A stretch of DNA of 64,000 bases. It comes from an uncultured Clostridia bacterium. GTDB taxonomy: Bacteria > Bacillota > Clostridia > Christensenellales > UBA1242. The position numbers were made by a program, and so were the translations under genes. The notes below the pieces were generated by a model. It had not been told where the DNA came from. It saw nothing but the letters and a program-made list of their open reading frames with translations, and ran no database searches. This document shows, in pieces, positions 1-64,000 of this stretch (its first letter is position 1; the number at the start of each line of letters is the position of its first letter). Where the stretch lies: positions 1-64,000 of the forward strand of contig CALWPB010000004.1 in the NCBI GenBank assembly GCA_944383315.1, read 5' to 3'.

Positions 1-2694
1 ATAGTCTGCAACTTTGATAACGTCGAGATTGTGTTCAATTACTATGACGGTATTCCCTGCTTCCACAAGTCTATCCATTATTTTTATCAATTTGTCTACA
101 TCATATATATGCAAACCAGTTGTGGGTTCGTCCAAAATATATACAGTTTTGCCTGTGCTTTTCTTTGATAACTCAGTAGCCAGTTTTACCCTTTGGGCTT
201 CACCACCACTCAATGTAGTTGCAGATTGTCCTAATTTGATATAACCAAGTCCTACATCGTAGAGTGATTGAATTTTAGACCTTATTTGACTCTGATTTTC
301 AAAAAATTTCAATGCTTCTTCAACAGTCATTTCAAGTACGTCATAAATGCTTTTACCCTTATATTTCACTTCGAGTGTTTCGCGATTATATCTGCGTCCT
401 TTACATACTTCGCAAGGAACATAAATATCAGGTAAAAAATACATCTCAATTTTTTTAATACCATCACCGCAACACGCTTCACAGCGTCCACCAGACACAT
501 TGAAACTAAATCTACCCGGCAAATAACCGCGTTCCTGCGCATCAGGAGTTTGCGCATAAAGTTCACGGATTTGCGTAAATACCCCTGTATATGTGGCAGG
601 GTTTGAACGTGGTGTTCTACCTATTGGACTTTGGTCTATAGCAATTACCTTGTCTACATTTTCGAGCCCTTCAATTTTATCGTATCTACCTTCTGCCATT
701 GTGCTGCCATTCAATCTATTTGAAAGTGCTGGGTACAAAATATCTGTAATAAGGCTACTTTTTCCGCTACCACTCACTCCTGTTACGCACGTAAATACAC
801 CCAACGGAAAGTCTACGTCTATATTTTTAAGGTTATTCTCACGAGCGCCACGAACTGTAATGTTTTTGCCTGTACCTTTTCGTCTAGTTTGTGGTATATC
901 AATCTTCCACTCACCGCTTAAATACTTACCTGTGATTGAGTCTTTGTTTGCTATAATTTCAGGCAAAGTACCACTTGCTACGAGTCTACCTCCATTTTTA
1001 CCAGCAAAAGGCCCTATATCTACCAAATAATCTGCGGCACGCATTGTGTCTTCATCGTGTTCTACCACTATCAAGGTATTACCTAAATCTCGTAAGTGTT
1101 TAAGTGTTTCTATTAATTTATCATTGTCGCGTTGATGAAGTCCTATACTTGGTTCGTCAAGAATATAGATAACCCCTGTAAGCCCGCTACCTATTTGAGT
1201 TGCAAGTCGAATACGCTGGGACTCACCACCACTCAAACTGCCTGCACTACGTGATAAAGTTAGATAATTTAGACCCACATCTTGCAAAAAGTTTAGTCGC
1301 GCTAAAACTTCTTTTACAATAGGTGCTGCAATCATATTCTCTGCTTCTGAAAATTTGTTTTCAGTAAAAAATTTAACTAAATCGTCAATACTCATATCAC
1401 AAAGTTTTGTAATATTTTTATCAAAAATTGTAACAGCAAGTGCTACATCTTTTAGCCTTTCTCCATTACAAACTTTACAAGGTTTATCACGCATATATTT
1501 GGCAATTTCACCTTTAATATACTCACTTGTGGTTTCACGATAGCGACGTTCAAGATTGTTAATAATGCCTTCAAACGAGCCGCGAGTATTACCCGAAAAT
1601 CTACGAGTATTCCACGAAATATCAAGTTCTTCACCACAATTACCGTACATTAAGATATCAACAACTTCCTTTGGCAAGTCCTTAAAAGGAACATCAAGGC
1701 TAAAATGATATTTATTTGACAATGCTTCAAAATAACTTTGAGAAAAAAGTCCAGTATCAAGATTCCATCCTGACACATTTATTGCCCCCTCACGAATCGA
1801 TTTTGTTTTATCTTTTACAATCAAATCAGGGTCTATTTCGCTAGTAAATCCTAAACCGTGGCACTCAGGACATGCCCCAAATGGATTATTAAAACTAAAC
1901 AATCTTGGCGTAATTTCTTCGAAACCGATACCACAATGTTGACAAGCAAATTGATTACTAAACACAAACTGTTCTTCTGGTGTAACGACTACAACCAACC
2001 CGTTTGCTGTCTTAATCGCTGTTTCAATACTTTCTGTCAAACGTTTTTCAATATCAGGTTTCATAACAATTCGGTCAACGACAACTGAAATTGAATGTTT
2101 CTTGTTTTTGTCAAGTTGTATTTCTTCGTCAAATGTATAGATATTTCCATCAATATCAACACGTGAAAAGCCACTTTTGCGAATACTATCAAGCGTTTTT
2201 ACGTGTTCACCCTTTTGACCACGCACAACAGGTGCTAAAATCATCATTTTAGTACCTTCAGGAATATCTGCTATTACTTTGTCTACGATTTGGTCAACAC
2301 TTTGCTTTGATATTTTTCTACCACATTTTGGACAGTGTGGTACACCAACTCTTGCAAAAAGTAGACGTAAGTAGTCATAAATTTCAGTAACTGTACCAAC
2401 TGTTGAACGTGGATTGTTGCTAGTTGTCTTTTGGTCGATACTAATTGCCGGACTAAGTCCGTCAATGCTGTCTACATCAGGCTTCTGCATTTGTCCTAAA
2501 AACTGTCTTGCGTAACTAGACAATGATTCAACATACCTACGTTGACCTTCAGCATAAATTGTATCAAAAGCAAGTGTTGACTTACCACTACCACTTACTC
2601 CTGTAAAAACAACAAGTTTGTTACGTGGAATGGTCAAATTTATGTCTTGTAAGTTATTTTCTCTCGCTCCTTTAATAACTATATCTTTTTGCAT
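1..2694 (-). CDS. uvrA: UvrABC excinuclease ATPase subunit UvrA (3' end cut by window edge)
   Basis: UvrA is the damage-recognising ABC ATPase of nucleotide excision repair, which loads UvrB onto DNA. The reading frame is open from the ATG at 2694 to base 1 (898 codons). Family members are about 940 residues, so roughly the last 40 are outside the window. Visible motifs are the first Walker A (GVSGSGKS, residues 32-39), a CPKCGR zinc motif near 120, a second Walker A (GVSGSGKSS) near 635, and a late Cys zinc module ([10 protein letters not shown], then CEVCKGRR). The last visible residues ([12 protein letters not shown]) are the usual UvrA segment just before the C-terminus. The start lies one base after the uvrB stop, behind an AGGGAAG ribosome site, so the two genes are co-transcribed and probably translationally coupled. 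Confidence 0.96.
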
Positions 2695-2695
2695 T

Positions 2696-4666
2696 TTACT
2701 TCCCTTCTTTTAATAATTTTCGTAAATAATTGAGTTGCTCGCGAAGTTCAATCGCCTTTTCAAATTCAAGATTTTTACTTGCTACCTGCATAAGCCCTTT
2801 TACTCTATCTATCTCGGCTCGTAAATCTTTATCCTTCAAATCTTCTTTTGTTGTATCAATCTTTTTAGTAATTTCGATAGTATTTTTGATATCTTTTATA
2901 ATTGTTTTAGGTGTTATATTGTGTTCTTTGTTGTACTCTTTCTGCAACTTTCTACGGCGTTCGGTAACGTCTATTGCGCGTTTCATACTGTCCGTTATAT
3001 TATCGGCATACATAATAACACGTGCTTCCGCATTACGTGCTGCACGTCCTATAATCTGAATAAGTGAAGTATCACTGCGTAAGAAACCTTCCTTATCCGC
3101 ATCAAGTATAGCCACGAGTTTAACTTCGGGAAGGTCAAGACCTTCACGTAAAAGATTGATGCCGACTATAACATCAAATTCACCAGCGCGCAAGCCGTTT
3201 ATTATTTCGATACGTTCCAAAGTATCAATTTCGCTATGCAAATACTTGACTTTTATACCGTGTTCCATAAAGAATGTAGTCAAATCTTCTGCCATTCGCT
3301 TTGTAAGAGTAGTAACAAGTATGCGCCCCCCTGTTTCAACAACTTTGAAAATTTCACCCATTAGGTCATCAATTTGACCTTTTGTTTTACGAATTTCAAT
3401 TTCGGGGTCGACAAGTCCTGTAGGCCTAATAATTTGCTCCACAACTTGCCCTGCATTATCAAGTTCGTACTTACCTGGGGTTGCTGATACACAAATTAGT
3501 TGTCCTACACGTGCATCAAACTCATCAAAAGTCAAAGGTCTGTTGTCATATGCTGCTGGAAGCCTGAACCCATACTCCACGAGGTTTTTCTTTCTTGCTA
3601 AATCACCATTGTACATACCTCTAATTTGCGGTAAGGTAATATGTGATTCGTCAATAAAAGTAATAAAATCGGGCGGGAAATAATCAAGCAACACATAAGG
3701 TGCTTCCCCCGGTTGTCTACCATCAAAGTAACGTGAGTAGTTTTCGATACCGTTACAATACCCCATTTCTTGAATCATCTCTACATCGTGTGCAACTCGT
3801 TCTTTGATGCGTTGAGCCTCAATCAACTTGCCCTGCGCTGTGAAATTTTCTTCCGCAATAATGGCATCTTGTTTAATTTGCTCTAATGCTTTACTTGCGT
3901 TCTCAGGGCTAACCCCAAAGTGTGTCGCAGGAAACAGCAAAAAATGCTCCAAAGTATTAAGTTTTTTCCCTGTTAGTGGGTCAAATTCAAAAATTCGTTC
4001 TATTGTATCACCAAAAAACTCAACACGTATAGCAACTTCACTACTATATGACGGAAAAATGTCAAGAGTATCACCTTTTAAACGGAAACACGAACGAGCA
4101 AAATCAACATCATTGCGTGCATAATGCATTGAAATAAGGCGCTGCACAACTTTGCGCATATCTATTTCTTGGTCTACTCGTAAACTTAAACCCATATTGT
4201 AGTAAGTTTCGGGGTTACCTAAACCGTAAATACAAGATACAGAAGCAACTACAATGGTATCACGTCTTTCCAAGAGTGAACAAGTAGCGCTATGACGTAA
4301 TTTATCAATCTCATCATTTATAGCCAAATCTTTCTCAATATAAGTATCACTGCTCGGTATATAGGCTTCTGGCTGATAATAATCATAATATGAAACAAAA
4401 TACTCAACTCTATTGTGTGGAAAAAATTCGCGAAACTCATTACACAACTGCGCAGCCAATGTCTTGTTATGGGCTAGTACAAGTGCGGGCCTATTTAGTT
4501 TTGCAATAATATTTGCCATAGTAAATGTTTTACCACTACCCGTTACCCCTAGTAGCACCTGTTCGCGCAAGCCATCGTGTACACCTTCGACAAGTTTATC
4601 TATCGCTTGTGGCTGGTCGCCCGTCGGCTGATATTTAGATACTAACTCAAATTTTTTTTCTTCCAT
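2696..4666 (-). CDS. uvrB: UvrABC excinuclease helicase-like subunit UvrB
   Basis: UvrB verifies DNA damage after UvrA loading and recruits the nuclease UvrC. The 656 residues match the family length. Walker A (GVTGSGKT) is at 40-47, the damage-probing beta-hairpin ([21 protein letters not shown] region) near 93-113, and the DESH box near 340. Helicase motif VI (QIIGRAARN) lies near 535, and a C-terminal UVR coiled coil ([21 protein letters not shown] region) would bind UvrC. It is the first gene of a uvrB-uvrA operon with a good promoter at 4700-4728. The ribosome site before the ATG is weak (AGAGTT). Confidence 0.98.
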
Positions 4667-4699
4667 AACTCTATTATACCCCGAAAATGATTAGTTATA

Positions 4700-4728
4700 A
4701 TTATAGCACAAAATTAGAACATTTGCAA
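4700..4728 (-). promoter_or_regulatory. Promoter for uvrBA
   Basis: On the minus strand, TTGCAA (4723-4728) and TATAAT (4700-4705) are separated by 17 bp, giving a leader of about 25 nt before uvrB. No LexA-type box was recognised by eye. Confidence 0.6.
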
Positions 4729-4755
4729 TATAAAAATATCATACAATCATAAAAC

Positions 4756-4779
4756 AAAAAAGAGCAAAAGCTCTTTTTG
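4756..4779 (-). terminator. Terminator of the 1134-aa surface protein gene
   Basis: A GAGC stem with an AAAA loop is flanked by A-run and T-run arms (4757-4765 with 4770-4778). It lies 30 bp past the stop of the gene ending at 4808. Confidence 0.8.
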
Positions 4780-4807
4780 TTTATCTGATTATTTTATAAA
4801 ATGTCTA

Positions 4808-7800
4808 TTATTTGTTTTTCTTTTCGTCTTTTTTGTCTGAGTCTTTCTTGTTTGTCTTAACTGTTGTTGTGTTCTTTGACTTAGATGGTTTAACGAAGAA
4901 GAAGATTACAAGACCAAGTACAATAAGGCTGACAATAATCAATACTGTACCCCAAATTGTTGAAGTGTTTACTGTGTTGCTTGGCTCACTACCAACAGTA
5001 AATGTCTTAACAACTTGTGTAGCCGCATTACCTGCTGCGTCTTTTACGTCAAATGTTACAACGTAAGTACCTGCTGTATCTAAGTCAATTTCTATAAGAT
5101 TACGGTTCTCAGTATCGCGAGTAAAGTCAATATTTGTTCCGTCACGTGTAATTGTAATTGTTAAGTCGTCAGAGTCAAGGCTGTCATTCAAAATGCTTAC
5201 CTTACTCAAATCAATCTTAAGCTTACCATTTACACGGTCTGAGCAAGTAACAGCATCGTCTTCCAAAATGATTTCTGGAGCTGTTACATCACCAACATTC
5301 AATACAAATGTACGAGTGTAAGTGTTGCCCATATTGTCGGCTACTGAGTAAACTGCATTAATTTTGCCCTGTCTTGAAGGAATGAATGACAAGTCATCAA
5401 TGTTTTCAGAAGTAAATGTTTTAAATACTTCAGTTTCGCTGTCGTCTTGGTAAGACAACTCAATCTTCATTGAATCGAAGTTAATTCCACTACCTGTATC
5501 TCTTACAGAGTCAAACCAAGGCAATTCAATACGGTTTTGTTCGGTGTCGTCAGTGTATGCGTAGTTCTTACCGTTAAGACTTTCATCTTCAATAGTGAAT
5601 GTAGGGTTAGTAGAGTCTGACGAAGAGAAAGTAATTTCTGATGAACCATTTTGTGTAATGTCACATACACCGTTAGCATCTTTTGCCCAAGCGCGTACTG
5701 TGATATCGCCTTCCAAGGTTACAATTTCGCCGTCAAGACGGTCATTACTTGGGAATGTGTAGTCACCCATTACTTGAATAACCAAAGTGTTGTTTCCTAC
5801 ACTGCTTGTGAGATATCCTTGAGTAATTTCGTCTTGAACTACAACTACATTAAGTGTTGCAAGGTCAACGGCTTCACCGTGGTCAGTTACGTGAATACGG
5901 TCAAGAAGGTCAATAACTGTACCGTATTCCTGTGCACTGATACTGTCGATAGTTACAGAGTAACCATTGTTAAAGTCTGCTGTGTAATTGATAGAAATAG
6001 TACTAATGTTGTTGTTTTGGTCAGTTGCAATAAATGTAACAGTGTAAGTACCTTCTTCAGTAGGTGTGTATGTTGCACCACTGATTGTAGCTGATCTACC
6101 AGTGTTAGCATTGATTACGTCCATTACCTTGTTATTTTTAAGAATGTAAGCAACAAGACTAATGTCTGTCTGAGAATCCTCAAATGTAACTGTAGGCAAG
6201 TTTATAACTGTGTTGTCATCGCTTACTGCATCAGTAAATGCTGTAAGAGTTGGAGCAACATTATCACTTGAAAAGTCAACAATACTTACAGTTTTTGTGA
6301 TTGGTGTAAATTCTGTATTAAAGTCATCAGTTGCATCAAAAGTGATGTTTAATGCAGATACACTGTCCCAATATTCAAAACCTTCTGGACACTCAAGAAC
6401 GATTTCGTAAAGGTTATCTGCATTTAATGTAGCAGTGTAATTATCTGATGTTTGGTCAGTATTATATGTGAAGTTGTAAGTTACGTCAATTTTTACGTTT
6501 GCATCTGCAACTTCGTTTGATGTACTTTCAACATCACTTACAGTTGGAGCACTAAATGTAATAGTGCTACCCTTTCTCGCTGATTTTGTAATGTTTGGAG
6601 TAGTAAGAGTAAGGTCAATTTCAGGCTGTGCGTCAACTTTCTTTACTGTAAAACTAAAACTCAACTGTCTAGTTGTACCGCTGATATCGTTACCATTTTC
6701 ATCAACATAGTTTGCAATGTAACGAATTGAATATTCGCCTTCACTTGTAAATTTGTATGGTGCAGTCTGGTAAGCTTTGTAAGTTTCTTCGCTGTCACTT
6801 GAAATACGTTGATTCTCCAAAGTTTGCTGGAAGCTGTTTCTCTTGTAGATTTGACGAGTAAGTTTAAGGTTGTTGTAGTCGCCCCAACCTGCTGTTGCAT
6901 AGATTGCTGGGAAATTTACAGTAACCTCATCACCCACCAAGTAAACGGTTGAAGGAACACCGTAATCAGCATTTGCAACTTTGTCGATGTCGCTCATACT
7001 CTCGTCGATAGTAATATCATCTGTTTCGGCATCAGTTGTAACAAGACTTGAATAGTCTTCAACAACTTTTACAGTAATTGAATCACCTGTTTTCTTAACA
7101 TTATTTTTGTAAATTGTAAATGTGTAAGTTTGTCCTGTAAAGTCAGTAGTTAAGTAAGTAATTCTGTAATCACCATCTTGTGTAGGTGTAAACTTAAAGT
7201 CAGTAATTGGGCCAAAAGTTTCGTTTGTTGTCTGGTTTACAATAGTAATTTGAGTGTAAACATTTTCAACTGCAGCATTGTTTTGTGCAGTGTTGATAAC
7301 TGTAGGTGTTGGCAAAGTAGCTTCCTGACCTACAGAAAGTACAAGATTTTCAATAGATGTAGGGTTTGTCCAGCCACTGTAAGCCAAAGTAACCTCAGGG
7401 CGCTGTGAAACTACACTGAATGTGTACTTTTGGAAAATGTCAGTACCATTGTTTGTGTATTGATAAGTTACAGTAAATGTACCAGCATCTGTATTAGCTA
7501 CAGTGTAAGCCTTGTATGTTTTGTCTCCTATTACCTTGTCAGTCAAAGTACGGTCGCCAACTTCACCTTCGTTGTTAGGGCCTTCAAGACTGATTTGGAT
7601 GTTAGGGTTTTCAACATAACTATCTTCTTCATCCCCTAATGCAATTTTTGGCATAGGGAAAACGATTTCATCGCCTGCTTGAACTACAGTAGGCATAATT
7701 TGCGCACTGTTTGAATCAAATTCAAAACTTGCATCTTGAGCTGTAATGTCGATTGTAATGTCGCGAGTTGCAGTCGTGATGTCATTTTTTACTGCTGAAT

Positions 7801-8212
7801 AAGTAATGTAGTAAGTATCTGATTTACCTGTTTGAATAAATTCAGTACCATCAGTAGCGGTTACAGGTGTAATCGTTCTACCAGATGAATTCTTTACAGA
7901 AACAGTAACATCTACCCCGCTAGCATCACTTAACGAGCCATTCCAGTCTTTTACAGTTGCTTTAGGAAGTGCATAACCTTTTACGGTTGTTGTTGTACTA
8001 TCGCCGCTATTAACTGTAAAATTGCGAGCATCGTCGATGTCATAACTTGATTGATAGCCCGTTAATTCGATAATATATCCTGCATTCGTCTTCTCAACTG
8101 AGGTCAAGCCACTCACGCCTGCAAGCAACATAGGACTCAATAAACCGAATGACAGAGTAACCATCAGCACGAACGCCAATAAAGTCATTTTGCCTAAAAA
8201 TTTCGTTTTCAT
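4808..8212 (-). CDS. Large Ig-like repeat surface protein with C-terminal membrane anchor
   Basis: This is a 1134-residue predicted cell-surface protein of unknown ligand. The N-terminus has a secretion signal (basic start, then LLAFVLMVTLSFGLLSPMLLAGV, roughly residues 10-32). The long middle consists of repeated beta-rich segments such as GTYTVTF/GTYVVTFDVKDAAGN and GEYSIRYIANY, typical of bacterial Ig-like/cadherin-like repeats. A transmembrane helix lies near residues 1085-1108 (VLIIVSLIVLGLVIFFFV), followed by a Lys-rich cytoplasmic tail. No LPXTG sorting signal is seen, so it should be membrane-anchored. The start is supported by AAGGAG seven bases upstream and a consensus promoter at 8246-8274. 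The domain family is inferred from repeat style. Confidence 0.88.
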   Translation of the reverse strand: MKTKFLGKMTLLAFVLMVTLSFGLLSPMLLAGVSGLTSVEKTNAGYIIELTGYQSSYDIDDARNFTVNSGDSTTTTVKGYALPKATVKDWNGSLSDASGVDVTVSVKNSSGRTITPVTATDGTEFIQTGKSDTYYITYSAVKNDITTATRDITIDITAQDASFEFDSNSAQIMPTVVQAGDEIVFPMPKIALGDEEDSYVENPNIQISLEGPNNEGEVGDRTLTDKVIGDKTYKAYTVANTDAGTFTVTYQYTNNGTDIFQKYTFSVVSQRPEVTLAYSGWTNPTSIENLVLSVGQEATLPTPTVINTAQNNAAVENVYTQITIVNQTTNETFGPITDFKFTPTQDGDYRITYLTTDFTGQTYTFTIYKNNVKKTGDSITVKVVEDYSSLVTTDAETDDITIDESMSDIDKVANADYGVPSTVYLVGDEVTVNFPAIYATAGWGDYNNLKLTRQIYKRNSFQQTLENQRISSDSEETYKAYQTAPYKFTSEGEYSIRYIANYVDENGNDISGTTRQLSFSFTVKKVDAQPEIDLTLTTPNITKSARKGSTITFSAPTVSDVESTSNEVADANVKIDVTYNFTYNTDQTSDNYTATLNADNLYEIVLECPEGFEYWDSVSALNITFDATDDFNTEFTPITKTVSIVDFSSDNVAPTLTAFTDAVSDDNTVINLPTVTFEDSQTDISLVAYILKNNKVMDVINANTGRSATISGATYTPTEEGTYTVTFIATDQNNNISTISINYTADFNNGYSVTIDSISAQEYGTVIDLLDRIHVTDHGEAVDLATLNVVVVQDEITQGYLTSSVGNNTLVIQVMGDYTFPSNDRLDGEIVTLEGDITVRAWAKDANGVCDITQNGSSEITFSSSDSTNPTFTIEDESLNGKNYAYTDDTEQNRIELPWFDSVRDTGSGINFDSMKIELSYQDDSETEVFKTFTSENIDDLSFIPSRQGKINAVYSVADNMGNTYTRTFVLNVGDVTAPEIILEDDAVTCSDRVNGKLKIDLSKVSILNDSLDSDDLTITITRDGTNIDFTRDTENRNLIEIDLDTAGTYVVTFDVKDAAGNAATQVVKTFTVGSEPSNTVNTSTIWGTVLIIVSLIVLGLVIFFFVKPSKSKNTTTVKTNKKDSDKKDEKKNK

Positions 8213-8245
8213 TTAAGGTCTCCTTGTTTAATTAGTAACATTACG

Positions 8246-8274
8246 ATTGTATAACATTACCAAAGTTTTGTCAA
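8246..8274 (-). promoter_or_regulatory. Consensus promoter for the 1134-aa surface protein
   Basis: On the minus strand, TTGACA (8269-8274), a 17-bp spacer and TACAAT (8246-8251) lie about 30 bp upstream of the start codon. Confidence 0.75.
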
Positions 8275-8488
8275 CAAATTACGCGCTAATTTTAGAAACA
8301 TTTTTCCAAAAACGGCGCTTTTTTTACAATTCTAGTATTATGAATTGTTTTTCTTTTATGCTGTAACTTTTGGACTTATTTTGTCGAAAATATTTAGCCA
8401 TATATTTAAAGCGATTAATTAAACTATTTTGTTAAGTAAAGAACAACATCTATCGGTTGCATTTAAAACATACTTGTAAATTAGAGAA

Positions 8489-8526
8489 AAACAAGCAAAT
8501 GTTGAACTTTACACTTTTGCTTGTTT
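8489..8526 (-). terminator. Terminator of target A (DUF6273 gene)
   Basis: An 11-bp perfect inverted repeat (8489-8499 with 8516-8526) around a 16-nt loop ends about 14 bp past the stop codon at 8540. Confidence 0.6.
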
Positions 8527-8539
8527 CAATAAAACCCAA

Positions 8540-10603
8540 CTAAAAATCGTCTGTTTGTCCGTTATCTGTACTATCATTTATATTGCCTGTATTCTCTAAA
8601 GGTAAAAATACAGCAAAGACTTGTTTATTTTCAACTATTGAGTATGGAATATTAGCACTTTCGGTAGTATAATCAGCGAGAATTTCGCCGTCCACTCGCC
8701 AGCCAACAAAACGGTATCCCGTATACGCAACTGCGCTAAAATGAACGTAATCTATGCCATTGTAATTTGTGTAGCCTATTATTCGGGCTTCGCCCGCCGC
8801 CACCACTTCGGGTGTATCGGGGCATTCCACACTCACAGCCACACCTTCAACAAGCCCGCTGCCAAAATATGCGGTTAGTGTTGTACTTTGGGTAATGGTA
8901 TAATTAAGCGGATTGTCATAGTACACATTTCCGTTGCTTTCGTCATACCAATAGAGAAAAGCGCAGTTATTCTTTGCTATTGCCATTATGTTATTAATTT
9001 GTGTATTTGCGTCTTGTGTAAGTGTTGTGGAAGTTGTTAAACCACCATTAACAAATATTTGTCCGTATTCTGCATTATTTGTGCGTATTGTAATATTTAT
9101 TAATTGTCTAAATATTGCCGTAATTGTTGCATCACCAGTTACGGTAAATGTATACGGGTTGGCGGTTGGTTCGTCACTATCATATTGATTATTTCCGTTA
9201 ATGTCCCAGCCGAGAAATTCATAACCGCTATTTGTTGTGGCAGATAAAGTGGCTTGTGTATTGTAATTATATACCCCGCCACCTGTTACACTCCCCGCTC
9301 CTACTGGAGAAATGTTTGCTGTGATTGTATAACTATTTGGCTCAAAGATTGCTGTATATGTACCGCTTGCTGTGGCGGTGAATGTGTATTCTGCGCTAGT
9401 AGATACTGTGGCACCATTACTTTCCCAGCGGACAAAGTGATAGCCCGTGTTTGGTGTGGCGGTTATTGTAACTGAAGAATTCATTTGTACCATACCACCA
9501 CCTGAAACTGTGCCGTAATTTGTGTTGTTTGATTGAGCGGTGATGGTATATGATGCTGCGTTTGCTAGTGCTGAAAGTGAAATATGACAAGCAGGACGGA
9601 CGCCGTAGCCATAGCGCACATTGCCGTAGTTAGCGGAGCCCGAGGAGTTCACTCGCATCGCATTGCCGTCAGCGCTAGAGAAGCCGGAGCGCAGCCAGCA
9701 ATAACTTGTACTGCTTCCATCTAGTGTTGTTGCACTAAATCTGTTATCAGCGGCAGTTAAGCCCCATAAACCATTAGTATCACTTCGATCACCACTACCT
9801 GATGCAGTATTAAAGACTTCATAGGCACTAGGTATCCAAAACACATCACTCATACAACTAGACCACGCTGTACCTGTACTACTACCCCAACTATAACTAC
9901 TACCACTATTACTACCCATACCATTATGGTGAGCATAATCACTACTACTAGCAGTAGTATACACATCATTTTGGCTAGACTGCCAAGCGCTTGACGCAGT
10001 ACTTGGCGCAGTAATTATAGTATTTAAAGTGGTGAACTTATTTGATAATAATGTATATATATTTTTTGTAATATCTCTTAATTGCGACATTGAATAGTTA
10101 TTATAATAAAGACCATTACTACTACCAGAATGGTCGTTGCCTGGGTCAAATGCGTTTACTGTCCTTCCATTGTAGTTATAATATCCATTAGTATAAGGCT
10201 GTGTCATCCAAATTGTTAAATAGCCATTACGTAAATATGTAGCCTGCCAATTTATTGGCTTACTTGTATTTATTGCTCCACTACTATCTACGAAATATCC
10301 CATTTGGAATACAAATGAGCCGCCGCTTCCTGTACGACTTGCAATTTGTGGAGATGTCAATGTAGTTGAACTTGTAATGCTAGTATATTGCAACTTTGTT
10401 AAAAATTTACTAACATTTTCCGCATTTAAAGAGCCGTCTGTATTAAATAAATTACCTATAGTGGCATCGGCTGATTGTGTTGTTGCATTTGCATTATTTA
10501 AGTGATTAACAATCAAATATGCACCCGTTCCCGCGAGTGCGCCAAACATAAATACAACCGCAATTATGATACTTATTAGCCTTGCTTTTGCACTAATTTG
10601 CAT
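8540..10603 (-). CDS. DUF6273/InlB-repeat surface protein carrying a DGR-type variable region (target A)
   Basis: This is a 687-residue secreted or membrane-tethered protein. The start is placed at the ATG at 10603, not the in-frame ATG at 10639: AAAAGGAG precedes 10603 and the N-terminus then aligns with target B (MQISAKARLIS versus MQLSAKARLIS). Residues 8-32 form a signal peptide or signal anchor. Residues about 45-355 form a DUF6273-like domain with FWIPSAYEVF, NGLWGLTAADNRF, CWLRSG and YGVRPA, resembling the C-type-lectin/formylglycine-enzyme fold used by DGR target proteins. Residues 301-338 are the hypervariable block. Several divergent InlB B-repeats follow (GYHFVRWESNG, GYEFLGWDING, GYRFVGWRVDG). 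The tail TDNGQTDDF is shared with target B. It is divergent from an XRE gene. The fold and ligand-binding role are inferred. Confidence 0.9.
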   Translation of the reverse strand: MQISAKARLISIIIAVVFMFGALAGTGAYLIVNHLNNANATTQSADATIGNLFNTDGSLNAENVSKFLTKLQYTSITSSTTLTSPQIASRTGSGGSFVFQMGYFVDSSGAINTSKPINWQATYLRNGYLTIWMTQPYTNGYYNYNGRTVNAFDPGNDHSGSSNGLYYNNYSMSQLRDITKNIYTLLSNKFTTLNTIITAPSTASSAWQSSQNDVYTTASSSDYAHHNGMGSNSGSSYSWGSSTGTAWSSCMSDVFWIPSAYEVFNTASGSGDRSDTNGLWGLTAADNRFSATTLDGSSTSYCWLRSGFSSADGNAMRVNSSGSANYGNVRYGYGVRPACHISLSALANAASYTITAQSNNTNYGTVSGGGMVQMNSSVTITATPNTGYHFVRWESNGATVSTSAEYTFTATASGTYTAIFEPNSYTITANISPVGAGSVTGGGVYNYNTQATLSATTNSGYEFLGWDINGNNQYDSDEPTANPYTFTVTGDATITAIFRQLINITIRTNNAEYGQIFVNGGLTTSTTLTQDANTQINNIMAIAKNNCAFLYWYDESNGNVYYDNPLNYTITQSTTLTAYFGSGLVEGVAVSVECPDTPEVVAAGEARIIGYTNYNGIDYVHFSAVAYTGYRFVGWRVDGEILADYTTESANIPYSIVENKQVFAVFLPLENTGNINDSTDNGQTDDF
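9591..9703 (-). other. Candidate DGR variable region A (113 bp)
   Basis: This block is codons 301-338 of target A. It aligns gaplessly with 55724-55836 in target B. The copies differ at 21 positions, all first or second codon bases (AGC/GAC, GCT/TTT, GGC/TAC, AAC/GGC, AAC/CGC, CGC/TAC and others), and every third base is identical. The 5' end (TATTGCTGGCTGCGCTCCGG) and the GC-rich 3' end (GGCGTCCGTCCTGC) are invariant. The invariant 3' end is the expected place for an initiation-of-mutagenic-homing sequence. GC is about 62% by hand count, far above the surroundings. Confidence 0.85.
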
Positions 10604-10952
10604 AGATTTATACTCCTTTTTTGCGGAGATACTCTCCATATTTATTTATTATAACCTATTTTTCGACAAAAAACTTACAAAATGCAAACTTGTATCAACT
10701 TTTTTTTGTTTTTTTATAATAAAATAAATCAGGGTGATATGTAATACATTTTTATCTTACAATTGCTTCCCTACTTTATAAAATAGGTTTTTAAATGTAT
10801 TTACAAATACTCAAAAATATACAATTTCTTTTAAAAAATATTTTAATAATAAAATTTAAAGCATATTTTTAAAAATAATTGTACATTAATATTATATGCT
10901 CCAATTTGGAGCGTGTCAATAAATTAAAGTGTATTTTCGGTAAAATTTTAAT
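10604..10952. promoter_or_regulatory. Divergent control region between target A and its XRE gene
   Basis: This 349-bp AT-rich region has no ORF. It contains a minus-strand promoter (10891-10919) with a palindrome in its spacer. A second possible minus-strand -10 (TATAAT, 10648-10653) is followed by the palindrome GGAGATACTCTCC (10625-10637). At the right end is a leaderless-type -10 (TAAAAT, 10941-10946) for the XRE gene. Confidence 0.6.
10891..10919 (-). promoter_or_regulatory. Promoter toward target A with operator palindrome in the spacer
   Basis: On the minus strand, TTGACA (10914-10919), a 17-bp spacer and TATAAT (10891-10896). The spacer is almost entirely filled by GCTCCAAATTGGAGC (10898-10912), a palindrome with one central base. 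A regulator bound there would block RNA polymerase. The divergent XRE protein is the obvious candidate. The transcript would have a leader of about 280 nt. Confidence 0.7.
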
Positions 10953-11195
10953 ATGTTAGGCGAACAAATAAAAAATTTGAGATTAAGTAATAATTGTCCA
11001 CAAGCAAAATTGGCAAAAATGTTAAATATTTCTCGACAAGCTATGGGACATTATGAATCGGGATATAATGACGTTCCTACTGACATTTTAAAAAAGATTT
11101 GTGTCATTTTTGATGTTACAGCAGATGAACTACTTGAGATAGAAACCTCAGAACAACGCGAAATAATATTAAAAGAAATAGAGCAAGAGCAATGA
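10953..11195 (+). CDS. XRE-family DNA-binding regulator, divergent from target A
   Basis: The 80-residue protein is mainly a Cro/C1-type helix-turn-helix: QAKLAKMLNISRQAMGHYESG (about 17-37) and the DILKKICVIFDVTADELLE helix pair. There is no Shine-Dalgarno site. TAAAAT lies only 6 nt before the ATG, which suggests a leaderless mRNA. The same arrangement occurs at the second XRE gene (57553). It is probably a repressor of target A acting at the palindrome at 10898-10912, and possibly of itself. That role is inferred from position; no effector domain is present. Confidence 0.85.
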   Translation: MLGEQIKNLRLSNNCPQAKLAKMLNISRQAMGHYESGYNDVPTDILKKICVIFDVTADELLEIETSEQREIILKEIEQEQ

Positions 11196-11370
11196 TATTA
11201 AGTTTACTTTATATTTATTTTTTATGTACTACATAAATATATGCATCAATTTTGCAGTGATAATGTTTGTAAACTCACACTAAAATATGCTTGCTAACTC
11301 ATTCTTAAATGAAAAAGTTACCCACCCCATTCATTTCAATATTATAAATAATCAAAATAGGTATAAATAA

Positions 11371-11397
11371 AAAACAACCCTTTTGGGTTGTCTTTTT
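11371..11397 (-). terminator. Terminator of the Cys-rich peptide gene
   Basis: CAACCC (11375-11380) and GGGTTG (11385-11390) form a tight stem around TTTT, with A/T runs on both sides. It lies just past the stop at 11400. Confidence 0.85.
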
Positions 11398-11399
11398 GA

Positions 11400-11609
11400 T
11401 TAGTTGCAGCCGTAGTTACATCCGCAATCTTTCTTCTTAAAGCAGCAGCAGAAGAACAAGAGCAAAATTAGAATTGTACACCAGTCAAGACCGCAGTTGA
11501 ATATTCCACAATTCATAAGCACGTAAAGGATAACTAACCACGTCAAAACATCGCAACTTGAATTTTTTCCGGAACAGCCACAGCCATTGCCGAATAATTT
11601 GCTGAACAT
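11400..11609 (-). CDS. Small Cys-rich hydrophobic peptide
   Basis: The 69-residue protein starts at the ATG at 11609, because GGAGGT (11617-11622) is placed correctly for it and an upstream TTG would overlap that site. It has 12 cysteines: CGC near the N-terminus, CCC in the middle and DCGCNYGCN at the end. A strongly hydrophobic core (about residues 15-55, e.g. TILILLLFF) suggests one or two membrane helices. Gly/Cys-rich ends recall small sporulation or coat-associated peptides of Firmicutes, but I do not recognise the family. It has its own ribosome site and terminator, so it is likely a real monocistronic gene. Confidence 0.7.
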   Translation of the reverse strand: MFSKLFGNGCGCSGKNSSCDVLTWLVILYVLMNCGIFNCGLDWCTILILLLFFCCCFKKKDCGCNYGCN

Positions 11610-11741
11610 CTTTTGGACCTCCAAATCTATTGTTTATTAAGGAATTTTGTCATTATGTAAATTCTTTCGTATTTTCTTGCTTTTGTACTTGTACACGATT
11701 TATCTCTACATTGTCAGTATATAAAAGAGCGATTAAAAATG

Positions 11742-12419
11742 TTACAATTTTTTTGCCATTATTTCGCCGCTTGTTGTATCAATTACTATTGCTATGTCAT
11801 CACCATCCGTATTTATAAATCTAACATACCAAAAATACACACCTAAATTTCTGTCGGTGCTAATAATTTTGCAATAGCCTTCTATAGACTTGTTACCGTT
11901 ATCAGCAAGTGTCAAAATATTTTCTCCAATATTTTCGGCTGCTATATTAAGTGCTGCTGAATTATTTATAGCGAAGTCGCACGAAATACACTCCATTTTA
12001 CCGATTTCAGAAACTCCGTCTACTATTATATACACAAAAATTGAATCAGTATCAGAAATTTGGGTTCCTAAATCAGCGGCAAGACTACGGTCAAAAGGGC
12101 TTTGTTCAAATGTGCCGTTATAAGTTTTATCATTTATTTCTACTGTATATCCTAGTCCAAAAGTACTAACTTCACCAATAGGCACAACATTTAGCACACA
12201 AAAATCCACTAAATTTTCGCGTACACCGTTTGGCTCATAAGGTTCTTCACGGGTACCGCTCCACATAGATATTTTAAAATTTTGTGTTGAGCCAACAAAA
12301 TAATGGTTGTGTAGTTCGGCAAGGTGATTTTTGGCTAATTCTTCAACCGATACTCCGCAACCACAAAAAGCGACAATCACAAAAACAGGCAAAATAGCAA
12401 AAAGAAAACGGAATTTCAT
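11742..12419 (-). CDS. Predicted lipoprotein of unknown function
   Basis: The 225-residue protein has a short lipoprotein-type signal (FRFLFAILPVFVIVAFCGCG; the lipidated Cys is probably in FCGC near residue 21). The mature part is a soluble alpha/beta region without a family I recognise. The last third (YFWYVRFINTDGDDIAIVIDTTSGEIMA) resembles the PepSY-like pattern of a strand pair ending in DxxTGEI, but this is weak. The start is supported by AAAGGAG eight bases upstream. It is probably exported and membrane-attached. Confidence 0.75.
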   Translation of the reverse strand: MKFRFLFAILPVFVIVAFCGCGVSVEELAKNHLAELHNHYFVGSTQNFKISMWSGTREEPYEPNGVRENLVDFCVLNVVPIGEVSTFGLGYTVEINDKTYNGTFEQSPFDRSLAADLGTQISDTDSIFVYIIVDGVSEIGKMECISCDFAINNSAALNIAAENIGENILTLADNGNKSIEGYCKIISTDRNLGVYFWYVRFINTDGDDIAIVIDTTSGEIMAKKL

Positions 12420-12470
12420 ATTTTACACTCCTTTACACTATTATATTTAGTATAGAATATAAAATATTAA

Positions 12471-12499
12471 AAAAAGTTTGGCAAAATACCAAACTTTTT
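12471..12499 (-). terminator. Terminator of rpiB
   Basis: An 11-bp inverted repeat (AAAAAGTTTGG, 12471-12481, with 12489-12499) surrounds a 7-nt loop and overlaps the rpiB stop codon. Confidence 0.85.
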
Positions 12500-12929
12500 A
12501 GTTTTTTCGGTCGATTTGAGCCATTCGCTCGGAGTAGACTCCCCCTAGATGTTCTGTAGTTAGAAAAGTATGCAACATCTTTTTAGCAGAGCAACCGCAG
12601 GTACTACGACCAGCAAGCACGAGCACATTTGCGTCATTATGCTGGCGAGCAAGCCTAGCAGTTGAAATGTTTTTACACAATGCTGCACGTATTTTGGGAT
12701 TACGATTTGCGGCAATGCTCATACCTATTCCTGTGCCACAAATCAGCACTCCTTTATTTTCAGGGCTTTCCGCTACTTTTTCAGTAAGCAATTTTGCATA
12801 CTTGGGAAAGTCCACGCGTTCTGCGGAATATGTACCCAAATCATCATATTCGATATTATGTTTTTTCAAATATTTTGTTAGGGTTTCTTTCAATTTGAAC
12901 CCTGCGTGGTCATTTGCGATATAGAGCAT
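12498..12929 (-). CDS. rpiB: Ribose-5-phosphate isomerase B
   Basis: RpiB interconverts ribose 5-phosphate and ribulose 5-phosphate in the non-oxidative pentose phosphate pathway. The 143 residues match the RpiB/LacA/LacB family. ANDHAGFKLKE is at the N-terminus, catalytic Cys64 sits in VLICGTGIGMSIAANR, and the late GRST segment is present. The start is the ATG at 12929 behind GGCAGGTG; nine extra upstream codons in frame lack a ribosome site. The pathway partner rpe is at 30225. Confidence 0.95.
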   Translation of the reverse strand: MLYIANDHAGFKLKETLTKYLKKHNIEYDDLGTYSAERVDFPKYAKLLTEKVAESPENKGVLICGTGIGMSIAANRNPKIRAALCKNISTARLARQHNDANVLVLAGRSTCGCSAKKMLHTFLTTEHLGGVYSERMAQIDRKN

Positions 12930-12989
12930 ATTCACCTGCCTATAGTTTTTATACAATAATTATATGATAATTTTAAATTTTTATCAAAC

Positions 12990-13016
12990 AAAAAACCGCT
13001 TATCTAGCGGCTTTTT
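12990..13016 (-). terminator. Terminator of the 1500-aa surface protein gene
   Basis: CCGCT and AGCGG arms with A/T runs and a G-U pair on the minus strand lie immediately past the stop at 13019. Confidence 0.75.
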
Positions 13017-13018
13017 GA

Positions 13019-16000
13019 TTATTTTTTAGGTTTCCCCTTTGCAGACTTTGCTTTACTCTTATTTTTTGAGTTTGAAGATTTTGATTTTGCAGCCGTTTTA
13101 GGTTTTGCTTTCGCGGTGGTTTGCGATTGCTCTATCTTTTCTGGCTTGTTAATCGAAATTTCTTCTGCTTCGTCATCAGTTTTAAGAGTTGGCTGTTGGT
13201 CTTCTGCTTTTTTAGGTCTGCCCATTAATTCACCCTTGTGATTTATAGGTGCTACTGTAATCTTACGAACAGGAATTGGAGAAACATTTGCCTTTGTATT
13301 CTTGCGTGTAGGAACTGGCTCAATAGCATTGCGGTAACGGTCTCGTTTTGCATCTTTCTGCAATGCGTCCTTGTCATCCTTGCTGTTAAGCAGTACGCGT
13401 ACAGGCATTGGCTCAGATTCTTTCATCTTGATGTATGCAGCTGAACCTGCAATTAAAATCACAGCGAACAACACACAACCAGCAAGAATTATCAAGATAT
13501 TCCAGTCAAAGTTTTTCTTGAACAATGCACGTACTTCAACATTACCATTTAAATTAAGGCTCAATGTGTCTTCTGTACTAACAACTACGCCATTAATTAC
13601 CCAGCCTACAAATGAGCAATTATTTTCGCTCACTGCTTGAAGTACAACATTTTCTTTGTATAATCCGCTTGTATTACCTATAATCTTACCATAGTTATCA
13701 TTACTTGACACCAAAGTAATTTCAAAGACAGGTTCGAATACAGCAACAAAAGTGCGATCTTCCTTACCGATTTTGAATGAGTACTCAAGGTCAGAACTAA
13801 TAACATTGCCATTTTCCTGCCAATTTACGAATCTATAACCAGCAAGCGCTTTTGCCGAAAGTGTTACTGTAGTGTCAACGACATATTCCCCACCACCAAT
13901 AACTTCTCCAGCTAGTTTATCAGACATCTGCACGGTTACATTTGATACACGTTCGTAACTAGCATAAATTAGTACATCATCCTTTACTGTAATAGCGATT
14001 TCATTTTCAAGTGATAGTAATTCACCCTGTGGATTTGTTGATGGATTATTCAAGATATACCATCCCATAAAGCGATACCCTTCATTGCTTTGAGTAGTTA
14101 ATGTAACAGAATCACCAAATTTATAGAGGTTAGAATTTAGCCCTTTAATTGTACCTGCACCTTCAATAATATCATAATTATTAGTGCTACTATTCCAACG
14201 TGCCACGTAAGCAGAGACTCTGTAATCCACCAATTCAAACACGGCTTCAACAATCATAGTTTGGCCTGTTGCATAAATTGTGTAATTTGTGCTACTTGAA
14301 ACTGGTACATTGTTAACTTCCCAATGACTAAACACGAATTTATCTGAATAAATACCATTGCTTAAATATTCACTTGCTACACGTAAATTTATTTCGCTAG
14401 TATAATCGAAGTTTACACTTTGGTTTTGCTCGGTTACAAAATTACCATTATAACTGAACCAATTACCATCGGTATCAACTCCCGAAGCAACAAACAAAAC
14501 GTGTGTTTCTATTGGTGTAAAGTAAGCTATAAGTTGAATGTTTTCAACAATTCCAGTACACGTAAAAGTACCATTTTTGTTGTCGTAAGAACCATTTGTG
14601 AATTCCCTACTTAAATCCCATCTTGAGAACTGGAACACAGCAGGAATGTTGAAACTAATTTCAACTATATCACCGTAAGTGTATTCGCCTATACCTTTTA
14701 TACAACTTTGTTCAATAGTATAAATTGAATTCTTGTCGTAATTTATGATTACAGATACTGCATACTTGATTTTTTCAAGTTGTATAGTAACTGTTGTGTC
14801 GGCTCTCAAATAAAGCATACTACCGTTTGTATAAGTCTGCCCATCAGTTGAAGTAATTTCAGAGATTGTATATCCCGGTGCAAGTGTTATATTTAATGGG
14901 ATAACCGTATTATAATTAAACTCATTTGTACCAATTAAGTTTATATCACCGTAGTTAATAGTTGCGCCATCTTCTGGTGTTACATTAATAGTCAAATTGA
15001 ATGTCTTTATAGTAAATACTGGTACAATAGTAATATTATCAGTTAAACCATTAATTTTTAATGTTGCGCTTGCCAAATCAAAAGTAATTTGGCTATTACC
15101 TGTACTCCAATCAATCGGAGTTTCTGAGTCCCCGATATATACAAGCATATTTGTAAGTTCGTAGCCAGTACTTGGAGTCGCAACAATGGTTAAGTTTTCA
15201 TCATAATAGAATCTATTACCACTCGTTGGTGATGTTGTTGCTTCGGTAATTGAAGCACTACCATTAGTTACATTGTCAATCATAACCAAATAACTTTTTT
15301 TGTCAAAGTTTGCGGTTATGTTTATATTGCCTTTATCTTGCACTGTAAAGAAATATTCTGGTTGTTCGATAGTACGTGTTTCACCATTGCCGAATTCAAT
15401 CAACCAAGATACGAATTCATAATTCTCGTTTGCAACTACGGCATTTAATGAAAGTGTTTCGCCATATTGTGCTGTTTCACCGCTATTAATTGCACTTTCA
15501 CCCACTGTTACTGTTATGTTACCTATACCTGAATCTATACTATTGAAATTAACAGTATATGATTTAGCTTGAATATTTGCTAAAACGTTGATAGTTGTTG
15601 GAATTGCGTCTTCATTTGCTGCCATATATCCGTCAATATATGTCTTAACATTAAGGCTTGCATTTGCGCCATCTCCATTTATTGCACTGTAACTTGCAGA
15701 CCAACTAGAAATCTCATAACCTGTTACAGTAGCACCAGCGATTTCTACTATATCGTCGTATGTAACATTTATTTCGTCTTTGTATGCGAATACACTTTCG
15801 CCTACTGTGATAGTAGTGTTATCTGCGTCGATTCTATCTGAAGGAGTTGCTGCAATATTTAATAAATATGTTTTGTAATCAAATACAGCAATGATTTGTG
15901 AGTCGTAATTTGTAAAGATTTGAGTACTTGGGTCGATAGCAACTCTTTCATTTACTTTTTCATCAGCGATTGAACTGCTTGGATACTTAATATTCCATTG

Positions 16001-17521
16001 TTCAAATTCGTATTTTTGTTGCATAGCAATATTTGACGAAATAATAACTGTAGAACCTTGTTCAAAGAAATATGAATTGTTGTATGTTACTAAATCAGGT
16101 GTACTTTGATATACAGAAGATGCTTGTTCTTCGGTCAAATCACCACCGTCAATATCTTGAGCGGCAAAATCAAACTTTATCAACTGAGGTACATTATATA
16201 ATACTGGTAAGCCATTATTTGCATTAAGTTGCATAACCCAAACTGTGTTAGTATTGCTGCCCCATTGGTCTGTCGGATATTGTGTTATTGAAAAACCATT
16301 AAGTGTACTATAAACTAATGTACTACTTGTTAACATATCTTTATTATATCCTGTACCAGCATCTCTACTAAAGCTCAACTCTTGTGTCATAAATACATTT
16401 TTACTATAACGTGAAAAGTATGATTGAATAGCCGTTTTGTTACCTATAATGTAACCGATGTCAAGAGACTGATTAGATACATTTGTTTTACCAACTTTTA
16501 CGGTACTAATAGTATTATTAACTGCTGGTGCATTAACAGCCATTTCAACATAACCTACAATACCACCTACACCGCTTGCGTTTTCATTGCTAGAGTATAC
16601 ATCAAACTCAGTATTATATGAGTTTGTTGTCGAAGGAGCATTATAACAGTTGTAGATTACGGCACCATAATAAACAGCACCAGCAAGTCCACCTACGTAA
16701 TTACCACCCTCAACATACCCTGTATTGTAACAGTCTTGGATAATTACGGCAGCTTGAGCATCTGAGTATGTACGGTTTACCATTTGTCCGCCGCCGATAC
16801 TTTCTTCTTCTTGTTTAGTTTGATATGTAGGAGTTACTACAGAGTCAATCGCACCATAAGCAGCACCAACAATAGCACCCGCATATTCTCTATTTGTTTT
16901 AATAACTGTATCCTTGAGTCCTAAACGTTGAATAACGGGCTTATATTCAACCTCCCCCTCTTTAACGTAAGATACATTACCAAATAAACCAGCATACATA
17001 TCATCTACGTTTGAATCCTCTTCATCAATAATCGTCAAACCGTAAATTGAATAACCAGCACCGTTTAACGAACCAGAGAAAGGATTTTCAAAAGTTCCAA
17101 TAGGTTCCCACAACGTCCATTGTGAAATGTCTATATGATTAGTTAATTGAAAGTATGCTTTTGAATAAGTCTTTTGCAAAGCCAATTCATCAGACTGACT
17201 TTCTGCATCAAACACTGTATTTACAAAATATGCTAAAGTACGCAAATCATCTGCATCACTTATTTTATAAGGGTTTGTAGCGGAATTTAGCGAGCCTGAA
17301 GTAACTAACTCAAAGTACTCACCTGGACTTACTTCTGTTGGAGTAAATCCTTCAAGCGAACTTGCATAAACGGTTTCGCCATCGACAGCACTTACTTCCC
17401 CTTGTCTTGCGCTAATGCTAGGCATAAGCATTATTACTGCAACGATTATGCCCAAAAGCAGCAATAACGAACATTGCATTACTGGCTTTATATTTAGCTT
17501 AAAGAATTTACTTAAACTCAT
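13019..17521 (-). CDS. Giant InlB-repeat surface protein with a basic cytoplasmic tail
   Basis: This is a 1500-residue protein starting at the ATG at 17521 (GGAGGAAAAT just upstream; an earlier TTG overlaps this site). Residues about 10-40 form a signal peptide or anchor (MQCSLLLLLGIIVAVIMLMPS). A GLUG-like region follows (WTLWEPIGTFENPFSGSLNG, then YAGLFGNV, YVGGLAGAVYYG, GVGGIVGYV), then many divergent InlB-type repeats (GYRFMGWYI, GYRFVNWQENG, CSFVGWVING). Near residue 1360 is a membrane helix (ILIILAGCVLFAVILIAG). The last 120 or so residues are cytoplasmic and highly basic, with MGRPKK and KAKSAKGKPKK stretches. It is probably an adhesin-like protein. The tail is unusual. Confidence 0.88.
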   Translation of the reverse strand: MSLSKFFKLNIKPVMQCSLLLLLGIIVAVIMLMPSISARQGEVSAVDGETVYASSLEGFTPTEVSPGEYFELVTSGSLNSATNPYKISDADDLRTLAYFVNTVFDAESQSDELALQKTYSKAYFQLTNHIDISQWTLWEPIGTFENPFSGSLNGAGYSIYGLTIIDEEDSNVDDMYAGLFGNVSYVKEGEVEYKPVIQRLGLKDTVIKTNREYAGAIVGAAYGAIDSVVTPTYQTKQEEESIGGGQMVNRTYSDAQAAVIIQDCYNTGYVEGGNYVGGLAGAVYYGAVIYNCYNAPSTTNSYNTEFDVYSSNENASGVGGIVGYVEMAVNAPAVNNTISTVKVGKTNVSNQSLDIGYIIGNKTAIQSYFSRYSKNVFMTQELSFSRDAGTGYNKDMLTSSTLVYSTLNGFSITQYPTDQWGSNTNTVWVMQLNANNGLPVLYNVPQLIKFDFAAQDIDGGDLTEEQASSVYQSTPDLVTYNNSYFFEQGSTVIISSNIAMQQKYEFEQWNIKYPSSSIADEKVNERVAIDPSTQIFTNYDSQIIAVFDYKTYLLNIAATPSDRIDADNTTITVGESVFAYKDEINVTYDDIVEIAGATVTGYEISSWSASYSAINGDGANASLNVKTYIDGYMAANEDAIPTTINVLANIQAKSYTVNFNSIDSGIGNITVTVGESAINSGETAQYGETLSLNAVVANENYEFVSWLIEFGNGETRTIEQPEYFFTVQDKGNINITANFDKKSYLVMIDNVTNGSASITEATTSPTSGNRFYYDENLTIVATPSTGYELTNMLVYIGDSETPIDWSTGNSQITFDLASATLKINGLTDNITIVPVFTIKTFNLTINVTPEDGATINYGDINLIGTNEFNYNTVIPLNITLAPGYTISEITSTDGQTYTNGSMLYLRADTTVTIQLEKIKYAVSVIINYDKNSIYTIEQSCIKGIGEYTYGDIVEISFNIPAVFQFSRWDLSREFTNGSYDNKNGTFTCTGIVENIQLIAYFTPIETHVLFVASGVDTDGNWFSYNGNFVTEQNQSVNFDYTSEINLRVASEYLSNGIYSDKFVFSHWEVNNVPVSSSTNYTIYATGQTMIVEAVFELVDYRVSAYVARWNSSTNNYDIIEGAGTIKGLNSNLYKFGDSVTLTTQSNEGYRFMGWYILNNPSTNPQGELLSLENEIAITVKDDVLIYASYERVSNVTVQMSDKLAGEVIGGGEYVVDTTVTLSAKALAGYRFVNWQENGNVISSDLEYSFKIGKEDRTFVAVFEPVFEITLVSSNDNYGKIIGNTSGLYKENVVLQAVSENNCSFVGWVINGVVVSTEDTLSLNLNGNVEVRALFKKNFDWNILIILAGCVLFAVILIAGSAAYIKMKESEPMPVRVLLNSKDDKDALQKDAKRDRYRNAIEPVPTRKNTKANVSPIPVRKITVAPINHKGELMGRPKKAEDQQPTLKTDDEAEEISINKPEKIEQSQTTAKAKPKTAAKSKSSNSKNKSKAKSAKGKPKK

Positions 17522-17561
17522 ATTTTCCTCCAAGTGATAAGTTGCCCTAACCTATCACCCT

Positions 17562-18476
17562 TTATTTTTTTATAGGGAATTTTATCTCCAAATCTGAATT
17601 CTGTACATAACCTAGGTATTCAGGCGCAAAGCGCTTGCCATCAATTTTAAATCCATCACCGTGGAAATCTGAACCACCTGTTTTTATCAAATGTTGTTCA
17701 TCGCAATAATTAGACAACCATTGGCACTCTGCAAGACTAAATTTCTTGTGAATACATTCAAAACCGTCCAAAATATCAAGTGCAGTCAAATCTTTAACTA
17801 ATTTTTTAGGATTAGGTTCACCATATACCTTAAACGCGTGTGCAAAAATAGCATATCCCCCAGCCTCGTGGATACGTTCACAAACCTCTTGAATAGTTGG
17901 GGTATCCTTGATTAACTCGTAGCAATGGAATATTGCTCCTGGCTTTGCCACGTGGTCGCGATAGAAATTATCAGTCTTACCAATACCATATTTTAAATAT
18001 AGTTTTTGGTTCTCTGGATAATTTGCTAAATCGTGAAAGAATGTCTTGTGTGCCGTGCGATAAATAGGGTCAAACTGCAAACCCTCTGTAAACTTAAAGC
18101 CAAGCCTTGCTCCTATCTCTTTTAGCGATTCCAATCTTTTTTCTTCAAGCATAAATTGATAGTCATAATTAAGTACTGGAAATTTTGCCAAAGTATCAAG
18201 GTCAAAGTCATATGCCAATACTTCATACTTTCGCCCATTATATGTAACAGCAATTTCACAGCCGTTAACTATACGGCCACAAAACCCACCGTTACTTTTC
18301 ATCTCGCGTATTTCAAAATTTGCCTCCAAGTTGTCGTGGTCTGTAAATGCCATTACATCAAGCCCACGATTTTCAGCAAAACGCAAAAGTTCAGGTACGG
18401 AATACATACCGTCTGAATATTGCGTGTGAATGTGCATATCAATCAACTGTCCATTTCTAAATAATTTATTGAACAC
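17562..18476 (-). CDS. PHP-domain metal-dependent phosphoesterase
   Basis: The 304-residue protein starts at the GTG at 18476, with AGGGAG seven bases upstream; an earlier in-frame ATG lies inside the preceding gene. PHP metal ligands are visible: DMHIHTQYSDGMYS near residue 14, FTDHDN near 44, FAHAFKV in the middle and GSDFHGDG near the end. Relatives include the TrpH/RNase AM-like branch that hydrolyses nucleotide or RNA 5' phosphates, but the substrate cannot be fixed from sequence. It sits 19 bp after a giant surface gene and 40 bp before another, all on one strand, so the three may be co-transcribed. Confidence 0.88.
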   Translation of the reverse strand: MFNKLFRNGQLIDMHIHTQYSDGMYSVPELLRFAENRGLDVMAFTDHDNLEANFEIREMKSNGGFCGRIVNGCEIAVTYNGRKYEVLAYDFDLDTLAKFPVLNYDYQFMLEEKRLESLKEIGARLGFKFTEGLQFDPIYRTAHKTFFHDLANYPENQKLYLKYGIGKTDNFYRDHVAKPGAIFHCYELIKDTPTIQEVCERIHEAGGYAIFAHAFKVYGEPNPKKLVKDLTALDILDGFECIHKKFSLAECQWLSNYCDEQHLIKTGGSDFHGDGFKIDGKRFAPEYLGYVQNSDLEIKFPIKK

Positions 18477-18495
18477 GTTTTTTCTCCCTTTTTTA

Positions 18496-21400
18496 TTAGA
18501 TAGTACCTGAACCGAATACACTGTCTGTACCGTTTAAGATTTTAGTAACTTCGACAACCACTGAAGCTGCCTGACCATCTTGAATAGCTATTTGATAACT
18601 ATCCTCTCCTGTAACACCATCACCACTAACTTCTGTCTGGATGAAGATTGCAACAGATACATAGATATCATAGTTAGCTACTTGACAATCAACCGTTACA
18701 TTTCCACCAGCAGGAATTACCATAACAATTCTGTCATTAGGGTCATCTTTATTTACAAGTACTACCAAAGATGCTGAGTCGCCGCCAGCAATAGAATCAG
18801 TAAATGAAACATTCAATGCTTGCAATAAGCGATATACAAACACAACTTGTATATTGTCGTATTCATCGTTTAATTCGTACTGGAATTCTGTTGTTGGCTC
18901 ATAAGTTTTAACAACACTACCACCACTCATTACAACAATACTATTTAATACTGCTTTTCTTGCCAAACTGTCAATACTTACATCAAATGTAGTCTGATAA
19001 CCAGTAATTGTCAATGAATTTGAATATTTAGCATTAATTGCACTTACATAAGCCTGCGCAGGAGCATTATTTATACTGTACTGATATGCGTTTTTATAAC
19101 CAGCCCCAACACTTAAATTTGGTATGTCTGCACTAATTTCTGTATTTAAGTTATCACCAATAGTAATCGTGTAAGGACGTTGAGTATAATTAATAGTAAT
19201 AGTTGCATTTTCAGTCAATGTAAATGTAATACTACCGCTATTGTTCCATTGACCTTTTGCAGGTGTATAACTCGGAGTACCTGTAGGTCCACTTATTGTA
19301 ATACTATCTACTCTGTAACCTATGTTACCTGATGTAGCGGTTAATGTAATTTGGTCATTAAGGATATAATCACTATCCGCTTTACCATTTGTTACTCCAG
19401 TAGCAGTTATTGAGTATTTACCAAGAGGTGTTTGCGCACCATCCAAATTCTCAATTACTGTAATAGAACGAGTAATAGTTATAAAGTTTACAGTTACTGT
19501 AATTGCTTGATTATTCTTTGCTGGTATAACACCTGCTTTTTTATACAAAGAACGCAAAGTTGATACTGTACTATCGAAAATTGTTTGAGGACCTTGTGTA
19601 CCTTGGTAAATGCCACTAGGTTGATATGCAACAATGTTATTATAGGTCTGACCACCAATAGTTGCATTTACATTGTTTAAGAAATATTTCATATATTCTG
19701 CATCACTAACTGATACTGTGTAATCAGAAAGAGCAGCATCTAAGGTTAAGCCTGAAACTGACTGATTTGGGAATGTGAATATACTTGAATCAGTTGGAGC
19801 AACACCATCAACAGTAACATTAAATGCAAGTGAATATGTATTCATAACTGAATATACAACGTCGTAAGCAGCACTAGCCTCAGTAAAGTCAGCAACAAAA
19901 GTACCGTGATAAACACCAGTTGACGGGTCTGCTGGCAGAGCAATACCATCCTCACCCTTAATAGTGTTTAATTCATAATCATAACCGTTTGCATAATCAG
20001 GTTTTACATATACGTGTACAGTTGATGCATAAGACACTTGTATAGAAAGATTGTCAGCATTGATGGTACTTGTATCAAGTATTTCTGTTGAACTCAAGAA
20101 TACAATACCTGGTGCAGAATTTGCTGTAGCATCTAAATATTCAGTAATGCTAATAGTCTTTTGGTCGTATTCAAAGGTTGCAGTAAATCTTAATGTAGTA
20201 ACATCATCACCCATAACTGTTGCGGTATTACCTAAAGAAGCCAATAAACTATAAGTTTCTGATTCAGTCGTTATTGTAGGATTTACTATAGTACCTACCA
20301 AACTACCGTCAGCATTTGAAAGTGTCCAATCTTTAAATTTTAACAAGCCAGTGATTGCAGAAGAGTTGGTTATACTTACATTTACACTTGAGTTGTTGAA
20401 TAAAATATTTTTACTATCACCAGGCTTTGCTGTAGAAACTGTTACACCAGCACCACTTACGTCAGTAAACGCAACTTGACCTACCGGCATAGTGCCTGAG
20501 TAACCTGACGGAGGAGTAACTACTGCTGTAACTTGATATACCCTATCAAATACAGGTCTAAACCAGAAAGTATCACCGCCACTAAACTTGTTGTACTCAT
20601 CATTTATTGTAATTGTGTAAGTCCAACCAGTAGTACTGTCACCGGTAAGGCCATAGAATGCATCACCAGCACCAAAATTTGGTACATTAGTATTTACAGC
20701 ACCATTTTGAGTACCAACTAACAAACTGTTATAAGAACGTTGAGCATCCGCACCAATATTTATAGTAAGAACTGTACCTTCGGTATACCATACACCGCTT
20801 GCATTTTCTGTTAAATCTTCATTTAATGGTGTAGTAGATGCTGAGTAACTAAATGTACTACCACCTGCATATGCGCTTGTAAAACCATTAAACATAGGGT
20901 CAATATTAAAGTTATACAAACGAACAAATTTTGCTTCCAAATTGTAGTAATCGTCTATCCCATTAGGAAAAGCATAAGTAAATGGATAATAACCACCTGC
21001 TAATGCGCCTTTTGTAGTGTCGGCTGCTAATTTAAACTCGCGCTCTGAACCTTCAATTTTATTGCCTGCTGCATCAACATCATAGTGATACCAACCAACA
21101 AACTGATAATGCTTTCCAACAGAAGAAGCGGCACTTGCTGTAATGGTAACAGGAGTATTAATTGTAGCAGTGGTTACCGTGCTTGACACGGTACAATCAG
21201 GAGTGTTTGATGTTAAGTTGATTGTGGCTTCTTTCATAAAGCAGTAAAGCATAGGCAAACGGTCGTTGACCACATTAGACATAAACCAAACACCACTTGC
21301 ATTTGCTGGTCTAAATGCCCAATTTGGATATGTAGTAGCAACAGCATTTTTATCTCTTAAAGTTTCGTAAGAGGTAATTGGAGTACCAATATTATTGTTT

Positions 21401-23079
21401 GTAGAATTGTAGTAAATACAATTTATTACAGAACCGCCACCATTAGCACCAGCAATACCACCTATAGCAGTTGCCGCAGTGCCTTGTGTAGCACCGATGT
21501 TGTAACAATTCCCTACCAATGAACCACTAACACTACCTACTATACCACCGACATAGTCGTGTCCAGTTATACCATTAAGGTTGTATGAATTTACAATACC
21601 TTTTGTAGCCCCTTCAACAGCACTACCTGCACTTGCACTAATAGCACCGACCAAGCCACCAACATAATTATATCCTGATATACCACAATCGCTGTAACAT
21701 TGTGAAATAAAACTATTTGTAGCATTACCAGCAATAGCACCTACGTATGAGTTTGTTGTATACCAAGAAGAATTAATTACACCAACACGCGTAATAGTTG
21801 CGTTATCCACATAACCAAATAAGCCAACAAGACCTGAACCTGCTGTTGAAAGATTACTAATTGTGTAGCCATTTCCATCAAAGTTACCAGAGAATACAAA
21901 TCCCTGTCTTCCGATTGGGTTCCATACTGTTACATCACTCATATCAATGTTGCCACCCATTTGGAAGTAAAGCCCTGACATATTTTGTCCTGCCATAACA
22001 GCATCTGAAAGAATTACCAAAAACTCTGATGTTGAGAATACAAAAGGAGCGCCTTGAGAACCATCACCACTATCAGCAGCCTCAGCAAGCATTCCTGTAT
22101 AATCAGGAGTTGCACTTGCAAGAATTGCATCATTTGCGCTTGTGTTTACATCACCGTTTACACTAACAACCTCATCAGAAACGTCTGAAATACCTGGAAG
22201 CGCAATATTAATACAAGGACGAACACCATATTCATCAGCAGCATTTGCTTGCTTTACGACACCATCTTTAAGTACTGCTTGTGCTCCATTTACACTTGAA
22301 CGTAACCAAGACGCATCATCTCCAAGACGAATATTATTTGAAGTATTCCAAAGACCACTATTTAATGTAAATCCACTGGCTTCAATAGTCTTAAAACTGT
22401 TTACACGTGCCTTTGGTGAAGTAGAAGTATTCGCAAAACCACCAACTTCGTATGCACTAGGTATCCAGATTTTGTCGCCATTAATACCATCATTTCCAGA
22501 AATCTCGCCTTTGTTTAAAGTGCTTAATTCTATTGCCTGAGCTCCTGCTGCTTGATAGTAAATTTCATCTGCGCCATAAGGAATAATGTAACTTTCAATG
22601 TTGTCATAACCTATTTTTTCAATAAATTGTGGATAGAAAACATTATTTAAGTATTCTCTTACATCGCTTCCACTATAATCGTCATCGCCAAAAGGTAATG
22701 TTGCTACCGCCTCATTTGCGTAAAGGGTAACTATACCATCTTGCATATAAACTACAGTCCAAGAAATACCACCGAGTTCAATTACTGATGATACAATGCT
22801 ACCACCAGCATTACCAAGTGCTACATTATCACCATATTGAGTTACATTATCTGTAAGTTTAGATAAAATGGAATTATTCCATCCTGTACTAGACAATAAC
22901 GCACCAGAATCAAGTGATTCAGTCTTTGAATTTGTATCGGGAGTAACGACAAAATTATCTTTTTGAGAAAGTACAACTCCCAGAGTAATCGCAGTTGCGC
23001 AAACCACCGCTAAAATAGTAAAAATTATTATTTTCAACCATTTTTTAGATAAGTTTACACCCCTGATATAAGTACTCAT
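18496..23079 (-). CDS. Giant secreted DUF6273/GLUG/InlB-repeat protein
   Basis: This 1527-residue protein has a signal anchor at about residues 12-38 (KKWLKIIIFTILAVVCATAITLGVVLSQ). A DUF6273-like domain spans about 60-310 (WIPSAYEVGGF, GLWNTSNN, WLRSSVNGAQ, YGVRPCINIAL). GLUG motifs follow (GLFGYVDNATITRVGV, YVGAIAGN, YVGGLVGAI, YVGGIVGSVSG, AIGGIAG, about 400-570), and then a long array of divergent repeats to the end. No C-terminal anchor is seen. Its DUF6273 domain lacks the GC-rich NNC-codon block found in targets A and B, so it looks like a non-diversified relative. Start support: GGAGG seven bases upstream. Confidence 0.88.
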   Translation of the reverse strand: MSTYIRGVNLSKKWLKIIIFTILAVVCATAITLGVVLSQKDNFVVTPDTNSKTESLDSGALLSSTGWNNSILSKLTDNVTQYGDNVALGNAGGSIVSSVIELGGISWTVVYMQDGIVTLYANEAVATLPFGDDDYSGSDVREYLNNVFYPQFIEKIGYDNIESYIIPYGADEIYYQAAGAQAIELSTLNKGEISGNDGINGDKIWIPSAYEVGGFANTSTSPKARVNSFKTIEASGFTLNSGLWNTSNNIRLGDDASWLRSSVNGAQAVLKDGVVKQANAADEYGVRPCINIALPGISDVSDEVVSVNGDVNTSANDAILASATPDYTGMLAEAADSGDGSQGAPFVFSTSEFLVILSDAVMAGQNMSGLYFQMGGNIDMSDVTVWNPIGRQGFVFSGNFDGNGYTISNLSTAGSGLVGLFGYVDNATITRVGVINSSWYTTNSYVGAIAGNATNSFISQCYSDCGISGYNYVGGLVGAISASAGSAVEGATKGIVNSYNLNGITGHDYVGGIVGSVSGSLVGNCYNIGATQGTAATAIGGIAGANGGGSVINCIYYNSTNNNIGTPITSYETLRDKNAVATTYPNWAFRPANASGVWFMSNVVNDRLPMLYCFMKEATINLTSNTPDCTVSSTVTTATINTPVTITASAASSVGKHYQFVGWYHYDVDAAGNKIEGSEREFKLAADTTKGALAGGYYPFTYAFPNGIDDYYNLEAKFVRLYNFNIDPMFNGFTSAYAGGSTFSYSASTTPLNEDLTENASGVWYTEGTVLTINIGADAQRSYNSLLVGTQNGAVNTNVPNFGAGDAFYGLTGDSTTGWTYTITINDEYNKFSGGDTFWFRPVFDRVYQVTAVVTPPSGYSGTMPVGQVAFTDVSGAGVTVSTAKPGDSKNILFNNSSVNVSITNSSAITGLLKFKDWTLSNADGSLVGTIVNPTITTESETYSLLASLGNTATVMGDDVTTLRFTATFEYDQKTISITEYLDATANSAPGIVFLSSTEILDTSTINADNLSIQVSYASTVHVYVKPDYANGYDYELNTIKGEDGIALPADPSTGVYHGTFVADFTEASAAYDVVYSVMNTYSLAFNVTVDGVAPTDSSIFTFPNQSVSGLTLDAALSDYTVSVSDAEYMKYFLNNVNATIGGQTYNNIVAYQPSGIYQGTQGPQTIFDSTVSTLRSLYKKAGVIPAKNNQAITVTVNFITITRSITVIENLDGAQTPLGKYSITATGVTNGKADSDYILNDQITLTATSGNIGYRVDSITISGPTGTPSYTPAKGQWNNSGSITFTLTENATITINYTQRPYTITIGDNLNTEISADIPNLSVGAGYKNAYQYSINNAPAQAYVSAINAKYSNSLTITGYQTTFDVSIDSLARKAVLNSIVVMSGGSVVKTYEPTTEFQYELNDEYDNIQVVFVYRLLQALNVSFTDSIAGGDSASLVVLVNKDDPNDRIVMVIPAGGNVTVDCQVANYDIYVSVAIFIQTEVSGDGVTGEDSYQIAIQDGQAASVVVEVTKILNGTDSVFGSGTI

Positions 23080-23276
23080 ACAATGTCCTCCAATTTTATT
23101 TTTTAAACTTTCTTTTTTCTAAGTTGCAATAAAAATTCTCGTAAATACTTTGAAATTATTTTACCACATAAGGCAAAAAACTTACAAACAAAAAACGACA
23201 TATTTTAAAAATATTTCACTTTTTGCTTTTATTTTCCCTAAACTTTGTCAGAAAATACATAAAAAATACATATTTG

Positions 23277-23861
23277 TTATTTATGTTCATCTAAGTATGT
23301 TGCCATTAGGTCTGAAACGTGCAAAAATACACATAAGGGGTACTTGTAAAACGCATCAGCGAGCGAATATGAACCACCCCTTACCCTCGCATCAAAGCCA
23401 CCCATATGCCAATTTATCGCCATTGCTTCTTCGCGAGTCAAACGCAAAAAACCATTTATGATGTATACAGATTTTTCGCCGTGTCCATAAGGCAAATTAT
23501 CTTCTACCGTATAATAAGGTTGCTGTACCCAATTCCCGTCAACTTTAACATTTTTATAATCGACTTTGTATGTATTCGCTTTACAAATATCGTGTAATAG
23601 CGCAAGCAATACAATAGTTTCGTGAGAAATCTGCTGTTCCCAATCTTCTCCATACTCACTACGTACAAGTGTCATAAATCTATTGTAAACATTCAAACTA
23701 TGCGCGCAAAGTCCACCTTCGCAAGCGGAATGGAATTTAGTACTTGCAGGTGCAGTAAAAAAATCAGTTGTTAGTAACCATTCAAGCAATTTGTCTGCCC
23801 CTTCCCTTTTCACATTTTCCGTAAACAAGGTAATAAATTTCTGTTTATTCTCTTCTATCAT
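23277..23861 (-). CDS. HD-domain phosphohydrolase
   Basis: The 194-residue protein is a stand-alone HD superfamily hydrolase. Metal ligands are visible in FHSACEGGLCAHSLNVYNR, LLALLHDICKANTY (the HD pair) and the later AINWHMGGF. Such proteins cleave phosphoester bonds in nucleotides or RNA ends. The CEGGLCAHSLNV variant is common in phages and Firmicutes, where the substrate is often unknown. The start has AAAGGAA seven bases upstream. It appears monocistronic. Confidence 0.85.
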   Translation of the reverse strand: MIEENKQKFITLFTENVKREGADKLLEWLLTTDFFTAPASTKFHSACEGGLCAHSLNVYNRFMTLVRSEYGEDWEQQISHETIVLLALLHDICKANTYKVDYKNVKVDGNWVQQPYYTVEDNLPYGHGEKSVYIINGFLRLTREEAMAINWHMGGFDARVRGGSYSLADAFYKYPLCVFLHVSDLMATYLDEHK

Positions 23862-23944
23862 TTGTAAATTCCTTTATTTTTATAGATTAATTTTATTAAA
23901 TAACAAAAATTATGTCAAACAAAAACCCCCTTATCAAAAAGAAA

Positions 23945-23965
23945 AAGATGTGAATTTCACATCTT
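23945..23965 (-). terminator. Terminator of the duplicated-motif gene
   Basis: A nine-base perfect stem (23945-23953 with 23957-23965) has a 3-nt loop. It overlaps the stop codon and is followed on the minus strand by a T-rich run. Confidence 0.75.
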
Positions 23966-24308
23966 ATCTTGACATCTCTTCTTCATTTACGTATTTGTCT
24001 TTTACAGGCTGTGGAACTGACCTATTCATAAACTGTAAAGAGTTTTCATATTCTTTTCCATTTTTCTCTACAATAATGTGAGAAGGGGTTGCACTTTTAG
24101 CGGCTTCCTCTTTCTTTTGTTGCTCTAATGCTTCGAAATATGCTTGTGATTTGTACTTTGGTGCAACTTTTTGCATATCCTCACCATTGTAAGGTGGTAC
24201 ATAAGTTTTATCCATTACGTGCAAAGTGCTGTAATATTCTTTCCCCTCAATCACAACAACATTTTTTTTGCTTTTTTCTACTAAATTTTTTGCTCCGTGT
24301 ATACTCAT
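23964..24308 (-). CDS. Small hypothetical protein with an internal duplication
   Basis: The 114-residue protein has no family I recognise. Two halves resemble each other: VVVIEGKEYYSTLHVMDKTYVPP (about 17-39) and IIVEKNGKEYENSLQFMNRSVPQP (about 78-101). Both follow the pattern (I/V)(I/V)xxGKEYxxxLxxM(D/N)(K/R)xxxPP. They are joined by a charged, helix-prone linker (YFEALEQQKKEEAAK). No signal peptide or membrane segment is present, so it should be cytoplasmic. The start is supported by AGGAAG, and its own terminator suggests a single-gene unit. Confidence 0.75.
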   Translation of the reverse strand: MSIHGAKNLVEKSKKNVVVIEGKEYYSTLHVMDKTYVPPYNGEDMQKVAPKYKSQAYFEALEQQKKEEAAKSATPSHIIVEKNGKEYENSLQFMNRSVPQPVKDKYVNEEEMSR

Positions 24309-24577
24309 ATAATCACTTCCTATATATTATTATATAAATATATATAACATAAACCATTAAAATATTCAAGTGCTAAATCTTAATTTTATTGCAAATTTTG
24401 AATTATTATGTTAAAATTATATTTTAGAGGTCAAATTTAATAAACTATTAATGAAATTTAAATTTATTCATTAAACACAATTTTTATTACAACCTTAATT
24501 TATATTAAGTAAACGACCTAAAATTTTATTTAAACTTTAAATTTAATTAAATATCTTACAATTAAAGGAGCAAATTA

Positions 24578-25963
24578 ATGGACATTAAAGAGATTGTAGA
24601 CAAGCAAAGAGAATTATTTTTGACTGGCAAAACTCTTGATTATGAATTTAGGAAACAGCAACTGCATATTTTGGAGCAAACTATCAAAAAACACACAAAT
24701 GAGTTACTTGAAGCATTTAAAGCAGATTTAAACAAATGCGAATTTGATGCAGTTACTACAGAAATAAGTCTTGCAATGCAGGAGTTGCGATATCAACGCA
24801 AGCATTTACGTAAATTTATGCGCCCCCGCTCTGTTCGTACTACTTTGTTGAATTTCCCTGCAAAAGGCAAAATAATTTACGAACCTTATGGAAATGTGTT
24901 GATTATGTCGCCTTGGAACTACCCATTTCAACTCACTATTAATCCACTTATTGCAGCCATTGCTACGGGAAACACAGCCGTTGTGAAGCCTAGTGCTTAC
25001 ACCCCAAATGTAGCACAAGTTATCAAAAATATGCTTGACGAATTTGACCCTGCATATATTGCAACAGTTATGGGCGGTCGTGCGCAAAATCAAGAACTTC
25101 TTGACCAGAAATTTGATTTGATTTTCTTCACTGGTAGTAAAGAAGTTGGTCGCGTTGTAGAAGAAAAGGCTTCACAACACCTATGCCCTGTTATTCTTGA
25201 ACTCGGTGGTAAATCGCCCTGCATAGTTGATGAAACCGCAAATATTAAGACCGCAGCACGCAGAATCGCTTGGGGTAAATTTCTAAATGCTGGGCAAACC
25301 TGCATTGCACCTGACTATATCTTGGTACATTCTTCCGTTTATGATAATTTTATCAATACAGTTGTTGAACAGACAAAACAATTTTTCTACACTGACAAAA
25401 AACTTAATGATAATTTTATGTATATTGTCAACGAAAAACACGTTGAGCGACTAAAAGGCTTAATTGACAAGAAAAAAGTTGTATTTGGTGGCAAAGTCAA
25501 CGGTAGACAATTAGAGCCAACTATTATGAAAAATGTAAGTTTTGACGATGCTGTGATGCAAGAAGAAATATTCGGCCCAATTATGCCAATAATCAAATAT
25601 GACGACATTAATGAAGTAATTAATTACATTAACGCACACGATAAACCATTAGCCTTATACTATTTTTCACGTAACAAACAATCTATCAACAAAGTTGTAA
25701 ACTTGACAAGTTCGGGTGGTGTCTGCATCAATGAAGTAATTATGCATTTCACTGAGCACAATCTCCCCTTTGGTGGTGTTGGGGCAAGTGGTATGGGCAA
25801 CTATCACGGTAAGCACTCATTTGCATCATTCTCCCACGAAAAATGCATACTTAAAAAGAGCCCAAATGTTGAACTTATGATTAAATATCCGCCATATACA
25901 GAGAAAAAGTCGCAATTTGCATACTTTTATCTTGGTCATAAACATCAAAAAGACGATAAATAA
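24578..25963 (+). CDS. Aldehyde dehydrogenase (fatty-aldehyde / class 3-like)
   Basis: This NAD(P)-dependent enzyme would oxidise aldehydes to carboxylic acids. The 461 residues fit the shorter class-3/fatty-aldehyde branch. Motifs include SPWNYPFQLTINPL (about 110-123), FFTGSKEVG (Rossmann motif, about 185), catalytic Glu in LELGGKSPCIVD, catalytic Cys in NAGQTCIAPDY, and EEIFGPIMP. The C-terminus (HKHQKDDK) has no clear membrane helix, unlike microsomal relatives. A GGAG ribosome site precedes the start and the gene stands alone. It might detoxify lipid aldehydes; the substrate is inferred from subfamily only. Confidence 0.93.
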   Translation: MDIKEIVDKQRELFLTGKTLDYEFRKQQLHILEQTIKKHTNELLEAFKADLNKCEFDAVTTEISLAMQELRYQRKHLRKFMRPRSVRTTLLNFPAKGKIIYEPYGNVLIMSPWNYPFQLTINPLIAAIATGNTAVVKPSAYTPNVAQVIKNMLDEFDPAYIATVMGGRAQNQELLDQKFDLIFFTGSKEVGRVVEEKASQHLCPVILELGGKSPCIVDETANIKTAARRIAWGKFLNAGQTCIAPDYILVHSSVYDNFINTVVEQTKQFFYTDKKLNDNFMYIVNEKHVERLKGLIDKKKVVFGGKVNGRQLEPTIMKNVSFDDAVMQEEIFGPIMPIIKYDDINEVINYINAHDKPLALYYFSRNKQSINKVVNLTSSGGVCINEVIMHFTEHNLPFGGVGASGMGNYHGKHSFASFSHEKCILKKSPNVELMIKYPPYTEKKSQFAYFYLGHKHQKDDK

Positions 25964-26062
25964 GGCAAAACTATTCGTAAAAACCTTAAAAAGTCGTAAT
26001 TTTTAATAGGGAGTAATTCATTTTAAACAAAAATCTCGGCTCTAAAATCATTTTACAAGCAC

Positions 26063-26099
26063 AAAAAAAGACAAAGTCATAATAAACTTTGCCTTTTTT
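26063..26099. terminator. Bidirectional terminator between the aldehyde dehydrogenase and the Ser/Arg peptide genes
   Basis: AAAAAAG..CAAAGT and ACTTTG..CTTTTTT arms form an imperfect hairpin between convergent genes. Confidence 0.7.
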
Positions 26100-26111
26100 A
26101 TTATTCTCGCA

Positions 26112-26336
26112 TTATTTTGCACGAGAATTACGAGTGCTTGCACGAGTTCCACTTGACTTAGTGTTGCTCTTGGCTCTAGTGCTAGTACTGTTAGCACGTG
26201 TGCCTGAACACATTTCCGTACCGCTTTCTACCATTTTGTTTGTACGGTTCTTATTGCCACCGCAACGACCGCCACAACTCTTGGTTGCTGATGCGCGAGT
26301 ACGAGCATTGGAATTCGTAGATGACTTGGTAGCCAT
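26112..26336 (-). CDS. Small Ser/Thr/Arg-rich basic protein
   Basis: The 74-residue protein starts at the ATG at 26336, directly behind GGAGGTGG; longer upstream reading frames lack a ribosome site. The composition is low-complexity: about half Ser, Thr, Ala and Arg, with repeated TRAS/TRAN/TRAK units, and a central SCGGRCGGNKNR motif with two of its three Cys. It resembles small nucleic-acid-binding or SASP-like basic peptides in composition only; no family is recognised. It lacks acidic clusters and membrane segments, so binding to RNA or DNA is the simplest guess. Confidence 0.65.
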   Translation of the reverse strand: MATKSSTNSNARTRASATKSCGGRCGGNKNRTNKMVESGTEMCSGTRANSTSTRAKSNTKSSGTRASTRNSRAK

Positions 26337-26572
26337 TATTCCACCTCCGTTTTTTGTAATCCGCGGTTTACGATAGTATTTTGTGTTGAAATATAAAAAA
26401 CATTCGTTATATATTATGTAAAAGATTGTAAAGTGCGTAGCCGCACGCGCGATAAGAAAAAATAGACAGTATTTTTTGCTAATGCTTTTTATTGGGTGTG
26501 CACCTATGCACAATTTTAAATTAGGAATTTTGGACACGCAAGTGTGAGTACCAGCACCATAGAACGCACAAT

Positions 26573-26603
26573 AAAAAAAGCACATAAGTTATGTGCTTTT
26601 TTT
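26573..26603 (-). terminator. Terminator of asp23-fakA
   Basis: AAAAAAAGCACATAA and its complement, separated by one base, form a 15-bp stem ending at the fakA stop codon. Confidence 0.85.
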
Positions 26604-28242
26604 ATTCGACACTTATTAGGTAATAGTAAACTGATTGTCCGCCTGGAATTACCGAAACTTCACACTCAGGATACTTCTCTTGTAGTTTTTCACAAAGTGC
26701 ATTTGCATCTTCCTCATTAACTCCCTCACCGTAAAAAAGTGTTATGTTGACTTTATCTTCATTCATCATCTTTTCTACAAGTTTGATAGTTGCTTCACTT
26801 ACCAAAGTATCTTTTGATTGAATCTTTCCGCCTTCAATACCTATGATATCGCCTTCTTTCAAATCAAAACCATCAATGTGAGTCTTACGGACAGCATAAG
26901 TAACGGCTCCACTTGACACACTGCTACGAGCAGTATTCATTGCTTCTGTATTTTCTTCTACTGTTCCATCCATATTAAATGCAAGGCACGCTGAAATACC
27001 TTCGGGAATTGAAACCGTAGGTATAACGTGAATAAAGCGCTTTGTTAAATTTTGCGCTTGCTCGGCAGCAAGAATAATATTTTTGTTATTTGGGAACACA
27101 AAAACGTGATTACTTGGAACTTTCTCTACTGCTTTTGCGATATCATCAGCACTTGGGTTCATAGTTTGCCCACCCTGTACAATTTGGTCTACACCCAAAT
27201 CTTTAAATACTGCGGCAATACCATCACCTGACGCAATAGCCACCATACCAAAAGGTTTGGTAAATTGTTCAGCCTTTGCCCTTGCCGCTTTTAATTCTCT
27301 ATTTTGCTGAACCATATTTTCAATCTTGATGTTGTGTATCTCGCCCAATTCAAGTGCATAGCCTAATGCTCTATTTGGTTCGTTAGTGTGAACGTGAACT
27401 TTTACTAAACTCAAATCCCCTATACAAATTACTGAATCACCGATTGCCATTAATTTCTCACGGAGTTTATCAATATCGGACTCCGTTGTCTTTTTATTCA
27501 TCTCTATAACCATAAACTCAGTACAATAAGCAAATTCGATATCAGCAAGATTTTCATAATTAATTATCGCGCTATTATCTTCAATAGGTTTGGCTTCTTC
27601 CGCTTCTTTAATAATGAATTCTTCGTCTTCGGTAAGTAGTCCTTTGTAAAAACCTGTAAAGATTACAAGCAACCCTTTACCACCTGCGTCAACTACACCT
27701 GCTTGTTTAAGTACAGGAAGCAATTCTGGAGTTTGCTCTAATATTTCTTCACCTGTTTTTAATACTTGATCAAAGAACCCTTCAAAGTCTGCGTGTTTCT
27801 TCGCTGCTGCTTCTGCACTGTCTGCCATAACTCGAATTACTGTAAGCACTGTACCTTCTTTTGGAATTGATACTGCCTTATATGCGTATTCAGCACCACC
27901 ACGCATTGCTTTTGCAAATATTTTGGTGGTTATTTCAGTATGTTTGATAATCTCGTTTGCCATTCCGCGTAAAATCTGTGAAAGAATAACACCTGAGTTA
28001 CCTCTCGCACCACGCAAAGCACCTTTCCCTAATGCTTCACCTAGGATATCAAGGTTGTTGGTTGGACATTCATTTACTTCTTTTGTGGCTGACATAAAAG
28101 TCATTGCCATATTATTTCCTGTATCTCCGTCGGGCACTGGATATACATTTAAACTATCAATATATTTTCTATTGTTTCCCAAATATACATTTGCGGCGTT
28201 TATCATTCTACGTAATATTGCACCGTTTATACTCTTTTCCAT
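26602..28242 (-). CDS. fakA: Fatty acid kinase FakA (DAK2-domain protein, YloV)
   Basis: FakA phosphorylates FakB-bound fatty acids to acyl-phosphate for phospholipid synthesis. The 546 residues match the family. The N-terminal DhaL/DAK2 kinase domain has SLNVYPVPDGDTGNNMAMT (about 29-47) with the Mg-nucleotide Asp residues, and GARGNSGVILSQILRG. A middle domain and a C-terminal DegV-like part follow (IIGIEGGKIQSKD, ITLFYGEGV). It lies 48 bp downstream of the asp23 gene, the conserved Firmicutes arrangement. FakB-type (DegV) partners are encoded at 51316 and 61879. Confidence 0.95.
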   Translation of the reverse strand: MEKSINGAILRRMINAANVYLGNNRKYIDSLNVYPVPDGDTGNNMAMTFMSATKEVNECPTNNLDILGEALGKGALRGARGNSGVILSQILRGMANEIIKHTEITTKIFAKAMRGGAEYAYKAVSIPKEGTVLTVIRVMADSAEAAAKKHADFEGFFDQVLKTGEEILEQTPELLPVLKQAGVVDAGGKGLLVIFTGFYKGLLTEDEEFIIKEAEEAKPIEDNSAIINYENLADIEFAYCTEFMVIEMNKKTTESDIDKLREKLMAIGDSVICIGDLSLVKVHVHTNEPNRALGYALELGEIHNIKIENMVQQNRELKAARAKAEQFTKPFGMVAIASGDGIAAVFKDLGVDQIVQGGQTMNPSADDIAKAVEKVPSNHVFVFPNNKNIILAAEQAQNLTKRFIHVIPTVSIPEGISACLAFNMDGTVEENTEAMNTARSSVSSGAVTYAVRKTHIDGFDLKEGDIIGIEGGKIQSKDTLVSEATIKLVEKMMNEDKVNITLFYGEGVNEEDANALCEKLQEKYPECEVSVIPGGQSVYYYLISVE

Positions 28243-28290
28243 TTACTAAAACCTCTAAAACTCTAAATTGAAATAGGAAAATGATGTAAG

Positions 28291-28641
28291 CTAAACTCTT
28301 ACACCTATTACATTTATATTTACGGTATCGACTATCATTCCTGAGAATTCTTCGACACGATACTTGACCGCTTTTTTCAAAGACTCAGCGACTGCACTAA
28401 TCGATACACCATATTTTAATACTACAAATAAATCTATAAAAATTCTATTTTCGTTTGTGATAACTTTGACTCCTTTACCAAGTTGCTGTTTTTTAAACAA
28501 GTCTGCAAAGTTATCACTCAATTTTTTTGACACAAGGTCAACGACACCATAGCAATCTAATGCCGCACTTGCCGCAATCGCAGCAATTGCATCATCTGCT
28601 ATATATATCTTACCATAATAGTTAGTTGTGGTAACTGACAT
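28291..28641 (-). CDS. Asp23/Gls24 family envelope-associated protein (YloU-like)
   Basis: The 116-residue protein is a single Asp23/Gls24 (DUF322) domain: YYGKIYIADDAIAAIAASAALDCYGVV at the N-terminus, and VKVITNENRIFIDLFVVLKYGVSISAVAESL in the middle. Members are small alkaline-shock or membrane-associated proteins of unclear biochemistry, and this subtype is genetically tied to fakA. It is the first gene of the asp23-fakA operon, divergent from rpmB. Promoter at 28679-28707; GAGG ribosome site. Confidence 0.92.
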   Translation of the reverse strand: MSVTTTNYYGKIYIADDAIAAIAASAALDCYGVVDLVSKKLSDNFADLFKKQQLGKGVKVITNENRIFIDLFVVLKYGVSISAVAESLKKAVKYRVEEFSGMIVDTVNINVIGVRV

Positions 28642-28678
28642 AAAACCTCGCTAGTTGTGTGTACATAGTACAAAGTTT

Positions 28679-28707
28679 ATTGTACTACTAAACCCGTAAT
28701 TTATCAA
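28679..28707 (-). promoter_or_regulatory. Promoter for asp23-fakA
   Basis: On the minus strand, TTGATA (28702-28707), a 17-bp spacer and TACAAT (28679-28684). Confidence 0.65.
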
Positions 28708-28767
28708 GTGTTTTGGTAAACTTTTTTGTAATTTTAACAAACTTTAAAAAAATATATGCAAATAGGG

Positions 28768-28796
28768 TTGCAAAAATAATAAAAAAATGATACAAT
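28768..28796 (+). promoter_or_regulatory. Promoter for rpmB
   Basis: TTGCAA (28768-28773), a 17-bp spacer and TACAAT (28791-28796). The leader of about 73 nt contains a 7-bp hairpin at 28816-28834. Confidence 0.65.
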
Positions 28797-28875
28797 GTTA
28801 CTACAATTTTTCGGTATAGTCTGGATTAGACTATTATCGGGCAAATAAACAATATGACACAGGGGGTGTTTTTAT

Positions 28876-29073
28876 ATGAGTAAAGTATGCGAGAACTGCG
28901 GTAAGACACAAATGGCTGCAAACCAAGTGCACCGTCAAAGTCAATGGGTACAACGTCGTACCTCATCGCCAAAGCAAGTAAACTTGCAAAACGTAACTGT
29001 TACTGATGAAAACGGCAACAAATGCAAGAAAAAACTTTGCACCCGTTGCATTAAAAAAATGAAGGCTGACTAA
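28876..29073 (+). CDS. rpmB: 50S ribosomal protein L28
   Basis: L28 is a small late-assembling protein of the large ribosomal subunit. The 65 residues show the family pattern, with the basic middle (WVQRRTSSPKQVNLQNVTVTDENGN) and KKKLCTRCIKKMK at the end. Two CxxC motifs (CENCGK at residues 5-10 and CTRC near 55) mark the zinc-binding form. GGGGGTG is the ribosome site. It is divergent from asp23-fakA, as in other Firmicutes, and has its own terminator. Confidence 0.95.
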   Translation: MSKVCENCGKTQMAANQVHRQSQWVQRRTSSPKQVNLQNVTVTDENGNKCKKKLCTRCIKKMKAD

Positions 29074-29082
29074 TGCTTTTTG

Positions 29083-29112
29083 ACTACTCTATTAATTGGG
29101 GTAGTTTTTTTA
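29083..29112 (+). terminator. Terminator of rpmB
   Basis: ACTACTC (29083-29089) pairs with GGGTAGT (29099-29105), including one G-U pair, and is followed by a T-run. Confidence 0.8.
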
Positions 29113-29221
29113 TTGATTTTTCATATACTGCTTAAAAAATAATATTTATTTAGAAAACGTTATAGACAAAAACTATATATAGTGTTATTATTATATAGAA
29201 TACAAAGGAGAATCAAATAAT

Positions 29222-29872
29222 ATGGCATCACTAATCGGTACTGACTCCACTATGAGAACAACTATAAACAAGCAATATTCCAAACAAGAGCAAGCAGAAT
29301 GGTTGGAAAAACAACTAAAACACATTCAAGAAAACTATGACACATATAAAAATTTCATAGGTGGAAATTATCAACGTAAATCTTTCCCACAGTTTAAAAC
29401 TAAAGGTAGGAATAGTCTTGAAGAATTAAATATTAACTGGGAAATCATTGATAAAAAACTTTACATAGCCCTAATATTTAAAACCAACGATTTAAAGAAA
29501 TATGAAATTTTGGAAACATTGCGCAGCAATGGTTGTTTTAAACAAACACTAGGAAAAGACTTACCACAGTTAGTGCAAACCCTAGACAACTACATTGCGT
29601 TATGTTACAGTGCTAATGACGACATAATTCCCTACTGGAATAAAGAAAAATTACGCAATCAGTTTACCCAGCAATACACTCAAACAACGCGAGAAAAAGT
29701 CTATTCTGTTGTAAAGAAAAAAGAATTTGAGAAGAAAATTGATAACCTTTTGCCGAAAACTTTTGATATAAACGAACTAAGAGGAAAAAACTATCTCTAT
29801 ATTCCCTTGCTTGTTAAAAACAATACCAAAGACATATCCTTTGATACGATAAACCATTCAAGGCTTAAATAA
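29222..29872 (+). CDS. Hypothetical cytoplasmic protein
   Basis: The 216-residue protein has no family I recognise. It is rich in Lys, Asn and Gln, without a signal peptide or membrane helices. The N-terminal half has a helix-prone stretch (KQEQAEWLEKQLKHIQENYDTYKNF), and the centre has alternating hydrophobic strands (WEIIDKKLYIALIFKTND). A well-placed AAAGGAG site precedes the start and a strong terminator follows, so it is likely expressed as a single gene. Confidence 0.7.
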   Translation: MASLIGTDSTMRTTINKQYSKQEQAEWLEKQLKHIQENYDTYKNFIGGNYQRKSFPQFKTKGRNSLEELNINWEIIDKKLYIALIFKTNDLKKYEILETLRSNGCFKQTLGKDLPQLVQTLDNYIALCYSANDDIIPYWNKEKLRNQFTQQYTQTTREKVYSVVKKKEFEKKIDNLLPKTFDINELRGKNYLYIPLLVKNNTKDISFDTINHSRLK

Positions 29873-29874
29873 AT

Positions 29875-29898
29875 AAAACGCACTTTTTAGTGCGTTTT
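29875..29898 (+). terminator. Terminator of the 216-aa gene
   Basis: A 10-bp perfect stem (AAAACGCACT with its complement) has a TTTT loop and starts two bases after the stop codon. Confidence 0.85.
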
Positions 29899-30224
29899 AT
29901 TTAACGTCTCAAAATGCCTATTAATCTTATTTGTTTATTCTAACTCTTTCCACTTTGATGAGTGTTAAACAGCATAATAAAAGGCACTTAGCTAAAACAA
30001 TTTGATTCAAAAACAAAAAAGATATACTTTAGTATACCCTAATTTGCAATTTGTTTATGAAAAATCAACTTAAACAATCCCCTTAAAAACCTTGGCGCTT
30101 TAATAACTATTATCCGCACTGTATTCCCCCTATATTAATTTAATAATACTTATGCGGGAAATAATTTTTTGGTGAAAAAATAATAGTTTATATAACGAAA
30201 GTTTTTGATATTGCTTATAATCAT
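29899..30224. other. Intergenic gap, nothing recognised
   Basis: This is 326 bp of AT-rich sequence between the 216-aa gene and rpe, which converge on it. I see no ORF with a ribosome site, no RNA gene and no convincing rpe terminator. Confidence 0.5.
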
Positions 30225-30896
30225 TTAATTATTTACTGATTTCAAAGTCCTAATAAATTTGGTTTTATCGGGAGCATTAAACATTGCGCTCCCTACTACA
30301 AGCACGTCAGCACCTAATGAAACAATAGTACCTGCATTTTGCTCATTTATACCGCCGTCTACTTCTATCAAAAAGTTATAGCCGTTTTGCTCGCGAAGGG
30401 CTGATAGTTCTGCAATTTTTGATAAACTCTCATTCATAAATTTCTGCCCACTTTGTCCCGGTTCTACACTCATAACAAGCACAATATCAACAAAAGGCAA
30501 AAAGTTTTCAATGGCAGAAACAGGAGTTTCTGGCTTTATAGACAAGCCAGCCTTACAACCCAAATTTTGTATTTGGCGAATAGCATTTATAATGGCAATA
30601 GTACCGTTTAATGCTTCGTAATGGACTGTAATGTGGCTAGCACCCGCTTTTGCATAAACATTCAATTTATCAAGTGGATTTTCCACCATCAAATGCACGT
30701 CCATAATGCCATTTACCCGTTTAGCAAGAAGGCTAACAACTATCTCATCAATAGTCTTGCGCTCAACAAAGCGACCGTCCATAACATCGCAATGTATCCA
30801 GTCAGCCCCTTCACGCAAACAATCTCTTGAATAATCAATTAATTCCCCAACTGGACAAGGGTCAGTGCTTGGGGCAACAATAATTTTTTTATCCAT
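30225..30896 (-). CDS. rpe: Ribulose-phosphate 3-epimerase
   Basis: Rpe interconverts ribulose 5-phosphate and xylulose 5-phosphate. The 223-residue TIM-barrel protein has DWIHCDVMDGRFV (about 32-44), MDVHLMVENP (about 65-75), VLVMSVEPGQSGQKF and EVDGGIN with the catalytic Asp, then the phosphate-binding ADVLVVGSAMF. It overlaps the 3' end of rsgA by 8 bp and is the last gene of the pcrA-to-rpe operon. Confidence 0.96.
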   Translation of the reverse strand: MDKKIIVAPSTDPCPVGELIDYSRDCLREGADWIHCDVMDGRFVERKTIDEIVVSLLAKRVNGIMDVHLMVENPLDKLNVYAKAGASHITVHYEALNGTIAIINAIRQIQNLGCKAGLSIKPETPVSAIENFLPFVDIVLVMSVEPGQSGQKFMNESLSKIAELSALREQNGYNFLIEVDGGINEQNAGTIVSLGADVLVVGSAMFNAPDKTKFIRTLKSVNN

Positions 30897-31755
30897 AAAT
30901 CTTTTTCTCCTTTTCTACTGCGGTATTAAATAACTGCACAAATCGTTCATATCGGGGCTTACTGATTTTGCCTTCGGCGAGTGCTCGTTTTACCGCACAA
31001 TCTTCAATTTTTTCACTAATATGGTTACAATTATTATACTTGCAATTTGGGCTAAAATCCTTAAATTCGGGATAATTATCTATTATATTTTCGGGTGAAA
31101 AATCATCGAGTTCAAAAGCATTAAAGCCTGGTGTATCGGCAAGCATAGCGCCATTTTCAAGCACGAAAATTTCACTATGGCGAGTTGTATTTCTTCCTCT
31201 ACCGATGCGGCTTAACTCGCCCGTTTCCATTTGAACATCGGGAAGTAAGCAGTTAAGAATACTTGTTTTACCTACTGCTGATTGTCCTGTAAGTATACTA
31301 AATTTACCTGACAAAACGGGGTTTAGGACTGTAGAGGTCGTGTTATAATCAAGCGCGGATATTAAACAAATTTGACAAATTTTACCGTATTGTGCTGTGA
31401 TTTCTTCAATAACAGCAGTAGAGCAAATATCAATTTTATTTATTACAATCACAGGTGTAATGCCAAGTGAAAAGAACTTGATTAGAAGTTTGTCTACAAG
31501 CATCAAATCAGGCTTTGGGATAGGCGCTAACACAATTAGTGCTTGCTCAACGTTTGCTAGTGGCGGGCGTATTAGGAAATTACGGCGCGGAAGTAAACGC
31601 TCTACAACTCCCAAATCTTCGTCCACTTCGACAAAATCGCCAACATATAATTTGTCTTCTTTTAGTTTTTTTCTACCTTTGAGGGTTAGAACTTTCGTAT
31701 CACTCTTTACTTGAAACTCACCTGCTACGGCTTTTATAATCTGCGCTTTAATCAC
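30889..31755 (-). CDS. rsgA: Ribosome small-subunit-dependent GTPase A
   Basis: RsgA is a circularly permuted GTPase that checks 30S subunit maturation. The 288 residues contain an N-terminal OB fold, then the permuted G-motifs: NKIDIC (G4, about 101), TGQSAVGKTSIL (G1, about 155) and ADTPGFNAF (G3). A C-terminal zinc module has Cys and His in CKYNNCNHISEKIEDCAVK. Translation starts at GTG (31755) behind GAGG. The rsgA-rpe order is conserved in Firmicutes. The usual prpC-prkC genes between priA and rsgA are absent here. Confidence 0.96.
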   Translation of the reverse strand: MIKAQIIKAVAGEFQVKSDTKVLTLKGRKKLKEDKLYVGDFVEVDEDLGVVERLLPRRNFLIRPPLANVEQALIVLAPIPKPDLMLVDKLLIKFFSLGITPVIVINKIDICSTAVIEEITAQYGKICQICLISALDYNTTSTVLNPVLSGKFSILTGQSAVGKTSILNCLLPDVQMETGELSRIGRGRNTTRHSEIFVLENGAMLADTPGFNAFELDDFSPENIIDNYPEFKDFSPNCKYNNCNHISEKIEDCAVKRALAEGKISKPRYERFVQLFNTAVEKEKKIYG

Positions 31756-31801
31756 TTTAACCTCGTATTTTTATTAATATTATGAATATTTATGCAATAA
31801 A

Positions 31802-33997
31802 TTATGACATATTGCTTGGATTAATTTCGACAAAAACCAATGATTTTGGATGCTTATCTTGACTTACTGTATCGTAAATAAAGTTGGAAATTTCAGGTTC
31901 TGTGTCAAGTAAAAATCTACACAAAATCTGGTATCTATACTTCTTCTCTATTCGAGACACGGGCGAAGCCATTGCTTCACAAAACAAAAATTTATCCCTA
32001 TGCTCAATATAATAATCTTGAATATGTGAATACAGCCTAGCTGTTGTTGAGCGTGCTTCATCCTTGTCTTCGGCAGTTATAAGTACGCGTATAATACGTG
32101 AAAACGGTGGGAATTGGGTAACTTCGCGTAAGTTTATTTCCTTTTCATAGAACCCTAAATAATCGTAATTTGATGCGAATCTATAAACGTAATGTTTCGG
32201 TGTATAGGTCTGCAAAATTACCTTTCCTTCCTTGTCCGCTCTACCAGCTCTGCCCGCAACCTGAGTTATCAACTGATATGTACGTTCAGCAGAACGAAAA
32301 TCACTAAAATGCAGGCTCATATCAGCATTCATAATACCTACAAGCGTAACACTTGGAAAGTCGTGCCCTTTTGCTATCATTTGAGTACCAACAAGGATAC
32401 AAGGCTTTGTTTTACCAAATTTTTCGAGTAAATCATTGAGCGAATTTTTGTTCTTTGTAGTGTCGTAGTCCATTCGTAAAATAGTTACGTTTGGGAAGCG
32501 CTCGTGCAGTTCTTCAACAACCTTTTGCGTCCCCATTGCGCCCATACGTATATAACTGCTGCCACATTTTGGGCAGTTGGTAAGTGCTTTGTAGCGGCGG
32601 TTGCAATAGTGGCACTTTAACTGGTTATCTTCCTTATGATACACGAGCGACACATCACAGTCTTCACATTTTGCCACATAACCACACTCACGGCAAATCA
32701 TATAACTACTAAAACCTCTCCTATTTATAAATAGCATTGCTTGATTGCCTGCGCTCACTGTGTTTTCAAGTTCGGTCATTAATTTTTCGCTGAAAATACC
32801 TGTATTGCCGTTTGCCATTTCGGCGCACATATTTACAATATCAATAACAGGCATTGGCTTTGCATTTGCTCTATTTGGGAGTAAATGAAGCATTACTTCG
32901 CCACGTTTTGCGCGGTAAAAAGTATCCAGACTAGGTGTTGCGCTACCGTAGATTACGGGGCAGTGATTGTATTCACTACGCATACGGGCTACGGTATGAG
33001 TAGTATAACGCGGGTTTGACTCTGCCTTGTAACTTGGGTCGTGCTCTTCGTCTAGTATGATTGCGCCTACATTTTCGATAGGGGCAAAGATTGCGCTTCG
33101 CGCCCCTATGACAATTCGCGCTTGTCCTGTACGGATACGTTGCCATTCGTCAAAACGTTCTCCATCGCTAAGCCCACTATGAAGAATGGCTACACTGTCT
33201 CCAAAGCGTGCGGTAAAAGTCGATAATACTTGCGGAGTAAGAGAGATTTCGGGAACGAGCAAAATCGCGTTTTTCCCTTCCGCTAGCACTTGTGAAATAA
33301 TATGCATATATACTTCGGTTTTGCCGCTACCTGTAACACCAAAAATCAAGTGTTCGTGCTCGCGGTTATTTAGAATCGAGTCGACAACTCGCTGCTGGTC
33401 AGCGGTAAGAGTAACTATTTTATCCTGTCGTTCGCTTACTTTTGGGGCGCGTTTCTTTAATGTCGTAACGCGTTCGACAACCCCCAAATCAAGCAATTTA
33501 TTTACATTCGCCGAGCCAAAACGTTTGTTAAGTTCGGTTTGGGCATACATTGTATCAGGTCGCAAAGACTTAATTAACTCAATTTGTTTTGTTGCATTTT
33601 TTCGGGTATTTTCGAGCAGTTCTCTGTCGTCAAATTTTTCGGTCAAACGAATAAAATTGATATACAAAGGTTTTGCTTTATCATTACGCAACTGTGTAGG
33701 AATAAAGAGCCGCATACAGTCGACATTTCTCAAATGAAAGGCTGCGCGCATCTGGTCATTTAAAGCCAAAAACTCGGGCAACAGCACTGGATAATCGTCC
33801 TTTGGCTGCCCGAGTGGTTTTAGTAAATTTGCAGGATATTCGCTAGTTTCTTTTAGTCGCAAAACATAGCCTGTAATATAACGCGGACCAAAAGGAACGG
33901 TAACGCGTTCACCCGCAACAGTGTCAGGTCGTGCAATGTAGTCAAACACTTTGTCGACCTGTTCATTTGTAATATCGACTATTACCTCGGCAATCAT
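31802..33997 (-). CDS. priA: Primosomal protein N' (replication restart helicase PriA)
   Basis: PriA reloads the replisome at stalled forks. The 731 residues show an N-terminal DNA-binding domain, Walker A ([11 protein letters not shown], about 219-229), the DEEH box (ILDEEHDPSYK), and the zinc region CRECGYVAKCEDCDVSL followed by CHYCNRRY and CPKCGS. Late helicase motifs include GTQMIAKGHDFP and QVAGRAGR. It begins 10 bp after rpoZ, with AAGGAGAAAGG upstream. Confidence 0.97.
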   Translation of the reverse strand: MIAEVIVDITNEQVDKVFDYIARPDTVAGERVTVPFGPRYITGYVLRLKETSEYPANLLKPLGQPKDDYPVLLPEFLALNDQMRAAFHLRNVDCMRLFIPTQLRNDKAKPLYINFIRLTEKFDDRELLENTRKNATKQIELIKSLRPDTMYAQTELNKRFGSANVNKLLDLGVVERVTTLKKRAPKVSERQDKIVTLTADQQRVVDSILNNREHEHLIFGVTGSGKTEVYMHIISQVLAEGKNAILLVPEISLTPQVLSTFTARFGDSVAILHSGLSDGERFDEWQRIRTGQARIVIGARSAIFAPIENVGAIILDEEHDPSYKAESNPRYTTHTVARMRSEYNHCPVIYGSATPSLDTFYRAKRGEVMLHLLPNRANAKPMPVIDIVNMCAEMANGNTGIFSEKLMTELENTVSAGNQAMLFINRRGFSSYMICRECGYVAKCEDCDVSLVYHKEDNQLKCHYCNRRYKALTNCPKCGSSYIRMGAMGTQKVVEELHERFPNVTILRMDYDTTKNKNSLNDLLEKFGKTKPCILVGTQMIAKGHDFPSVTLVGIMNADMSLHFSDFRSAERTYQLITQVAGRAGRADKEGKVILQTYTPKHYVYRFASNYDYLGFYEKEINLREVTQFPPFSRIIRVLITAEDKDEARSTTARLYSHIQDYYIEHRDKFLFCEAMASPVSRIEKKYRYQILCRFLLDTEPEISNFIYDTVSQDKHPKSLVFVEINPSNMS

Positions 33998-34007
33998 TCC
34001 TTTCTCC

Positions 34008-34229
34008 TTAGTTTGTCTTGCCTGCTGTTACCTTTCCTTCGTAAACTTCTTCGGCTGCGATGGCAATAACTTTGGGGTCTTTGTCCATCGGTTCGCCGAG
34101 TAGATACTCACTATTCAACTCCTTCGCCCTTTTGGCTACTAAACAAGTAAGTAAAAACTTGTTACCAACCTTTGCAGTTAAGTCATCAATCGGTGGCTCT
34201 GCCATTACGTATTCTCTTTCTTGTTCCAT
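34008..34229 (-). CDS. rpoZ: RNA polymerase omega subunit
   Basis: The omega subunit helps assemble and stabilise RNA polymerase. The 73 residues show the core pattern PPIDDLTAKVGNKFLLTCLVAKRAKELN (about 12-39), then DPKVIAIAAEEVYEGKV. The N-terminal MEQEREYVMAE is slightly longer than usual, but the first ATG has GGAGAG seven bases upstream. It lies between gatB and priA with 10-12 bp gaps. Confidence 0.9.
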   Translation of the reverse strand: MEQEREYVMAEPPIDDLTAKVGNKFLLTCLVAKRAKELNSEYLLGEPMDKDPKVIAIAAEEVYEGKVTAGKTN

Positions 34230-34241
34230 AATTTAACTCTC

Positions 34242-35660
34242 CTATTTAATCAACTCTTTTACTATTTCGCCAACTAATTTTGGATTAGCCTTACCTTGTG
34301 TTGCGCGCATTGCCTGTCCTACAAAGAATGCCATTGTTTTCTCATTTCCAGCCTTTAATTCGGCAACGGCTTTTGGGTTGTCTGCTACAATTTTTTGCAA
34401 TACTTCGGTTAAAGCCCCTGTATCATTCATTTGTTTTAGCCCTAATGACTCAACAAGTTTGCTTGGCTCCGTTCCGCCATCCCACAAAACATCAAATATT
34501 TTGCGTGCGCCTGCTTGGTTAATCTCACCGTCTTTGTAAAGGCGGAGCATTTCGGCTAAATCTTTCGGTTGTACTGTTATTTTACGGTCATCGACTTCAA
34601 GTGCGTTCAATTTCTTGAATACCTCGGCTGTTATCCAGTTACATACAAATTTAGGCTCATTGAAGTATGAGAGCACATTTTCGAAAAAGTCCGCATAGGC
34701 ACGTTCCTGTGTAATTAACAATGCGTCTTGCTCTGTAAGCCCCATTGCAATATATTCGGTTACTCTTTGTGGAGCGAGTTTTGGTAACTTTGCGCGAATA
34801 CTTTCGATATACTCATTCGTAACTTCAAGCGGTATTAAATCTGGGTCTGGGAAGTACCTATAATCTTGGCTGTCTTCCTTGGTACGCATTGAATATGTTT
34901 TGCCTTTCTCATCGTCCCAACGGCGTGTTTCTTGAATAATCGGGTGTCCTGCTTCCAATTCTTCAATTTGTCTATTTGATTCGTACTTAATAGCACGAAG
35001 AACCGCGCGGAAAGAGTTTAGGTTCTTTAATTCGGTACGTGTACCCAATGGCTCGCCATCGCGATTTACTGAAATATTGACATCAAAGCGTATACTACCT
35101 TCTTGCATTTTACAGTCGCTCACACCTACATAAAGTAGCGTGCTGCGCAATTTCTCTAAGTACGCAACTGCTTCTTCGGCACTACTCATATCTGGCTCAG
35201 ACACAATCTCAATTAGTGGAACACCACCGCGGTTGTAGTCTATCATTGTGCCACGTGCGGAATGAATTAATTTCCCTGCATCTTCTTCCAAATGGATACG
35301 GTTTAATCTAATAAATTTCTTTGTACCGTCTTCAAGTTCAATTTCTAGTCCACCACCCACACAAAGTGGATACTCCAACTGTGAAATTTGGTATGCTTTA
35401 CACAAGTCAGGATAAAAATAATTTTTACGTTCGAATACTGAATAGTTGTTAATGCGACAACCAACTGCGAGCCCCATAAGAATAGCGCGCTCAACAGCAT
35501 CGCGATTTAGTACGGGTAATGCCCCTGGCATTGCGGTACATACGGGACAGCAATTTGTGTTTGGTTTGTTGCCGAACTCATTTTTACAGCCACAAAAACA
35601 TTTGGTGCGCGTATTTAATTCGCTGTGGACTTCAAGCCCTATTACTGTGTTCCAACTCAT
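34242..35660 (-). CDS. gatB: Asp/Glu-tRNA(Asn/Gln) amidotransferase subunit B
   Basis: GatB is the kinase and tRNA-binding subunit of GatCAB, which converts Glu-tRNA(Gln) and Asp-tRNA(Asn) to their amide forms. The 472 residues include GLEVHSELNTRTKCFCGC (8-25), the zinc Cys pair near 38-41 (CCPVC), LNRIHLEEDAGK, YNRGGVPLIEIVSEPD, and the C-terminal YqeY-like helical domain. The start overlaps the gatA stop by one base. Confidence 0.97.
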   Translation of the reverse strand: MSWNTVIGLEVHSELNTRTKCFCGCKNEFGNKPNTNCCPVCTAMPGALPVLNRDAVERAILMGLAVGCRINNYSVFERKNYFYPDLCKAYQISQLEYPLCVGGGLEIELEDGTKKFIRLNRIHLEEDAGKLIHSARGTMIDYNRGGVPLIEIVSEPDMSSAEEAVAYLEKLRSTLLYVGVSDCKMQEGSIRFDVNISVNRDGEPLGTRTELKNLNSFRAVLRAIKYESNRQIEELEAGHPIIQETRRWDDEKGKTYSMRTKEDSQDYRYFPDPDLIPLEVTNEYIESIRAKLPKLAPQRVTEYIAMGLTEQDALLITQERAYADFFENVLSYFNEPKFVCNWITAEVFKKLNALEVDDRKITVQPKDLAEMLRLYKDGEINQAGARKIFDVLWDGGTEPSKLVESLGLKQMNDTGALTEVLQKIVADNPKAVAELKAGNEKTMAFFVGQAMRATQGKANPKLVGEIVKELIK

Positions 35661-37102
35661 TATTTGTCCTCCTTGTGTGCTGTTTCAAATGCATTTGCTA
35701 CTCTATACAATGTGGCTTCGTCAAAGTGCTTACCTATAAGTTGCATACCTATTGGCAAGCCTTGTCCGTCTTTGCCACAAGGCAAACTAATAGCAGGTAC
35801 GCTTGCAATATTTACAGGTACTGTAAAGATATCTGTTAAATACATTGCTACATGGTCGCCTGATTTCTCACCTAGTTTGAATGCGGTTGTTGCGGTTGTT
35901 GGACTAATCAAGCAATCGCACATTTTTAGTGCTTCGCTAAACTCGTTGCGAATTACCTTTTGCACTCTTTTTGCCTTGCGATAAAACGCATCATAATAAC
36001 CACTACTCAACACATAGTTACCAAGCATTATGCGGCGTTTTACTTCTTTCCCAAAACCTTGTGTACGTGATTTGAAATAAAGGTCGACAACGTCCGCATA
36101 ATTTTCGGCTCTAACTCCATATTTTACACCGTCAAAACGTGCAAGGTTGCTCGCTGCTTCGGCTGATGATATTACGTAATATACGGCAAGTGCGGTATCA
36201 AGGCTTGGCAAGTCTACTGTTACAATCTCAGCGCCTGCTTCCTTGTACCACTCAATTGCTTGCTCTAATGCAGTGCGAACATCGCCGCTTAACTTATCGC
36301 TAAAAAACTGCTTTGCAACACCAATTTTTAAACCCTTAACACCTTTGTCAATGTCCGCTAAATAGTCGGGCACTGCCACTTTTGATGCGGTCATATCCAT
36401 ATCATCAGCGCCAGCAATAACATTAAGCATAAGTGCGTTGTCTTTGACTGTACGTGTAAGTGGTCCCACTTGGTCGAGCGAACTCGCAAAAGCAACGACA
36501 CCGTAACGTGATACCCTGCCATAAGTGGGTTTTATACCCACCACACCACAAAAACTTGCGGGCTCACGAATTGAACCGCCTGTATCTGTACCAAGACTTG
36601 CAAAGCACTGACGCGCTGCAACAGTACAAGCACTACCACCACTACTTCCCCCCGGTACGCGTGATGTGTCAACAGGGTTACGAACAGCACCAAAAGCAGA
36701 ATTTTCGTTACTACTACCCATCGCAAACTCGTCCATATTCGCCTTTGCGATAATCACCGCCCCCGCGTCGTGAAGTTTGCTAGCACAAGTTGCGGTATAT
36801 GGCGAAACAAAGTTTTCCAAAAACTTACTTGCACACGTTGTGCGAGTACCCAAGTAGTTTATATTGTCCTTTAACACAACAGGCACGCCACCTAGCGCCC
36901 CGACATTTTCGCCACGAGCGCGTGCTGCGTCTATCTCGCCTGCGCGCTTCATTGCTTCATCAAAATAAGTTGAATTAAGCGCATTTAAATCTTGTGTTTC
37001 TTTTATGCGGTCAAAACATTCACGCACTAACTCTTGCGAAGTAACTTGTCCGCTATTTAATAAATCTATAATTTCGGTTAAACTGTAATCAAGATATTTC
37101 AT
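35660..37102 (-). CDS. gatA: Asp/Glu-tRNA(Asn/Gln) amidotransferase subunit A
   Basis: GatA is the glutamine amidase of GatCAB that supplies ammonia. The 480 residues carry the Ser-cisSer-Lys triad of the amidase-signature family: Lys78 in VVLKDN, the GGSSGGSA loop (151-158), and the nucleophile region TDTGGSIREPA near 172-182. It sits 3 bp after gatC behind GGAGGAG. Confidence 0.97.
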   Translation of the reverse strand: MKYLDYSLTEIIDLLNSGQVTSQELVRECFDRIKETQDLNALNSTYFDEAMKRAGEIDAARARGENVGALGGVPVVLKDNINYLGTRTTCASKFLENFVSPYTATCASKLHDAGAVIIAKANMDEFAMGSSNENSAFGAVRNPVDTSRVPGGSSGGSACTVAARQCFASLGTDTGGSIREPASFCGVVGIKPTYGRVSRYGVVAFASSLDQVGPLTRTVKDNALMLNVIAGADDMDMTASKVAVPDYLADIDKGVKGLKIGVAKQFFSDKLSGDVRTALEQAIEWYKEAGAEIVTVDLPSLDTALAVYYVISSAEAASNLARFDGVKYGVRAENYADVVDLYFKSRTQGFGKEVKRRIMLGNYVLSSGYYDAFYRKAKRVQKVIRNEFSEALKMCDCLISPTTATTAFKLGEKSGDHVAMYLTDIFTVPVNIASVPAISLPCGKDGQGLPIGMQLIGKHFDEATLYRVANAFETAHKEDK

Positions 37103-37105
37103 ATT

Positions 37106-37399
37106 CTACTCCTCCGCCACTGTAACAGGTACTAAAAATGCGCCGTCCTGTGCATCGGGAGCATTTGCGACAATTTCCGCTGCTGTAAGGCTTTGCTTTA
37201 TCTCATCGGCTCTTAATTCTGTATCTGCATTGATTGTTTTTTCTAGCAAGTCAACATTACTTACGTCTACTTTGTTAATAGCATCAACTTGTGCAAGTGT
37301 TGCTTCTAATTCGGCTACAAACTCGGCTGTCTCTGCTTCGGTAAATTCAAGCCTAGATAACTTTGCGAGTTTCTTTACATCTTCAATAGTTATACTCAT
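37106..37399 (-). CDS. gatC: Asp/Glu-tRNA(Asn/Gln) amidotransferase subunit C
   Basis: GatC is the small belt subunit that holds GatA and GatB together. The 97 residues show the typical TIEDVKKLAKLSRLEFTEAE start, and a C-terminal LRADEI..SLTAAEIVANAPDAQDGAFLVP. I start it at the ATG at 37399, because AAGGAC abuts an upstream GTG but is spaced correctly for this ATG. Confidence 0.94.
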   Translation of the reverse strand: MSITIEDVKKLAKLSRLEFTEAETAEFVAELEATLAQVDAINKVDVSNVDLLEKTINADTELRADEIKQSLTAAEIVANAPDAQDGAFLVPVTVAEE

Positions 37400-37455
37400 T
37401 TTCACGTCCTTAAATTTAATAAAAAAATGATACCACTAATATATAATTCTGTCAA

Positions 37456-41594
<4,139 letters not shown>

Positions 41595-41623
41595 AAATTC
41601 TTCCCTTGTTAAATGTAGATATA

Positions 41624-41652
41624 ATTGTAACAAAAAAAGCCGTCTTTGGCAA
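41624..41652 (-). promoter_or_regulatory. Promoter for the pcrA operon, overlapping the upstream terminator
   Basis: On the minus strand, TTGCCA (41647-41652), a 17-bp spacer and TACAAT (41624-41629). The spacer contains the 3' arm and T-run of the preceding gene's terminator. Confidence 0.65.
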
Positions 41653-41664
41653 TCAAAAACGGCT
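41633..41664 (-). terminator. Terminator of the 133-aa gene
   Basis: AGCCGT (41638-41643) and ACGGCT (41659-41664) pair, followed on the minus strand by a run of T. It overlaps the pcrA promoter. Confidence 0.75.
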
Positions 41665-41671
41665 CATAATC

Positions 41672-42073
41672 TTATAGCGAATGATATTGTTTTTCGCGTT
41701 CATAACGTTCGCGCATTTCGTTATATTTATCTGTAAGTTTAATAATATAGTTTTGTTTCTCTGCTGAATTAAGTCTATCATATTCATTGTGGTCAATAAG
41801 TTGCCCGATTGGATTAAGGGTAAAGTCATTATTGCGTAATAATTTGCAGACCTTGTGATACATTTCATTATCTTTGGCATCGTTGTCGCTGCTGTATATT
41901 TCGCGCATAAGCCTACGTGAATACAACTCAATAATTTTTTGTGCGCTTTCGCTTGAATTGTTGCGTATGTATTCATCACGTTCACTACGGACTTTGTCCC
42001 AATAGCCACTTATCATTCTGTGTTTTGCGCGTTTTGCGAAAGTTTTGATACTTACAGCATTTTGATTTAACAT
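41672..42073 (-). CDS. Hypothetical charged cytoplasmic protein
   Basis: The 133-residue protein is mostly helical and strongly charged, without signal or membrane segments. The N-terminus is basic (TFAKRAKHRMISGYWDKVRSERDEY), and the C-terminus has a coiled-coil-like stretch (LTDKYNEMRERYEREKQYHSL). No family is recognised. GGAGG lies seven bases before the ATG. An overlapping frame (41653-42009) lacks a ribosome site and was not chosen. Confidence 0.7.
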   Translation of the reverse strand: MLNQNAVSIKTFAKRAKHRMISGYWDKVRSERDEYIRNNSSESAQKIIELYSRRLMREIYSSDNDAKDNEMYHKVCKLLRNNDFTLNPIGQLIDHNEYDRLNSAEKQNYIIKLTDKYNEMRERYEREKQYHSL

Positions 42074-42271
42074 AACCTACCTCCTAGTATGTATGAAAAT
42101 TTTATAACTTGTTTTCTAATTTTTCAAATAAATTTAGCGATTTTTGGCTATTCGACAAAAGCTTCTTTTATTTAACAAATTTTGAAAAAACTTTCGAATA
42201 ATAGTGAGAGAAAACAACAAATTTTCACAAATTTTTTGATACATTTTTTGCTATAAATCTACAAAATAAAC

Positions 42272-42306
42272 AAAAAAGCCCGAAAAATAACTTCGGAACT
42301 TTTTTA
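42272..42306 (-). terminator. Terminator of leuS
   Basis: AAAAAAG..CCGAA and TTCGG..CTTTTTT arms form an imperfect hairpin about 35 bp past the leuS stop. Confidence 0.7.
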
Positions 42307-42340
42307 GTCTCTTTTTATAAATTTTTATATTTTTGTAAAA

Positions 42341-44719
42341 TTATTTTTTTACAATCAAGTTGACAATCTTATTTGGAACATAAATTTCCTTGTCTGCATT
42401 AGTTACACCCACTGCTTGTTTTGCTGCAGCAAGCACCTTATCTTGTGCTTCGTTCGCTGTAATTTTAATGCGCGCTTTTACCTTTCCATTTACCTGAACA
42501 GGTATTTCAATCTCGTCATCTTTGGTCAATTCTTCATTAAATTGCGGCCAAGTTTGATAATCAATAACATTATTGCTATCAAATACGCGCTCCCAAATTT
42601 CTTCGGTAATAAAGGGGGCTACAGGGTTAAGCAGTTTTATAAAGCCGCAAGCATACTCGCGCGGGAAAACGTTTTCTTTCTGTACCGCATTTACAAAAAT
42701 CATCATTTGACTGATTGCCGTATTAAAACTCATATTCTCGTAATCTTCGGTTACTTTCTTAACAGTCTTGTGATACAGTTTTTCAAGATTTTTATTTTCT
42801 TCGTCCTTTATCTTGTCGTCATTGATGTAGAGCGACCAAACTTTGAGAATAAAGCGGCGCGCGCCTTCAATATTTTGTTTATTCCACGGCTTTGCGTCAG
42901 TAATCGGTCCCATAAACATTTCATAAACGCGCATTGCATCGGCGCCGTACTCATTGATTACGTCGTCGGGGTTGATTACATTCCCCTTACTCTTACTCAT
43001 TTTTTCGCCGTTTTCACCAAGCAACATACCTGGGTGAACAAGTTTCTTAAACGGCTCTTTTACAGGGCTAAAACCTTTATCAAACAAGAAATTATTCCAA
43101 AAACGTGAGTAAAGTAGGTGCCCTACTGTGTGCTCCGCTCCGCCTACATACAAGTCTACTGGCATCCAATGAGCAAGTAATTCTTTGTCTGCGATTTCCT
43201 TATCATTGTGCGGGTCGATAAAACGCAAGAAATACCAACTCGTAGCGGCTGTACCCGGCATTGTACACGTTTCGCGCTCGCCCTTTACTCCGTCAATTTC
43301 AGTACTCTTCCATTCGGTTGCGTTGTCAAGTGGAGGTCTACCGTTCTTTGCTTTGTAATCTGTCATTTCAGGCAAAATAAGTGGCAGATTTTCATCAAGT
43401 ACAGTATTGCCATTTTCAAGGAATACGACAGGAATAGGCTCGCCCCAATAACGTTGACGAGAGAATATCCACTCGCGGAGTCTATAATTTACCTTGCGAG
43501 TGCCGAGTCCTTTTTCTTCCAGCCATTCAATCATTTTGTTGATTGCTTGCTCGTTGTTTAACCCGTCTAAAATACCTGAATTGATATGATTACCATCGCC
43601 AACAAAGGCTTCAACATCTAAATCTCCGCCTTCAATTACGCGCTTAATAGGCAAATCGTGTGCTTTGCTAAACAAATAGTCGCGCTGGTCGTGAGCAGGA
43701 ACAGCCATTACCGCCCCCGTGCCGTATGTTAGTACATAGTCGCCTATCCAAACAGGCACGCGCTCGCCATTTACGGGATTAATTGCGTATGCTCCCGTAA
43801 ACACACCCGTTTTCTCTGCGTTCGTATTAGTGCGCTCAATGTCGGTTTTCGAAGCACATTCCTTGATATATTTATCTACCGCATCGCGCTGTTCGGTTGT
43901 GGTTATGCGGCTAATTAATTCATGTTCGGGACAAAGCACACAGTAAGTAACCCCAAAAAGAGTGTCTGCGCGAGTCGTAAACACGCGGAAACTAAGGCCG
44001 CTATTTTCTATTTTAAATTCAACTTCTGCGCCAATACTCTTGCCTATCCAGTTGCGTTGCCCTTCCTTTGTAGATTCTGGCCATTCGGGCAATTCATCAA
44101 GCCCCGCAAGTAATCTTTCAGCATAGGCTGGAATATTTAATATCCACTGTTTCATAAGGCGCTTTTCTACTGGGAAGCCGCCTCTTTCACTCTTGCCGTC
44201 AACTATTTCATCATCGGCAAGCACGGTGTCAAGCCCCTCACACCAATTTACGTAAGTGGGCTTATGGCTAGTGTAACCGTCCTTGTATAATTGCTCAAAT
44301 ACCCATTGTGTCCATTTGTAGTACTCGGGCTTGTGAGTGCTAATTTGCTTTGTCCAGTCGTAACTAAACCCCATTGCTTTGAGTTGACGAGTGAAATTTT
44401 GTATATTTTTGTCCGTAAACACACCTGGGTGATTACCAGTCTTTATAGCAAACTGCTCGGCTGGCAGTCCAAAACTATCAAAGCCTATTGGGTGAAGCAC
44501 ATTAAACCCTTGCATACGTTTCATACGGGATACAATATCGGTTGAAGTGTATCCCATTGGGTGTCCTACGTGCAGCCCTTCGCCAGACGGATACGGAATC
44601 ATATCAAGTGCGTAAAACTTTGGTTTACTAAAATCGCGAATATCGGTAACAAAAGTCCCGTCTTTTTCCCAACGTTCACGCCATTTTGCTTCTATTGCCT
44701 TAAAATCAAAAGGTATCAT
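42341..44719 (-). CDS. leuS: Leucyl-tRNA synthetase
   Basis: LeuS charges tRNA-Leu. The 792 residues fit the bacterial family. It has the HIGH-type motif HVGH at 50-53 (YPSGEGLHVGHPMGYT), the CP1 editing domain (TTRADTLFGVTYCV, AHDQRDYLFSK), KMSKS near residue 575 (GEKMSKSKGNVINPD) and a C-terminal anticodon and Leu-specific end (IPVQVNGKVKARI). It is transcribed alone from the promoter at 44747-44775. The leader is too short for a T-box. Confidence 0.98.
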   Translation of the reverse strand: MIPFDFKAIEAKWRERWEKDGTFVTDIRDFSKPKFYALDMIPYPSGEGLHVGHPMGYTSTDIVSRMKRMQGFNVLHPIGFDSFGLPAEQFAIKTGNHPGVFTDKNIQNFTRQLKAMGFSYDWTKQISTHKPEYYKWTQWVFEQLYKDGYTSHKPTYVNWCEGLDTVLADDEIVDGKSERGGFPVEKRLMKQWILNIPAYAERLLAGLDELPEWPESTKEGQRNWIGKSIGAEVEFKIENSGLSFRVFTTRADTLFGVTYCVLCPEHELISRITTTEQRDAVDKYIKECASKTDIERTNTNAEKTGVFTGAYAINPVNGERVPVWIGDYVLTYGTGAVMAVPAHDQRDYLFSKAHDLPIKRVIEGGDLDVEAFVGDGNHINSGILDGLNNEQAINKMIEWLEEKGLGTRKVNYRLREWIFSRQRYWGEPIPVVFLENGNTVLDENLPLILPEMTDYKAKNGRPPLDNATEWKSTEIDGVKGERETCTMPGTAATSWYFLRFIDPHNDKEIADKELLAHWMPVDLYVGGAEHTVGHLLYSRFWNNFLFDKGFSPVKEPFKKLVHPGMLLGENGEKMSKSKGNVINPDDVINEYGADAMRVYEMFMGPITDAKPWNKQNIEGARRFILKVWSLYINDDKIKDEENKNLEKLYHKTVKKVTEDYENMSFNTAISQMMIFVNAVQKENVFPREYACGFIKLLNPVAPFITEEIWERVFDSNNVIDYQTWPQFNEELTKDDEIEIPVQVNGKVKARIKITANEAQDKVLAAAKQAVGVTNADKEIYVPNKIVNLIVKK

Positions 44720-44746
44720 TTTCTTGCTCCTTAATTTATAGAAGTG

Positions 44747-44775
44747 ATTATATAAAATAAAGTAAATTTTGTCAA
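44747..44775 (-). promoter_or_regulatory. Promoter for leuS
   Basis: On the minus strand, TTGACA (44770-44775), a 17-bp spacer and TATAAT (44747-44752). Confidence 0.75.
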
Positions 44776-44789
44776 ATATAACAACAAAA

Positions 44790-44817
44790 AAAGAAGCCCT
44801 AAATATACGGCTTCTTT
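44790..44817 (-). terminator. Terminator of rplS
   Basis: AAAGAAGCC (44790-44798) and GGCTTCTTT (44809-44817) form a 9-bp stem just after the rplS stop. Confidence 0.85.
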
Positions 44818-44824
44818 AATATAA

Positions 44825-45166
44825 TTAGATGCTAGCCTTAATCTTAGCACGTTTACCACTGAGTTTGCGAACGTAGTAAAGTTTTGCTCTGCGAACCTTA
44901 CCCTTGCGCACAACTTCTATACGGTCAATACGTGGTGAGTGTACTGGGAAAGTACGTTCTACACCTACGCCAAAACTGATACGACGTACGGTGAATGTCT
45001 CACGAATACTACCGTTCTTACGTGCAATTACTACACCTTCATAAGCCTGAATACGCTCTTTGTCGCCTTCAACAACTTTAACGTATACTCTAACAGTATC
45101 ACCAATGTTGAAGTCATTTACGTTTTCTTTCAAGCCTTCTTTTTCAAGAGTTGCAATAATGTTCAT
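44825..45166 (-). CDS. rplS: 50S ribosomal protein L19
   Basis: L19 lies at the 30S-50S interface. The 113 residues match the family: [32 protein letters not shown] (about 20-51), [19 protein letters not shown] and a basic C-terminus ([20 protein letters not shown]). GGAGG precedes the start. It is separated from its usual neighbour trmD by other genes and has its own promoter, a structured leader and a terminator. Confidence 0.97.
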
Positions 45167-45179
45167 AATGACTTAATAC

Positions 45180-45257
45180 CTCCTTGCAAGATTAATCGAG
45201 TGTTCTTGTGCTAATCAATATGTTTACCCACAGCGGACCATTCGAAGTCATATTGAT
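45180..45257 (-). ncRNA. Candidate L19 mRNA leader (autoregulatory structure)
   Basis: The rplS leader can form two hairpins. CAATATG pairs with CATATTG (45216-45222 with 45249-45255) around a loop containing GGTCCGCTGTGGG. CAAGA pairs with TCTTG (45187-45191 with 45204-45208) just before the ribosome site. Its position and two-stem form fit the Firmicutes L19 leader family known from B. subtilis. I could not compare it with the covariance model. Confidence 0.5.
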
Positions 45258-45286
45258 ATGATATCATAATTTTTTATGTTTGGCAA
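45258..45286 (-). promoter_or_regulatory. Promoter for rplS
   Basis: On the minus strand, TTGCCA (45281-45286), a 17-bp spacer and TATCAT (45258-45263), directly upstream of the structured leader. Confidence 0.6.
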
Positions 45287-45314
45287 TATAAAATTGACAA
45301 AAATTTGAGAAATT

Positions 45315-45998
45315 TTAGCGTACTTGATATTCTTCATCTTCTTGAATAGTATATTCATCTGATTTTTTTACTATTTTATCTATTCCACCCAAAGTAACGT
45401 CCCTGCGTTCATCTCGTAAATTTCGATTGCGCTGGTGTACTGGGGTGTCCCTGTGATAGTCTTCAAAAATGTTTTTAAACTCAACAAGCAAATCAGCAAT
45501 CATTTTTGTTTTTATCAGTTTTTTATAGTTCGATGACAATTTTTCGCTGTATAATTTGGTTAAATAAGGTATCTTCTCTTCCTTTACCAAATCATAACCG
45601 TACCCATTCTCATCAAGCGCTCTATGGCAATGATTTAGTTTAAATTTCTCAACATAGGCACTACTTAAATCGGTGCGATTATCAAAATACAAGTCAAGTA
45701 CTTCATCATAACTTAAAATATATTGCTCACTTGGAGTACCATTTTGCTCGACTACTTTGTTATATATCGCGTCTTGGATAGCCGTATCCAAATCGGATAC
45801 ATCGCTTTGTTCTGGAACATCAGCATTTAGGCTTGCACTCATATTTATGCCTTGATATTCCCCAAGCAAAGACACATTTATTGCATATTCTCTTGAATTA
45901 TCTTTTCTTATTGAAAAAGGAACTAAGGTAACTTTGCGCGCTTTAAAATTATAATAACAAGCAAAATAGATATTTTTCGTTTCTAATAATCTTGACAT
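45315..45998 (-). CDS. Hypothetical cytoplasmic protein
   Basis: The 227-residue protein has no family I recognise, no signal and no membrane helix. The N-terminus is strand-rich (IYFACYYNFKARKVTLVPFSI). The centre holds a segment rich in Asp and Tyr (YDEVLDLYFDNRTDLSSAYVEKF), and the C-terminal part is very charged (HQRNRNLRDERRDV). TGGAG precedes the ATG, and a consensus promoter lies at 46023-46051. It sits between the rplS unit and yraN. Confidence 0.7.
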   Translation of the reverse strand: MSRLLETKNIYFACYYNFKARKVTLVPFSIRKDNSREYAINVSLLGEYQGINMSASLNADVPEQSDVSDLDTAIQDAIYNKVVEQNGTPSEQYILSYDEVLDLYFDNRTDLSSAYVEKFKLNHCHRALDENGYGYDLVKEEKIPYLTKLYSEKLSSNYKKLIKTKMIADLLVEFKNIFEDYHRDTPVHQRNRNLRDERRDVTLGGIDKIVKKSDEYTIQEDEEYQVR

Positions 45999-46022
45999 AA
46001 GTTTTCTCCATTTGTTAAAACA

Positions 46023-46051
46023 ATTTTAAATGGTTTTACTTACTTTGTCAA
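46023..46051 (-). promoter_or_regulatory. Promoter for the 227-aa gene
   Basis: On the minus strand, TTGACA (46046-46051), a 17-bp spacer and TAAAAT (46023-46028). Confidence 0.65.
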
Positions 46052-46059
46052 TACCCAAA

Positions 46060-46401
46060 TTAGAAAGCATTGATTATATGATTGATATCATCGCCAATAA
46101 CTTCAATTACATCAAAACGGATAGGCGTATCAAACTTGTGTTTTGCACGCAAATAATACAAGGCAAGTTGTTGTAATTTACGTTGTTTATAATAATTTAC
46201 CGCTTCGGCGGGTGTGCCATATAGATTACTTGTACGCGTCTTGACTTCGACAATAACAATAGTCCCATTTTCTTCGGCGATTATGTCTATCTCGCCTAAT
46301 GGACAAGTATAGTTTTGTTCCAAAATTTTATAATTATTCTTAATCAAGTATTTAACGGCAAGTTTTTCGCCGTAATTCCCCAAAACTTTATTATTGCGCA
46401 T
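46060..46401 (-). CDS. UPF0102/YraN family endonuclease-like protein
   Basis: The 113-residue protein has the YraN/UPF0102 restriction-endonuclease-like fold. GNYGEKLAVKYLIKNNYKILEQNYTCPLGEIDII starts the domain, and catalytic-type residues are seen in GEIDIIAEENGTIVIVEVKTR (the D..EVK pattern). The biological role of the family is unsettled; Holliday-junction resolvase-like folds are closest. It overlaps the rbgA stop by one base and ends the operon. Confidence 0.93.
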   Translation of the reverse strand: MRNNKVLGNYGEKLAVKYLIKNNYKILEQNYTCPLGEIDIIAEENGTIVIVEVKTRTSNLYGTPAEAVNYYKQRKLQQLALYYLRAKHKFDTPIRFDVIEVIGDDINHIINAF

Positions 46402-47246
46402 TATTTACACCTGTCAAGTGTGATTTTGCCTATTCTTCCTTTGCGGAAGTCGTCTAATACTGCGCGCGCTCCGCGCTCGTAATCGAGTTCGCCACCGCGT
46501 ATAATAAACTTACGGTTTTCACAGATTTGTGTCAAATAGTCGACAGGCTGTGCGTTTTCGTCATAGGTTAAATTATAGCGCGCGAGAAAAGGCTCACGAT
46601 AATCGTTAAGCATTTTTGCGATAAAATCAAGCACTAATTCTGCCGTATCAAGCACTTCGTCCTTTATAGAATTGATATAGGCTAGGTTGTGCGAAACTTC
46701 GTTATCTTCAAAACTTGGCCACAATGTACCTGGGGTATCAAGTATTTCCATAGTACCAGCGATGCGCACCCACTGTGTTGAACGGGTTACACTTGGCCTA
46801 TCCCCTGTGATTGCCTTATATTTGCCACATAGATTGTTAATAAGGGTACTTTTGCCACAATTTGGCACTCCTATTACCATAGCACGCAATGGCATTGTGA
46901 TGCCTTTTTGTCTATTACGTTCAAGTTTACTTGCAAGTAAACGTTCCATACCACTGACTACGGTTTTACTCGCATTGGTCATAGTCGAATTAAGCGGAAT
47001 TGCCAAAGTATTTTCACGGCTAAAATACTGTAACCATTTTTCTGTTTCCCTATTGTCTGCCAAATCAATTTTATTTAGCACATATATAATTGGCTTGTTG
47101 CCCATAATCTCGACAAATTGCGGGTTTTGGCAACTATATGGTGCGCGCGCGTCAAGTACGTAAATTATCAGGTCTACGAGTTTGACATTTTTTTCCATTT
47201 CGCGCAGCGCTTTTGTCATATGCCCTGGAAACCATTGTATTTGCAT
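46401..47246 (-). CDS. rbgA: Ribosome biogenesis GTPase RbgA (YlqF)
   Basis: RbgA promotes late 50S subunit assembly. The 281 residues start with the family hallmark IQWFPGHMTKALREMEK. The circularly permuted G-domain follows: NKIDLAD (G4, about 57), GVPNCGKSTLIN (G1, about 126) and DTPGTLWPSF (G3, about 171). The C-terminal helical domain ends with ARAVLDDFRKGRIGKITLD. It begins 3 bp after trmD. Confidence 0.97.
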   Translation of the reverse strand: MQIQWFPGHMTKALREMEKNVKLVDLIIYVLDARAPYSCQNPQFVEIMGNKPIIYVLNKIDLADNRETEKWLQYFSRENTLAIPLNSTMTNASKTVVSGMERLLASKLERNRQKGITMPLRAMVIGVPNCGKSTLINNLCGKYKAITGDRPSVTRSTQWVRIAGTMEILDTPGTLWPSFEDNEVSHNLAYINSIKDEVLDTAELVLDFIAKMLNDYREPFLARYNLTYDENAQPVDYLTQICENRKFIIRGGELDYERGARAVLDDFRKGRIGKITLDRCK

Positions 47247-47249
47247 AAC

Positions 47250-47927
47250 TTACTCCTTTTTCTCTTTTAACAAATCGGGACGGCGGGCGGCGGTAATTTG
47301 TTTGCTTTGTTCGGCGCGCCATTTTGCAATTTCGCCGTGATTGCCGCTAAGTAGTATTTCGGGTACTTTCAAGCCCCGAAAATCTGCTGGACGTGTATAT
47401 TGCGGGTATTCAAGCAAATTGTTTTCAAAACTATCTTCCTTTGCTGAATTTTCGCCGTGTAACACGTTTGGAATTAGTCTAGCGACCGTATCAACAACCA
47501 CCATTGCAGGCAACTCGCCACCCGTAAGCACATAATCGCCAATGCTGATTTCTTCGTCAACAAAAGTATCAATGACACGTTGGTCAATGCCTTCGTAATG
47601 TCCGCAAATAATTATCAAATGCTCGTGTGTTACGAGTTCTTTTGCTTTATTTTGCGTAAATGTCGTACCTTTTGGGGACATATAGATAATGTGGGAATTA
47701 TCCGTCTTTACACTTTCGATACAGTCAAACAAAGGTTGTGGCATCATAAGTAGTCCATCTCCGCCCCCGAAGATTGTGTCATCACATTTTTTGTGCTTGT
47801 CTGTTGAAAAATCGCGGATATTAATAATATTTAATTCAAAATACCCTGCATCTACTGCCCTGCCTATTATACTTTCGCGAAGTGGTACAAAACTATCAGG
47901 AAAAAGTGTCAAAATATCAATCTTCAT
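47250..47927 (-). CDS. trmD: tRNA (guanine-N1)-methyltransferase
   Basis: TrmD methylates G37 of tRNAs to prevent frameshifting. The 225 residues show the trefoil-knot SPOUT fold: LTLFPDSF at the start, DDTIFGGGDGLLMMPQPL (about 49-66), YMSPKGTTFTQNKA, IICGHYEGIDQRVID, and the knot region EISIGDYVLTGGELPAMVVVD. It overlaps rimM by 11 bp. Confidence 0.98.
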   Translation of the reverse strand: MKIDILTLFPDSFVPLRESIIGRAVDAGYFELNIINIRDFSTDKHKKCDDTIFGGGDGLLMMPQPLFDCIESVKTDNSHIIYMSPKGTTFTQNKAKELVTHEHLIIICGHYEGIDQRVIDTFVDEEISIGDYVLTGGELPAMVVVDTVARLIPNVLHGENSAKEDSFENNLLEYPQYTRPADFRGLKVPEILLSGNHGEIAKWRAEQSKQITAARRPDLLKEKKE

Positions 47928-48417
47928 AATCGGTTACTTCCTTGTAACGTTTCTCATTGGCAATTATCTTTTTTGCCTTGATATCAATAGACACAAAGAC
48001 ACCATCGACATATGGACATAATATGCTGCCATAATCTTTGTGAATTTCAAACAAATCAGCATTACCATAATTTTGGATGTCTACAATTTCGCCAACAAAC
48101 TCGCCTGTCTCAAAAAACACGCGGCAGCCTATAAGGTCATCATAGTAAAATTGCCCTTCGTCTAGGTCGGGTAATGCTTCTTTTTCTGCTGTAATAATTG
48201 CCCCGCGATAATTTTCGGCTGCGTTTCTGTCGCCTATTATATCAAGTTTGAGAAAAACCGCACCGTCTCTTACACTTGCACTTTCAATGTTTGCTTCCTT
48301 ACCGTTTATTTCAACTAACTCAATCGCCTTGAAAAATTCGGGATTTGATAAAGGTTCAACCTTAATTTCACCCTTAATGCCCTGTGGGCGCAATACTCTG
48401 CCTAATTCTATTTTCAT
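47917..48417 (-). CDS. rimM: 16S rRNA processing protein RimM
   Basis: RimM helps mature the 30S head around S19. The 166 residues start at the ATG at 48417, with AAAGGAG upstream; an extended frame to 48510 has no ribosome site. It has an N-terminal barrel (GRVLRPQGIKGEIKVEPL) and a C-terminal PRC-barrel (YYDDLIGCRVFFETGEFVGEIVDI, then CPYVDGVFVSIDIKAKKI). The khpA gene usual between rpsP and rimM is absent; the gap instead holds a strong hairpin. Confidence 0.95.
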   Translation of the reverse strand: MKIELGRVLRPQGIKGEIKVEPLSNPEFFKAIELVEINGKEANIESASVRDGAVFLKLDIIGDRNAAENYRGAIITAEKEALPDLDEGQFYYDDLIGCRVFFETGEFVGEIVDIQNYGNADLFEIHKDYGSILCPYVDGVFVSIDIKAKKIIANEKRYKEVTDYED

Positions 48418-48436
48418 AATTGCTCCTTTAATAATA

Positions 48437-48462
48437 AAAGTGAGAGAATACTCTCCCACTTT
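48437..48462 (-). terminator. Strong hairpin between rpsP and rimM
   Basis: AAAGTG(G/A)GAGA arms (48437-48447 with 48452-48462) make an 11-bp stem with a 4-nt loop and a T-rich 3' side on the minus strand. It could be a partial terminator or an RNase processing site that lowers rimM-trmD output relative to rpsP. Confidence 0.6.
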
Positions 48463-48522
48463 GGAAAAGCCTAATATATTGTACCCGAAAAAACGAATTT
48501 TCGCAAACATATTGGCTATAAA

Positions 48523-48867
48523 TTATTCACTTGCTGGTGTTTCAGGTGCTTCAGCACTTTCATCAGCCTTTGCCTTTGGTGCTGGTGGCATTTGTTTAGG
48601 ACGTGGAGCCACATAAGGCTTTGCCGCAATAATGCCTTCCTTTACAAACATTTCACGTACGGTGTCAGTAGGTGTTGCGCCTACACTCAACCAATACTGT
48701 ACGCGCTCCTTATTGAGTTTGAGTTCGAAAGGCTTTTTCAATGGGTCATAAGTCCCAAGGTTTTCGATGCACTTTCCATCTCTTGCATTACGTGAATCCG
48801 CAACTACCACGCGGTAGAAGGGTGATTTCTTGTCGCCCAAACGAGCGAGTCTAATTTTAACTGCCAT
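48523..48867 (-). CDS. rpsP: 30S ribosomal protein S16
   Basis: S16 is a core 30S assembly protein. The 114 residues begin with the conserved [33 protein letters not shown], followed by [10 protein letters not shown] and [16 protein letters not shown]. The C-terminal extension is longer than in many species and low-complexity ([21 protein letters not shown]). It lies 39 bp after ffh. Confidence 0.97.
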
Positions 48868-48906
48868 TTTGTTTTCTCCTTAAATAAATTTAATATAATT
48901 TTCGTT

Positions 48907-50220
48907 TTAGAAAAACGGAAATTTACCTTTTTTCTTTTTGCCCGCATACTGCTTCATCAACTCTTTGCTTTGAGCAAATTGTTTGAGCAAGGTGTTGACT
49001 TCCTGAATCGTTGTACCGCTACCGAATGCAATACGCTTTTTCTGGCTTGCCTTTATGATTTCGGGGTCAAAACGTTCGGCTGGGGTCATTGACTGAATAA
49101 TTGCCTTGTTGCGTGCAATCTCGCCTTCGTCAATAGTAACACCCTTCATTTTGCCGCGCAACCCTGGAATCATATCCATTAGTGCGTTAATGTCGCCCAT
49201 TTTGTTAAGGCTCTCGATTTGTTGTAAATAGTCTTGCAAAGTAAAACTATTTTCGCGGAAAGACTTCTGCAATCTTTCCATTTCTTTCTCGTCAACTGCG
49301 GTTTGCGCCTTTTCAATAAGAGTTAGCACGTCGCCCATACCAAGTATTCGGCTTGCCATACGGTCGGGGTGGAAGGGCTCCAAATCACCTTGTTTCTCAC
49401 CCACACCACAGAACTTGATAGGCTTACCTGTAACTGCCTTGACAGACAATGCGACACCGCCACGGGTATCGCCATCGAGTTTTGTAACAACTATACCAGT
49501 TATATCTAGTTGGTCATTAAACTCTTTTGCAACATTAACTGAATCTTGCCCCGTCATTGCGTCAATGGTGAACAAAATTTCGTTTGGATGAATTTCGGCT
49601 TTCATTCGTCTAAGTTCGTCCATCATTTGCTCATCAATGTGCAGCCTACCAGCGGTATCCACAATGACAACATCAAGCCCTTGTTGTTTTGCGTGTTCGA
49701 TTGCTTGACGCGCAGTTTTAACAGGGTCTTGCGTGCCGCGCTCGAATACTTCGACATTGGCTTGTTTACCGACAATCTTCAACTGGTCTATTGCTGCATT
49801 ACGATAGATATCGCACGCAACAAGCAAGACCTTTTTGCCTTGACTTTTGAGTAAACTCGCAAGTTTGCCACAAAGTGTGGTCTTACCTGCACCTTGCAAA
49901 CCGCACATCATAATGACTGCGGGTGGAGTGCCAGATAAGTCTAGTTTACTTTGGGTACTCCCCATAAGTTCAATTAACTCATCTCGAACAATTTTAATAA
50001 CCTGTTGACCTGGTGTAAGGCTCTGCATTACTTCTTCGCCTTTTGCCTTTTCGGTTACGTCTGCAATAAATTTCTTTGCAACCGAATAGTTTACATCGGC
50101 TTCGAGCAGAGCAATACGAATTTCGCGCATTGCTTGGTTAATCTCGAGTTCGGTAAGTTTCCCTCGCTGTGTAATTTTGCTAAAAATGTGATTGAGTCTT
50201 TGTGATAAACCGTCAAACAT
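48907..50220 (-). CDS. ffh: Signal recognition particle protein Ffh (SRP54)
   Basis: Ffh with 4.5S/6S-type SRP RNA delivers nascent membrane and secreted proteins to FtsY. The 437 residues contain the N domain, the G domain (MCGLQGAGKTTLCGK, about 104; DTAGRLHID; TKLDGDTRGG) and a Met-rich M domain (INALMDMIPGLRGKMKG, RIAFGSGTTIQEVNTLL). It starts 6 bp after ylxM. The SRP RNA gene is not in this window. Confidence 0.98.
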   Translation of the reverse strand: MFDGLSQRLNHIFSKITQRGKLTELEINQAMREIRIALLEADVNYSVAKKFIADVTEKAKGEEVMQSLTPGQQVIKIVRDELIELMGSTQSKLDLSGTPPAVIMMCGLQGAGKTTLCGKLASLLKSQGKKVLLVACDIYRNAAIDQLKIVGKQANVEVFERGTQDPVKTARQAIEHAKQQGLDVVIVDTAGRLHIDEQMMDELRRMKAEIHPNEILFTIDAMTGQDSVNVAKEFNDQLDITGIVVTKLDGDTRGGVALSVKAVTGKPIKFCGVGEKQGDLEPFHPDRMASRILGMGDVLTLIEKAQTAVDEKEMERLQKSFRENSFTLQDYLQQIESLNKMGDINALMDMIPGLRGKMKGVTIDEGEIARNKAIIQSMTPAERFDPEIIKASQKKRIAFGSGTTIQEVNTLLKQFAQSKELMKQYAGKKKKGKFPFF

Positions 50221-50226
50221 AGTCCC

Positions 50227-50571
50227 TTACTCCTTTAACTCTTTGATTAACTGTGTAAGCCTTGCGCTAAGCATTTCGCACTGCTCGGGTGTTAAATTTG
50301 CCTTACCCAAAACCTCGGGAAGTTGCTCTGTGATATGCTGATATTTGGTATAAAAACCTAGTTTACTTTCAATTTCGTTTAACTTCTTGAAAGTTCGATG
50401 CAGCACATCGCCTACTGCCTGCCTTGTTGTGTCCGTCTGCTCAGCAATTTCAGCAAGGCTCGAATTGAAGTCTACATAACTACGTGCAATCTCGTACTGA
50501 TTTGGTGTAAGCATTTTCCCATAAAAATCAAGCAAAACGCTAAATCTCACCAATTCGTCTACATTCAACAT
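50227..50571 (-). CDS. ylxM: YlxM/UPF0122 putative DNA-binding protein
   Basis: The 114-residue helix-turn-helix protein is invariably linked with ffh in Firmicutes and is thought to modulate SRP function. The start is the ATG at 50571; an upstream GTG is too close to the GCGAGG ribosome site. Visible features are LLDFYGKMLTPNQYEIARSY, the sigma-4-like HTH SLAEIAEQTDTTRQAVGDVLHRTFKKL (about 37-63) and a helical C-terminus. Confidence 0.94.
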   Translation of the reverse strand: MLNVDELVRFSVLLDFYGKMLTPNQYEIARSYVDFNSSLAEIAEQTDTTRQAVGDVLHRTFKKLNEIESKLGFYTKYQHITEQLPEVLGKANLTPEQCEMLSARLTQLIKELKE

Positions 50572-50608
50572 AGGCACCTCGCCTGTAAAGTATTTCTACT
50601 TTACACGT

Positions 50609-50637
50609 ATTATATCGTTTTTAAGTTGTCTTGTCAA
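50609..50637 (-). promoter_or_regulatory. Promoter for the ylxM-ffh-rpsP operon
   Basis: On the minus strand, TTGACA (50632-50637), a 17-bp spacer and TATAAT (50609-50614), a perfect match to the housekeeping consensus. Confidence 0.8.
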
Positions 50638-50709
50638 TATTTTTTATACAAATATATAAAAATTTTATACATTTGTATTGAAAAAGCAAAATTTCCATAA
50701 TATATAAGT

Positions 50710-51246
50710 ATGACTAAAACCACTTTTTATCTTTCCTTATATATAATAGGAATTATTATAGCGAGTGCTGGCATTATTTGTTTGTTTTCGATTTTATACC
50801 CAATTAAATATAAAGAAACAATCACAGAAATTGCCAATCAATATAATATTGAACCTGTGATGATTGCAAGCATAATTAATGCTGAAAGCGGCTTTGATAC
50901 AGGTGCAATATCGAATGTTGGGGCTGTTGGATTAATGCAATTAATGCCCGCTACCGCTGAATACATTGCTCAAAAAAATGGACTTAAATATGACAGTGCG
51001 TGTCTAACCGAACCTGAATACAATATAACCTTAGGTACGGCTTATTTTTCGTATTTGCTTGAAATTTTTGGCGATACGGACACTGCAATTTGTGCATACA
51101 ATGCAGGGCCTAACAAGGTGAAAGAGTGGCTTCAAAATGACGAATATTCAAAAAATGGAGTTCTTTTATCTACCCCCTATCCCGCAACTAACTATTATCT
51201 AGCAAAAATTAGACAGAATGTTCAAATTTACACTAAATTTTTTTAA
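50710..51246 (+). CDS. Membrane-anchored lytic transglycosylase (SLT domain)
   Basis: This Slt/MltC-like enzyme would cleave peptidoglycan between MurNAc and GlcNAc outside the membrane. In 178 residues it has an N-terminal membrane anchor (8-30) followed by the transglycosylase core: catalytic Glu59 in NAESGF, AVGLMQLMPATAEYIA (about 76-91), NITLGTAYFSYLL and ICAYNAGPNKVKEW. It is a compact single-domain form. The ribosome site is poor, so expression may be low or the mRNA short-leadered. Confidence 0.92.
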   Translation: MTKTTFYLSLYIIGIIIASAGIICLFSILYPIKYKETITEIANQYNIEPVMIASIINAESGFDTGAISNVGAVGLMQLMPATAEYIAQKNGLKYDSACLTEPEYNITLGTAYFSYLLEIFGDTDTAICAYNAGPNKVKEWLQNDEYSKNGVLLSTPYPATNYYLAKIRQNVQIYTKFF

Positions 51247-51259
51247 ATTCATTTTTTCG

Positions 51260-51289
51260 TTGACTTAATCATTTTTCAAATGATATAAT
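51260..51289 (+). promoter_or_regulatory. Promoter for the divergent DegV-like gene
   Basis: TTGACT (51260-51265), an 18-bp spacer and TATAAT (51284-51289), followed by a GGGGGG ribosome site. Confidence 0.65.
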
Positions 51290-51315
51290 AATGTAAGATA
51301 AAAAGGGGGGCTACA

Positions 51316-52182
51316 ATGGTTAAATTTTTTATTGATGCGTATGCTGATATGTTTGGCAAGGAACTAAAAACCACAGATTTGCATTTAGTACCCAGCAAAA
51401 TCAAACACGGTTCGCGCACAACTTATTTTAAAGGATATACGGCTAATACTGATTTTGAAAAAATCGCCACAGAAATCAAAGCAAACAAGTACTCAATTAT
51501 TCCACTCACCTATGATGAATGGTACGAATTTTTTGAGCAAGAAATCAAAGACGGCAATGACGTAGTATATTTTTCTGTATCTACCAAACTTCTTCTAGAT
51601 GGTGGCGAAGCAGTACGCAAAGCATTTAAAAGCTTAAATAAAAAATATCCACAACGCACCGCTATTCTTGTAGACACAAAAACTGTTTCTCGTGGTACTA
51701 GCGAGATTGCGGCACTTGTAAATCTTGTGTACAAACGTGAAAACAATCTTGATGCTGCGCTTGATTTTGCGGATACCCTTATTGGGAAATTTGTAAGTTT
51801 ATTTGTAGTAGACAGTGCAGAAGGTTTGAAAGTTAGTCAAGTATTCAACAAAACAATGACGAGTTTTACGGGCGCAAGTCTAAATCTCAAACCTATTATG
51901 AGTATTGATACCGAGGGGAATTTCAAGATTTTAGACAAGGCTAAATCGTTTAAGTCTGCTGCCTCAAAACTATACAGCAATGTTAAAGAAAACGGACAAA
52001 ACATTGCGGACTATACTTTTAGCATTGTTAGTTTTAACGCGGATGCAGAAGCACAAGCCTTGTACAAAAAATTCCGCGAAGTTGTTAATGAGAATGAAAT
52101 AAGATTAGTTCCGCTATCGCTCAACAATGCAATACTTGTCGGCGGCAAGTGTATTGCTCTCACCTTCCACAGTAAATATTAA
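51316..52182 (+). CDS. Divergent DegV-family fatty-acid-binding protein
   Basis: The 288-residue protein resembles DegV/FakB proteins, which carry fatty acids to the kinase FakA. Family landmarks are the N-terminal ligand-binding start (FFIDAYADMFG, in place of the usual V-D-S/T-x-x-D), YFSVSTKLLLDGGEAVRKAF, ILVDTKTVSRGTSEIAALV, FTGASLNLKPIMSIDTEGNFKIL and the late VGGKCIALTFH. Canonical Ser/Thr motifs are altered, so binding may differ. It stands alone with its own promoter. The canonical paralogue is at 61879 and the kinase at 26602. Confidence 0.8.
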   Translation: MVKFFIDAYADMFGKELKTTDLHLVPSKIKHGSRTTYFKGYTANTDFEKIATEIKANKYSIIPLTYDEWYEFFEQEIKDGNDVVYFSVSTKLLLDGGEAVRKAFKSLNKKYPQRTAILVDTKTVSRGTSEIAALVNLVYKRENNLDAALDFADTLIGKFVSLFVVDSAEGLKVSQVFNKTMTSFTGASLNLKPIMSIDTEGNFKILDKAKSFKSAASKLYSNVKENGQNIADYTFSIVSFNADAEAQALYKKFREVVNENEIRLVPLSLNNAILVGGKCIALTFHSKY

Positions 52183-52201
52183 TAATGATAAAAACAACTA
52201 A

Positions 52202-52232
52202 AAAAGAATAATGCTTTCTGCATTATCCTTTC
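52202..52232. terminator. Bidirectional terminator between the DegV-like and lipoprotein genes
   Basis: ATAATGC (52208-52214) and GCATTAT (52220-52226) pair around TTTCT, with A/T-rich flanks on both sides. Confidence 0.75.
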
Positions 52233-52254
52233 TTTTATACTGTTTAAAATATTT

Positions 52255-53430
52255 TTACAAAATATCGCTAAAGTCAACAATAAAACTACCATCGGTATAA
52301 TTTGATATATCTTTTGGAACAGTTATTTGACTTGCTGAGTATTTAATGATGTATTCAAAGTACAAACTTGTTTTCTCAAGACCTTTTTCCTCAGTAGTTT
52401 CCGTTATATACTTTGTAAGACTACCGTCCCTAATCTCATAATAATAACGTTGTGTTGAATATGTGGTTTCGTTATTTTCTGTCACACTTTCTTGAATTAC
52501 AAAATTTAAGTTGTATGAATTGTCCCCTACTTTCTTTAAATCAGTAGTAACGGTTGTGTTTGTTCGATTACCCATTATTTGCAAAGCATAATATTCCGCC
52601 TCTGCCAAACTATTCATACTACCACTAATAAATATACTTCCATTAGAAATTGGAGAATTTACGGTAGGAGCAGAAAAAAGTTCATCATTTATAAAAATGT
52701 AAATAGAATTACCTTGTTGGGCATTAGTAAGTTCGTAAAGTTTCTGCGTTCCTTCGGCATCAAAGTCAATAACGACGCCGTATTCATAATTGCCGTTTGA
52801 AGTCGCTTGATATAAAGCATAGGCATCAGTAATATTTTCTCCCGTTAATTCTGCTGTTGCTTCCGTACTGTTAGTGCTTTTAAATTCAACTTTGGCTGGT
52901 TCTTGAATATAAATGTCATTCTTTGTAATTACTTTAACACTTTCCATTGTCAAAGCAAAACTTGTCAGTGTCAAATAATCTGTCGGTAAAATTGATTGTT
53001 TTTGATGTAAATCAGTATTAAAATAATAATACGCTCCACCAATCTGGGCAATATCAAATTGAGAATTTATTTGAGTAGTATTGTTTGTTGTCAATCCGCC
53101 GCTGTTTGCTTTTACACGCAAATCACCATTTAAATCAGCGCTTCCTACCTTCTGCCCTTCTTTATCATTTACCATAAGAGTCATTTTTGCATTAAGCGTT
53201 AAATTGCTTGATTCGGTTTTACGTATTGTACGAATAGTTTGCTCCATAGTATAATCGCCAACTGCTGCATATTTTTCCGCAGTTGTTGCGCTAGAAAGTG
53301 CAGTGAATGCTTCATCTTGCTCAATAGGTGTACCACCACAGGCAGTGAAAACGAACAAGCACGAAACGATTGTTACAAGCGCAATAGAAATTTTCCACCA
53401 AGCACTTGCATTAATAGATTTTGTTTTCAT
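52255..53430 (-). CDS. Predicted lipoprotein of unknown function
   Basis: The 391-residue protein has a lipoprotein signal (ISIALVTIVSCLFVFTACGG; the lipidated Cys is near residue 31). The mature part looks like a large beta-rich solute- or lipid-binding fold of the LolA/DUF6612-like style (TAEKYAAVGDYTMEQTIRTIRKTESSNLTLNAKMTLMV, then ADLNGDLRVKANSGG), but I cannot assign it firmly. It has its own consensus promoter and a terminator shared with the convergent DegV-like gene. Confidence 0.82.
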   Translation of the reverse strand: MKTKSINASAWWKISIALVTIVSCLFVFTACGGTPIEQDEAFTALSSATTAEKYAAVGDYTMEQTIRTIRKTESSNLTLNAKMTLMVNDKEGQKVGSADLNGDLRVKANSGGLTTNNTTQINSQFDIAQIGGAYYYFNTDLHQKQSILPTDYLTLTSFALTMESVKVITKNDIYIQEPAKVEFKSTNSTEATAELTGENITDAYALYQATSNGNYEYGVVIDFDAEGTQKLYELTNAQQGNSIYIFINDELFSAPTVNSPISNGSIFISGSMNSLAEAEYYALQIMGNRTNTTVTTDLKKVGDNSYNLNFVIQESVTENNETTYSTQRYYYEIRDGSLTKYITETTEEKGLEKTSLYFEYIIKYSASQITVPKDISNYTDGSFIVDFSDIL

Positions 53431-53459
53431 AAACCAAACTCCTTTTATGTTATATTTAC

Positions 53460-53488
53460 ATTATACAAAATTCGCTAATTTCTGTCAA
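53460..53488 (-). promoter_or_regulatory. Promoter for the 391-aa lipoprotein
   Basis: On the minus strand, TTGACA (53483-53488), a 17-bp spacer and TATAAT (53460-53465), a perfect match. Confidence 0.78.
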
Positions 53489-53601
53489 TTAAAATCTAAA
53501 ATATAGCCATCTGTACTTTTGTAAATAAACAATATAAAAATTATATAATACAACACAAAACAAAATTGTGCGAATTTTTTTGATTTTTTTCAATTTTTTT
53601 G

Positions 53602-53630
53602 TTGACAATAACTAAAATAAATGATATTAT
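53602..53630 (+). promoter_or_regulatory. Promoter for tRNA-Ala/tRNA-Ile
   Basis: TTGACA (53602-53607), a 17-bp spacer and TATTAT (53625-53630), 30 bp upstream of tRNA-Ala. Confidence 0.75.
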
Positions 53631-53660
53631 AAAAAAGTCTTAACAGTAAAAAAGACCTTT

Positions 53661-53737
53661 GGGGGTATAGCTCAGCTGGCTAGAGCACCTGCCTTGCAAG
53701 CAGGGGGTCAAGAGTTCGAATCTCTTTATCTCCACCA
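53661..53737 (+). tRNA. tRNA-Ala (anticodon TGC)
   Basis: A 77-nt cloverleaf with encoded CCA. Acceptor GGGGGTA pairs with TATCTCC (two G-U pairs), the anticodon stem CCTGC/GCAGG encloses CTTGCAA with anticodon TGC, and the T arm is AAGAG/CTCTT around TTCGAAT. It is followed 61 bp later by tRNA-Ile, the pair normally found inside rRNA operons, but no rRNA gene is here. Confidence 0.97.
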
Positions 53738-53798
53738 TTATGGGATTATAAGCTAGCCTTGTAGTCCCATATTAATATCAACTCCTTTTATTATTTTT

Positions 53799-53875
53799 GG
53801 GAAGCTAGCTCAGCTGGTTAGAGCACACGCCTGATAAGCGTGAGGTCGATGGTTCGAGTCCATTGCTTCCCACCA
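53799..53875 (+). tRNA. tRNA-Ile (anticodon GAT)
   Basis: A 77-nt cloverleaf with encoded CCA. Acceptor GGGAAGC pairs with GCTTCCC, the anticodon stem CACGC/GCGTG encloses CTGATAA with anticodon GAT, and the T arm is ATGG/CCAT-type around TTCGAGT. Parts of its 3' half recur three times within the next 310 bp. Confidence 0.97.
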
Positions 53876-53878
53876 GAT

Positions 53879-53907
53879 GAGAGTGTCGCTTGACGCTCTC
53901 GTTTTGT
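53879..53907 (+). terminator. Terminator of the tRNA unit
   Basis: GAGAGTGTC (53879-53887) pairs with GACGCTCTC (53892-53900) around GCTT, then a T-rich run. Confidence 0.85.
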
Positions 53908-53990
53908 TTTTTTACAAGTGATAGACCGTACGCGTGAGCGAGCAGATAAAGCGATATTTTGAGTAATATGATAAAGTATACATTTGTTTA

Positions 53991-54053
53991 GACAAGTGAA
54001 AAGCATTACTGCGAGCCTCGCACACTTGGTCGATGGTTCGAGTCCATCTTGTC
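53991..54053 (+). pseudogene. Degenerate tRNA-like fragment
   Basis: GACAAG (53991-53996) pairs perfectly with CTTGTC (54048-54053) as an acceptor-like stem. The T arm (54028-54047) is identical over 20 bp to tRNA-Ile. The D arm and anticodon arm are missing or collapsed (63 nt in all), so it is not a functional tRNA. Confidence 0.5.
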
Positions 54054-54057
54054 ATAG

Positions 54058-54074
54058 AGCAATGGACTCGAACC
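54058..54074 (-). repeat. Inverted 17-bp copy of the tRNA-Ile T-arm/acceptor region
   Basis: AGCAATGGACTCGAACC is the exact reverse complement of bases in the 3' half of tRNA-Ile. It lies five bases after the tRNA-like fragment. Confidence 0.7.
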
Positions 54075-54166
54075 TAGAACGAGCAATGATAATTTATAGA
54101 TATGTTTATAGTTAAATAAAAGTAACGAATTTGTAAGTTAAACGAAAAATTGCGAGTTTCTAACAC

Positions 54167-54185
54167 AGTCCATTGCTTCCCACCA
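54167..54185 (+). repeat. Direct 19-bp copy of the tRNA-Ile 3' end
   Basis: AGTCCATTGCTTCCCACCA is identical to 53857-53875, including the CCA end, 310 bp downstream. It has the form of an att-type core duplication left by integration at a tRNA, though no integrase is seen in the window. Confidence 0.65.
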
Positions 54186-54207
54186 CAAGCAAGGAGAACG
54201 AGAAAAC

Positions 54208-54372
54208 TTTTGCGAGATTATATCTCGCAAAAAGTAGACTTGTTCTTTTTTTATTGTGTCGCACTTGTGCGGAAGCAATAAAAAGGACAAGGATACTTGC
54301 GCTAATAGCGCAAAAGTTTTTGAGTGGCTTGCGCCGTGGTCTACCGCAAGGGCTGAAAGCCCGCGGCTAGAC
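54208..54372. repeat. Cluster of four inverted repeats
   Basis: The stems are TTTTGCGAGAT and complement (54208-54232), a long imperfect stem-loop (54239-54256 with 54276-54291, inner GCAC/GTGC), TTGCGC/GCGCAA (54297-54313), and a nested hairpin GTCTA..CCGC with GCGG..TAGAC enclosing GGGCT/AGCCC (54339-54372). Together they could form a highly structured RNA or protein-binding DNA. Confidence 0.6.
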
Positions 54373-54425
54373 AACAAACTGGCTGGAACCCTATTATTTT
54401 ACTGTTTAAATTAAAAATAAAACTA

Positions 54426-54454
54426 AAAGAACGTAACTTTAAGTTGCGTTCTTT
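54426..54454 (-). terminator. Terminator of target B
   Basis: AAAGAACG..AACTT and AAGTT..CGTTCTTT arms form a long stem ending just past the stop at 54457. Confidence 0.8.
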
Positions 54455-54456
54455 CT

Positions 54457-56760
54457 TTATAAAAACACAAAATCGCCTGTTTGTCCGTTGTCGGTATCAT
54501 CATTAGTTGTTGAGTTGTCTATTGGGGCAAAGCGGGCTTGGACTATTTTTCCTAATACTGTTGCGCGGGATAATATGGTGGTTTCGTCCGTGCTAACTTG
54601 TATCCCGTCTATGTACCAACCTACAAAGCGGTAGCCTTGCATTTGCACTGCGGCTATTAGGGTAACTGTGTCCGTTGTGGAGTATGTGTCCCCTATTATT
54701 CGGGCTTCCCCGCCTATACTTGCGGTTATTGCCGTGTTGTTGTCTAGGTCAAAAGACAGGCTTGGAGTGGCTGATGCGTCCACACTAAATACTGGCACTA
54801 CCTCCACTCCTTCGGCTTGTTCGCGTGGGAGTGTTAGGGTTGTACCCGTGTATGTGGTGCCGTTTTCAGTGTATAGCATATCCCCTACATACCAGCCGAT
54901 TAGGTAGTATCCTGTATACGGTATCGCTTCGTATGATACTGTAGCACTGGTTGTGCCTGTGCCTAGGTCATTGCCACTTATACGAACTTCCCCGCCTAGT
55001 GTTGCGCTAGCAAATGCATTTGAGCGTTTAAAGTATGCTACCGCTGTGGTATCTTGAGTTATAGTAAAGGTATAAACTGTACCCGCTGTATCATTTCGTA
55101 CTCCATTGATTAACCAGTAATCAAGCCGGTATCCGTCATTTGCGGTAGCGGTCAGGGTTACTTGGTCGCTATATATTCCGCCACTTTGGGAACGAGAATA
55201 TGTGGCTGTACCCCACGTATTGTTATTTGAAGACACAGACACAGTACACGGGGTAAATACTGCGGTGTATGTGGCATTACCTGTTACGGTGGGGCGATAT
55301 GTGGTGCTTGTGGATACCTGCGAGCCATTACGTTCCCATTGGACAAATTTATATCCAGTAATAGGTGTAGCGGTGAGTGTGGCGGTGGTGTTGATTGTGT
55401 ATGTTCCGCCGCCTGTTGCTGTCCCTGTACCTGTTGGAGATACTGCTGTACTAATGGTAGCGGTGGCGGGCTCGAATATAGCGGTATAAGTATAACTGCC
55501 TGATACAGTGAAAGTATAACTTGCACTTGTAGATACTTGGGTGCCGTTACGTTCCCAGCGAACAAAACGGTAGCCACTGTTAGCAGTGGCACGCAAAGTT
55601 ATCGAAGTACCCTGCTTATATGTGCCACCACCTGATACTGTGCCAGAGTTTGCGGGAGTATAGTTTGTTGTGATTGTATAACTTGGTAGTAAATCTTCTA
55701 GTGCTGAAAGGGAGAGATGAGCGGCAGGACGGACGCCGTAGCTATAGTACACATAGTCGAAGCGAGCGGAGCCCGTGGAGCCCACTCGCACCGCATAGTA
55801 GTTAAAGTCAGAGAGGCCGGAGCGCAGCCAGCAATAGTTGCTGTAACCGCTACTACTACTTGAAGTAGACGTATTTGTATCTAATCGTACCGTGCTAAAC
55901 GCACGGTCAGTGGCAGTTAAGCCCCATAAGCCATTGTTTACCTGTACACCATTCGTTGCTGATTGATTGAATACTTCTACACTACTTGGTATCCAGAATT
56001 TATCATTGTATGGTGGATTTGTACTATCCCATAAGTTTTGTGCCCAACCTGTATATTTACCGCTATAACTTTTTAATCCATTGTGGTGGTCATAGTATGA
56101 ACTACCCCAAGTGTATACATCTTCCGTTTGTGTGGCTTGCCAAGTTGCATTCGCTTCATTTGGTGAGCGAACTATTGTGCTGAAATTGTTTAATTTAGCG
56201 GCTATTAAATCATAAATATTATTGGTTACGTCCCTTAGTACTGATTTGGAATAGTTACTATGTTCTGAATAAGGAGCATTACCTGAATAATCTGAAAATG
56301 GACTTGATGTTGATACATTAGCATTATAATCATTATAATCGCTTACTGTATAATTTTTTGTCATCCAAATAGTTAAGTAGCCATTACGAGCGTATACTGC
56401 TTGCCAAGTGATTGGCTTACTTGTATCCATTACGCCACTTGGTGATACATAATACCCCATATTAAAGATAAAACTGTTTGTTGCGGTTATGCCTGCTTGG
56501 TCTGCTATTTGTGGGCTTGTATATGTACCGCCACTTGTTACAAAGTCTAGTTTGTCTACAAATTGAGATACTGCGTTTGCATTGAGTGAGCCATCTGTGT
56601 TGTATAAGTTGCCGCTAATACTTAGAGTTGTTTCCCTTGTGGCGTTTGCTTTATTTATATGATTAACAATCAAGTATACACCGCTACCGATTAAAGCACC
56701 TGCCATAAAAACGACAGCAACTATAACACTTATTAACCTTGCTTTTGCGCTTAACTGCAT
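54457..56760 (-). CDS. DUF6273/InlB-repeat surface protein carrying a DGR-type variable region (target B)
   Basis: This 767-residue paralogue of target A has the same signal anchor (MQLSAKARLISVIVAVVFMAGAL) and the same DUF6273-like domain (FWIPSSVEVFN, NGLWGLTATDRAFS, CWLRSG, YSYGVRPAAH). Residues 309-346 are the hypervariable block, followed by at least five divergent InlB-type repeats (GYRFVRWERNG, GYKFVQWERNG, GYRLDYWLING, GYYLIGWYVG, GYRFVGWYIDG) and the shared tail TDNGQTGDF. GGGGGTGG is the ribosome site. An XRE gene lies divergently upstream, separated by a 790-bp repeat-rich leader with a G11 tract. It is probably a tethered binding protein whose ligand surface is diversified. Confidence 0.9.
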   Translation of the reverse strand: MQLSAKARLISVIVAVVFMAGALIGSGVYLIVNHINKANATRETTLSISGNLYNTDGSLNANAVSQFVDKLDFVTSGGTYTSPQIADQAGITATNSFIFNMGYYVSPSGVMDTSKPITWQAVYARNGYLTIWMTKNYTVSDYNDYNANVSTSSPFSDYSGNAPYSEHSNYSKSVLRDVTNNIYDLIAAKLNNFSTIVRSPNEANATWQATQTEDVYTWGSSYYDHHNGLKSYSGKYTGWAQNLWDSTNPPYNDKFWIPSSVEVFNQSATNGVQVNNGLWGLTATDRAFSTVRLDTNTSTSSSSSGYSNYCWLRSGLSDFNYYAVRVGSTGSARFDYVYYSYGVRPAAHLSLSALEDLLPSYTITTNYTPANSGTVSGGGTYKQGTSITLRATANSGYRFVRWERNGTQVSTSASYTFTVSGSYTYTAIFEPATATISTAVSPTGTGTATGGGTYTINTTATLTATPITGYKFVQWERNGSQVSTSTTYRPTVTGNATYTAVFTPCTVSVSSNNNTWGTATYSRSQSGGIYSDQVTLTATANDGYRLDYWLINGVRNDTAGTVYTFTITQDTTAVAYFKRSNAFASATLGGEVRISGNDLGTGTTSATVSYEAIPYTGYYLIGWYVGDMLYTENGTTYTGTTLTLPREQAEGVEVVPVFSVDASATPSLSFDLDNNTAITASIGGEARIIGDTYSTTDTVTLIAAVQMQGYRFVGWYIDGIQVSTDETTILSRATVLGKIVQARFAPIDNSTTNDDTDNGQTGDFVFL
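55724..55836 (-). other. Candidate DGR variable region B (113 bp)
   Basis: This block is codons 309-346 of target B, collinear with 9591-9703. Fifteen residues differ between the copies: F/L, S/D, A/F, D/N, G/Y, N/Y, M/V, N/G, S/T, N/R, Y/F, G/D, N/Y, R/Y and G/S (A then B). No third-base change occurs, although the flanking DUF6273 DNA is well diverged. Changed codons are mainly NNC/NNT, as expected from AAC/AAT template codons, which cannot mutate to stop codons. Confidence 0.85.
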
Positions 56761-56787
56761 AACACCACCCCCTTAGCTTGTGCGGGT

Positions 56788-56830
56788 GAGATCCTTCGTC
56801 TTAGGCTACGCGGGGAGCGCTCAGGATGAC
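56788..56830. repeat. REP-like intergenic palindrome
   Basis: GAGATCCTTCG at one end and GCGCTCAGGATGAC at the other resemble a short palindromic intergenic sequence (ATCCTTCG...CGCTCAGGAT) that I recall from many bacterial genomes. It is much more GC-rich than the surroundings. Confidence 0.5.
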
Positions 56831-56851
56831 TATTTGCACTAGCAAATAGTC
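56828..56851. repeat. Perfect 10-bp inverted repeat
   Basis: GACTATTTGC and GCAAATAGTC are separated by ACTA. It directly abuts the REP-like palindrome. Confidence 0.7.
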
Positions 56852-56881
56852 TGGCGGTAGTTTGTGCTATATTGGAATGCG

Positions 56882-56966
56882 GATATTCCCGCCAGCCGTG
56901 CAAAATATTAGTAAATAGGCTAGCAGAAGTAAATGTACTAGTAAGAAACAGATATTCCCGCCAGCC
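56882..56966. repeat. 16-bp direct repeat pair upstream of target B
   Basis: GATATTCCCGCCAGCC occurs at 56882-56897 and again at 56951-56966, start to start 69 bp. An inverted CTGGCGG lies at 56851-56857. Confidence 0.7.
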
Positions 56967-57134
56967 CAGTACTTTAATATCATATAGTTGTTGCAGACAA
57001 CGCTTAGGCTGGCTTTCCGTGTGTGTAGTGAATGGATAAAATACACCCCATTGACTTACAAAGGGTTGTTCGTTATTTATTCGTTTTTGTGGAGAGAGAA
57101 AACTTGAAACAAGTTTTTTATAGGCTAAAAAGTA

Positions 57135-57145
57135 CCCCCCCCCCC
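57135..57145 (-). repeat. Homopolymer G11 tract upstream of target B
   Basis: Eleven consecutive C on the plus strand (G on the coding strand of target B) lie 375 bp before its start codon. Such tracts are prone to slippage, and this one is conspicuous in AT-rich DNA. Confidence 0.8.
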
Positions 57146-57490
57146 ATACTATTTGGAAGGTTTGGGGCTAGTGTGTAACTATACATAGCATTACCCCTTT
57201 TTTGTTATCTTACTTAAATTTTAACAAAATATACTGCTTTTTGCAAATGCACGCTTTAAGTTTGGCTCATTTTGAAATTACAATAAAAATATTGTTAAAA
57301 AGCGGGCAAAAACAGTTAAACTTGGAGATTAAATATACAATTTTTGTATTACAATATTGTATTAATAACTCAAAAAAACAAATTTTTTACAAAATTTAGC
57401 CATTATCATAATAATAATCGAGAATATAAAATCATTTTTCCTTTCAAATTTTAAAGGGCAACTACAAAAAATATTTTTATAGTTTTATAA

Positions 57491-57519
57491 AAAATACGGA
57501 GATATTCTCCGTAAGTCAA
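57491..57519 (-). promoter_or_regulatory. Promoter toward target B with operator palindrome in the spacer
   Basis: On the minus strand, TTGACT (57514-57519), a 17-bp spacer and a weaker -10, TATTTT (57491-57496). The palindrome TACGGAGATATTCTCCGTA (57495-57513) fills the spacer, the same design as at target A. Its core GGAGATATTCTCC is 12/13 identical to GGAGATACTCTCC at 10625-10637. Confidence 0.6.
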
Positions 57520-57552
57520 ACAAAACAAATTTAAAATGATAAAATTTAATTT

Positions 57553-57810
57553 ATGGATAAAATAAATAATTTCGCAAAAAATCTAGTAGAAGAACGGCGG
57601 GCGCGAAACATTTCACAACGGAAATTAGCCGAATATCTTAATGTTGATGCCTCGCTTGTATATCAATGGGAGCACGAAAAGTGCGAACCCGGTCTTGATA
57701 CTCTTTGTAAAATCAGTGCATATTTCGACATACCTATTGACGAATTGTTAGGGGCAAAATACCCCACCGCTTTATTAAACGAACAAGAAAGAAAAATTGC
57801 TCAAAATTAA
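57553..57810 (+). CDS. XRE-family DNA-binding regulator, divergent from target B
   Basis: The 85-residue protein has a Cro/C1-type helix-turn-helix: ISQRKLAEYLNVDASLVYQWEHEKCEPGLDTLCKISAYFDIPIDELLG (about 20-67). There is no Shine-Dalgarno site; TAAAAT ends 7 nt before the ATG, suggesting leaderless translation like the XRE gene at 10953. The palindrome at 57495-57513 just upstream is the likely operator. Repression of target B is inferred. A good terminator follows. Confidence 0.87.
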   Translation: MDKINNFAKNLVEERRARNISQRKLAEYLNVDASLVYQWEHEKCEPGLDTLCKISAYFDIPIDELLGAKYPTALLNEQERKIAQN

Positions 57811-57816
57811 TACTTT

Positions 57817-57840
57817 TCCGCTTTTTGAAAGCGGATTTTT
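57817..57840 (+). terminator. Terminator of the XRE gene at 57553
   Basis: TCCGCTTT (57817-57824) pairs with AAAGCGGA (57828-57835), followed by a T-run. Confidence 0.85.
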
Positions 57841-58040
57841 TATTAAATATTTATTTAGGTATACAGTTTTGTAATCCCAATCCATTTTCAGTAAAAAATA
57901 TGATAAAAACAACATAATTTTTGCAAATTTATGGTATTTCACCTACTCATAAAAATTAATTTTTATATTAACTTTTTATTAATAACAAAAAATTTACAAC
58001 ATTTCACCTGCCTTTTTGTATTTTTTTATCATTATATCAC

Positions 58041-58068
58041 AAAATATGGTTACACGCAACCATATTTT
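58041..58068. promoter_or_regulatory. Palindrome upstream of the third XRE gene (operator candidate)
   Basis: AAAATATGGTT and AACCATATTTT are separated by ACACGC. It could be the operator of the XRE protein at 58116 or, with the following T-rich stretch, a weak terminator. Confidence 0.45.
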
Positions 58069-58115
58069 ATTGTTTTTTAAGAGTAAACTTGAAGAAAAGT
58101 TCAGGAAGTGTAAGA

Positions 58116-58358
58116 ATGAATAGTGTAAATCGCGCAGTAGCATTGAGAATTAAAGAATTGTTGAAACAAAAAGGCATCACTCAGTATAGGCTGGCTATGA
58201 ACAGCGGAGTTACTCATTCCACACTTAAAAACATTATACACGAAACAATTAAAGACAATTTGCTATCTACTGTCATTCTTATTGCTGGCGGTTTTGATAT
58301 GACGGTAAGCGAATTTCTCGACTCCCCCCTTTTCTTAGAAGAAAATCTCAACATTTAG
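58116..58358 (+). CDS. XRE-family helix-turn-helix protein
   Basis: The 80-residue protein starts at the ATG at 58116, with AGGAAG seven bases upstream; the longer frame would need a TTG without a ribosome site. The HTH is VALRIKELLKQKGITQYRLAMNSGVTHSTLKNIIHET (about 8-44), followed by a helix and FDMTVSEFLDSP. It resembles small Firmicutes XRE regulators without an effector domain. It may belong to the same accessory module as target B, but its target is unknown. Confidence 0.83.
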   Translation: MNSVNRAVALRIKELLKQKGITQYRLAMNSGVTHSTLKNIIHETIKDNLLSTVILIAGGFDMTVSEFLDSPLFLEENLNI

Positions 58359-58491
58359 GGTTTTAATTTCCTATATAATATATAGACATTTTTTTATGTA
58401 AAAATTTCTAATATATCAAAAAAATTGATAACTAAAACAAATTGAATAAAAATATATATTTTGTTTAAAAATGCAAATAATAGAAATATGT

Positions 58492-58520
58492 TTGACATTT
58501 GTTTTATTTTTAATTAAGAT
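58492..58520 (+). promoter_or_regulatory. Promoter for the 166-aa membrane protein
   Basis: TTGACA (58492-58497), a 17-bp spacer and TAAGAT (58515-58520). Confidence 0.65.
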
Positions 58521-58550
58521 TAGAGTGTAATTTATAAGGAGGGAGATTTT

Positions 58551-59051
58551 ATGGCTAAAAAATCCAAGAGTTCATTTATGAACATAATTTGGGGAATTTT
58601 GGTGCTCGCGGGACTTGTGTTGCTCGTACTACCGATGTTTTTAAATATCTTTGAAAGAATCGGTACTCTTGGCGAACACTCCGAAGTACTTGGTTCGTAT
58701 AAGATATTTGCTGACCTAAGTATTTACGAATCTGGTGGACTTGCTACTGCTGTAAGTGTAATGCTGGTTATCGGGCTTTGCCTTGCTGCTATTTACCTAA
58801 TACTTTACTGCATTGACTCATTTACAAAAGTTAAATTTAATTGCTCAAAAATTAGAATGTTCATCGCTTTCTTGTTGCTTGCATTGTTTGTAGCGACACT
58901 CATTTGCGGACTTGTATTTGCTAGTGAAGCAATTAGCGCAAGCATTAGCGATGTTGTTGGTACAAGTATGATTTGCGGCGCTGGCTTCTGGCTCGGTGTT
59001 GTGGGTATGCTAGTTGCGTCAATTTTTGGGTTCCTTGCAGCAAAAAAGTAA
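58551..59051 (+). CDS. Four-helix integral membrane protein of unknown function
   Basis: The 166-residue protein has four predicted transmembrane helices: about 12-33 (IIWGILVLAGLVLLVLPMF), 60-86 (TAVSVMLVIGLCLAAIYLILY), 100-122 (FIAFLLLALFVATLICGLVFA) and 140-162 (MICGAGFWLGVVGMLVASIFG). The N-terminus is basic. I recognise no family. A strong AAGGAGGG site and consensus promoter suggest good expression. Confidence 0.8.
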   Translation: MAKKSKSSFMNIIWGILVLAGLVLLVLPMFLNIFERIGTLGEHSEVLGSYKIFADLSIYESGGLATAVSVMLVIGLCLAAIYLILYCIDSFTKVKFNCSKIRMFIAFLLLALFVATLICGLVFASEAISASISDVVGTSMICGAGFWLGVVGMLVASIFGFLAAKK

Positions 59052-59086
59052 ACTTATAATTATGCAAAAACTTGAAAAAGTTTATC

Positions 59087-59112
59087 AAAAAGGTGGTTTA
59101 TCCGCCTTTTAT
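59087..59112 (+). terminator. Terminator of the membrane protein gene
   Basis: AAAAGGTGG pairs with CCGCCTTTT (one G-U pair) around TTTAT. Confidence 0.75.
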
Positions 59113-59129
59113 TTTATACCCTAATTTAA

Positions 59130-59158
59130 TTGACAATACGCTAGTTTGCTGTTATACT
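59130..59158 (+). promoter_or_regulatory. Promoter for the ThyX-like gene
   Basis: TTGACA (59130-59135), a 17-bp spacer and TATACT (59153-59158). Confidence 0.7.
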
Positions 59159-59244
59159 CGCAAACGGTATAAGGGCTATTTGGATATTCTAATTTGAACA
59201 CTCCACACTTCCCAATGCGCCAATAATTTAAAAGGAATATACTT

Positions 59245-60426
59245 ATGAAAATCAAAATAATCGGTGTAACAGAAAGCAAACTTGAAAACGTAGACGGCAG
59301 AAGCGATACTCCCTATCAATTTTGCGCAAAGGCAATGGGGGCTTGTGTTTCTTCTAATCCGCTTGAACTAATGGCTACGGAAAATTTGGACACAACTTTA
59401 AAAAGGCTCGACCGTACTCTAAAAGAACGCCATCACAGCGGTTTTGATATGTATAATATCGTACTGGAAATGGACGATGTTTCAAAAATTTTCTGTATGT
59501 TTCTCAACAATTTACACACATTCACGACCGAAGAAACAAGCGGCAGGCACAAAGAATTGGTGCTTCCCCCCAAAGAAAAGGCGGTTTTTGATTATTTTTA
59601 CGGCAAATTTTACAACTATGCTTGCGAAAAATCGCCTGATGCTCCCGAACGTGTTAAAAAACAAATCGCACTTGAAAATGCTCGTTACACAACGGGACTT
59701 AATGCAAAAACGAATATTGTGCATGCTGTAACGTTGCGCCACCTGAATTACGTATACAATATGGCAAAAAATCTACTTAACAAAGAAAATCTCAACATCT
59801 ATGAGCAACTTGTATTGCCTGATATGCAAAATTTTTGCGACATTCTGGACGAAATGACCATTGAGAACGAACCTATTATTAACCCTATTTTGCAAAAGGA
59901 CCCATACGGGCGCGAGTTTAATCTATTTGGCGATGGAAAAAAGCACGCGGAGCATTTTGGCAAAACGTACGAGATTTACTATCAAGCTTCAGCGACCGCT
60001 GCGGCACAGTTGCAACGCCACCGCTCTATTTATATGGAAATGAGCGTCCCTAAAAAAACTACTTATTACGTCCCTCCAATTGTTAAAGAACTTGATTTGC
60101 AAGATGATTGGGTTGAGAAAATTGCCCAATTAAATAACGTTCCGCAAGCACGTTTACTTGATGTTTGCGAAACGGGACAACTAGCAAATTACATAATGAA
60201 AATGAAAGAACGTTGCTGTGAGTATGCTCAAGAAGAAGCAAAATTTATAACCAAAGAACAAGCAAACAAAATATTTAAAGGGCTTGAACAATATGACAGA
60301 GAACTTGCTGCACAAATGCAACTCGCTTACGGTAACGGAAAAAATAGACGCGACTTTCCCGACTACAAATGTGTATGTTCCCACCCGTGCAAACCTGTGA
60401 AATTAGAACAAGAACGACAAATTTAA
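59245..60426 (+). CDS. Double ThyX-like protein (flavin-dependent thymidylate synthase relative)
   Basis: The 393-residue protein looks like two ThyX-type halves. Half 1 (about 1-195) has RHHSGFDMYNIVLEMDDVSKIF, where ThyX has its H-x-S-x-x-E-H region, then ETSGRHKEL, matching the S-x-R end of the ThyX motif, and ENARYTTGLN..TLRHLNYVY. Half 2 (about 230-393) has QASATAAAQLQRHRSIYMEMSVP with the RHR start of the motif, and VCETGQLANYIMKMKERCCEYAQEE. Neither half has the full RHR-x7-S-x-R signature. The end is YKCVCSHPC. True ThyX proteins are about 220-250 residues. It may be a catalytically altered paralogue; dTMP synthesis is not assured. Confidence 0.7.
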   Translation: MKIKIIGVTESKLENVDGRSDTPYQFCAKAMGACVSSNPLELMATENLDTTLKRLDRTLKERHHSGFDMYNIVLEMDDVSKIFCMFLNNLHTFTTEETSGRHKELVLPPKEKAVFDYFYGKFYNYACEKSPDAPERVKKQIALENARYTTGLNAKTNIVHAVTLRHLNYVYNMAKNLLNKENLNIYEQLVLPDMQNFCDILDEMTIENEPIINPILQKDPYGREFNLFGDGKKHAEHFGKTYEIYYQASATAAAQLQRHRSIYMEMSVPKKTTYYVPPIVKELDLQDDWVEKIAQLNNVPQARLLDVCETGQLANYIMKMKERCCEYAQEEAKFITKEQANKIFKGLEQYDRELAAQMQLAYGNGKNRRDFPDYKCVCSHPCKPVKLEQERQI

Positions 60427-60473
60427 GTAAAACTGCAATTATTTTAGTCGAAAAAACGCAAAAAACATTTTAC

Positions 60474-60497
60474 AAAGGCATTTAATTGCCTTTTTTT
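60474..60497 (+). terminator. Terminator of the ThyX-like gene, overlapping the next promoter
   Basis: AAAGGCA (60474-60480) pairs with TGCCTTT (60487-60493), then a T-run. The -35 of the epimerase gene lies in its 3' arm. Confidence 0.75.
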
Positions 60498-60514
60498 GTT
60501 TGAAATGCTATAAT
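60486..60514 (+). promoter_or_regulatory. Promoter for the epimerase gene
   Basis: TTGCCT (60486-60491), a 17-bp spacer and TATAAT (60509-60514). Confidence 0.6.
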
Positions 60515-60544
60515 TTCCAATAAAAAATTAATGGAGATGATACT

Positions 60545-61573
60545 ATGAAATGCTTTGTTACTGGCGGTACTGGACACATTGGTAATGTCCTTATAAAAAA
60601 ATTATTAAAACTTGGACATACCGTACGTGCTCTTGTCTTACCTAACGAAGACTTGACACCAATAAAAGACCTTGATATTGAATTAGTTACAGGCGATATT
60701 ACTGATAGAGATTTTATCTTTAATGCTATACAGGCAGATGAAATAGTCTTTCATCTGGCTGGTGTAATTGAAATTGCAGGCGGACGAGATGAATTAGTTG
60801 AAAAAGTAAACGTGCAAGGCACTATTAATGTTGCTGATGCCTGCATTGCAAAAAATGTAAAATTGATTTACACAAGTTCGGTACACGCTATTGAACCTAT
60901 TTCTAATGTAGTACTTTCTGAGCCTACCGAATTTGACGAAAACAAAGTTGTTGGAGTATATGCAAAAACAAAAGCAAAAGCAACTAAATATATTTTTGAT
61001 GCCGTTAAAGATAAGGGATTGCAAGCGGTTGTGGTCTACCCTTCTGGTGTAATTGGCCCGTGCGATTATAAAGTTTCCGAACTAGGTCAAGTACTACTCG
61101 ACTATATAAACGGAAAAATGGCGGGATACATTCAAGGCGGCTACAATTTTGTTGATGTACGAGATGTGGCTGATGGAATAATAAATGCAGCAACAAACGG
61201 TCGCATTGGCGAAGGCTACAACTTAACAGGAGAAGTTGTATCAATCAAGCAAATGTTTCAATCAATAAATCTTTGTCTGCACAAAAACTACCTTCCTCCA
61301 AAAGTACCATTATGGATAGTAAAAATATTTACAAAAGTAAGCACATTCCACTATCGCCGACTTGGTAAAAAACCGATACTTAGTGATTACTCAATTTACA
61401 CTCTTAACGTAAATTCAAATTTCAGTAATGAGAAAGCCAAGACTGAACTTAACTTTAAAAATCGTGATTACAAACAAAGCCTTTGCGATGCTTTAAAATG
61501 GTTTGTAAAAAATAAACCAGAATTAGTTTCAAGTAAAATAATTAAAAAACTACAAAAACACCAAGTAGCATAA
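60545..61573 (+). CDS. NAD-dependent epimerase/dehydratase (extended SDR)
   Basis: The 342-residue Rossmann-fold protein has the nucleotide motif GGTGHIG at 7-13, DITDRD near 60 and HLAGVIEIAGG near 82. A catalytic Tyr-x-x-x-Lys lies in YAKTKAKA near 139-146, and YPSGVIGPCD near 168. It resembles the dihydroflavonol-reductase-like or sugar-nucleotide-epimerase branch. The exact substrate cannot be read from sequence. It has its own promoter and a GGAG ribosome site. Confidence 0.9.
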   Translation: MKCFVTGGTGHIGNVLIKKLLKLGHTVRALVLPNEDLTPIKDLDIELVTGDITDRDFIFNAIQADEIVFHLAGVIEIAGGRDELVEKVNVQGTINVADACIAKNVKLIYTSSVHAIEPISNVVLSEPTEFDENKVVGVYAKTKAKATKYIFDAVKDKGLQAVVVYPSGVIGPCDYKVSELGQVLLDYINGKMAGYIQGGYNFVDVRDVADGIINAATNGRIGEGYNLTGEVVSIKQMFQSINLCLHKNYLPPKVPLWIVKIFTKVSTFHYRRLGKKPILSDYSIYTLNVNSNFSNEKAKTELNFKNRDYKQSLCDALKWFVKNKPELVSSKIIKKLQKHQVA

Positions 61574-61878
61574 TATTATAAAATAAAACATATTTTTGCT
61601 TTTAAAAATCATTTTTGGCATAAAATTGTTATGTATATTTATACAATATATTTATAATTTAAATAGCATAATATATCGCATAATATATATAATTTAATTT
61701 TTTTAACTAAATATATATTAAATTTAAAATTATTATAAATATAAACAAGTATAAATATTCATAAATAATATTATAGTATAATATAAATGATAAACAAAAA
61801 GTATATCAAATTATTTGACATAATTTTCAAAATCGTTTAAAATTTTACTATATTATTTATTTTAGGAGAGTGTAAATT
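61574..61878. other. AT-rich intergenic region
   Basis: About 300 bp of extremely AT-rich DNA. Only the promoter of the DegV gene (61815-61843) is recognisable; no ORF or RNA gene is seen. Confidence 0.55.
61815..61843 (+). promoter_or_regulatory. Promoter for the DegV-family gene
   Basis: TTGACA (61815-61820), a 17-bp spacer and TAAAAT (61838-61843). Confidence 0.65.
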
Positions 61879-62727
61879 ATGATTAGAATTGTTGCTGACT
61901 CATCGTGCGATATTTCACAAGAGGAAGCTAAAGAATTAAATGTTGAAATTGCCCCTATCCCTGTATCATTTGGTAATGATACCTATATGGATGGGATTGA
62001 TATAAATGCTGATAAATTTTACGAAATGTTGATAAATTCCAAAGAACTACCTACTACCGCTCAAGTGAACCCTTTGGAATATATAGAAAGATTTGAAGAA
62101 GTAGCAAAAACTGGAGATAGTTTACTTATCATTACTTTATCTTCCAAACTTTCAGGGTCATACGGAAATGCTTGTATGTTTAGAAAAGAAGTTGATTATC
62201 CAGAAATTGAAATCGTAGATTCGTTAAACACAATTAATATGATGAAAATATTGGTCCGCGAGGCTGTAAAAAAACGTGCAGAAGGTTTAAACGTTCACGA
62301 AATTGCAGAATATCTAAACAAATTTAAGAAGCGAATAAAACTTGTTGCAGTAATCGACACACTTGAATATTTACATAAAGGTGGCAGGCTCTCTGGTACA
62401 GCAAAAGTAGTTGGTACACTATTAAATATTAAACCACTTATTTCAGTCATTGACGGTGAAGTTAGAATGATTGGCAAAAAACCTGGCATTAATAAAGCGC
62501 TTGAACAACTCGTTGTTGAATTTGATAAATTTGACCGCGACACAAACTACCCTATCATTTTTGGTTATGCAATGAGTCCTGATAAAATGAATGCATTTAT
62601 TGAAAGATTGAAAGTTGACCACGAACTTGGAAATTATGAAACCTGTGGAATTGGGCCAGTAGTAGGAGTACACATAGGTCCTGGCGCTTGTGCCGTAACT
62701 TGCGTAGTAAAAGAAGGTACTGAATAA
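61879..62727 (+). CDS. DegV-family fatty-acid-binding protein (FakB type)
   Basis: The 282-residue protein is a canonical DegV/FakB carrier, which holds a fatty acid for phosphorylation by FakA. It has IVADSSCDISQEEAKELNVEIAPIPVSFG (about 3-31), DKFYEMLINSKELPTTAQVNP with the Ser/Thr ligand loop, LLIITLSSKLSGSYGNA, the EIVDSLNTI region, and the late GPVVGVHIGPGACAV. AGGAGAG precedes the start. A single gene with a strong terminator, it presumably works with FakA (26602). Confidence 0.95.
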   Translation: MIRIVADSSCDISQEEAKELNVEIAPIPVSFGNDTYMDGIDINADKFYEMLINSKELPTTAQVNPLEYIERFEEVAKTGDSLLIITLSSKLSGSYGNACMFRKEVDYPEIEIVDSLNTINMMKILVREAVKKRAEGLNVHEIAEYLNKFKKRIKLVAVIDTLEYLHKGGRLSGTAKVVGTLLNIKPLISVIDGEVRMIGKKPGINKALEQLVVEFDKFDRDTNYPIIFGYAMSPDKMNAFIERLKVDHELGNYETCGIGPVVGVHIGPGACAVTCVVKEGTE

Positions 62728-62748
62728 ATTATTTTAATAGTATAAATT

Positions 62749-62780
62749 AAAAAATCACGTAACAATTTACGTGATTTTTT
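62749..62780 (+). terminator. Terminator of the DegV gene
   Basis: A 13-bp perfect stem (AAAAATCACGTAA and complement) around a short loop, then a T-run. Confidence 0.85.
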
Positions 62781-62945
62781 TATAAAAGCAAGTATTCTTA
62801 ATCAATCTTTAACTATAAAAAATTTTCTATTTCAGTTATATTATTTATTAAATTTTGCTTGTATTTTTATTTTATAGTAAAATATTTTATATTTATAACA
62901 ATATTTTAATATACTATGCAATGTATTATGCAATAAAAAACAAAT

Positions 62946-62972
62946 AAAAACCATAGTACAGTGATGGTTTTT
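62946..62972 (-). terminator. Terminator of the DUF1540 gene
   Basis: AAAAACCAT (62946-62954) pairs with ATGGTTTTT (62964-62972), just past the stop at 62979. Confidence 0.8.
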
Positions 62973-62978
62973 ATAAAT

Positions 62979-63305
62979 TTATTCTTTATCTTTTATAAAT
63001 GTTGAACAAAGTGTTTGTCCGTGTCCTTGGTCAATAACAGTAATACCATTAGCAGAACATTTCTTTTCATCATTAAAAAGACATTCGCATTTATCGCACG
63101 AAAGTTTCACTTCCCTAATATGTCTAGAATTTGCATAATTTTCAGTTCCGGCTTCAAACATATTACGGCTGAAATCTTCCGCAGATTTGGTAGTATCCGC
63201 ATCAAAAGAATCACATTCTGCACAATTTCCTATATTGACTTCCCTTGCTCTACAAGTATAGCCGTGGTTATATTTGCAACTAGTTTTTCTACATTTAATA
63301 TCCAT
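62979..63305 (-). CDS. DUF1540 domain protein (two Cys-rich metal-binding modules)
   Basis: The 108-residue protein has two DUF1540 modules: residues 4-34 (CRKTSCKYNHGYTCRAREVNIG..CAECDSF) and about 70-103 (CDKCECLFNDEKKCSANGITV..TLCSTFI). Each has a four-Cys arrangement likely to bind zinc. The linker is acidic. Members are small Firmicutes proteins, some linked with sporulation, without known activity. AAAAGGAG supports the start. Confidence 0.88.
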   Translation of the reverse strand: MDIKCRKTSCKYNHGYTCRAREVNIGNCAECDSFDADTTKSAEDFSRNMFEAGTENYANSRHIREVKLSCDKCECLFNDEKKCSANGITVIDQGHGQTLCSTFIKDKE

Positions 63306-63440
63306 ATTCCTTAACTCCTTTTATTATTTATTATCACCCTTTTATATATCTTTATTCAAAATAGCATTTTTATTTTTTGTCAATTAATAGAGTACAAGTT
63401 TTTACTCTTTTGAATTATTCTATATTCAAGTATGAAGTAT

Positions 63441-63462
63441 ACAATACATAGCTTTGTATTGT
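63441..63462. repeat. Inverted repeat upstream of the last gene
   Basis: ACAATACA and TGTATTGT are separated by TAGCTT. It lies about 28 bp upstream of the -35 at 63490 and may be an operator. Confidence 0.4.
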
Positions 63463-63489
63463 ATTTAAAATAAATTATAATTCACTACC

Positions 63490-63518
63490 TTTACATACTT
63501 TAAAATTTGTTTTATAAT
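63490..63518 (+). promoter_or_regulatory. Promoter for the last (partial) gene
   Basis: TTTACA (63490-63495), a 17-bp spacer and TATAAT (63513-63518), then AAAGGAGAG. Confidence 0.6.
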
Positions 63519-63538
63519 AACATTTAAAGGAGAGTTTT

Positions 63539-64000
63539 ATGAAATCATTAACCGCTGTAAGTAAACTAACAATTTATGCTCAAACCCACCCGCAAGATGC
63601 AAATGATTGCTTTACGTTAATAGATATTATTACCGAAAATATTACTATAAGAAATGAGAAATATGATTTTAATGAGTTTAATGTAGATTTTGAAGACGTT
63701 ATAAAAACTATATTTTCCAAAATATTTTTAGCCAATCAAGAATTACTTGATTCTGTTCATAAAATTTATACAGCAAAAAAATCAAATTATGATATTACTT
63801 TATTAAATACAATTTCTAAAACAAGTAAGTTAATAAAAGAGAACACTCACAACATTGAAATGCTAAAAACTCTTTTTGACTTGCAAATAGAACAAAAATT
63901 AGATTATGATTTAAGTAAATTTTATGAAATAAAAGATAATCACATAGAAAGAGCAACTAATCTAGGAAATTTTGCACAAGAATTATTGCAGTCATTCCCT
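63539..64000 (+). CDS. Hypothetical protein, 3' end cut by window edge
   Basis: The open frame of 154 codons runs from ATG 63539 to the window end without a stop. It is preceded by AAAGGAGAG and a promoter. The visible part is helical and Lys/Asn-rich (LTAVSKLTIYAQTHPQDAND at the N-terminus, then IFSKIFLANQELLDSVHKIYTAKK and ISKTSKLIKENTHNIEMLK), without signal peptide or membrane segment. No family is recognised; the long helices suggest a coiled-coil or scaffold-like protein. Confidence 0.7.
   Translation, partial: MKSLTAVSKLTIYAQTHPQDANDCFTLIDIITENITIRNEKYDFNEFNVDFEDVIKTIFSKIFLANQELLDSVHKIYTAKKSNYDITLLNTISKTSKLIKENTHNIEMLKTLFDLQIEQKLDYDLSKFYEIKDNHIERATNLGNFAQELLQSFP

Follow-up and report, generated by a model that had tools for sequence, protein, structure and literature searches.

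A probable trans-acting diversity-generating retroelement in an uncultured clostridial lineage, with adenine-poor, stop-bearing cassettes at positions of its variable regions

Diversity-generating retroelements (DGRs) with many targets, and DGRs acting in trans, are already known. The DGR of Treponema denticola, according to the excerpted account, consists of one template repeat (TR) and one reverse transcriptase (RT) serving two to seven target genes, several of them remote (PMC4891356). Surveys of DGRs with multiple variable regions (VRs) exist, as one partial source documents (PMC6642488), and Roux et al. state in the section cited that their own survey would miss remote targets (PMC8144416). 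A stop is reported in the available part of the DiGReF paper, where it lies in the RT gene and not in the template (PMC3521204).

Here we describe a 113-base block at positions 9591–9703 of the window, i.e., of the whole stretch of 64,000 nucleotides that was analysed, which belongs to contig 4 of the assembly of an uncultured Clostridia bacterium (G000; 903 kb, 26 contigs, 75.8% complete). The block is almost certainly a VR of a chromosomal DGR acting in trans on many targets. Adenine-poor cassettes with an in-frame stop codon occupy VR positions in other genes of the same genome and in two congeneric genomes.

The paired block and its relatives in the window genome

The first-pass annotation had recognised the block by its comparison with a second one in the window. 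The features concerned are as follows.

9591..9703, minus strand: VR of target A, 37 codons, variable codons NNC/NNT
9591..9604, minus strand: invariant 3' end of this VR, GGCGTCCGTCCTGC on the coding strand, common to VRs and TRs
9683..9703, minus strand: invariant 5' end of this VR, TATTGCTGGCTGCGCTCCGGC on the coding strand
8540..10639, minus strand: target gene A, 699 aa, with hydrophobic N-terminus, DUF6273 and InlB-type B repeats
55724..55836, minus strand: VR of target B, which is in register with that of target A
54457..56760, minus strand: target gene B, 767 aa, DUF6273 with the VR, InlB-type B repeats

The hydrophobic N-terminal segment of target A was judged by eye from the sequence. 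According to Pfam, DUF6273 covers residues 249–354 of this protein and encloses the VR, and the InlB-type B repeats (Flg_new_2) lie C-terminal of it. In target B, a DUF6273 match under the Pfam cut-off (residues 251–350) encloses the VR and is followed by InlB-type B repeats. The two genes share four direct-repeat families with 71–81% identity, of which the 81% family is the VR.

Gapless alignment of both blocks over 113 bases reproduced the annotated count of 21 differences exactly, as well as their distribution over codon positions (13 first, eight second, and no third). The adenine reported in one copy at 16 of the 21 sites is found on the coding strand, corresponding to thymine on the plus strand. 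The flanking gene DNA, noted earlier as well diverged, differs most often at third bases, with 115, 100, and 156 differences at the first, second, and third positions upstream of the VR (297 codons) and 120, 117, and 198 downstream (328 codons). The contrast in codon positions is real, since the flanks differ most at third bases (156/371 upstream and 198/435 downstream); for third versus first and second bases inside and outside the VR, Fisher's test gave p = 1.2e-5. Moreover, the skew is beyond chance because eight more copies in the window genome vary at the same codons.

The search of the G000 DNA with the VR yielded 11 matches, namely ten near-full-length copies and a 22-base piece, which was later recognised as the terminal part of an adenine-poor cassette. 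In the coding orientation, the ten copies kept both ends and varied at NNC/NNT codons. The GC-rich invariant ends noted earlier, CTGGCTGCGCTCCGGC and GGCGTCCGTCCTGC on the coding strand, recur across the genome; the first codon of TATTGCTGGCTGCGCTCCGGC deviates in two of the ten copies. The segment 9591..9604 occupies the position expected of the homing site (IMH) and would probably act as such.

All ten VRs are located in open frames, which make up nine ORFs of 607–767 aa, although for four VRs the left end of the ORF exceeds the sequence stretch examined. DUF6273 was detected by Pfam in all nine target ORFs, above the cut-off in five of them (A, L002, L032, L036, and L033), and InlB-type B repeats were above the cut-off in all nine. 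The predicted structure of a target, in which a C-type-lectin fold was sought, had a mean pLDDT of 34.5 and was too poor for reading the fold. In viral contigs, two stretches fitted a pattern for relatives of target A and neither encoded a relative; the exact 16-base VR end occurs in 54 viral-contig stretches.

Several further sequences of the same kind were observed. On contig 18, the two VRs of a single ORF (L032:2-1855) are separated by about 930 bases and fall within separate DUF6273 matches. On the minus strand of the window, a 1527-aa DUF6273 protein (18496–23079) is absent from the VR matches and is possibly a non-diversified relative, and a 1504-aa protein (13019–17533) has InlB-type B repeats resembling those of the DGR targets. 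The VR at C4:72598 has a diverged VR-like neighbour some 850 bases away (C4:73447-73560), the ends of which are altered.

Template, reverse transcriptase and Avd in congeneric genomes

A template was inferred from the G000 copies by setting the variable sites to A and was searched in 118 genomes (relatives and G000 itself). Matches at E up to 0.001 were obtained in nine genomes. The best one, G001:C90:626-736 from a species of the same genus, was 99% identical over 111 bases. It is intergenic, its flank is unlike the VR flanks, and it is thus a TR. The first-pass annotation had expected that the NNC/NNT codons derive from AAC/AAT codons of a template, and exactly such codons are present in the G001 TR. 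It had also anticipated that the genome of the window would contain a template carrying adenine at every variable site, next to a DGR-type RT. The template exists in the congener, and the G000 assembly, 75.8% complete, showed no TR matching it; nor was a TR present at the G000 site syntenic to the G001 TR, beside a gene termed PH-like by eye.

Compared with the G001 TR, the ten G000 VRs were changed in 169 of 320 adenine cells and in 36 of 810 other cells. Half of the latter changes (18/36) belong to one diverged VR, L010, and nine of the 36 affect the first codon at its second base, which is A in nine of the ten VRs and G in the G001 TR. Of 20 third-base changes, 15 are in L010. The sole third-position adenine of the TR was unchanged in all ten VRs. 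With a TR taken from a congener, changes are therefore confined to template adenines in nine VRs, L010 being the diverged exception. A search of G001 with the TR and its flanks gave 20 matches: the TR itself, the end of an adenine-poor template, 16 strong and two weak VR matches. Fifteen of the strong matches are in long open frames, and that on C49 was not placeable by motif. For 13 of these 16 strong matches, comparison with the G001 TR showed changes in 219 of 416 adenine cells and 42 of 1053 other cells; this count omits the strong matches of differing length (C24, C62, and C85) as well as the weak ones on C7 and C10.

These data bear on the explanation that no DGR is involved and that the pattern arose by gene conversion or diversifying selection among paralogous surface genes. 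The targets do form a paralogous family, the blocks of which can be homogenised by gene conversion; however, neither process predicts changes confined to the positions of template adenines, frozen third bases, or a 99% intergenic match to a predicted sequence, and we regard this explanation as hardly tenable. The identification of the block as a DGR variable region is borne out by the ten VRs, by their adenine-confined changes, and by the matching TR and Avd-RT pair of the congeners.

G007, another congener, has a locus similar to the G001 TR and a second adenine-rich TR on a different contig. Just past the shared end, TRs of the lineage continue with CGCTTCACTCC, and VRs mostly with CGCTCA. 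The TR flanks share conserved sequence. A profile of eight flanks gave nine matches in six of the 118 genomes: the eight training loci, which are found by construction, and a new one in G059, a genome from another genus of the same family. Under stricter filters, this profile had no match in the G000 assembly. The RNA structure of the flank consensus was weak (5 pairs, covariation −0.09), so our claim is restricted to sequence conservation. Rfam matched nothing in five TR loci.

The RVT_1 domain (PF00078) was found in 29 of the 118 genomes, including four of the eight other congeners. In G001, a 390-aa RT gene begins inside the end of a 164-aa bAvd gene (Pfam RVT_1 and PF22296). The best solved relative of this RT is 8ub7, ‘Reverse transcriptase’ (2e-29), which we take to be the RT of the Bordetella phage BPP-1 DGR, and its motif IGNQTSQ is presumably DGR-typical. 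No solved relative of the Avd was obtained at E up to 0.1. In NCBIfam, the Avd model and all RT models (group II, Drt, and retron) remained under the cut-off. An RT of the DGR type with Avd is thus present in the lineage. G007 has an RT 79% identical to that of G001 and adjoining an Avd-like ORF (likened by eye). In G008 and G059, the TR lies side by side with the RT and an ORF judged Avd-like by eye. The G001 RT is on C82 and the matches to the TR flank are on C90 and C11, which places the TR remote from the RT; the exact TR end-motifs, both of them, are absent from the RT stretches of G001 (12.9 kb) and G007 (9.9 kb). As to the RT anticipated beside a template, the congener G001 has the bAvd-RT pair on a contig other than that of the TR, and the G000 assembly showed none.

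The complete DGR cassette is consequently demonstrated in congeners and not in G000, the 75.8% complete assembly of which showed no RT, TR, or TR-flank RNA. RVT_1 had no match there, an absence inseparable from incompleteness. The G000 VRs might be relics, diversified in the past by an RT since lost from the species, as the lack of a detected RT, TR, or TR-flank match in this assembly would suggest. The assembly also has no match to a 271-aa gene, which we take to be RsmI-like, lying upstream of the G001 Avd-RT pair and a few hundred bases from the contig neighbours of that pair; this fits an RT locus missing from the assembly, although the empty result alone is weak. In addition, non-adenine bases are near-identical in nine of the ten VRs (18 changes in 729 cells), and eight of these changes are at one site where the TR of G000 itself may simply differ. 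We therefore consider loss of the RT improbable; RT and TR would rather be located in the unassembled part of the genome.

For a DGR active at present, the following mechanism could be proposed. The TR would be transcribed elsewhere in the genome and copied by the Avd-RT complex, which would misread template adenines. The mutated cDNA would then replace the VRs, each delimited by the pair of GC-rich invariant ends, of nine or more paralogous genes, one of them with two VRs. Their products, with an N-terminal hydrophobic segment, a VR-bearing DUF6273 domain, and InlB repeats, are probably surface-located. As a second layer, an almost adenine-free TR appears to be used by this machinery to insert a version that truncates targets instead of diversifying them.

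Adenine-poor cassettes with an in-frame stop

Searching G000 with the VR ends also led to three sites, two complete and one a fragment at a contig edge, that have the usual ends and a core containing 1 adenine in 80 bases.

C1:80990-81113 (L198): adenine-poor cassette, G000
C3:12438-12558 (L195): adenine-poor cassette, G000
C17:19824-19896 (L201): adenine-poor cassette, G000
C11, about 15745-15854 (flank to about 15990; L199, L210): intergenic source copy of the cassette with a TR-type continuation, G001

In total, nine copies of such cassettes occupy VR positions in three congeneric genomes, four of them in G001 and two in G007. Core adenines of the stop-bearing templates and cassettes were 1/80, 2/77, and 3/78 vs. 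32–34/82 in three normal TRs. Within each genome the copies are nearly identical: those of G000 are distinguished by the length of a T run (one T) and by a single base close to the 5' end, those of G001 are identical across the shared 100–110 bases, and the two of G007 read the same. Identity to the G000 cassette was 88–90% in G001 and 82–83% in G007. The segment CTCTTTGTAGTCGG is identical in all seven copies covering it, and an eighth covers all except its first two bases. The identity of the copies could stem from recombination between them instead of retrohoming.

In all six readable targets, the N-terminal ORF stops at the in-frame TAG of the cassette, with WLRSGSL (WLRSSSL in one) preceding it; the two truncated ORFs of G000 had no Pfam match. 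Downstream of the VR, all six readable C-terminal parts retain an open frame of 331–428 aa. Differences are more frequent at third bases than at first or second ones in 15 of 15 pairs of C-terminal parts and 15 of 15 pairs of N-terminal parts. Both parts being intact, the cassette is the sole lesion seen in these targets. The cassettes are 109, 108, 105, and 106 bases long vs. 110, and the resulting frame shift differs between genomes.

On C11 of G001, the intergenic copy agrees with the C64 copy at every position of a stretch of exactly 110 bases that stops at the usual boundary; two further copies (C37 and C76) match it over 100 bases, up to the contig ends. The flank of the C11 copy can be aligned with those of the other TRs. 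When the adenine-poor template and G059 were both withheld from training, a flank profile still found the C11 flank (E 1.2e-4) and also both TRs of G059 (1.2e-4 and 1.3e-4); among ten sources with a total of 145 kb, including the window, it otherwise matched, up to E 1, the two training TRs only. Only in G001 was an intergenic adenine-poor copy found to combine a TR-type flank with matching VR copies elsewhere in the genome; no source template of the cassettes was found in G000 or G007. The stop-cassette end was not found in viral contigs.

Homology of the cassette to the adenine-rich TR of the genus was considered and rejected as not significant, 39 of 300 shuffles reaching the score with A as a wildcard, or 239/1000 and 339/1000 for the two halves. 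Downstream of stop-cassette VRs (L011, L023, and L196), a stem TAGCC.../...GGCTA was observed 23 bases past the VR end, followed by a GC-rich stretch. It had 8 bases in two of four stop-cassette targets examined and 5 bases in the third (equalled by 0.21 of shuffles), and was absent in the fourth. Some such stems are also located downstream of TRs and ordinary VRs.

Near the RT and the Avd-like ORF of G059 (C2, about 84195-84420; L080), a second, stop-bearing and adenine-poor TR was detected. It has the same ends as the first TR, 3 adenines in 32 bases of the 5' half vs. 19/36, and an in-frame TAG; the 3' half is still adenine-rich. When A is treated as a wildcard, 46 of 1000 shuffles reach the score of its 5' half against the first TR. 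Kinship of this template with the cassette of the window's genus was not significant (566/1000 and 272/1000 shuffles reached the score). We surveyed 106 loci for local second copies; 49 had an adenine-biased repeat pair, and 46, some of them near-duplicates, were kept after exclusion by eye of L051, L120, and L182 as not TR-like. Among these 46 DGR loci, a stop-bearing adenine-poor second copy was present in G059 only. A second adenine-containing copy occurred at L164, further VR-like copies at L137, L157, and L173, and overlapping self-matches at L121.

The chances that such templates are burned-out TRs, with adenines lost via self-targeting or drift and targets damaged without benefit as a by-product of homing, seem to us about evenly balanced. 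Adenine loss can be reasoned to be the absorbing end state of repeated adenine mutagenesis, and the core counts given above correspond to it, as do the 5' half of the second G059 TR, fitting the first TR above most shuffles, and the variation of cassette frames across genomes. At the same time, the cassette of the window's genus aligns to the adenine-rich TR no better than shuffles, is kept in three species, and has conserved its first 14 bases.

Another reading is that a hardly mutable template writes an in-frame stop, which is later overwritten by adenine-rich homing, so that targets may toggle between silent and diversified states. The nearly identical copies within each genome, 82–90% identical to the G000 copy, and the persistence of the cassette in three species are consistent with such an OFF template, as are the termination at TAG with open C-terminal parts in six of six targets, the dedicated intergenic TR-like source in G001 with its flank found by the held-out profile, and a second genus having its own stop-bearing adenine-poor TR without detectable kinship. 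However, a random stretch of 38 codons has an in-frame stop anyway with a chance of about 0.84 (by reckoning), the frame shift is unlike between genomes, the local stop-bearing copy was met at one of 46 DGR loci, G000 and G007 yielded no source template, and both stop templates lack significant similarity. We regard this reading as possible, though doubtful. The more general proposal that some DGRs of this family of gut Clostridia pair an adenine-rich diversifying template with an almost adenine-free one pasting the same in-frame stop appears rather unlikely. If it is true, one RT would serve a surface-gene family in trans, and the DGR would be both a diversifier and a reversible silencer.

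Comparison with known systems

A template predicted from VRs alone, with variable sites set to A, located a real template in another species. Assemblies containing only VRs thereby become usable for finding DGRs even if RT and TR are distant or have dropped out during assembly. The adenine-poor stop templates are natural experiments on homing without mutagenesis and, if used for silencing, would add an ON/OFF function to DGRs. A non-mutagenic OFF template would be new: the open-licence literature on DGRs, as represented by the excerpts consulted, contained no stop-bearing or adenine-free template.

Compared with the excerpted description of the T. denticola DGR (PMC4891356), the present system likewise has one template for several unlinked genes with changes mostly at template adenines, and the ‘suspicious’ truncated targets listed there are a further likeness. 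In T. denticola, however, TR, RT, and one target are grouped in a core module, whereas the G001 TR is off the RT contig; targets number seven at most vs. 10 (G000) or 16 strong (G001) VR matches here; and a second, adenine-poor template is a feature of the present system. Some targets of the Thiohalocapsa PB-PSB1 DGRs are similarly best explained by the TR of another locus acting in trans, according to the available part of that account (PMC10907252). Unlike here, that organism has RTs of several classes, and its 15 targets are linked to MoxR-ATPase and STAND systems; the same part contains no stop-bearing template (PMC10907252). DUF6273 is mentioned in papers on Faecalibacterium prophage DGRs and tentaclins (PMC11792537 and PMC10743442); to judge from the titles, those genes are phage-borne, whereas the targets described here apparently belong to a bacterial chromosome.

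The DGR of Bordetella phage BPP-1 (bRT-Avd-TR RNA) resembles the present system in having bAvd and an RT related to 8ub7, a conserved flank after the TR, and a VR with invariant ends. The system described here differs in being chromosomal, with many targets and a TR distant from the RT, and in the position of the VR, which is internal to the protein and followed by InlB repeats instead of being C-terminal.
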